DNA of 22,962 nt from a virus. The stretch is taken from the IMG/VR virus record IMGVR_UViG_3300043436_001716, positions 1 to 22,962 of that record; one strand, written 5' to 3'. A model generated the notes under the pieces. It saw only the letters and a program-made list of their open reading frames with translations, was not told the origin of the DNA and did not search any database. The position numbers and the translations under genes were made by a program. Below, in pieces: positions 1 through 22,962 of this stretch. The first letter of the stretch is position 1; the number at the start of each line of letters is the position of its first letter.

Positions 1-2092
1 AGGTTTCAAATGATGACTGTGTTGTGAAATCTTGAATGGTGGCAACATCAATATCTCCCTTCACAAAGATTGACTTATTGTTCCAAACTAAGTACGGATG
101 TCGAGTGGCATCAACAAGCGCAAGCTGAGTCTGTTCATCAATAAAATCTGAATGCAAATCTAATGATAAATCCTGCTTGTTCTGAGGCCTTTTGTGAACT
201 CCATTTGATTGCCTGTATAAGTTTTCCTCAATCACAGGCTTTGCTCCTCCACCATTTAGGCCAAGTCTTACTCTCTGCTTCCATCCATTGAAATACTCAA
301 AGCCCTGAGCAATTGAGTTATCATTTGCCCAAAATTCAATCATGGTTGAAAAGCAATCTGCGGAATCAATGTTTATGATGTTGCTCAAGGAGTAGAGATA
401 AAAACCTCCTTCAGATTCATTGTAAACCCCAAGCCTATAACAGCCTGAAGAAACAGCAGGAATTAAGCTTGTGGCTTGAAATTGACTTGTTGATATTAAA
501 TCGCAAACACAAGCTACTTGGTCAGATGTCCATAGAACTTCATCTAAAGCCATCCCATTAAATGCAGTATTATTTATGTAGTAATAATTGCCACAAGCTA
601 AATTATTGCGAGTATAAGAAAAACTATAATTTCCTTCATTCTCAATTACTTCAATATCAAAACCATCAGCTATAGTTATGATGTCAGACATGGTAAGGTC
701 AGCATCTCCAAAATCTAAAACATGATTTCCGATTACAATTTCAGGATTAATATCATCAAGAAAAGACCATCTTAAATTGCCATTAGGCAAAAGTGGGCTT
801 CCCGGAATAAATGAATTAATTGTGGCTAAATAAGTTGCAACCTCATCAGCCAATAATATATATGAAAATACAATATTGCAAGTGTTTGGAGTAGGGCAGG
901 CTGGGCCGATTGGCAAATTAGCCTCACCTATCTGCTGAATGAATTGTCCATTCTCACTAAATAAGCCAACCAAAGCAGAATCAAGTCCAGTTAGATTGCC
1001 CTCATCAGATGGCACATTGAATTGCCAATTGTCTCCAGGGATTGCAGGCATGGCATAGAACTCAGGAGAGACATAGCAGCCATCTGTGAACTCAACAAAC
1101 TCCATATCATACCAATCACCATAGAGCCACTGAAAGCTTGAGAGAGGTGAGTAAGGCAAAGGAGTAGTTGATGCATAAGAATTAAAGTAAGTTGTGTCAC
1201 TGCTATCTATTTCATTAATGAACCTCTGCCAAAGCCAATTGGTATCAAGCCTGCCAATCATCAGCAAGCTTCTGTCATCACGATACAACAAGCATAAAAC
1301 CCTTGTGTAAGTTCCTGATACTATTGTAAATGAAGCAGTCCATCCATCAGGGACAGTGAAGGTATTAAAGTAAGCCTGAATCAATGTTTCATCAGTCTCA
1401 CTTAGACTGAAGTTGATTACCTTTTCCATCAAGCTGATGCAATACCTATCCTCAGCAGTTTGAGATGCAATATTGAATGTCCTTGCATTCTCTTTAGGCA
1501 ATGTGTCGGCAGGAAGCCTTGTGGGATTGCCTGAAGAATCAAGCTGCCAGTTCTTGCCTCTTGCAAGTCCACTTGTGGCAATGCCACTTGTGGCATCATA
1601 AGAGTAAGGCATCGGGAAGAAGGCTGAACCATTCTGCTCAACAATCTGCAATGCCCGATCAACCTCTGCCTCAACTGTAATGGCTGAGGCATCAAATGTG
1701 CCTGAATAACTGCCAGGAGTAAAGGTTATAACATTGGCATTAAGGACTTCCTTGGTTGTATTATTGAAAAAGCCATTAACTACTACAACCTGACTATTGT
1801 CTGTCTGAGCCAAGTCAGCATTCCTGATATTGATATTGTATTCATAGTTTGGGAAATCAGGAATAGTCTGATAAGTTAATGTAAAGCCTCCGAAATAAGG
1901 AGATGCATTAAACACATCCATTTGCCCTTTAACTCCTGCAACCAATTGGCTCAAGGTCTTGCTTGGGAAAAACCCTGGCAACCATGCATCAACAGTTGTA
2001 GCCAATTCATTAAGTAGATTGGCAGTGATTTGGTTGTCAGGATAGAACCCTGCATTCCAAGCAGGCTGAAATCGGTAGAATGAATTAGGCAT
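1..2092 (-). CDS. Large tail structural protein, 3' end outside the window
   Basis: An open frame of 697 codons starts at ATG 2092-2090 and runs without a stop through the left edge, so the protein is longer than what is visible. It starts MPNSFYRF and is rich in aromatic residues, Asn, Thr and short beta-strand-like segments, with scattered Cys pairs (for example CVC near residue 530) and no membrane segment or signal peptide. The visible end has a basic, Gly-rich stretch (QRVRLGLNGGGAKP) followed by a mixed alpha/beta region ending near TTQSSFET. It overlaps the 71-aa gene upstream by 8 nt and is the last visible gene of the tail module, after the tape measure and fibre-like genes. That position and composition suggest a tail-tip, baseplate or receptor-binding protein. 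I recognise no specific family, so the function is inferred from context only. Confidence 0.75.
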   Translation of the reverse strand, partial: MPNSFYRFQPAWNAGFYPDNQITANLLNELATTVDAWLPGFFPSKTLSQLVAGVKGQMDVFNASPYFGGFTLTYQTIPDFPNYEYNINIRNADLAQTDNSQVVVVNGFFNNTTKEVLNANVITFTPGSYSGTFDASAITVEAEVDRALQIVEQNGSAFFPMPYSYDATSGIATSGLARGKNWQLDSSGNPTRLPADTLPKENARTFNIASQTAEDRYCISLMEKVINFSLSETDETLIQAYFNTFTVPDGWTASFTIVSGTYTRVLCLLYRDDRSLLMIGRLDTNWLWQRFINEIDSSDTTYFNSYASTTPLPYSPLSSFQWLYGDWYDMEFVEFTDGCYVSPEFYAMPAIPGDNWQFNVPSDEGNLTGLDSALVGLFSENGQFIQQIGEANLPIGPACPTPNTCNIVFSYILLADEVATYLATINSFIPGSPLLPNGNLRWSFLDDINPEIVIGNHVLDFGDADLTMSDIITIADGFDIEVIENEGNYSFSYTRNNLACGNYYYINNTAFNGMALDEVLWTSDQVACVCDLISTSQFQATSLIPAVSSGCYRLGVYNESEGGFYLYSLSNIINIDSADCFSTMIEFWANDNSIAQGFEYFNGWKQRVRLGLNGGGAKPVIEENLYRQSNGVHKRPQNKQDLSLDLHSDFIDEQTQLALVDATRHPYLVWNNKSIFVKGDIDVATIQDFTTQSSFET

Positions 2093-2300
2093 TGGTCAGG
2101 GTGTCAATAATCATTTGAGCAGATGTCTGAAGGACTCCGTTGATTGTGGTTTCATTTTCAAATAAAGCAATGTTGAATGTGTAAGGATCATTCACCAAAT
2201 TGACAATGGCAGATATATCTGAACCTAATTCAACAAATCCAATTGAGTAATCATAACCTCGATAGGTAATGATGTTATTGATAAATGTAATTTCTTCCAT
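2085..2300 (-). CDS. Small tail-module protein of unknown function (71 aa)
   Basis: I place the start at ATG 2300-2298 (MEEITF), which overlaps the stop of the upstream fibre-like gene as TAATG, a typical translational-coupling junction. A start ten codons upstream (2330, MRINSNN) is also open but would overlap the fibre gene by 31 nt. The product is acidic and soluble, with alternating hydrophobic residues suggesting a small beta-rich domain followed by a C-terminal helix. There are no Cys, no signal peptide and no membrane segment. It sits between two large structural genes and overlaps the next one by 8 nt, so it is probably a small structural or assembly factor for the tail tip. No family recognised. 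Confidence 0.7.
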   Translation of the reverse strand: MEEITFINNIITYRGYDYSIGFVELGSDISAIVNLVNDPYTFNIALFENETTINGVLQTSAQMIIDTLTNA

Positions 2301-4279
2301 TATTGAGGGATTATTTGAATTGATACGCATTGACTAATGCCTCCAACCGTGTTATTGGTAGCAGAGACAATTATGTATTGATTAACCGCCCAACTCATGT
2401 TTATGTTGCTATATGCGCCAAATTGTAGGTCTGGATCAATTCCATTTATAAGTCCAGTTATAATTGTTGAATTGGCTTGATTTACAATTAAAAATGATCT
2501 AAATAAAGATGCTGAATTATTTGAACCTGCATTTATTGTAGTTGGTCCTTGTACTAATAATGCTCCACTGAGGCTATTAGTGGTATTAAGATATACACGA
2601 TATGTTCCTGCAAAACCTGTACCATTAGGCTTGTAAATCCTACATTGAACCCTAAAGCCTGAGTTGCTTGAAAATGTATTGGCAGGAATAAGAAGTGACT
2701 TTAATAAGGTTTCAGAAGTTGTGCCAGTAACTTGTGTCACTGTGGTGTCCATTAGATAGGCAGAACTAATTGCCCCTCCATTTTTAACCCAACTTGTAAT
2801 TCCTGCGCCATCTGTTTGTAAAACATATCCCGAAGTTCCTCCCGAATTTGGCAAAGTTAAATCCCAAGGAGAACCCATTGCCTGAGCCTTGATACCAACG
2901 GATTCAGTCCCACTTCCTGAAGGCTCAAGAAGCCTTATCTCTCCTGCACTTGTACCATTGCCAAAGGTTTTGATGCCAGTAAAGGTCTGAGCAGAAGTAG
3001 TAATCAAGCCTCTTGCAGTTGCAGATGCATCGGGAATGTTAAAAGTATGAGTATTGGTAGAACTACTAATATTAAAATCAGTTCCACTTGTTCCTGTTGC
3101 AAATGTCTGAACTTGAGCAGTCAGACCATTTAAGGCAGTAAGACCAGTGCTAATGGTAGTAATTACTTGACATAGGTTGTTATCTTCAGTATGAAGAATA
3201 ATATTTCGCCCTGATGTAATTACATAAATTCTTACTACAAGCCTATCTGTTAAAGCCAAAGCAGTGGTAGGAACACCAACTGATGTAAAATATTGATCTA
3301 CTGTTGTTCCGTTTGTTATTCCTTCAGGGTTGGTACTGCCTGAACCTATTAAGGTCAATGATGCGCCATCATACTTGTATATTTCAGCATAAAATTGAGG
3401 ACTTCCCCCTCCTGATGAAGCATTAAAGTAAAACTCTAAATTAAAATTGCCACCAGGGATTGAAAGAATATTAGGATCTCCAGCATCAGTTATAAATGAA
3501 GCTATATAGCCATTTCCTGAAGCAGATGTTCTTGTGAAATTAGTTCCACTACCAAAAACAGGAGTTTTACTCATTTGATAATAAGTATCTCCGCTTATTG
3601 TTAATTGTGTTATTGAACCATTCAAATAGTAACTTACTGAACTACCTCCTCCGGTAGATGTTGGAAAGTTGGCTAATGTGCCATCCCCTCTTACATATTG
3701 ACTATTTAATCCTGCTCCTGTAACTGCTAAAGTTCCTGCGGTAGTTATTGGATTGCCACTAACTGCAAATGCAGAAGGCATTGTCAGGTCTACTGATGTA
3801 ACTGTTCCACTTCCTCCTCCACCTCCTCCACTTATTGCGAAGTAGCCAACAACCCTCCAATTGCCTGAACCCTCAGAGACAATCATGCAACAATCTCCGG
3901 CAGCAGCAGTCTTATTTGCTAATCCTGGAATGATTAGGCTTGTGGCATTGTAAGTCAATGTCGCAGCAGCATCAAAGACAATGATGAACCTTGATCCCGC
4001 TGGACAAGTGCCAAAGGAATTGATTGTTGCAGTACCTGAAATGTGCAGATAGTTTCCAGTTGCAGTATTAAGGTCTACTGTTGCTGCTGATGCTAAGGTT
4101 GAACCTTGGTTCTCAAATATTGCATTCTCAAGAGTGGATTTGTCCTTCTGAGTCACAAAGCTGGCAGTGCCATCAGCAAGCCAAGACCTTAAATCAGCAG
4201 GAGAAATCTCTTGGGTGTTGTTATCGGGAAAGAGAGTTGCACTCTCAGTTATTAGATTGGCTCTGTTTAAATTTGCCAT
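2300..4279 (-). CDS. Tail fibre / receptor-binding-like protein with Gly hinge
   Basis: A 659-aa protein. Residues 1-150 look like an attachment and small beta-domain region, with a conserved-looking ISPADLRSWLADGT segment near residue 25. Six consecutive Gly (151-156) then lead into SGTVTSVDLTMP and repeated Thr/Ser/Gly-rich beta strands, including NAGLNSQYVRGDG-like text typical of phage tail fibres. The segment from about residue 430 (GLITTSAQTFTGIKTFGNG) also resembles fibre repeats. The C-terminal ~150 residues form a distinct beta-rich domain, a likely receptor-binding head. ATG 4279 overlaps the upstream stop as TAATG. It lies after the 749-aa tail protein, the usual place for host-recognition genes. 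Fibre-like role fairly sure; the receptor cannot be inferred. Confidence 0.8.
   Translation of the reverse strand: MANLNRANLITESATLFPDNNTQEISPADLRSWLADGTASFVTQKDKSTLENAIFENQGSTLASAATVDLNTATGNYLHISGTATINSFGTCPAGSRFIIVFDAAATLTYNATSLIIPGLANKTAAAGDCCMIVSEGSGNWRVVGYFAISGGGGGGSGTVTSVDLTMPSAFAVSGNPITTAGTLAVTGAGLNSQYVRGDGTLANFPTSTGGGSSVSYYLNGSITQLTISGDTYYQMSKTPVFGSGTNFTRTSASGNGYIASFITDAGDPNILSIPGGNFNLEFYFNASSGGGSPQFYAEIYKYDGASLTLIGSGSTNPEGITNGTTVDQYFTSVGVPTTALALTDRLVVRIYVITSGRNIILHTEDNNLCQVITTISTGLTALNGLTAQVQTFATGTSGTDFNISSSTNTHTFNIPDASATARGLITTSAQTFTGIKTFGNGTSAGEIRLLEPSGSGTESVGIKAQAMGSPWDLTLPNSGGTSGYVLQTDGAGITSWVKNGGAISSAYLMDTTVTQVTGTTSETLLKSLLIPANTFSSNSGFRVQCRIYKPNGTGFAGTYRVYLNTTNSLSGALLVQGPTTINAGSNNSASLFRSFLIVNQANSTIITGLINGIDPDLQFGAYSNINMSWAVNQYIIVSATNNTVGGISQCVSIQIIPQ
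3810..3836 (-). repeat. GGA/GGT low-complexity run encoding the Gly hinge
   Basis: The plus strand reads as repeated CTCCTCCACC-type units, encoding six Gly then SGT in the fibre-like gene. It separates the N-terminal virion-attachment part from the variable distal part. Such runs can act as recombination joints or slip in length; this is inference. Confidence 0.6.
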
Positions 4280-6528
4280 TAATCACCTATTTGATAACCA
4301 TCATCAAAGCCTGTATCAAATGCTGCGCCTGTTGGTGCAAGTTGATTAGCCTGAAGAAGTGTGAACTTTGTCGTACCTCCGGAAGCATCCTCCGGCTGAT
4401 TGGTGGCCTCTATGATGAAGCCTTGAATATCCAAAGAGCCTGAAGTGAGCCTGACTTTCCGGTATTGCTCATCTTGAGACAAAGTTAAGAAATCGCATAG
4501 ACTTTGTGGGTAGCTAAATTCAACTCCAATAGGCTTGAATAAATACTCAGCAGCTTCAGGAACTATAATGTCCGCATAGATGTCTGAGTTCTCCGCAATG
4601 GTTACCTCAGAAGGGATTTGAATGCATGGCTCTACAGAGTCAGAGATTGCGCTGGCATAGGCTGTCTGATACTCTCCAACCTGAAACTGAAGCCTTGGAT
4701 TGGTCAGTCCATAGGTATGCATGCCTAAAACCTTCCACCATCTGCAAGCAATTCGGGCAGGTGTGTGGAAGATGTTGTAAAGGTTGCCTACCTCACTATT
4801 TGAGAAAGTAATGAGATTACTTGTAAGACTTACTGTGCCTGGACTAAAGACTGCTGTGCCAACTTGTTCAGGCAATTTGTAGCATGTCAATTCAACATCT
4901 TCAATGGTTAATTCATACCTATTAAGCCAAATTATAAAGGTTTCATAATCATTAGGTCTGTCTGAACTACCTGAGTCATCAAAGAATGCCTGAAGCCTTC
5001 TGCTGAACTCAATTGCATATCCTTCCCCAATTATGCCACTTCTAATGTCCAACTTGGCTGATGAATTCTCATTCATTGCTCTATTGGCAACAAAGTAATT
5101 GCGATCAGTATGAATGGCATAAGTTCCTGACAAGGCTATGTTCTTCCATTTCTCATCATAGCCAAGCTGGATATTGTTTGCAAGCAAATCAACCTTTGCC
5201 ATTGTGGTTACTTCACCGACATTCTCAAAGGTTTGACTAATTGAGTTCTCATAAAAGTACTCCCTTGGCTCAACTCTTATCTTCCATTCTGTGCCTGTCC
5301 ATTCAAATGCCCATCCAAGGCAAAAGATTCTATCAAGTGCCTCAAATGTTTTCTTAAATGAAGTTTTATAGGCATTTAGATTATTGCTTGTCTGTGCTTG
5401 CCTCAATCTAACTCCATTAGTCAAGGCATTGTTCCAATAGCAACCATCACCAGACTCACTGAAAACATCTGAAAGCAATCCATCATCATTACCAGTAGTC
5501 AAATAGATGCATCTTCTCAGATACTCCTCAATGGTTAGAGTTTCAGCAAATGAAGACCATGAATCAACATTGATTTCCTCAAGTGCAAATTTATTCCCAA
5601 GCGCAAACTCTGCCTTATAACCTCCTGCACTTCCTTGTAGTTCTCCTTCAATCACATAGTTCAGCTTTTCCCCTGGTTGAAGTGTCACAGTCCAAGTGTA
5701 AGTAAATTCTACATGCTCAGTGTTGAATGGTGGCAGTGATGCTGTTGTGTAAAGGGTCTGAAATGAAACCAATGTTGAGCCTGAAACCACACCAAGAGTA
5801 ATAAACATCTGATATGGATTTGAGGCATTCATATTTGTCAAATCAACATTGACATCCACAGTATAAGTGAAAGTCCTTGCAATGCTTCCATTGTTTACAA
5901 ATATTGGACTATCTCCCCAAGCACTTATCAATGTTGCATTGACATCAAAGGTGCTTCCATAAGAGCCTTTAAAGTCTGACTTGTTCCAGTAGATTGGCAC
6001 AACTGCCGGGTTATTGTAGGCAAATGTGACCTCTGATGTTTTTAAATTTCCTCCATTACCAACCAAGAATAGGTCTTGAATGTGAAGCCTTGTTTGCCTC
6101 CAAACTAAAGGATTAATTGTATTACCATTAAGGTCTTTTGTTGCAGTTAAATCAATCTCCACATCCTCCCTTGCCTTGAACTGCTCCCTAAAATTGTCAT
6201 CAATAATTCCAACTGTTATCTCCCAAGTGTCGGTATCACAAACATTATGCTCCTCATAGATTGCGAGGTTAAGCATGCCATCAAATTGATATGGCTCACC
6301 ATTGTAACCTACATCAGAAGTGATTTGTATGGCAATCTCAGCATTGATGAAATATAGGTCATAAAGAGCCTTAATAAGTTTAGCCCCTTTCTCATAGAAC
6401 TTGACTTCAGTAGAAAAAGGTTGGTCTATGCCATGTGATTCCATCCTGATGGCTGTGAACTCAATGGCATCCCAGCCTATTGGTTCTTCTACCTCAGTGC
6501 CATTAAGAAAAAAATTCCATCCTGCCAT
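4279..6528 (-). CDS. Large tail protein downstream of tape measure (distal tail/baseplate-like)
   Basis: A 749-aa protein starting MAGWNFFLNG. It is acidic, beta-rich and has many aromatic residues, with no membrane segments. The N-terminal ~130 residues describe a compact domain (GWDAIEFTAIRMESHG, then KFYEKGAKLIKALYDLYF) of the kind that caps tail tubes. The central part contains EEYLRRCIYLTTG and a long region resembling a tail-hub or adhesin body, and the C-terminus ends GFDDGYQIGD. It follows the tape measure gene across a terminator and a candidate promoter and is translationally coupled (TAATG) to the fibre-like gene. By synteny with siphophages this slot holds distal tail, tail-associated or baseplate proteins. 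I infer that role from position and composition; no diagnostic motif is visible. Confidence 0.75.
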   Translation of the reverse strand: MAGWNFFLNGTEVEEPIGWDAIEFTAIRMESHGIDQPFSTEVKFYEKGAKLIKALYDLYFINAEIAIQITSDVGYNGEPYQFDGMLNLAIYEEHNVCDTDTWEITVGIIDDNFREQFKAREDVEIDLTATKDLNGNTINPLVWRQTRLHIQDLFLVGNGGNLKTSEVTFAYNNPAVVPIYWNKSDFKGSYGSTFDVNATLISAWGDSPIFVNNGSIARTFTYTVDVNVDLTNMNASNPYQMFITLGVVSGSTLVSFQTLYTTASLPPFNTEHVEFTYTWTVTLQPGEKLNYVIEGELQGSAGGYKAEFALGNKFALEEINVDSWSSFAETLTIEEYLRRCIYLTTGNDDGLLSDVFSESGDGCYWNNALTNGVRLRQAQTSNNLNAYKTSFKKTFEALDRIFCLGWAFEWTGTEWKIRVEPREYFYENSISQTFENVGEVTTMAKVDLLANNIQLGYDEKWKNIALSGTYAIHTDRNYFVANRAMNENSSAKLDIRSGIIGEGYAIEFSRRLQAFFDDSGSSDRPNDYETFIIWLNRYELTIEDVELTCYKLPEQVGTAVFSPGTVSLTSNLITFSNSEVGNLYNIFHTPARIACRWWKVLGMHTYGLTNPRLQFQVGEYQTAYASAISDSVEPCIQIPSEVTIAENSDIYADIIVPEAAEYLFKPIGVEFSYPQSLCDFLTLSQDEQYRKVRLTSGSLDIQGFIIEATNQPEDASGGTTKFTLLQANQLAPTGAAFDTGFDDGYQIGD

Positions 6529-6532
6529 GTCC

Positions 6533-6561
6533 CAAAATTAGCCAAAAAAAAGGGATAGCAA
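6533..6561 (-). promoter_or_regulatory. Candidate Bacteroidota promoter, TTG-N18-TAATTTTG
   Basis: On the minus strand TTG (6561-6559) is followed after 18 nt by TAATTTTG (6540-6533), matching the -33/-7 pattern TTG-N17-23-TAnnTTTG. Only four bases separate the -7 box from ATG 6528, so a transcript from here would be leaderless or nearly so. The -33 box lies in the loop of the preceding terminator hairpin. Confidence 0.45.
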
Positions 6562-6571
6562 TGCCACCCCC
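6544..6571 (-). terminator. Intrinsic terminator after the tape measure gene
   Basis: Minus-strand RNA forms GGGGGUGGC-AUU-GCUAUCCC: eight pairs with two G.U wobbles and one bulged G (6552-6571), followed by eight U (6551-6544). A preceding A-run can extend the stem against the U-tract. The wobbles pair properly only on the minus strand, which sets the direction. Confidence 0.75.
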
Positions 6572-6594
6572 TTTTTACTAATCTAAACCAAACA

Positions 6595-9003
6595 TTAATT
6601 CTCAGTCCTAAATCTATTGTTTAAAATTTTAGTTGTCCTTCTTGGTGTTCTAATGAATTTCTCAAAGCCTCTCTCATCCATGTTTAATTGAGTAATGGGC
6701 AGGCCTTTTAGAATGCTTCCAAGTTCATCCAGTTTGCCAATCATTGGACTGCCATTATTTGCTTGTCTTCCTGACTGCATACTGCCCCAATATATTTCCT
6801 GCTTGCTTAGAGCATGGTTAGGAATTACCTGAGATCCTTTAGGAAGGTCTACGAGGGTAGCAGTTGGTGGAGTAAAGTAAACTTTGCCCGATTCAGTTAC
6901 TACCTTCTCAACTCCTCTTTCACCTACCATTGCCTTTCCTCCTTTGAAAGCCTTGCCTTTAGTACCCTCTGCAAACTCAGGTACAGGTTGAGCAAGTACA
7001 AAGCCAACCTGGGCAGCAGCAATTGCTGCAACTAAGGCAGCCAAAGGAGGCGCACTTACAGCATACTTGACAATCTCAGGCCCAGCTGCAAAAGCTATGT
7101 TAGCAATAGATGATAATTGTTGAGCTTGAAACTGTTTTGTTTTAATAATTTTTTCTTCTGCTGCTTTTTGCTGTTCTAATTCAACCAGCTTCTGCTTGTT
7201 TCCATCTGCCAGCCTTACTTCTTCATCATATCTTTTATTTAATTGAGTCATCTGATTACTTAGGCTTGCCTGATATAGGTCAAATGAACCTTGGACAATT
7301 GTCTGAGCAAGTTCAACAGCCTTTTGCTGAACTGCTTGCTTCTGTTCCTCTGCTTTTTTCTTTGCAGCAACTTCTTCAGCCAATCCTGCCTCATAATCCT
7401 TTTGCCATTTCTTCATTTGGGCAAGTCTATTATCATAGGCTTTTTTATCCTCATCAGCAACTGCAATCTTTACTTGCCTCGTAACAAGTAATTCAGCTTT
7501 TGCAGCATCCTCATAGGCTTTTGCTCTCTGCATAGATGTTAATTCAGCAACTTTTACTTCATCTTTGCTTATTCCAATGTTCTTATTACTGTAGTCCTTT
7601 TTAAGATTATACACCTTTTCAGCAAAAACCTTTTCAGCCCCAAACTCCCCTAATTTCTCCCCTCTAATTTGAGCCATTAGGATTTGCTGTTGCTTCTCAA
7701 GCTCAAGAATTTTCATCCTTGCATCATACTCAGCTTTGATTTGCTTTTCAGTTTGCTTATCAACTTCAACATTTTTCTTTTTTTCATCATATAGTTTAGT
7801 AAAAACATCAAGGTTCAATTGATATCCTTTTAAAATCTTTTCTTGATCGCTTATTTGTTGAGCAGTAACAGTTCTTGAAGTTGTTATTGTTTGCTGCTGA
7901 ATGTCATCATATTCAGACCCCGCGGCCCGATACTCTTCTCTTAATACCTCTGCTGCATGACTTTCCTCAGCATAAGTCTTTTTAAGTGCATCAAGTCTTT
8001 CTTTAAGGCTTTTAATGGTATTGGCTGTATTTTTTATACCATTTGACAAGGCTTCAGGACTTGCTTTGCTAAACTTTTCATAAATCTTGTTGTATTGCTC
8101 TCCAGCCTCTTTTATCTGCTTACCGCCAAATAGGTCATTAAGTTGATTCAAGAATGAAGCAGTCAATGCAAGTGCTTTTTGATAAATAGGTGCAAGGTTA
8201 GTTCCTATTGTATTTAAAAATGTATCCCATGTATCTCCCAAATTGCTAATCTGACCTCCCAATGTTGCAGATACAGCAGCCATTGAGCCACTTACACCTT
8301 GCAAATCACCTAATGAAACCAAATACTCCCTAATGGCATCATTGGTAAATTCAGTTTGAGTCTGAATGCCTTTAAAAGTAAAAGTAACCTGGTCACCTGC
8401 TTTGCTTGCTCTAATGCCAAACTCCTTAAGCCTTTCAAATTCGCCAGTCTGAGCATCAATAATTGCTTCAGCCAATTGATCAAATCCTTTACCAGTTGAT
8501 GAAGCTAAATCTCCAAGTTTTCTAAGTTCTGCTGTTGTTGGAGTAAAGCCTTGGTTTGCAAGTTTTACAAATGATGCAGTTAGTTCCTGAACACTAAAAG
8601 GAGTTTGTGAGGCAAATTCTTGAATCTTAGTCATTGCTCCTGCTGCTGCACTTCTGCTTCCAAGAGTATTAGTAAGAACAGCAGACAATTTCTGAAACTC
8701 AGCAGTAACAGCAATTACCTCTTTGGCAAATCCCATGACCTTATCAGCAGCGAAAATTCCACCAATGATAGGCCCAACTTTAGAGGCAATTTGACCCATG
8801 CTACCCATTGCATCACCACTATCCTTACCGCTTTTCTTAGCCTTATCGCCAACCTCTTCAAACTGCTTTTTTAGTTTACCTAATTCCTTGAGCAGTTCTC
8901 TTTCTTCAGCAGTGATCTTATCAAATTGTGATGTTGCTTGCTGAAGCTTACTCAGGTCAATGTCATACCTGATTTTTATATCATTGGTCGAAATGGTTGC
9001 CAT
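6595..9003 (-). CDS. Tail tape measure protein
   Basis: An 802-aa protein that would set tail length and fill the tail tube before genome delivery. Residues 1-70 are a charged coiled coil. Residues ~70-280 hold the tape measure core: a Gly/Ala-rich hydrophobic segment (VGPIIGGIFAADKVMGFAKE), then the conserved-looking FASQTPFSVQELTASFVKLA and GDLASSTGKGFDQLAEAI. Residues ~300-640 are long Lys/Glu/Gln-rich coiled coil, including repeated KAEEQKQAVQQKAVELA-type text. Near residue 655 a strongly hydrophobic helix (PPLAALVAAIAAAQVGFVLA) precedes a Gly-rich tail with GGKAMVGERGVEKVV and LPKGSQVIPN, a hallmark C-terminal pattern of these proteins. The length would suit a tail of roughly 120 nm at 1.5 angstrom per residue. 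It is flanked by terminators on both sides. Confidence 0.93.
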   Translation of the reverse strand: MATISTNDIKIRYDIDLSKLQQATSQFDKITAEERELLKELGKLKKQFEEVGDKAKKSGKDSGDAMGSMGQIASKVGPIIGGIFAADKVMGFAKEVIAVTAEFQKLSAVLTNTLGSRSAAAGAMTKIQEFASQTPFSVQELTASFVKLANQGFTPTTAELRKLGDLASSTGKGFDQLAEAIIDAQTGEFERLKEFGIRASKAGDQVTFTFKGIQTQTEFTNDAIREYLVSLGDLQGVSGSMAAVSATLGGQISNLGDTWDTFLNTIGTNLAPIYQKALALTASFLNQLNDLFGGKQIKEAGEQYNKIYEKFSKASPEALSNGIKNTANTIKSLKERLDALKKTYAEESHAAEVLREEYRAAGSEYDDIQQQTITTSRTVTAQQISDQEKILKGYQLNLDVFTKLYDEKKKNVEVDKQTEKQIKAEYDARMKILELEKQQQILMAQIRGEKLGEFGAEKVFAEKVYNLKKDYSNKNIGISKDEVKVAELTSMQRAKAYEDAAKAELLVTRQVKIAVADEDKKAYDNRLAQMKKWQKDYEAGLAEEVAAKKKAEEQKQAVQQKAVELAQTIVQGSFDLYQASLSNQMTQLNKRYDEEVRLADGNKQKLVELEQQKAAEEKIIKTKQFQAQQLSSIANIAFAAGPEIVKYAVSAPPLAALVAAIAAAQVGFVLAQPVPEFAEGTKGKAFKGGKAMVGERGVEKVVTESGKVYFTPPTATLVDLPKGSQVIPNHALSKQEIYWGSMQSGRQANNGSPMIGKLDELGSILKGLPITQLNMDERGFEKFIRTPRRTTKILNNRFRTEN

Positions 9004-9019
9004 GTTCTTCTATTTCTCG

Positions 9020-9027
9020 CAAAGTTA
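9020..9027 (-). promoter_or_regulatory. Candidate -7 element TAACTTTG upstream of tape measure
   Basis: TAACTTTG on the minus strand matches TAnnTTTG and lies 16 nt before ATG 9003, directly after a terminator U-run. The nearest TTG (9045-9043) is only 15 nt upstream, shorter than the usual 17-23, so the -33 box is doubtful. Confidence 0.35.
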
Positions 9028-9030
9028 ATA

Positions 9031-9056
9031 TAAAAAGCCCCCCAATTTGGGAGGCT
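9031..9056 (-). terminator. Intrinsic terminator upstream of tape measure gene
   Basis: Minus-strand RNA pairs AGCC.CCCA with UGGG.GGCU around a 3-nt loop (9036-9056, one internal A/C mismatch), followed by five U (9035-9031). It closes the transcript that ends with the 250-aa gene. A weaker AT-rich hairpin (AAGTCT-AAA-AGACTT, about 9100-9115) lies between it and that gene. Confidence 0.7.
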
Positions 9057-9140
9057 CTTTCTCTGTAAAACGAAACACAAAAAAAAATGCCTACTTATTA
9101 AGTCTTTTAGACTTCTGTTCAGTTATCCAAGTCGAATATA

Positions 9141-9893
9141 TTAGATAGTACTCATAGATTGGCCTTTCGACCAAGAATTTAGCTCGGTAAGCATCTCCAC
9201 CTGCGATTCTAAGGACTTCAGCAAATCTTTGTCTGTGCTGTCTGATAATTGAAGTCCAATAATGTGCTTCAGGTTGTTTAGGCTTTGGAGAGTTTCTGCT
9301 TGCAAATAGGTCGGAAAATTCATGCTGTATTCTGTCAAAGAGGGCAGATAGGCGTACTCCGGCAGATTCAAAAAAAAACCTTCTACATCATTGGACTTCA
9401 TCCAATGCTCAAGCTTCTGCTTGTTGTATGGGTATTGATAGTCCAAAGGATTCTCAACCTCATCAAAGTATACAACTGTTGCAAGCTTTAATTGCCTGAG
9501 CAGGCTCACTGACATCTCCATTTGCTCCTTGAGTCTTGAGGCCATCACACCTATCTCATAAAGCTTTTTATCATCCTTCTTCTTCTTGTCCATCAGAAGA
9601 TTGATTAGGCCATTGTTCCAGCCTCTGAGATAGTCAGGATTGATTTGCCATAATTCCTCGGTGAATATATCCCTGGCAGCTACTGCCCTTTGGAATGGCA
9701 CATTAACCTCAGATACGAATTTAAAGTATTTGACACCTCCACTTGTAAAGGCATATTCAATCTGATCCCATCTGTCCTTTGGTGCTACTCCCCTGTAAAG
9801 TATTCGGCTACTTTCTGCTTGTAGAGCATCTTCTTTTGCCACTTGTTGAGCAGGAGGAGGAACAGATGGTTTACGCCTAAGAAAATTGAACAT
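9141..9893 (-). CDS. Conserved-looking virion-module protein upstream of tape measure (250 aa)
   Basis: A 250-aa soluble protein. The N-terminus MFNFLRRKPS plus a Pro/Ala-rich linker leads into a folded part with YAFTSGGVKYFKFVSEVNVPFQRAVAARD (residues ~47-75). Later come a charged helix (LLMDKKKKDDKKLYEIGVMASRL) and a C-terminal Leu/Ser-rich helix. The pattern of a Gly-Gly-x-x-Tyr strand followed by Pro-x-x-Arg resembles uncharacterised proteins next to terminase and tail genes in Bacteroidota phages, but I cannot name a function. Its place just before the tape measure gene is where tail assembly chaperones usually lie. I looked for a frameshift extension and found no convincing slippery site. 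It overlaps the upstream membrane-protein gene by 109 nt. Confidence 0.8.
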   Translation of the reverse strand: MFNFLRRKPSVPPPAQQVAKEDALQAESSRILYRGVAPKDRWDQIEYAFTSGGVKYFKFVSEVNVPFQRAVAARDIFTEELWQINPDYLRGWNNGLINLLMDKKKKDDKKLYEIGVMASRLKEQMEMSVSLLRQLKLATVVYFDEVENPLDYQYPYNKQKLEHWMKSNDVEGFFLNLPEYAYLPSLTEYSMNFPTYLQAETLQSLNNLKHIIGLQLSDSTDKDLLKSLESQVEMLTELNSWSKGQSMSTI

Positions 9894-10174
9894 AGATAGA
9901 ATGGTTGGTTAAAGATTAGACAAGAGATAACCAGGAACTGCCAAGCCCCTGAACAGAATGGGCATTCACCAAGTGGCTTTGCCCACAAAGTCGGCAACTT
10001 CTGAATTTGGGACAGATACCATTGCCCAAGTGGGTGATCCTCCAGCAGATAATCCAAAAACAAGGAAAAAGCTGCACTGATCAGAGCAATCAGAGTCAAA
10101 TTCAGCAGGCTTAGGCAACTCAATAAGGCAACAGCCTCTGCGCTTGCCTCCACAATTAGCAACAAGTTCATCAT
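9785..10174 (-). CDS. Small membrane protein with CPFC motif (129 aa)
   Basis: A very Leu-rich 129-aa protein with an N-terminal hydrophobic stretch (residues ~4-42) and a second one (~77-110), which predicts an integral membrane protein. Between them lies WAKPLGECPFCSGAW (residues 64-78), with a Cys-x-x-Cys pair followed by Gly-x-Trp. This resembles the Cys-containing turn of small DUF1360-like membrane proteins. ATG 10174 overlaps the upstream stop as ATGA, indicating translational coupling. Its 3' end overlaps the next gene by 109 nt, unusually long here. A second open frame of 70 codons (9966-10178) is embedded in the 5' half. I prefer this frame because it reaches across the gap to the next gene and carries the motif. 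Role unknown; no evidence supports a holin function. Confidence 0.68.
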   Translation of the reverse strand: MMNLLLIVEASAEAVALLSCLSLLNLTLIALISAAFSLFLDYLLEDHPLGQWYLSQIQKLPTLWAKPLGECPFCSGAWQFLVISCLIFNQPFYLCSIFLGVNHLFLLLLNKWQKKMLYKQKVAEYFTGE

Positions 10175-10584
10175 ACATAGTAAGGATCAGGGATTAAGTC
10201 GGTGAAGATATTTAAAAAGACCTCATTGATGCCTTCTCCATTGGTGTAGGTTTGGGCAAATGAGAAGCAAATGCTTGAGTATATTAAGCCATCAACAGCA
10301 GTAAATTCAAAAACTTTATTATTGGTGGGATTTATGAACTCTAACTCATATTGTCCGGCATAAGGATTGAAAAAGCCATCAGGACAGCCTGCCAAATCAA
10401 TGGTCACATATCCCAAGTAATCAATCTCAAGAAGCTGACTGATTCGGGCATTCATGCCTGGTTTATTGATGTTCAGGATGATTTCACTCTCCGGATAAGC
10501 AGGAGGCACAAGCACCAAGAAAGCATCAGGACAACTATTGAGAGGCTCACAGGCTTTGAAACAATTATTGCAGCATTGTGCCAT
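10171..10584 (-). CDS. Cys-rich-N-terminus protein after terminase (137 aa)
   Basis: A 137-aa protein that begins with six Cys in the first 18 residues (MAQCCNNCFKACEPLNSC), a spacing that could bind a metal or form disulfides. The rest is a beta-rich domain with FLVLVPPAYPESEIIL, then a DLAGCPDGFFNPYAGQYELEF core, and ends DLIPDPYYV. It has no signal peptide or membrane segment. The start overlaps the TerL 3' end by 20 nt and the stop overlaps the next start as ATGA, so it belongs to the same transcript. The Gly-x-Phe-x-Asn-Pro-Tyr-Ala-Gly pattern seems familiar from Bacteroidota phage structural regions. A head-tail or tail component is plausible from position, but I cannot assign a function. 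Confidence 0.8.
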   Translation of the reverse strand: MAQCCNNCFKACEPLNSCPDAFLVLVPPAYPESEIILNINKPGMNARISQLLEIDYLGYVTIDLAGCPDGFFNPYAGQYELEFINPTNNKVFEFTAVDGLIYSSICFSFAQTYTNGEGINEVFLNIFTDLIPDPYYV

Positions 10585-11899
10585 ACTTTTCTAAATTGAA
10601 GTTGCTGGTGATTTCTGCAAAATTAGAGAAAATAAAATAACGAAAAGCATCTAATGCGTGAGACTTGTCAGGGTTCTTATTCTTCCAAGGATCAAGGCTT
10701 CCAATCCTATCTACCTTAGCCTCCTTGAGGTCTGTGATTAGATTGGCACAACTCTTTTCGCTTATCTTAATCTTAGCCTTTTGAAATAGCAGGATGGTGA
10801 TAAGCCTGCTGGCAATGTGTGAAGGATTGACCTTAGGCACTTGTAGTTGCATGTCCACAATGTTCAGGTAGTTCTTGATCATCAAGTAAGCACTAATGTT
10901 GCCTTGAGTAAATGCATTACGAGCAGCACCTGAAGCATCACCATTGATGACATAGTTCATGTTTGGATAATCCTGCTTGATTGTTTGGCATAAGGTGCTA
11001 AGGTCACCGACTCTATAAACCTTAAGGACATTGATGTTGGCATAATGGTCGGCATCATAGCCATACTTGATGAACTGACTTACTACACATGTGTTGGTCA
11101 CATTGAAGTCAAAGGATAGGTAAAGGTCATGTGTAGGTGATGCTTTGATGTATCCACCATAGACATGATGACTGTAGTCGAAGCTTGTAACAAATAGGCT
11201 CTCCCTATCCCAAACTCCCCATTGGCCTAAGGCATAGACTTCATAGTAAGTCTGACTTACTGCCCTAAGTGCCTCCATCCTAATTGGGTATTGGTCATCA
11301 AGAAAGTCAAGAGCATCAAGGTAAGTGCCATGAAGCCTTAGCACATCATCTTGCTCCTTTAGCGGCACATCATCAAAGAACCTCTTTTTAATCCAGTGAC
11401 TGTCTGAGACAGGATTGAATGTCAAAAAGAACCTCTTAGGATGCTCTGACTTGCCCCGAAGCCTCAATGTGATTTGCGTGAAGTCCTCAAGTGTTAGCTC
11501 AGTTGCCTCCTCAATCCAAATGTATTTGGCTTGGCTAAGTGACTTTAGCTTTTCAGGATCATCACAGCCAAGGAATACAATCTTGTTGCCTCCTGATTGA
11601 ATCTCTAAGTAACCAGTCTTAGTCCGGCATAACTTATTCAAGCCCCACTCAGTAATCTTATTCTGAAAGTCTGCAAAGACTGAGTTTCTCAGGGTTGAGG
11701 CTACTTTGCGGATTACAAAATAAGTCTGAAACTGATTAGCCTTATGGTCGCATATCTCAGCCAGCAGTAGCTGAATCATTGTCTGACTTTTGCCTGATCC
11801 TGCTCCACCCCATAGGATGTTGTATGTCTTTGGGTCAGTTACTGCATCAAGATACTTAGGCTGCCAAAGGTCAGCATCTGACAAGTCAAGCTGAGTCAT
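10565..11899 (-). CDS. terL: Terminase large subunit
   Basis: A 444-aa packaging motor that translocates DNA into the prohead by ATP hydrolysis and cuts concatemers. The ATPase domain has Walker A GGAGSGKS at residues 31-38, an adenine-side Arg segment (FVIRKVASTLRNSV, ~61-74), Walker B with catalytic Glu in YIWIEEATE (126-134), and a coupling motif TFNPVSDSHWIKKRF (160-174). The RNase H-like nuclease domain shows its acidic residues in LSFDFNV (Asp 264), NGDASG (Asp 321) and SHALDAFRY (Asp 417). Length and motif order fit the PBSX-type/Terminase_3 family. The start overlaps the terS 3' end by 14 nt. The frame is complete and all key residues are present, so the enzyme should be active. Confidence 0.96.
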   Translation of the reverse strand: MTQLDLSDADLWQPKYLDAVTDPKTYNILWGGAGSGKSQTMIQLLLAEICDHKANQFQTYFVIRKVASTLRNSVFADFQNKITEWGLNKLCRTKTGYLEIQSGGNKIVFLGCDDPEKLKSLSQAKYIWIEEATELTLEDFTQITLRLRGKSEHPKRFFLTFNPVSDSHWIKKRFFDDVPLKEQDDVLRLHGTYLDALDFLDDQYPIRMEALRAVSQTYYEVYALGQWGVWDRESLFVTSFDYSHHVYGGYIKASPTHDLYLSFDFNVTNTCVVSQFIKYGYDADHYANINVLKVYRVGDLSTLCQTIKQDYPNMNYVINGDASGAARNAFTQGNISAYLMIKNYLNIVDMQLQVPKVNPSHIASRLITILLFQKAKIKISEKSCANLITDLKEAKVDRIGSLDPWKNKNPDKSHALDAFRYFIFSNFAEITSNFNLEKYGTMLQ

Positions 11900-12203
11900 T
11901 GCCTTTCTTGCTTATTGCAGTTGGCCTGATGACTGTGGCAATGTTAGCCTCAATGTCTATGTCTTGCTTTGGCTTGCCATAAGCCCTATCCAAGAGTAAC
12001 TCTGCTGCTCTTACATCACCCTTGGTAGCCTTGGCTCTCAGAGCCATCAGGATGGCCTCTGCTGCTGTCTTGCCATCCTTCTCATCACCAAGGACATTAG
12101 CAAGCAACTCCCTTAGCTCAGGGAGTTTTTTAGGTCTGCCAGCAGGATTACCTGACTGCCCTTTTTTCCATTTTCCTTTTTCAAGATTCTCGGGTCTTGG
12201 CAT
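11886..12203 (-). CDS. terS: Terminase small subunit-like protein
   Basis: A 105-aa basic protein whose N-terminus reads KGKWKKGQSGNPAGRPKK (residues 9-26), the KGxSGNPxGRPK signature of DUF5681-type proteins found directly in front of terminase large subunits. The middle part (LRELLANVLGDEKDGKTAAEAILMAL, then GDVRAAELLLDRAYGKPKQ) is a compact helical domain that could recognise the packaging site, and the C-terminus is flexible. It overlaps terL by 14 nt and the DNA methyltransferase gene by 23 nt. Identification rests on motif and position. The packaging-site recognition role is known for the class and inferred here. Confidence 0.87.
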   Translation of the reverse strand: MPRPENLEKGKWKKGQSGNPAGRPKKLPELRELLANVLGDEKDGKTAAEAILMALRAKATKGDVRAAELLLDRAYGKPKQDIDIEANIATVIRPTAISKKGNDSA

Positions 12204-13392
12204 CCTTGTTTTGTCCTTGTAAAGTACCTTCAGTCAGATATGGCTGACCGTTCCTTTTTATTTGCAATGTAGGGTCTAATTTAAGCATCCTGTCAATGAT
12301 AACCTGACAGTATTTTGGCTCAAGTTCCATCCCGTAACATTTGCGGTTAAGTTGATGAGAGGCGACCATTGTTGAGCCTGATCCAAGAAATAAATCTAAT
12401 ATACTTAATGCTTTAGGATTATGGTTTAATCCGTTTTCAATTAAGTTAATAGGTTTCATAGTTGGATGTAATTCAGATTTTTTTGGCCTTTCAAAATCCC
12501 ATACATTAGTTAATGTTCTATTGTCTGTAAATGATGAACCATTATTATTCCATCCAAACCAGCATAATTCATGTTTATTTTGATATTTACCTCTTCCTAA
12601 TGTAAACTGATCTTTATTCCATACTATTACTGTTGAATTATGGAGTGTTTCATCAAGAATGGTAAACATGATTCTTCCATCTTTACCTGGGCCAGCCCAG
12701 CAATAAACAACTCCATCACAAAATAATTTAATATTTGAAGCAAAGCCTTGACAAAAGGTTTTAAATTCATCCCCACTCATATTGTCATTTTCTATTGACC
12801 TCTGTTTGAATTTTGGATGTTTAATATTTCCATAATCAACATTATATGGAGGATCAGTAAAAACCATATCAGCCTTCTGACCATCCATCAATTTAGCAAC
12901 AGCATCTGAATCAGTGCTATCTCCACAAAGCAAACGATGCTCACCTATTTCAAACAAATCACCGATTACAATGTCAGTCTGAACTTCATCAGGCATCTCA
13001 TAATTATCCTCTTCAGCTTCTAATTGCTCTGTCTCAAATTGTGGAACATCTAAGCCCCACTTATCAAGTTCTTCAGCATCCCAATTGTTTGCAAGATCAT
13101 CCCAATCCCATTCGCCAAAACCTACATTGTCCTTGATGATAAACTCTCTTTGCTTGGCCTCATCCCAATCAACAACTTCAACTGGTATCTCTTTCCACTT
13201 AGCTTCCTTCATGGCCTTAAAGCGCATGTTACCACCAAGGATAACCATGTCCTGATTGACCACTATTGGCCTGACATTAGCCATTTCAGGAAAGTCTTTT
13301 AGTGATTGCACAAGCTTCTTAAACTTATCATCCTTGATAAGTCTTGGGTTGCTCGGATTGGGTTTAATGTTGGTTATAGATACTACTTGCAT
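12181..13392 (-). CDS. ParB-like domain fused to N4/N6 DNA methyltransferase
   Basis: A 403-aa bifunctional-looking protein. Residues 1-~115 form a ParB/Srx-like domain, with INPNPSNPR-type start text (IKPNPSNPR), PIVVNQDMVILGGNMRFKA (GGNMR at 53-57) and a WDWDDL linker. From ~140 comes an N4/N6 DNA methyltransferase: GDLFEIGEHRLLCGDS, catalytic TDPPYNV at 179-185, a target-recognition region, HPTMKP at 309-314, and the SAM-binding LDLFLGSGST at 332-341. The order DPPY, target region, FxGxGS marks the beta class. It probably methylates phage DNA to evade restriction. No restriction enzyme gene is nearby, so it acts as a solitary methyltransferase. It overlaps terS by 23 nt, linking modification with packaging in one transcript. 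All catalytic residues are present. Confidence 0.94.
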   Translation of the reverse strand: MQVVSITNIKPNPSNPRLIKDDKFKKLVQSLKDFPEMANVRPIVVNQDMVILGGNMRFKAMKEAKWKEIPVEVVDWDEAKQREFIIKDNVGFGEWDWDDLANNWDAEELDKWGLDVPQFETEQLEAEEDNYEMPDEVQTDIVIGDLFEIGEHRLLCGDSTDSDAVAKLMDGQKADMVFTDPPYNVDYGNIKHPKFKQRSIENDNMSGDEFKTFCQGFASNIKLFCDGVVYCWAGPGKDGRIMFTILDETLHNSTVIVWNKDQFTLGRGKYQNKHELCWFGWNNNGSSFTDNRTLTNVWDFERPKKSELHPTMKPINLIENGLNHNPKALSILDLFLGSGSTMVASHQLNRKCYGMELEPKYCQVIIDRMLKLDPTLQIKRNGQPYLTEGTLQGQNKDAKTRES

Positions 13393-13398
13393 GGAGGA

Positions 13399-13569
13399 TT
13401 ACTTTGTTTTTAGCTTCATGCTTGGCATTGAAACTTTAGCTGCTTTCTTGGCCTTCTTAGCCACAGATAGAGCAATTGCTACGGCTTGCTTCTGAGGCTT
13501 GCCTGACTTCATTTCTGTCTTTATGTTCTTGCTAATTGTCTTAGCTGAATATCCCTTTTTCAATGGCAT
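13399..13569 (-). CDS. Small basic MPLKKG-type protein (56 aa)
   Basis: Frame from ATG 13569-13567 to TAA 13401-13399, giving 56 residues. The N-terminus [20 protein letters not shown] and the central [18 protein letters not shown] form the pattern of a small phage protein family (DUF6496-like) that begins MPLKKG and contains a [10 protein letters not shown] helix. It is strongly basic (about 16 Lys), consistent with nucleic-acid or capsid-interior binding, but the family's function is not known to me. It lies 6 nt before the methyltransferase start and is preceded by a TACCTTTG -7 element. The gene fits the gap precisely. Confidence 0.88.
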
Positions 13570-13582
13570 AGCTTTAAGTTGT

Positions 13583-13828
13583 TTACTGCAAAGGTAAGTG
13601 TTTTAAGATTGACTCATAGAGGTCAAGTTGATTCTGCCATCTTGATTGGTAACCAGGAGTCAGGTTGGACTCAAGTTTGGCTCTTAGTTGCTTGCACTTG
13701 CGATTGAGTAAGAATCTGATGTCTTGGACTGTCATCTCTTGTTTGGGTTGGAAGTAAAACAAATCATTCTCATAGGTTGCAATGCCTTCCCACATGGAAG
13801 GCACTTGGCTGATGCTTATGTTATTCAT
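13583..13828 (-). CDS. Hypothetical protein downstream of dnaB (81 aa)
   Basis: An 81-aa soluble protein, [15 protein letters not shown] at the start, then [22 protein letters not shown] and a C-terminal helical segment ending SILKHLPLQ. No membrane segment, signal peptide or recognised motif. The basic helical middle could bind DNA or a protein partner. It overlaps the dnaB 3' end by 8 nt, so it is co-translated with the helicase and probably has a replication-related role. I do not recognise the family. Confidence 0.75.
13589..13596 (-). promoter_or_regulatory. Candidate -7 element TACCTTTG before the MPLKKG gene
   Basis: TACCTTTGCA on the minus strand matches TAnnTTTG and ends 19 nt before ATG 13569. 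It overlaps the 3' end of the 81-aa gene. No TTG lies 17-23 nt upstream (nearest at 27), so it is a partial match that could start the methyltransferase-terminase transcript. Confidence 0.3.
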
Positions 13829-15149
13829 AGTTTCTAAGTCGCATTAATGGGCCATCAAAATATAAAGGTTTGATTCCAGTTGAGCCTGATCTCATCTTTA
13901 CTTGGTCAATGATACATAAATTTTCATTCGGGTATTCTCTGTCTCCTATTTTGGTGGTGCTGGTAGCTTCATAATAATATTCAGGTCGAAGCATCATCCA
14001 AATCACATCAGCATCCTGTTCAATGCTTCCTGATTCTCTAAGGTCTGACATCATTGGCATCTTATCCTGCCTCTCATCAACTCTCCTTGCTAATTGGCTT
14101 AAGGCTATTACTGGAATCTGAAGTTCTTTAGCAAGAAGTTTCAGGCCTCTTGAAATCTCTCCGATTATGTTTACTCGGTTAGTCTCTTTAGGATTTACAG
14201 ATTCCATAAGTTGTAGGTAATCAAGAAAGATAATTTTTACCCCAAACTTATTCTTCCACATGGTTGCCTTGGTTCTAAGCTTCCTGATGTTCATGTAACC
14301 ATCCTCACTTATTTTCAAGTTCCAGTTTGCCATCCTATCAACTGCCCTTTTTAGTGAATCCTTGTCTAAGTTGTTGAGTTCATTCTGCTTTATTTTAAAA
14401 GCATAAACTTCTGACTCCTGACTGGCAAGCCTTTGGATTAGTTCTGATTTGGTCATCTCAAGGCTAAACATTCCGCATGGGATTCCCTGCTTTGCTAAGT
14501 TCCGCATTATGCTCACCACAAGTGCAGTTTTCCCTTGCCCGGGTCTTGCTCCAACAATTGTAAGTTCACCAGGGTTAAATCCTCCGCAAAGTTTATCAAG
14601 TGATTCTATTCCGGTTGAAAAGCCTCCGATTGTTCCTTCTGCCCGATTAAACCAACTGTCTGAAGTTTCAATTAAGGCCTTCTGAAAATTCTCATCGGTT
14701 TGGTTGATGGTCGAGGCAAGTAGGTTATCAGATTGAAGTTGAATTTTAGCAAGGTGTTCAAAAATATCAATGGCATCTGAAGTAGATCCTGCAAGCAAGT
14801 CCTGAGCAATGAAATAGGTTTTCATTTTCAGGTATTGTTCAACAAGTATCCTGCAATGAATTTCAATGTGACCAGGATTCTTTAAACTTGTGAAGACAGA
14901 TGCAACATACTTCATGCCTCCAGCTTCATTGATGAGGTTTGACTTTTTTAAGGTTAGTGCAAGAGTCTCCAAATTGATTGGCTCTCCAGCATCATGTTGG
15001 GCTTGTATGGCCTTTGCTATGGTCTTGTTTTTCTCTACTTGAAAAACCTCCACTGATGGCAGGATGTTGAAAGCTTCTAATCTTTCTTCATCATAAAGCA
15101 TCATGGCTGATAGGACTTGCTTTTCTACTTCTTCGTTTTGAAATTCCAT
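13821..15149 (-). CDS. dnaB: Replicative DNA helicase, DnaB family
   Basis: A 442-aa hexameric 5'-3' helicase that unwinds the replication fork. Residues 1-~105 are the helical DnaB N-terminal domain (EEVEKQVLSAMM, LETLALTLKKS). After a linker, the RecA-like motor starts at FSTGIESLDKLCGGFNPGEL (177-196). It has Walker A GARPGQGKT (200-208), the FSLEM motif (~228-232), Walker B IIFLDYLQL (306-314), a sensor SQL (351-353) and the arginine-finger region RESGSIEQDAD (371-381). Length is typical and all motifs are intact. The start overlaps the preceding initiator stop (TAATG, 1 nt), showing coupled expression of loader and helicase. Confidence 0.97.
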   Translation of the reverse strand: MEFQNEEVEKQVLSAMMLYDEERLEAFNILPSVEVFQVEKNKTIAKAIQAQHDAGEPINLETLALTLKKSNLINEAGGMKYVASVFTSLKNPGHIEIHCRILVEQYLKMKTYFIAQDLLAGSTSDAIDIFEHLAKIQLQSDNLLASTINQTDENFQKALIETSDSWFNRAEGTIGGFSTGIESLDKLCGGFNPGELTIVGARPGQGKTALVVSIMRNLAKQGIPCGMFSLEMTKSELIQRLASQESEVYAFKIKQNELNNLDKDSLKRAVDRMANWNLKISEDGYMNIRKLRTKATMWKNKFGVKIIFLDYLQLMESVNPKETNRVNIIGEISRGLKLLAKELQIPVIALSQLARRVDERQDKMPMMSDLRESGSIEQDADVIWMMLRPEYYYEATSTTKIGDREYPNENLCIIDQVKMRSGSTGIKPLYFDGPLMRLRNYE

Positions 15150-15859
15150 TATTGTCTTGATTTAGGTATGCAGTTTGAGAAATCAACTCCCTTCTGATGA
15201 GGAGGCTTATAGGAGGCATTTTCCGCCGGAACATCCGTGGTTGCCTCTTTTTTGTTTTTAGGAAAGTTGTATTCTTTACTTTTCCAATATGCGAGTCTTC
15301 TTGATAAATCAAAAAACTTTTCAGCCTGAAATCTCATTTTACCTTTTTGGTTAGTTTCAGTCCAATAGGCAAAAAATTCATCAATCATACTTTTGCCATA
15401 TTTAGACTCAAAATCAATTAATGACTTTTCTAAATCTGTTTGTGTAATAATTGGTTCTTTAGTTCTTTGGTTAATTGGTTTATCTATTGGGTCAGGTGCT
15501 TGCTCAACTGCTTGCTCAACTGCTTGCTCAGTTGGTGTGTCAAGTGGTGTGTCAGGTGCTTGCTCAAATTTTGACAAGCCAATTATTGAGGAATGATGAT
15601 ATTGATTACACGATTCACGGATTAACTTAATAAATCCATGTTCAATTAAATCACCAAAAAGTTTCTTGTAAGTATTCCGACTACCTATTGAAAGCACCTC
15701 CATAGTGTGCAATCTTGGAAGTCCAAACTCAGCCTTTTGACCAAAATAATTCCACCGATCAACAATGTAAAAATAAAGTTCTGCATGCCCAGCAGAAAGC
15801 TTGCCTGGGTTATTAAATCTCCATTCAAACCATTGCCTGGTTAGTTGATACCCATTCAT
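15149..15859 (-). CDS. Replication initiator / helicase loader with winged helix
   Basis: A 236-aa protein. Residues 1-~95 form a winged-helix domain (QLTRQWFEWRFNNPGKLSAG, ALYFYIVDRWN-like text, then SRNTYKKLFGDLIEHGFIKLI), the pattern of phage replisome-organiser N-domains. Residues 99-122 are a linker of tetrapeptide repeats (EQAP, DTPL, DTPT, EQAV, EQAV, EQAP) encoded by a 12-bp tandem repeat. The C-terminal part (~140-200, SLIDFESKYGKSMIDEFFAYWTETN, FFDLSRRLAYWKSK) resembles a DnaB-loading or DnaD-like helical region, and the last 40 residues are flexible. It is directly upstream of dnaB with a 1-nt overlap and joins the CoiA-like gene by ATGA. The layout parallels lambda O/P-type modules. 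Role inferred with good confidence from domain pattern and context. Confidence 0.82.
   Translation of the reverse strand: MNGYQLTRQWFEWRFNNPGKLSAGHAELYFYIVDRWNYFGQKAEFGLPRLHTMEVLSIGSRNTYKKLFGDLIEHGFIKLIRESCNQYHHSSIIGLSKFEQAPDTPLDTPTEQAVEQAVEQAPDPIDKPINQRTKEPIITQTDLEKSLIDFESKYGKSMIDEFFAYWTETNQKGKMRFQAEKFFDLSRRLAYWKSKEYNFPKNKKEATTDVPAENASYKPPHQKGVDFSNCIPKSRQ
15496..15567 (-). repeat. Six tandem 12-bp units inside the initiator gene (candidate origin)
   Basis: Six contiguous 12-nt units on the plus strand: gtgcttgctcaa, ctgcttgctcaa, ctgcttgctcag, ttggtgtgtcaa, gtggtgtgtcag, gtgcttgctcaa. Four are near-identical and two are a diverged subtype. They encode the tetrapeptide linker of the winged-helix protein. 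Initiator-bound iterons inside the initiator gene are known from lambdoid phages; the origin role is inference. Confidence 0.7.
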
Positions 15860-16587
15860 GCTCTTTTATAAATTAAAGTCCTTAATTTTTCCCCACATCT
15901 ATCAAGTGCATAAATTGTTTCACCTCTAAAATCTGATAGGGAACTATTTATTTCATCAATTCTTGCCTTGAGATTTTTATTTTCTAAGTCCAAATCATGA
16001 TTTATTTTTTGCAATTTTTTCCATTCAAATCTAAACTTCTCCCGAAGCTCAATCATTTCCTTGTATTCAGGAACATGTACAATCTCTTTATATGTAGTTA
16101 ATTTTTTTATATGGTCTTTAATTTGATCTAACCTATCATAAGAGGTGCATATTGAAATTTCAAGACAAAAAACATTTGCTTGTTTAATTTTATTAAGCTT
16201 CCTCTCCTTTATAAATGATGTATGAGCAAACTCAATAAAATAAGGCACATCATTAATGTAACCGATTGCATCTGGAATTATATCTCCAAACTTTTTTTCA
16301 ATTTCAATTCTGTCAAATTCTAATAAATCTGAACCATTAACAACATAAGGTAATTTGATGGACTTAACTCTTTCAAATGCATTTTTATAGGCTTTATGAA
16401 TCAATGATTCACCATTGCACTCAGTAGGTTCTACATGATACAAATGAGGGCTAATCTTATCACCACCTCTTAAGGCAACCTTTTTGCCACATTCACATTT
16501 ATAATGAATGCCTTTTACGGCTGATATATAATCAACCATATTTCCTTCTGAATCATAAGCAAAAGGAACTTTATAACTCTTTTCCAT
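15856..16587 (-). CDS. CoiA-like nuclease-family protein with zinc ribbon
   Basis: A 243-aa protein. The N-terminal ~65 residues show a metal-binding module, KCECGKKVALRGGD (Cys 31, Cys 33), then HLYHVEPTEC (His 48, His 51, Cys 57), typical of CoiA-type competence proteins. Next comes a PD-(D/E)xK-like core: GDIIPDAIGYINDVPYFIEFAHTSF, with Asp 105 and Glu 118 as likely active residues, followed by a KLNKIK segment and NVFCLEI strand. The C-terminal ~70 residues are coiled coil (WKKLQKINHDLDLENKNLKARI). In bacteria CoiA aids DNA recombination during uptake; here a role in phage DNA processing is inferred. ATG 16587 sits directly at the end of a terminator-like U-tract, and the gene ends ATGA-coupled to the initiator. 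Confidence 0.8.
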   Translation of the reverse strand: MEKSYKVPFAYDSEGNMVDYISAVKGIHYKCECGKKVALRGGDKISPHLYHVEPTECNGESLIHKAYKNAFERVKSIKLPYVVNGSDLLEFDRIEIEKKFGDIIPDAIGYINDVPYFIEFAHTSFIKERKLNKIKQANVFCLEISICTSYDRLDQIKDHIKKLTTYKEIVHVPEYKEMIELREKFRFEWKKLQKINHDLDLENKNLKARIDEINSSLSDFRGETIYALDRCGEKLRTLIYKRA

Positions 16588-16678
16588 AAAACAAAAACCC
16601 CATCCGGTTTTCCTTAGTGAGACCAGCCAAGAGTAAGGCTGCTAAGTACTGACCGAATGGGGCTTTAATATTTTTCAT
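16571..16678 (-). CDS. Possible 35-aa leader peptide upstream of CoiA-like gene
   Basis: A short frame from ATG 16678-16676 to TAA 16573-16571, with AAAGAGCA before the start. The product begins MKNIKAPFGQYLAALLLAG, is hydrophobic and has six Leu, five of them in one stretch (residues 12-20). The frame runs through the hairpin and U-tract at 16588-16662 and overlaps the CoiA-like start by 17 nt. It may be a real small membrane peptide, a translated leader that controls the hairpin, or chance. I give it moderate weight because the promoter-like box, start and hairpin lie in the right order. Confidence 0.4.
   Translation of the reverse strand: MKNIKAPFGQYLAALLLAGLTKENRMGFLFYGKEL
16588..16662 (-). 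terminator. Large terminator/attenuator hairpin before CoiA-like gene
   Basis: Minus-strand RNA closes an 11-bp stem, CCCCAUUCGGU with ACCGGAUGGGG (16662-16652 with 16608-16598, one G.U). Inside it are CUUAG/CUAAG (16646-16642 with 16617-16613) and CAGCC/GGCUG (16641-16637 with 16628-16624). The U-tract UUUUUGUUUU (16597-16588) ends exactly at the next ATG. The G.U pair is a mismatch on the other strand, so the signal is for minus-strand RNA. Confidence 0.72.
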
Positions 16679-16722
16679 TGCTCTTTATTTATCCCGGGTC
16701 TCAATCGGGGTCTTTCGACATG

Positions 16723-16757
16723 CAAATCTAAGCTTCTTTTTTCAAATGGTCATCAAA
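16723..16757 (-). promoter_or_regulatory. Candidate promoter TTTG-N23-TAGATTTG
   Basis: Minus strand TTTG (16757-16754) and TAGATTTG (16730-16723) are 23 nt apart, at the upper limit of the Bacteroidota promoter pattern. The box overlaps the stop region of the 103-aa gene, and the predicted start would give a ~130-nt leader in front of the CoiA-like gene. Confidence 0.45.
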
Positions 16758-17039
16758 ATTATTGATGTAATCAATGAACCTATTTACCTCTTCCTCCTCC
16801 ATGTCAAAGATTTGCCACACAAGATCAATAATAGAACTGTTGATTGTATCCTCTGCCTCTGCCATGTCTTTGCCTAATTGCTGGTGCAGGAACTTCTCAA
16901 ACTCAACAGAGTGATGGAGTAGCCTATTGAAGTGCAGCTTCACATCATGCCTAAGAGCCTTGTCTGAATGCTTGATGACAAAGCCTGTCTCTATTATGCC
17001 CCGAACAAAGCAGGTAAACTTGCTAAAGTCGTTTTTCAT
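16728..17039 (-). CDS. Hypothetical helical protein (103 aa)
   Basis: A 103-aa soluble protein, MKNDFSKFTCFVRG at the start, mostly helical by composition, with basic and His-rich middle (KALRHDVKLHFNRLLHHSVEFEKF) and an acidic C-terminal half (DMEEEEVNRFIDYINNFDDHLKKEA). No membrane segment or catalytic motif. ATG 17039 overlaps the upstream stop as ATGA, so it is coupled to the 85-aa membrane-anchored protein, which suggests the two work together. Function unknown. Confidence 0.78.
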   Translation of the reverse strand: MKNDFSKFTCFVRGIIETGFVIKHSDKALRHDVKLHFNRLLHHSVEFEKFLHQQLGKDMAEAEDTINSSIIDLVWQIFDMEEEEVNRFIDYINNFDDHLKKEA

Positions 17040-17293
17040 TTCCTCATGCAGTGAAAGAATAAAACAGTCATGGCTAAGGCAAACACAGTGATGGCAAAGG
17101 TCACAGACCGCCAGTAATAAAACTCCTTCTGAAGCTTTATGTAGTCATTGTTTGCATTGTTTAGCTTATGCAGATTATCCTGGTTCAACTGCTTTACTTT
17201 GGCAGTCTGCTCCTTGTGATAATCCCTTGCCCTCCGGTGATTGTCGGCAATGCGCTTGCACTCAGCAAGCTTGTCTAATAGCTCTTGGCTCAT
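17036..17293 (-). CDS. Coiled-coil protein with C-terminal membrane anchor (85 aa)
   Basis: An 85-aa protein. Residues 1-~58 are a charged coiled coil (MSQELLDKLAECKRIADNHRRA and following KVKQLNQDNLHKLNNANND). Residues ~63-81 are a hydrophobic segment (SVTFAITVFALAMTVLFF) before a short basic end (HCMRK), which predicts a tail-anchored protein with the coil in the cytoplasm. It overlaps the following 103-aa gene as ATGA. A 65-nt AT-rich gap lies upstream with a near-match to the -7 element (TTTATTTGCA). The small size and anchor recall spanin- or Rz-like lysis accessories, but there is no endolysin nearby, so this stays open. Confidence 0.75.
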   Translation of the reverse strand: MSQELLDKLAECKRIADNHRRARDYHKEQTAKVKQLNQDNLHKLNNANNDYIKLQKEFYYWRSVTFAITVFALAMTVLFFHCMRK

Positions 17294-17358
17294 TTGCTTT
17301 ATTGGTTAGATTATTTTTTTGCAAATAAAAAACCAATTTAGGCAACAATCAAAATAAA

Positions 17359-17910
17359 TTATTTGAAAACCATAATGGTATTCTTGAACCACCACAAACT
17401 GGATGCATTACGGAGTGCCTTAGTAGCTACTTCATCAAGTGTGTAGGCTCTCAGATGCATTTGGTCAATGATGTATTCATTTGTTTGGCAATTGACATGC
17501 CCATCACCATTCTGCCCAGGCACTGCCCATGATAAGATGATCATGCTCTTTGCATGCTTGGCAATGTTGTCTAAGTAGATGCTTTCAAATTCTGCCGGGA
17601 TATGCTCCCCAACTTCTAAAGACAAGACGCAATCAAACTTCTCATTAAGGTCAAACTCAACAGATAGGTCTTGAGTTCTGCCTGTGCCTAATGTGAGTGC
17701 ATAGGTATTAGGATTGCCATCATAAGCTTGGCAATAGATTCCAGCAAGCCTGAACTGCTCAGGATAGTAACCCATGCCACAGCCAAAGTCTACAAGTGTC
17801 TTGCACTCATCCTTCTTGAGCATGGCAAGGATAGCTGTTGCAAGCCTCTTATCATGGTGATGGCCTTCAGCAGTCTTATTCTCCCAAAAGCCTTTCTGAT
17901 TTATCTTCAT
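17359..17910 (-). CDS. Class I SAM-dependent methyltransferase
   Basis: A 183-aa enzyme with a complete Rossmann-type methyltransferase core: motif I LVDFGCGMGYYPEQF (residues 39-53), an acidic residue ending strand 2 (AYDGNP, Asp 64), motif IV region FDCVLSLEVGEHIP (92-105), and a later ILSWAVPGQNGDGHVN segment. The N-terminus GFWENKTAEGHHHDKRLA is a recurrent phage arrangement. The substrate cannot be read from sequence: there is no DPPY motif, so it is not an N4/N6 DNA methylase. A nucleotide, cap-like or small-molecule target is possible. It overlaps the VRR-NUC gene by 35 nt; the start is kept because the N-terminal motif looks conserved. Confidence 0.87.
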   Translation of the reverse strand: MKINQKGFWENKTAEGHHHDKRLATAILAMLKKDECKTLVDFGCGMGYYPEQFRLAGIYCQAYDGNPNTYALTLGTGRTQDLSVEFDLNEKFDCVLSLEVGEHIPAEFESIYLDNIAKHAKSMIILSWAVPGQNGDGHVNCQTNEYIIDQMHLRAYTLDEVATKALRNASSLWWFKNTIMVFK

Positions 17911-18325
17911 TTTTCTGATTTATGTTGTAATACCAATCAAGGACAGTAATAACCTCATCAAGTGACCATGAGACAATCACAAGCCAATTCTGAGCCACTA
18001 ATTTATCCAAGAAAGCTAATTGTTGCTCTGATGGTTTATTATATCCTACTTTTAATTCTATGGCTAATCCTGAGAAGCCTTTTAATTGATCAAGGATTAA
18101 GCAGTCCGGCACTCCTGGCTTAGTTCCCATTGCTTTCAACTTGCTTGCTTCTATAGCATTCCTGCTGCCTCCATTTGGGCAGTGAAACCAAGTGGCCTGA
18201 ATGTTGTCAAGATATTTGGCAACAGACTTTTGAAACTCATCCTCTTTGCCTACATACTTTTTGAATGGGCCGGATAGGTCAATGAGTGGTTTATTAACTA
18301 AATATTCAAAATAGAAGCCTGCCAT
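17876..18325 (-). CDS. VRR-NUC domain nuclease
   Basis: A 149-aa PD-(D/E)xK nuclease. After a short N-terminal extension the VRR-NUC core starts at KEDEFQKSVAKYL (27-39), continues with FHCPNGGSRN (47-56) and MGTKPGVPDCLIL (66-78, Asp 74), then AIELKVG (88-94, Glu 90 and Lys 92) and KPSEQQLAFLDKL (97-109). These are the full catalytic set. Stand-alone phage VRR-NUC proteins are thought to act as structure-specific endonucleases or Holliday junction resolvases, here probably on replication or recombination intermediates before packaging. It is the first gene of the leftward operon, starting 24 nt downstream of the TAGGTTTG box. Confidence 0.92.
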   Translation of the reverse strand: MAGFYFEYLVNKPLIDLSGPFKKYVGKEDEFQKSVAKYLDNIQATWFHCPNGGSRNAIEASKLKAMGTKPGVPDCLILDQLKGFSGLAIELKVGYNKPSEQQLAFLDKLVAQNWLVIVSWSLDEVITVLDWYYNINQKNEDKSERLLGE

Positions 18326-18340
18326 AAATTTCTTGCAATT

Positions 18341-18348
18341 ACATTTGC
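18341..18348 (+). promoter_or_regulatory. Plus-strand -7 element TACATTTG of the divergent promoter
   Basis: TACATTTGCA matches TAnnTTTG and ends 25 nt before ATG 18374. No TTG occurs 17-23 nt upstream. It abuts the minus-strand element so that TACATTTGCAAACCTA serves both directions. Confidence 0.45.
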
Positions 18349-18356
18349 AAACCTAA
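18349..18356 (-). promoter_or_regulatory. Minus-strand -7 element TAGGTTTG of the divergent promoter
   Basis: TAGGTTTGCA on the minus strand, 23 nt before ATG 18325, would start the long leftward operon. It is directly back to back with the plus-strand element; transcription in one direction should hinder the other. No clear -33 box. Confidence 0.45.
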
Positions 18357-18373
18357 GCCAATTAGAATTAAGT

Positions 18374-18736
18374 ATGAATTTTTTAAAAATGAGTGACTTC
18401 TGCCGGAAGTTCAACATCCCTCAGCATCGATTCAGTAGATACAAGGATTGCTTTGCCATGATTCCTATGGAAGGATATAGCAAGCCTTGGGTGCTTGTGA
18501 ATGAATATAACCAGGCAATGGTTAAGGAGATTCTGAGCATCAAAGGCACAAGGCCAAAGAAGGAGAGATTGACTTATGAGGCTTACAAGCAGAAGTACAA
18601 TCTGAGTGTTGATCACTTTCAAAAGGTGTGGCACAGGCTACACTTAGAGGAGCAGGATGGCAAAATGATGATAGTGGACAGCAAGCAAAATCATGTGCTT
18701 CTGAAGCATGGGAGGCTATACAGAAAAAAATCTTAA
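18374..18736 (+). CDS. Putative DNA-binding regulator with duplicated helix-turn-helix-like unit (120 aa)
   Basis: A 120-aa, very basic protein. Two halves align with each other: KFNIPQHRFSRYKDC (residues ~12-26) and KYNLSVDHFQKVWHR (~74-88). Each is followed by about 20 residues and a strand (PWVLVNEYNQ and KMMIVDSKQN) and then a helix with KE/KH. The pattern, an initiating helix, a turn at Asn-Ile/Leu and a second helix with exposed basic residues, looks like a helix-turn-helix, but I cannot assign a named family. An internal start at Met 6 is possible. It is the first plus-strand gene, lying between the divergent promoter and the promoter at 18754-18784, both of which carry paired TTGCA sites. 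A transcription regulator is the best guess. Confidence 0.72.
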   Translation: MNFLKMSDFCRKFNIPQHRFSRYKDCFAMIPMEGYSKPWVLVNEYNQAMVKEILSIKGTRPKKERLTYEAYKQKYNLSVDHFQKVWHRLHLEEQDGKMMIVDSKQNHVLLKHGRLYRKKS

Positions 18737-18739
18737 TTA

Positions 18740-18763
18740 TTTTTGCAGATATATTTGCAGATA
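18740..18763 (+). repeat. Two direct 12-bp repeats TTTTTGCAGATA / TATTTGCAGATA
   Basis: Adjacent copies at 18740-18751 and 18752-18763 differ at one base. Each contains TTTGCAGATA, and each is also the end of a TAnnTTTG match (18738-18745 and 18750-18757). The second copy overlaps the -33 box of the next promoter, so it is either an operator or a tandem promoter cluster. Confidence 0.65.
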
Positions 18764-18784
18764 AAAAAACAAGTATTACATTTG
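18754..18784 (+). promoter_or_regulatory. Strong Bacteroidota-type promoter TTTG-N19-TACATTTG
   Basis: TTTG at 18754-18757 and TACATTTG at 18777-18784, exactly 19 nt apart, match the primary sigma factor pattern of Bacteroidota fully. This is the best promoter in the window. Transcription should start near 18791 and read the 49-aa gene, and the SSB and Gp157 genes if the hairpin at 18991 is passed. Confidence 0.7.
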
Positions 18785-18833
18785 TATCACTGCAACGGAG
18801 CAGCACAAGTTCAAAACATAACCAAACAAAAAA

Positions 18834-18983
18834 ATGACAACAGAACAAGAAAAAGAGCTTCAGGAAATTTTAAACAGTGAAGCATTCAATCAAATTTTTG
18901 ATATTGAATCAGAACAAAAAGAAATTGAAACATCTGGATGGACATATTCAATGATTCAGAATTTTGCAAACAGCATTAAATAA
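18834..18983 (+). CDS. Small acidic protein behind the strongest promoter (49 aa)
   Basis: ATG 18834-18836 to TAA 18981-18983, 49 codons. The sequence MTTEQEKELQEILNSEAF and following text is rich in Glu and Gln and would form an amphipathic helix, with a short aromatic end (GWTYSMIQNFANSIK). There is no Cys or membrane segment. It starts about 43 nt after the predicted transcription start and is followed directly by a small terminator hairpin, so it may be a self-contained, highly expressed early gene. Small acidic early phage proteins often bind and inhibit host proteins; here that is only a possibility. Confidence 0.68.
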   Translation: MTTEQEKELQEILNSEAFNQIFDIESEQKEIETSGWTYSMIQNFANSIK

Positions 18984-18990
18984 ATAACAA

Positions 18991-19014
18991 GGGAGGGTAA
19001 CACCTCCCATTTTT
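18991..19014 (+). terminator. Weak intrinsic terminator after the 49-aa gene
   Basis: GGGAGG (18991-18996) pairs with CCTCCC (19003-19008) around a 6-nt loop, followed by ATTTTTA with five T (19010-19014). Six GC-rich pairs and a short U-run suggest partial termination, with some read-through into the SSB-like gene. Confidence 0.6.
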
Positions 19015-19024
19015 ACCTACCATC

Positions 19025-19120
19025 ATGCAACTTCCTGAAACCCCTTTCAAAGAGAATCTTTATCATCTGTTGAGATTCTTTGCCTTCCTGATAGGCGCAA
19101 TGGCATTAACAAGTTTTTAA
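19025..19120 (+). CDS. Possible 31-aa membrane peptide
   Basis: ATG 19025-19027 to TAA 19118-19120. The product starts MQLPETPFKENLYHLLRF and ends with a hydrophobic stretch (FFAFLIGAMALTSF) long enough for one membrane pass. It lies between the small terminator and the SSB-like gene, 18 nt before the latter's ATG, and fills a gap otherwise empty. The pattern of soluble start and membrane end argues for a real peptide, but the length allows chance. No function assigned. Confidence 0.45.
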   Translation: MQLPETPFKENLYHLLRFFAFLIGAMALTSF

Positions 19121-19138
19121 TTTTTAATCTATAACCAA

Positions 19139-19795
19139 ATGGCAATTATCGCAAAATCATCCGGAGAGACTACTCAGAGAGAGTTAATCCCAGCAGGCAC
19201 TTACTTAGCAAGGTGCTATTCAATGGTTCACCTTGGCACTGTTAAGCAGTCCTACTTAGGTGAAGAGAAGTGGACAAATCTTGTCCGCATAACTTGGGAA
19301 CTTCCCACAGAACTTAGATGCTTCAATGCAGACAAAGGTGAGCAGCCTTGTGTCATCAGCAAGGAAGTTACACTAAGCATGAATGAGAAAAGCACTCTCA
19401 GAGCATTGCTCACAGGTTGGAGAGGCAAGGCATTCACAGAAGATGAAGCAAAGGAGTTTGATGTGGCTAAGCTGCTTACAAAGCCTTGCATGATTAGCAT
19501 ATTCCATCAGGCTTCTAAGAGCAATCCTGAGAAGGTTTATGAAAGGATTGCAAGCATTAGTCCTGTGATGAAAGGCATGGAATGCCCTGCCCAAATCAAT
19601 CCTACTTTTGAGTTTTCAGTCCTTGACTATAACCAGGCTAAGTTTGACACCATGCCTGAGTTCATGAAGGAGATGGTAAGAGGCTCTAAGGAGTTTCAGC
19701 AACTTCTTCAGCCTAAGCCTGTGGCACAACCGACACAAGTGGCACAAGCAGCACCAGTGAGCATTCATGATTCATTTGATGATTTGCCTTTTTAA
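19139..19795 (+). CDS. Single-stranded DNA-binding-like replication protein
   Basis: A 218-aa protein. The core (residues ~15-150) begins IPAGTYLARCYSMVHLGTV and contains RITWELP, then a helical part (KSTLRALLTGWRGKAFTEDEAK), a recurrent phage arrangement annotated as ssDNA-binding or replication protein. The C-terminal ~40 residues are a Gln/Pro/Ala-rich linker ending in SFDDLPF. An acidic tip finishing in Pro-Phe is the hallmark by which SSB proteins recruit replication partners. It probably coats single-stranded DNA during phage replication. It is followed 3 nt later by the Gp157-like gene, as one operon. No Shine-Dalgarno, only an AT-rich leader. Assignment rests on the C-terminal tip and context. 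Confidence 0.78.
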   Translation: MAIIAKSSGETTQRELIPAGTYLARCYSMVHLGTVKQSYLGEEKWTNLVRITWELPTELRCFNADKGEQPCVISKEVTLSMNEKSTLRALLTGWRGKAFTEDEAKEFDVAKLLTKPCMISIFHQASKSNPEKVYERIASISPVMKGMECPAQINPTFEFSVLDYNQAKFDTMPEFMKEMVRGSKEFQQLLQPKPVAQPTQVAQAAPVSIHDSFDDLPF

Positions 19796-19798
19796 GTC

Positions 19799-20302
19799 AT
19801 GGCATCACTTTGGCAATTGACTCAAGAAGAACTCTCCTTCATCAGCTTGATGGAGGAGAACGGTGGTGAGGTCACCGATGAATTAATGGAGGACTTGGCT
19901 ATCCGTAGAGAGAACTTTAGCCACAAGGCTGAGGCTTATGCTAAGTTCATCCTTAAGCTTGAATCTGAATCAGATCAGGCAGCTGCTGAACTCAAGAGAA
20001 TTCAGGCAATCAAAAAGGCAAAGGATAAGACAGTTGAAAAACTCAGAGAGAACCTGCTTGCTGCTCTGATGTTATTTGGGCAGGAGGATAGCAAAGGAGT
20101 CAAGAGGTTTGAGACTACCTTAGCCAAGCTATCAACTCGCAAAAGTGTTTCAGTTGAGATACTTGATGAAGATTCAATCCCTCCGGCTTTTTGGCTCATT
20201 AAGAAAGAGCCTTGGAAGGCTGAGATAGGCAAGGCTATTAAAGATGGTGAGCATGTACCTGGTGCGCAAATGCGTGAGAACATAGGTTTAAGCATTAGGT
20301 AA
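19799..20302 (+). CDS. Gp157-like siphovirus protein
   Basis: A 167-aa protein matching the Siphovirus Gp157 pattern: MASLWQLTQEELSFISLMEENGGEVTD-type start (here to residue ~27), a long charged helical middle (KAEAYAKFILKLESESDQAAAELKRI), a KKAKDKTVEKLRENLLAAL segment, and a C-terminal beta part with STRKSVSVEI and IPPAFWLIKKEPWKAEIGKAIKDG. In streptococcal phages Gp157 has been linked to phage resistance; in most phages it lies next to SSB or recombination genes, as here. It may assist recombination or replication. It ends 38 nt before the bidirectional terminator. Confidence 0.93.
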   Translation: MASLWQLTQEELSFISLMEENGGEVTDELMEDLAIRRENFSHKAEAYAKFILKLESESDQAAAELKRIQAIKKAKDKTVEKLRENLLAALMLFGQEDSKGVKRFETTLAKLSTRKSVSVEILDEDSIPPAFWLIKKEPWKAEIGKAIKDGEHVPGAQMRENIGLSIR

Positions 20303-20340
20303 TGTTAATTTGGTTAGTAATGAACAATTCCGAATGAAAA

Positions 20341-20369
20341 AGGGAGGCTTGTGGCCTCCCTCTTTTTTT
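20341..20369. terminator. Bidirectional intrinsic terminator between convergent genes
   Basis: AGGGAGGC (20341-20348) pairs perfectly with GCCTCCCT (20354-20361) around TTGTG. Seven T follow on the plus strand (20363-20369) and an A-run precedes (20337-20340), giving a U-tract on the minus strand too. It ends both the Gp157 transcript and the capsid transcript. Confidence 0.9.
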
Positions 20370-20385
20370 GTCCTAAAGATTAGGA

Positions 20386-21507
20386 TTAGGCAGCAGTTGT
20401 GAACTGAGCAGTAAAGATTCCATTTACTCCTTCATTACTGTCTCCAGTTGGGAATAGAGTAGTTGGAGCAGCAAATACATCAAAGTAGCACTCCATCCAA
20501 ACAGCATAAGTCTCATTACACTCATCCGGAAGAATACGAACATCACACTTAACCTGAGGCAATCCTGGGATTGGCATAGTAAAGCGGTTCATCACACCGA
20601 TTTGACCATAAGAGCCAACATACTGAAGGTATGGAGTGTAAACAAGTGAACCAGGAGCAAATACAACAGCTGAATTTTCATCAGTTAAAGCAGCAGCTGC
20701 ATTGGTATCAAAATAGAACTCAGCAAGTCCAGTGTTGTCACGAACAGTTGAGAAGTTAATACCATTAGCACCCTGACCGAAATAACGAGAATCATTCATC
20801 CAAACTCTCTGAAGTGCGCCTGCACCACCAATGATGATTGGAGAACCGTTGAATCCAGTGTTCATGTAGTTCTGCTTCATGCCGAATAGACCAGCAGCAT
20901 AGATTGAACCATCTGTACCTTCAACTACATAAGTAGGGTTGGTTGCACCACCGTACCAGCTACCAACTGAACCGGAGATAGAAGCAAGAAGGTCAGCATT
21001 CATTGCCTGAACAAGAGCATTGGCAGAGAGTTGAAAGTCTGTGAACATCTCACGAACAACTGACAAAGCACCACCAGCAGCACCAATAGCATTTGCACGA
21101 GTTACAATCTGATTAGGATCAGTTGAACCAGTCAATTGAACCAACTCAGAGTAAGCAGCGCAATAGGTACGAAGTTGAGCCTCGGATAAAGTGAAAGATA
21201 CACCACGATAATTGTTCACTTGGAAAGTGGACTCAATGTAGTTCATCTGCTCACCTGGTGTGCAGTTTTTAGTGTCTACTGCATCTTCAGCAATTTGACG
21301 CTGCTTGAAAGTTACACGAACCTCACGGCTTGTTCCAGTTCCATTGTCGTTAGCTTGACGAATGATTTGACCTGAACGAAGGTTTGAAGGATCATTCAAG
21401 GCAGCAAGTGTTCCACCATGGATGGCAACATTAGCCGGGTTGTTTATTAGGTTGTCAGACAGCGAGGTTAATATCGCTGGACAGACATTAGCTGTTGATA
21501 ATGACAT
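20386..21507 (-). CDS. Probable major capsid protein
   Basis: A 373-aa protein, rich in Ala, Gly, Asn and Thr, without membrane segments or coiled coil. The first ~100 residues include a flexible arm (GQIIRQANDNGTGTSREVRV), followed by an alpha/beta body and a C-terminal ending IFTAQFTTAA. It lies 5 nt after a scaffold-like gene and before a strong terminator, the usual place of the major capsid gene. Its codon use differs sharply from its neighbours: of 14 Arg codons, 12 are CGT, whereas the adjacent scaffold gene mostly uses AGA. Such bias is expected for the most abundant virion protein. There is no diagnostic HK97 motif I can point to, so the call rests on context, composition and codon bias. 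Confidence 0.8.
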   Translation of the reverse strand: MSLSTANVCPAILTSLSDNLINNPANVAIHGGTLAALNDPSNLRSGQIIRQANDNGTGTSREVRVTFKQRQIAEDAVDTKNCTPGEQMNYIESTFQVNNYRGVSFTLSEAQLRTYCAAYSELVQLTGSTDPNQIVTRANAIGAAGGALSVVREMFTDFQLSANALVQAMNADLLASISGSVGSWYGGATNPTYVVEGTDGSIYAAGLFGMKQNYMNTGFNGSPIIIGGAGALQRVWMNDSRYFGQGANGINFSTVRDNTGLAEFYFDTNAAAALTDENSAVVFAPGSLVYTPYLQYVGSYGQIGVMNRFTMPIPGLPQVKCDVRILPDECNETYAVWMECYFDVFAAPTTLFPTGDSNEGVNGIFTAQFTTAA

Positions 21508-21512
21508 AGTTT

Positions 21513-22421
21513 TTAACGCATTTGTGCAGCCACATTAGATATGTCTGCGAGTGCGCCTCTGATTGAGGCAGGGATTGGTGTGCCTTGGCTTTGCCCTTGA
21601 GCAAAAGCCGGAATTGTGGGTGTGCCTGCTGGTAATTGAGTCGGAGTAGTGCCACCTTGCCCTTGCTCTTTTAACAGCTTATTCTCTTGCAAAACTAATG
21701 CAGAAAGGTCAGAATAACTAAACTCCCTACCATTATGAACTAATGGCAATGATGGGTCTTTAGCATTCACCAACTTAGCAGCATTTCTTTCTGCATCATA
21801 AATAATTTGACCATCTAATTGATACAACTTTCTTTCAAGTACTGCCTGGTAAGCAGGAATCCGAGCAGCTTCAGGGATTTGGTCATTCCATTGGATGCCA
21901 TTAAGCTGAGTTTGTTCCCAAAGTTGCTTCATCTTTGTCACATATCTTTGCTCAATTAGTGACTTGTCAGCCTCTGCTTTGCTCACTAAATCATCATATT
22001 TAGATTGAGCCTCAGCCATCTTCTTTAGAAACTCATCAGACTGATTAGAATTGACAGAGTTCTTAGCCTTCTCCTCAAGTTCCTTCATCTTCTTCAGAGC
22101 AAGCTTGATTTTATCGCCCGAGTTCTTGGTCACTTTAAGTTCCTCAACGGCATTGCCATCAAGACCATACTCTTTAGCCATTCTCACAATCTCCTCATCA
22201 TAGCCCATCATATAGTTGCTGATGAAGTGCTTTTTAAGGTCAAGGCTTGTTTTGGCAAGTTCAAAATCATACAGATTGGTATTGAATTTATTACTCACAG
22301 CCTCCGGTACTTGAATGTCATTCAGAACAGATGCTGAAATCATCAAGTTAAATTCAGGATCATCTGATACTCCGGCTCTTTTAGCCTGAGAAATCAAAAA
22401 CTCTTTAATGTTCATGCTCAT
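21513..22421 (-). CDS. Scaffold-like coiled-coil protein
   Basis: A 302-aa protein. Residues ~1-95 are a helical start (MSMNIKEFLISQAKRAG, then a folded part), residues ~95-165 a strongly charged coiled coil (KLALKKMKELEEKAKNSVN, LKKMAEAQSKYDDLVSKAEA), and ~180-240 a compact part (LNGIQWNDQIPEAARIPAYQ). The C-terminal ~60 residues are a Pro/Gly/Gln-rich flexible tail (TTPTQLPAGTPTIPAFAQ). Coiled coil plus flexible C-terminus, placed just upstream of the capsid gene, is the signature of an internal scaffold that shapes the prohead. It is joined to the preceding gene by ATGA. No protease motif seen. Confidence 0.75.
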   Translation of the reverse strand: MSMNIKEFLISQAKRAGVSDDPEFNLMISASVLNDIQVPEAVSNKFNTNLYDFELAKTSLDLKKHFISNYMMGYDEEIVRMAKEYGLDGNAVEELKVTKNSGDKIKLALKKMKELEEKAKNSVNSNQSDEFLKKMAEAQSKYDDLVSKAEADKSLIEQRYVTKMKQLWEQTQLNGIQWNDQIPEAARIPAYQAVLERKLYQLDGQIIYDAERNAAKLVNAKDPSLPLVHNGREFSYSDLSALVLQENKLLKEQGQGGTTPTQLPAGTPTIPAFAQGQSQGTPIPASIRGALADISNVAAQMR

Positions 22422-22864
22422 ATCTGTGGATTGCTAAATGAATCGAATAGGGCAGCAGTGTCCAAAGTAGGCTCATCACCTGACTCTTCAACTGATTTCT
22501 TTTTGCGCTTTGGTTTCTCCTCTGCTTCAGCAGCCAATTCAGCCTCAAGTTCAGCCCTAACTTGTGCCTTCAATTCTTCCTTCAGCTTAGAAAGCAATTC
22601 CGGATTGCTAAGTGAATTTTGGTCTCCAGCCTTGGCTGATCTGCCAACATAAACATCTCCAGTAGGTCTGATTCTTGCCCAACTGAAAGACCTTTTATTG
22701 ATAGGTTTAGAAAGTTCACGAAGTGCAATAGCAGCATTAACACTGACATTGAATGGCATGTCTTGTGCGCCTGTTACTGGGTTAATTTCCCACCTTACAA
22801 CTGTTACTTGTGTCCGATTGCCTTTTTCTCTGATGGCATCACGGATGTACTGTAAATTATCCAT
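22418..22864 (-). CDS. Head-module protein with acidic/basic helical C-terminus (148 aa)
   Basis: A 148-aa protein. Residues 1-~85 look folded (TQVTVVRWEINPVTGAQDMP, then RSFSWARIRPTGDVYVGRSA). Residues ~88-115 are a helix rich in Glu, Lys and Ala (LLSKLKEELKAQVRAELEAE), followed by a Lys cluster (KPKRKKKS) and an acidic end. No family recognised. It lies immediately before the scaffold-like gene (ATGA overlap) and after an unidentified gene, so it is probably a minor head or scaffold-associated component. Starts at ATG 22864 with an AT-rich leader and no Shine-Dalgarno. Confidence 0.75.
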   Translation of the reverse strand: MDNLQYIRDAIREKGNRTQVTVVRWEINPVTGAQDMPFNVSVNAAIALRELSKPINKRSFSWARIRPTGDVYVGRSAKAGDQNSLSNPELLSKLKEELKAQVRAELEAELAAEAEEKPKRKKKSVEESGDEPTLDTAALFDSFSNPQI

Positions 22865-22883
22865 TTTATAATTGTTTAAAAGA

Positions 22884-22962
22884 TTACCCTGTGTGATGAA
22901 TAGTGGATTTCATTTTCCCTATTACTGTCTCTTGGCTTGCAATTGAAGGCTTAAAGCCATAA
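22884..22962 (-). CDS. 3' end of an upstream head-module gene, cut by the window edge
   Basis: On the minus strand a frame is open from the window edge to TAA at 22886-22884, giving 25 residues (ending KMKSTIHHTG). The other two frames carry stops in this stretch. It lies 19 nt before the 148-aa gene, in the same direction, so it is probably the C-terminus of the previous head gene. In this position a portal gene is common, but the fragment is too short to identify. Confidence 0.5.
   Translation of the reverse strand, partial: YGFKPSIASQETVIGKMKSTIHHTG

Follow-up and report, generated by a model that had tools for sequence, protein, structure and literature searches.

A conserved pseudoknotted leader RNA with a predicted terminator heads variable genes and a replication operon in uncultured phages

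We analyzed a 22,962-nt stretch of viral DNA (IMG/VR record IMGVR_UViG_3300043436_001716, hereafter the window). The minus-strand segment directly upstream of its CoiA-like nuclease gene is, on comparative evidence, a member of a conserved structured RNA family of ~105–135 nt. Members of the family extend from a TAnnTTTG promoter box to the U-tract of a predicted terminator, usually 0–6 nt short of the next AUG, and the knotted fold is retained, despite altered sequence, in dozens of related uncultured phages. The shared architecture is made up of a 3-bp hairpin at the 5' end (P0), a second hairpin (P1), a linker, and a terminator hairpin (P2) that carries an AGUA/GAA internal loop together with P3 and, in most cases, P4; it is common to at least five sequence classes, named A to E. 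The leader apparently represents a new structured RNA family and, as far as its sequence can tell, a new form of leader-RNA control.

All parts of the element lie on the minus strand of the window. The -7 promoter box TAGATTTG (TAnnTTTG, 16723–16730), whose position relative to P0 is fixed across relatives, is preceded at a spacing of 23 by a TTTG (16754–16757) that makes a poor -33 element; as this spacing exceeds the usual -33/-7 distance, only the -7 box is convincing. P0 (GUC-GAAA-GAC, 16710–16719) is situated near the predicted RNA 5' end and is followed by P1 (CCCG-AUUGAGACC-CGGG, 16693–16709). The loop of P1, L1, contains UGAGACC (16697–16703), the first strand of a pseudoknot whose second strand, GGUCUCA (16618–16624), occupies the 3' bulge between P4 and P3. 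P2 (AAAGCCCCAUUCGGU / ACCGGAUGGGGUUUU, 16594–16666), supported by folding and covariation, encloses the internal loop J2/3 (5' side CAGUA, 16647–16651; 3' side GAAA, 16609–16612), P3 (CUUAG/CUAAG, 16613–16646, with 16642–16646 pairing with 16613–16617) and P4 (AGCC/GGCU, 16625–16640, with 16637–16640 pairing with 16625–16628), and leads into the U-tract (16593–16597). A leader ORF of 35 codons (MKNIKAPFGQYLAALLLAGLTKENRMGFLFYGKEL and a stop) spans 16571–16678. The initial annotation had placed on this strand a TTTG-N23-TAGATTTG box, the 35-codon frame, a G+C-rich hairpin and two pairs of complementary segments, and all were found at those positions. It had described the hairpin as 11 bp long with a U-tract ending at the next ATG; a hairpin and U-tract are indeed present before the ATG, but the hairpin comprises a core of 12 pairs, extended to as many as 15 if A-U pairs are counted, and two further helices inside it, and the U-tract stops 5 nt ahead of the ATG at 16587. 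The fold, which it proposed to check, is more stable than that of shuffled sequences, with an energy of -46.3 kcal/mol (z = -3.06) that was equally low in 1 of 200 shuffles.

The many relatives, all of them uncultured viral contigs, were obtained through the upstream 103-aa gene, the DnaB helicase, the terminase and short patterns; the CoiA-like protein yielded a single one (L002). The leader recurs among them while the downstream gene changes. Among the loci first fetched, a covariance model of the window type (R1, which excludes five sequences with a misaligned P0) detects 53 strong copies with E values of 5e-14 or better and weakly (E 1e-4 to 1e-3) picks up another kind occupying the same site. 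No more than one element was present on each of the ~35-kb contigs searched. Three large contigs (44–69 kb) carry tandem elements, type B then type C, ~260–490 nt apart with one or two small genes between them (L279, 1505–1997; L281, 190–908; L280, 1717–2209). Searches of Rfam 15 gave no match for the window at gathering scores, nor for the element or classes A–D at permissive thresholds, so that a known family with a curated covariance model was rejected, as was a tRNA or tmRNA identity. Only chance fragments were matched in cultured phages, exact patterns gave zero matches in GTDB genomes, and literature searches, which covered open-licence papers, found no description of the family.

Comparison of the relatives shows that the fold itself is conserved. 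In a MAFFT alignment of type A, built from sequence without structure, the fold including the pseudoknot is 98.1% paired, and 16 pairs (109 cells) are changed on both sides, as against 10.3 pairs and 35.6 cells in shuffles, none of 500 of which scored as high; in slid controls, pairing falls to 29–50%. Within this alignment, the middle pair of P0 covaries between G-C, C-G and U-A with 100% pairing, P1 is 99% paired with double changes in two of its four pairs, and double changes are seen in 4/5 pairs of P3 and 2/4 pairs of P4. RNAalifold, unaided, returns the identical nested fold. Type B, aligned in the same way, has a different sequence and lacks P4, and its fold is 99.7% paired with 10 double-change pairs (44 cells). 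Classes C (L279, L280, L281), D (L282) and E (L290, L301 and others, read by eye) display P0, P1, the loop-bulge pairing, AGUA or GUA opposite GAA, P3, P4 and the terminator. The AGUA/GAA loop is kept in the type A and B alignments, where it and some loop bases are the few conserved unpaired positions, and is readable in classes C–E. Bulged-G (sarcin-ricin) loops have an established consensus, which the AGUA/GAA loop matches, suggesting a similar three-dimensional structure.

A long-range contact is formed by the 7-bp pairing between L1 and the P4/P3 bulge. UGAGACC and GGUCUCA are 100% paired in 26 type A sequences, with double changes in four of the seven pairs, and the helix covaries across about a dozen genotypes. 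Over all elements, a 7-base complement links L1 to its own bulge in 77 of 83 candidates but in only 444 of 6222 swapped pairs; the candidates were collected automatically and include a few false positives such as GATTTA and GTAGTA. The covariation check suggested in the initial annotation thus came out in favor of this helix, and the pairing it had noticed is real. Its proposed effect of breaking the hairpin finds no support: GGUCUC already lies in a bulge when the hairpin is folded, so that UGAGACC could bind there without competing with the hairpin. The helix is a pseudoknot that can coexist with the terminator rather than an antiterminator. The other suggested competitor, a 9-bp antiterminator formed by AAAGACCCC and GGGGUUUUU (16715–16707 with 16601–16593), was rejected, since 80.8% of its cells are paired versus 80.6% in shuffles and it has zero double changes. 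Any further alternative helix was discarded after an exhaustive all-against-all scan of type A, in which compensatory change appears only in P1, P2, P3, P4 and the pseudoknot and no conserved mutually exclusive fold was found. What is conserved is therefore not a classical two-state attenuator, and no built-in switch is visible.

The 5' border of the element is set by the promoter. A TAnnTTTG-like box with variable middle bases ends 3–5 nt before P0 in 61 of 62 type A/C variants, within 50 distinct upstream contexts, and TAnnTTTG is the -7 consensus of sigma-ABfr (PMC7366714). The evidence for the box comes from this fixed place and not from its occurrence in the window, where the 26 matches on both strands are not significant against about 10–12 expected per strand. 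Its position suggests that the RNA begins approximately at P0, and the promoter type points to a host among the Bacteroidota. A second TAnnTTTG-like box (TAATTTTG, 16754–16761) is found 31 nt before the -7 box, within the final part of the preceding gene. In four relatives (L096, L098, L100, L101), an additional gene separates the conserved 103-aa gene from the element, which indicates that promoter and RNA move as one module.

The leader ORF (16678–16571) overlaps the CoiA-like gene by 17 nt, out of frame. An ORF of this kind is present in types A, C and E and absent from types B and D. In all 57 A/C variants with a linker ATG, its frame is open through the hairpin and U-tract, while the other frames through the hairpin are closed in 70 of 117 cases, both counts being inflated by shared ancestry. 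In L038, which lacks the ATG, the frame is nonetheless open (read by eye). Between leader ATG and U-tract lie 81 nt in almost every A/C variant and 84 nt in L037, where a linker indel is balanced by a loop change. The frame always overlaps the next ATG, by exactly 4 nt (ATGA) in 30 variants. Across the region from U-tract to gene ATG (16597–16587 in the window, and its counterparts in the relatives), U-tract length varies, yet the distance between the two ATGs is never a multiple of three in 62 variants, and in-frame fusion of the leader ORF with the next gene seems to be avoided. The peptide itself is unconserved: relatives have YVS, RNR or RLL in place of the Leu-rich run singled out in the initial annotation, so that a Leu-codon attenuator was rejected even though the small frame is kept open. 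The suggested attenuation layout holds for the structured leader, the terminator directly before the gene and the open leader frame, but not for the antiterminator or the Leu codons. Ribosomal frameshifting on the U-rich end is unlikely because the hairpin is located upstream, not downstream, of the U-rich run. Upstream A content is 38% at the leader AUG versus 7% at the gene AUG, and pairing around them is 0.55 versus 0.69; A at -3 is rare at both (6/54 and 1/54). In Flavobacterium, initiation is lowered by structure around the start and raised by A at -3 (PMC6847099).

At the 3' border, 82 of 86 variants have an ATG within 0–6 nt of the end of the U-tract, ahead of 17 unrelated gene families; in four type B variants (L166, L169, L172, L175) the gene start is 11–29 nt away. 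Most often, the element is followed by DUF6291 and winged-helix replication-type genes; the others include an HNH nuclease, an N6/N4 DNA methylase and a GNAT acetyltransferase (Pfam), the CoiA-like gene, small unknowns and, by eye only, a GIY-YIG-like protein. In the window, the CoiA-like gene (15856–16587, minus strand, 243 aa; Pfam CoiA_N, E 0.0021, below the curated cut-off) precedes a gene of 236 aa (15149–15859, minus strand) that has no Pfam match and is replication-type by its position before the DnaB-type replicative helicase (13821–15149, minus strand; Pfam DnaB_C, E 8.9e-80). The leader had initially been tied to the CoiA-like gene; with one viral relative found by that protein (L002) and 17 families after the element, a link to this gene as such was rejected, and CoiA-like is one cargo among several. 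The fixed distance to the next AUG before such varied genes indicates that the replication operon begins with the element, whose 3' edge exactly borders a cargo slot. Examples at this one boundary are found in L014, L009, L038, L131 and the window (15856–16587). The element marks a slot at which phages exchange nucleases, a methylase and other small genes.

We consider it slightly more probable than an even chance that the element acts in cis at the head of the phage replication operon as a terminator and occlusion leader, which translation of the leader ORF would relieve in types A, C and E. By comparison, a predicted intrinsic terminator lies between the promoter box and the structural gene, as in attenuators. 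Transcription would start at the TAnnTTTG box and the 5' end would immediately fold into P0 and P1; as the terminator hairpin emerges, L1 would dock through the 7-bp kissing pseudoknot onto the P4/P3 bulge, beside the AGUA/GAA loop, and the resulting compact fold would be closed by the stem of the predicted intrinsic terminator. By default, most transcripts would end at the leader U-tract, and any transcript that did read through would have its next AUG close up against the hairpin, in surroundings poor in A. A ribosome that initiates at the linker AUG in types A, C and E could traverse the hairpin, dissolving pseudoknot and terminator, and stop across the next start codon, thus allowing read-through and handover to the first gene. 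Types B and D, which lack the ORF, would depend for opening on some other factor, of phage or host origin. We infer termination, read-through, occlusion, coupling and their triggers from this arrangement.

The main rival, which we deem unlikely, is a trans-acting sRNA gene, in which a stable 5' hairpin, the knotted core and the terminator, expressed from the gene's own promoter, would give an abundant ~125-nt phage RNA that acts elsewhere (on host RNA, an RNA-binding protein or defence), with the next gene close merely from genome compactness. Promoter box and terminator bound the RNA exactly, by comparison; no alternative fold is conserved; and types B and D do without the ORF, which also speaks against relief by translation. 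Likewise, the 11–29-nt gap in the four type B variants suits an independent RNA, and in L169 and L175 the gene, 25–29 nt away, has its own A-rich start region. Such an RNA would, however, have no need of the AUG that, in 82 of 86 variants and ahead of unrelated genes, comes 0–6 nt past the U-tract, or of a leader frame that always overlaps the next start. The cis-acting leader is favored because of this fixed next-AUG link, the overlapping open frame and the less paired, A-richer leader AUG.

A riboswitch-like leader, in which the knotted core and AGUA/GAA module bind a metabolite or protein that sets terminator formation, appears quite improbable. The compact pseudoknotted fold, the conserved non-canonical module and the place directly before genes would suit it, but few unpaired bases outside the AGUA/GAA loop are conserved, the helix scan shows no competing fold, the downstream genes are functionally unrelated and Rfam holds no match; the missing second fold leaves a riboswitch as unsupported as a classical attenuator. 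We judge it very improbable that the variable L1/bulge pair confers a specificity with which the leader RNA of one phage pairs in trans with that of another, much as antisense RNAs control the replication of plasmids. Two observations are consistent with it, namely the dozen or so complementary loop genotypes at one site before replication genes and the different classes in tandem in large phages; drift with compensation explains the genotypes too, and on the plus strand no TAnnTTTG box, the one type searched for, was found between 15388 and 18340, nor thus inside the element. A broader proposal, doubtful in our view, is that uncultured Bacteroidota phages widely carry an RNA device in which the terminator forms the core of a kissing-loop structure, the translated leader ORF gates the cargo slot and replication operon, and the loop genotypes might give specificity in co-infection.

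The putative cis-acting leader shares features with several known systems. The glnA and GOLLD RNA families combine E-loop/bulged-G modules with loop-loop contacts, and the phage leader resembles them in its AGUA/GAA-type module and long-range loop pairing, but its helix order is different and it has no Rfam match. Leader-peptide attenuators of the trp/his/leu type have the same order of promoter, short ORF, terminator and structural gene; unlike them, the phage leader has neither an antiterminator nor conserved regulatory codons. In the IncI-alpha/I-complex plasmid ColIb-P9, according to the account in PMC10286972 (citing Asano and Mizobuchi 1998), translation of the leader ORF repY is needed for the initiator gene repZ and an RNA pseudoknot is the switch. 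As in that account, a leader ORF (in types A, C and E only) and a pseudoknot precede the phage replication operon; there, however, the pseudoknot activates initiator translation under antisense RNA control, whereas the phage pseudoknot would dock onto an intrinsic terminator, the plus-strand search for TAnnTTTG boxes revealed no antisense promoter, and classes B and D, unlike the plasmid system so described, have no leader ORF. tetQ of the Bacteroides element CTnDOT, from the same phylum, has a mobile-element attenuator, but one of translation, and a pseudoknotted terminator is not described in that paper (PMC5418344). In Bacteroides thetaiotaomicron, sRNAs that are intra-operonic or derived from 5' UTRs run from a promoter to an intrinsic terminator within an operon (PMC7366714), and the phage leader resembles them in both respects, by description and not by sequence.

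With this element, phages that putatively infect Bacteroidota gain a well-supported structured RNA family that Rfam 15 lacks. To our knowledge, little is known of gene regulation in these phages, and we know of no other case that joins a 5' hairpin kissing a terminator hairpin, a sarcin-ricin-like loop within that terminator, and a leader ORF that crosses both to reach the next start codon. Elsewhere in the window, 12181–13392 encodes a 403-aa protein with a DPPYNVDYG motif and an N-terminal ParB-like stretch, which resembles a ParB-methylase fusion.

Follow-up and report, generated by a model that had tools for sequence, protein, structure and literature searches.

A 120-aa protein built from two similar halves lies between two pairs of direct TTGCA repeats, each pair set on a promoter, and we lean towards the view that it is an autoregulated two-headed regulator that recognizes TTTGCA half-sites and represses both the divergent promoter on its left and a rightward promoter, PR, on its right. 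The gene and its paired sites probably form a genetic switch that regulates itself, of a kind already familiar. In the window, the 22,962-nt stretch of viral DNA analysed here, the 120-aa ORF sits between the left and right pairs, and the features concerned are as follows.

17316–17327, minus strand: S3, a third invariant element, TTTTTGCAAATA (TATTTGCAAAAA on the leftward strand), upstream of ORF 17036–17293 (leftward)
17876–18325, minus strand: VRR-NUC-like gene, the first in the leftward direction (weak Pfam match, E 0.0072, under the cut-off)
18333–18337, plus strand: L1, the left pair's upstream half-site TTGCA, outside any promoter box
18340–18347, plus strand: −7 box TACATTTG of the putative regulator's own promoter (TAnnTTTG consensus; predicted start about 18352)
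18345–18349, plus strand: L2, the left pair's second TTGCA, where two inverted −7 boxes abut
18348–18355, minus strand: −7 box TAGGTTTG of the leftward operon promoter, present in 46 of 46 loci (predicted start about 18343)
18356–18361: AGCCAA (consensus AACCAA), past the leftward −7 box, where it mirrors the position of L1 relative to the leftward promoter
18374–18736, plus strand: putative regulator, 120 aa, with two similar winged-helix-like halves (about residues 1–58 and 62–112)
18740–18751, plus strand: R1, upstream half-site TTTTTGCAGATA of the right pair
18752–18763, plus strand: R2, second half-site TATTTGCAGATA of the right pair, containing the −33 box
18754–18757, plus strand: −33 box TTTG of PR (TTTG-N19-TAnnTTTG in 43 of 44 loci)
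18777–18784, plus strand: −7 box TACATTTG of PR (predicted start about 18789)
18834–18983, plus strand: 49-aa ORF, the first gene after PR, read from the sequence
19139–19795, plus strand: SSB-like gene (tblastn to the 'putative ssDNA binding protein' of phage RIO-1, E 2e-9)
19799–20302, plus strand: Sipho_Gp157 family gene (PF05565, E 2.1e-26)

The right pair starts at 18743 and 18755 on the plus strand, exactly where the first-pass annotation had placed it, and has the same 12-bp period as the left pair. It forms part of a longer repeat, TTTGCAGATA, which runs from 18742 to 18751 and again from 18754 to 18763. The left pair, which had been put at 18334 and 18346, stands as a pair with its coordinates shifted by one base: the left copies are TTGCAA palindromes, the earlier positions are minus-strand reads, and the plus-strand starts are 18333 and 18345. 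Single TTGCA words show no enrichment in the window, at 106 observed and 131 expected. Spaced pairs are modestly enriched, with three strand-matches against 0.39 expected, a number reached in 2 of 100 shuffles.

We judge the pairs to be real because the comparison across relatives is decisive. Relatives were gathered by scanning viral contigs with the 120-aa protein, its SSB-like neighbour and a protein alignment, and fell into three groups by regulator identity: clade A (80–100%), clade B (51–56%) and clade C (about 35%). Site counts refer to 46 non-redundant clade A and B loci that carry a homologue (about 50–100% identical). The search for TTGCA pairs beside homologues, which the first-pass annotation had proposed as a check, recovered the left pair in all 46 loci (41 at 12 bp and 5 at 11 bp, a count that takes in L077, whose site is upstream of a second ATG) and the right pair in 38 of the 45 loci that cover it (20 at 12 bp and 18 at 11 bp). 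As periods of both 11 and 12 bp occur, the geometry is not rigid. Across 16 whole records, the pair is almost confined to the two places flanking the regulator, and a reversed control pattern did not occur once. No pair lies near the SSB gene in 16 of the 17 SSB-bearing relatives that lack the regulator. Clade C differs from clades A and B in both respects: its operator pairs are absent and its protein has diverged too. The likely recognition helices, HRF[ST]RYK and HF.KV.HR, are common to the two clades that share the operators.

The outcome that had been named in advance as speaking against paired operators, relatives that keep the promoter box and lose the second TTGCA, never occurs on the left and is confined to a minority of loci on the right. 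There, R1 is lost in L008, L020, L022, L067 and L076 with the gene retained, and the upstream right copy is therefore dispensable in some lineages. Two individual loci depart from the general pattern in other ways. The right site of L068 (3368–3403) holds three tandem TTGCA copies on a 12-bp period instead of two, and L043 (2571–2797), the exception among the 17 relatives above, has a TTGCA pair, 11 bp apart, near its SSB gene, at a −33 box and beside a small ORF that gave no match to the regulator by tblastn.

Part of the similarity between the sites does come from promoter sequence, and more of it than was at first supposed, as both pairs have a promoter element for their second TTGCA. Bacteroidota primary-sigma promoters consist of a −33 TTTG and a −7 TAnnTTTG (PMC7366714, PMC9723704). 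The −7 motif is found at 18340, at 18348–18355 on the minus strand and at 18777, and is kept in relatives; the −33 TTTG is found for PR only, and no consensus −33 at suitable spacing is present for either left promoter. The attribution of the right-hand second TTGCA to a −7 box was ruled out, as it is the −33 of TTTG-N19-TACATTTG. PR is the sole instance of TTTG-N18–20-TAnnTTTG in the window, as it is in most records of clades A and B; a few of these records have one or two further promoters at spacer 18–20.

On the left, the abutting inverted −7 boxes at 18340–18355 read TACATTTG followed directly by CAAACCTA, and L2 is their junction, so no regulator is needed to explain L2. The resulting palindrome, TAnnTTTGCAAAnnTA, is exact in 41 of the 46 loci and 1 nt shorter in the other five, which read TACTTTGC and fit TAnnTTGY, a Flavobacterium promoter motif (PMC9723704). 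All 65 matches in 605 kb of loci come with the leftward box TAGGTTTG, and TTTGCAAACCTAA at L2 is invariant across 44 loci. A leftward promoter was initially thought absent, until the scan of relatives revealed TAGGTTTG on the minus strand. By its boxes, the left site is a symmetric divergent promoter, conserved group-wide and missed by the first-pass annotation, with starts predicted on the assumption that the boxes lie at −12 to −5, as in PMC9723704. Beyond the leftward box, the CCAA columns of the element at 18356–18361 show 1, 0, 0 and 0 changes. Besides this AGCCAA/AACCAA region, CTAACCAA is found again in the leader below S3.

These boxes make promoter elements alone the strongest rival to the repressor reading, one that we consider unlikely. 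It holds that TTTGCA is simply the look of −7 and −33 boxes in these phages and that the neighbouring protein has another role: L2, R2 and possibly R1 (TATTTTTGCA) would be boxes, and L1 and the mirrored CCAA would be extended −7 elements replacing the missing −33. Boxes alone do explain both L2, as two abutting −7 boxes, and R2, as a −33. Moreover, the distance from L1 to the TA of the −7 box is fixed while its distance to L2 varies, TTGG lies at a comparable distance from the leftward −7 box, and TTTGCAAA is found in S3 too at a promoter-like position. The loss of R1 from several lineages that keep the gene also speaks against the repressor reading.

The distribution of changes in the alignment argues that the boxes are not the whole account. 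Changes per column were counted on the tree of the regulator gene, in which third codon positions average 7.8. The TTTG of R2 shows zero changes and is followed by CA in 41 of 43 loci, whereas CA follows the TTTG of the PR −7 box in just 4 of 43; TTTGCA therefore exceeds what the promoter needs. R1 lies one turn upstream of R2, at about −49 to −38 of PR and outside any PR box, yet is conserved: its T run and most of its ATA are kept, and its G and C columns change 4 and 3 times, set beside PR spacer columns past the repeat that mostly change 6–12 times. L1 keeps TTGCA without TAnn and shows zero changes over five columns in 44 loci, with neighbouring columns changing up to 13 times. The same TTGCAnnTA, in addition, is common to L1, R1 and R2. 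As far as sequence can tell, L1 and R1 are unexplained by boxes.

The repressor reading also draws on the protein itself, for which the earlier description of two similar helix-turn-helix-like halves was borne out. Profile comparison of the N- and C-terminal halves with hhalign gave a probability of 85 and an E-value of 6e-6; pairwise alignment of the halves is not significant for the window's own protein (p 0.29) and is significant for that of L021. On this profile evidence, the 120-aa protein is a tandem duplication. A single-half homologue exists in L023 (3646–3867), at the same place between VRR-NUC-like and SSB-like genes, and the region upstream of it holds four TTGCA within about 35 bp. 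Each half is modelled as a small winged helix: the AF2 model has a pLDDT of 88.8 for the whole protein and 92.1 for the N-half alone, and the order of DSSP elements fits helix–helix–strand(s)–helix. The pTM is 0.49, so the relative placing of the two domains is not predicted confidently. Fold matches are weak, with all PDB E-values 0.3 or more (best 0.3 for the whole protein and 0.7 for a half-domain) and E 0.2 or more in a viral library. Searches of Pfam, NCBIfam and PHROGs returned weak unrelated matches only, with no sequence match to BldC, MerR-like or excisionase family models and none to the CII family or a CII PDB chain, and no relatives were found among named phages and prokaryote genomes. 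The regulator family is undescribed and unannotated.

The analysis establishes the repeats, the promoter boxes, their conservation and the duplicated domain; binding of the 120-aa protein at these sites, its stoichiometry, repression over activation and its timing are inferred. Each winged-helix-like domain would read one TTTGCA-centred half-site, and the covalently joined domains would bind head-to-tail on direct repeats spaced by 11–12 bp, about one helical turn. At the left site, the protein would sit over the abutting TACATTTG and CAAACCTA, blocking the leftward operon as well as its own gene. On the right, its position would be about −47 to −30, across the −33 box of PR, and the block would turn off the early rightward genes (the 49-aa ORF and the SSB-like and Gp157-like genes). 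In a virulent phage, the proposed repressor would most likely serve to shut off early transcription at a set time or to control its dosage.

The same geometry could also serve activation, in the style of lambda CII, with RNA polymerase recruited by protein bound to the TTGC direct repeats of PR and of the left promoters. The PR repeats lie at about −47 and −35, and cII direct repeats straddle −35, as cited in PMC3335776, which also names winged-helix proteins on direct repeats near −35 that can activate, PhoP among them; the left promoters, for their part, have no −33. We regard activation as improbable because PR already has every consensus element (−33, spacer and −7) and its −33 lies within R2. 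The left pair, in addition, overlaps the −7 boxes and a predicted start, a position typical of a repressor. Least probable is that the sites are bound by another protein, a host factor or another phage protein, and lie near the gene since both promoters are there: the L043 pair does occur at a −33 box without the regulator gene, but across clades A and B the pairs go with the gene, most relatives that lack it have none, and none occur in clade C, whose protein has diverged.

S3 was found with a half-site matrix trained on the right pair. It has 0 mismatches in all 44 loci that cover it, with twelve zero-change columns, and a second TTGCA stands 11 bp upstream of it in 10 of the 44, all of them in clade B; this second copy is absent in the window. 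S3 may be another target of the regulator or only another promoter. Neither L1 nor L2 ranks among the nine best hits of the same matrix in the window (for L013, L075 and L053, L1 does appear in the list), so by itself the matrix is no proof of a shared motif.

Close relatives (for example, L009, L010 and L011) carry extra sequence between the SSB-like and Gp157-like genes, which lie next to each other in the window; this marks a variable insertion spot. Pfam models for tyrosine integrases and serine recombinases (resolvases), and above-cut-off HTH_3 matches, were absent from 16 records, some of them fragments. These are therefore probably virulent phages, and a lysis/lysogeny switch was judged unlikely. 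The host is probably a member of the Bacteroidota, an assignment that follows from promoter type only.

If the repressor reading is right, it describes a compact control circuit in uncultured phages, a widespread group, probably of Bacteroidota, whose gene control is little known, and an unannotated protein family gains a name and predicted target sites. The fuller proposal is put forward tentatively: a single-chain head-to-tail dimer of a duplicated winged helix would bind 11–12-bp direct repeats, closing a symmetric divergent promoter at one site and the main full-consensus promoter at another, so that one small protein of a previously undescribed phage regulator family would govern both transcription arms.

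In the phi29 p4 and lambda Cro circuits, too, a small early protein controls divergent and early promoters; their operators are inverted repeats, and the proteins are unrelated to the 120-aa regulator. The direct repeats of lambda CII are spaced as TTGC-N6-TTGC, with a period of 10 bp, whereas here they are TTGC-N7 or N8-TTGC with a period of 11–12 bp, one repeat is the −33 box itself, and a two-domain chain takes the place of the CII tetramer. The likeness is that both place direct TTGC repeats in the −35 region of phage promoters, as cited for CII in PMC3335776. The cluster A mycobacteriophage immunity repressor of TipsytheTRex also carries two DNA-binding domains in one polypeptide, and an early-promoter block has been proposed for it (PMC9283540). 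Its domains are unlike (an HTH and a stoperator domain) and its asymmetric site occurs at many places, whereas the halves here are copies of each other, the sites number two or three, and nothing points to lysogeny; the domain pairing, the many dispersed sites and the temperate habit of cluster A repressors are thus not seen here.

Bidirectional, or pseudo-symmetrical, bacterial promoters have overlapping inverted core boxes and divergent starts, with spacings of 10, 18 and 23 bp common in E. coli (PMC12825309). The abutting inverted core boxes of TAnnTTTGCAAAnnTA place the left site among them as a conserved example built from TAnnTTTG boxes; the predicted spacing is about 9 bp, and Bacteroidota −7 boxes (TAnnTTTG abutting CAAAnnTA) lie under a proposed operator. 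BldC (MerR-like, Streptomyces; PMC5859096), lambda Xis and RdfS (PMC11963761) use small winged-helix domains to bind direct repeats in DNA head-to-tail; on the smeA–sffA promoter, one turn of DNA separates the BldC molecules (PMC11963761). BldC structures 6ama and 6amk rank among the better hits to the half-domain by TM (0.53–0.55 to the target), but their E-values are above 1 and the likeness is therefore a resemblance only. The half-site here is TTTGCA, as opposed to the AATTnnnn(C) of the BldC/Xis/RdfS type, and two domains with no significant sequence or fold match are fused in one chain; if the repressor reading holds, this would be a natural single-chain version of BldC/Xis head-to-tail binding to direct repeats.
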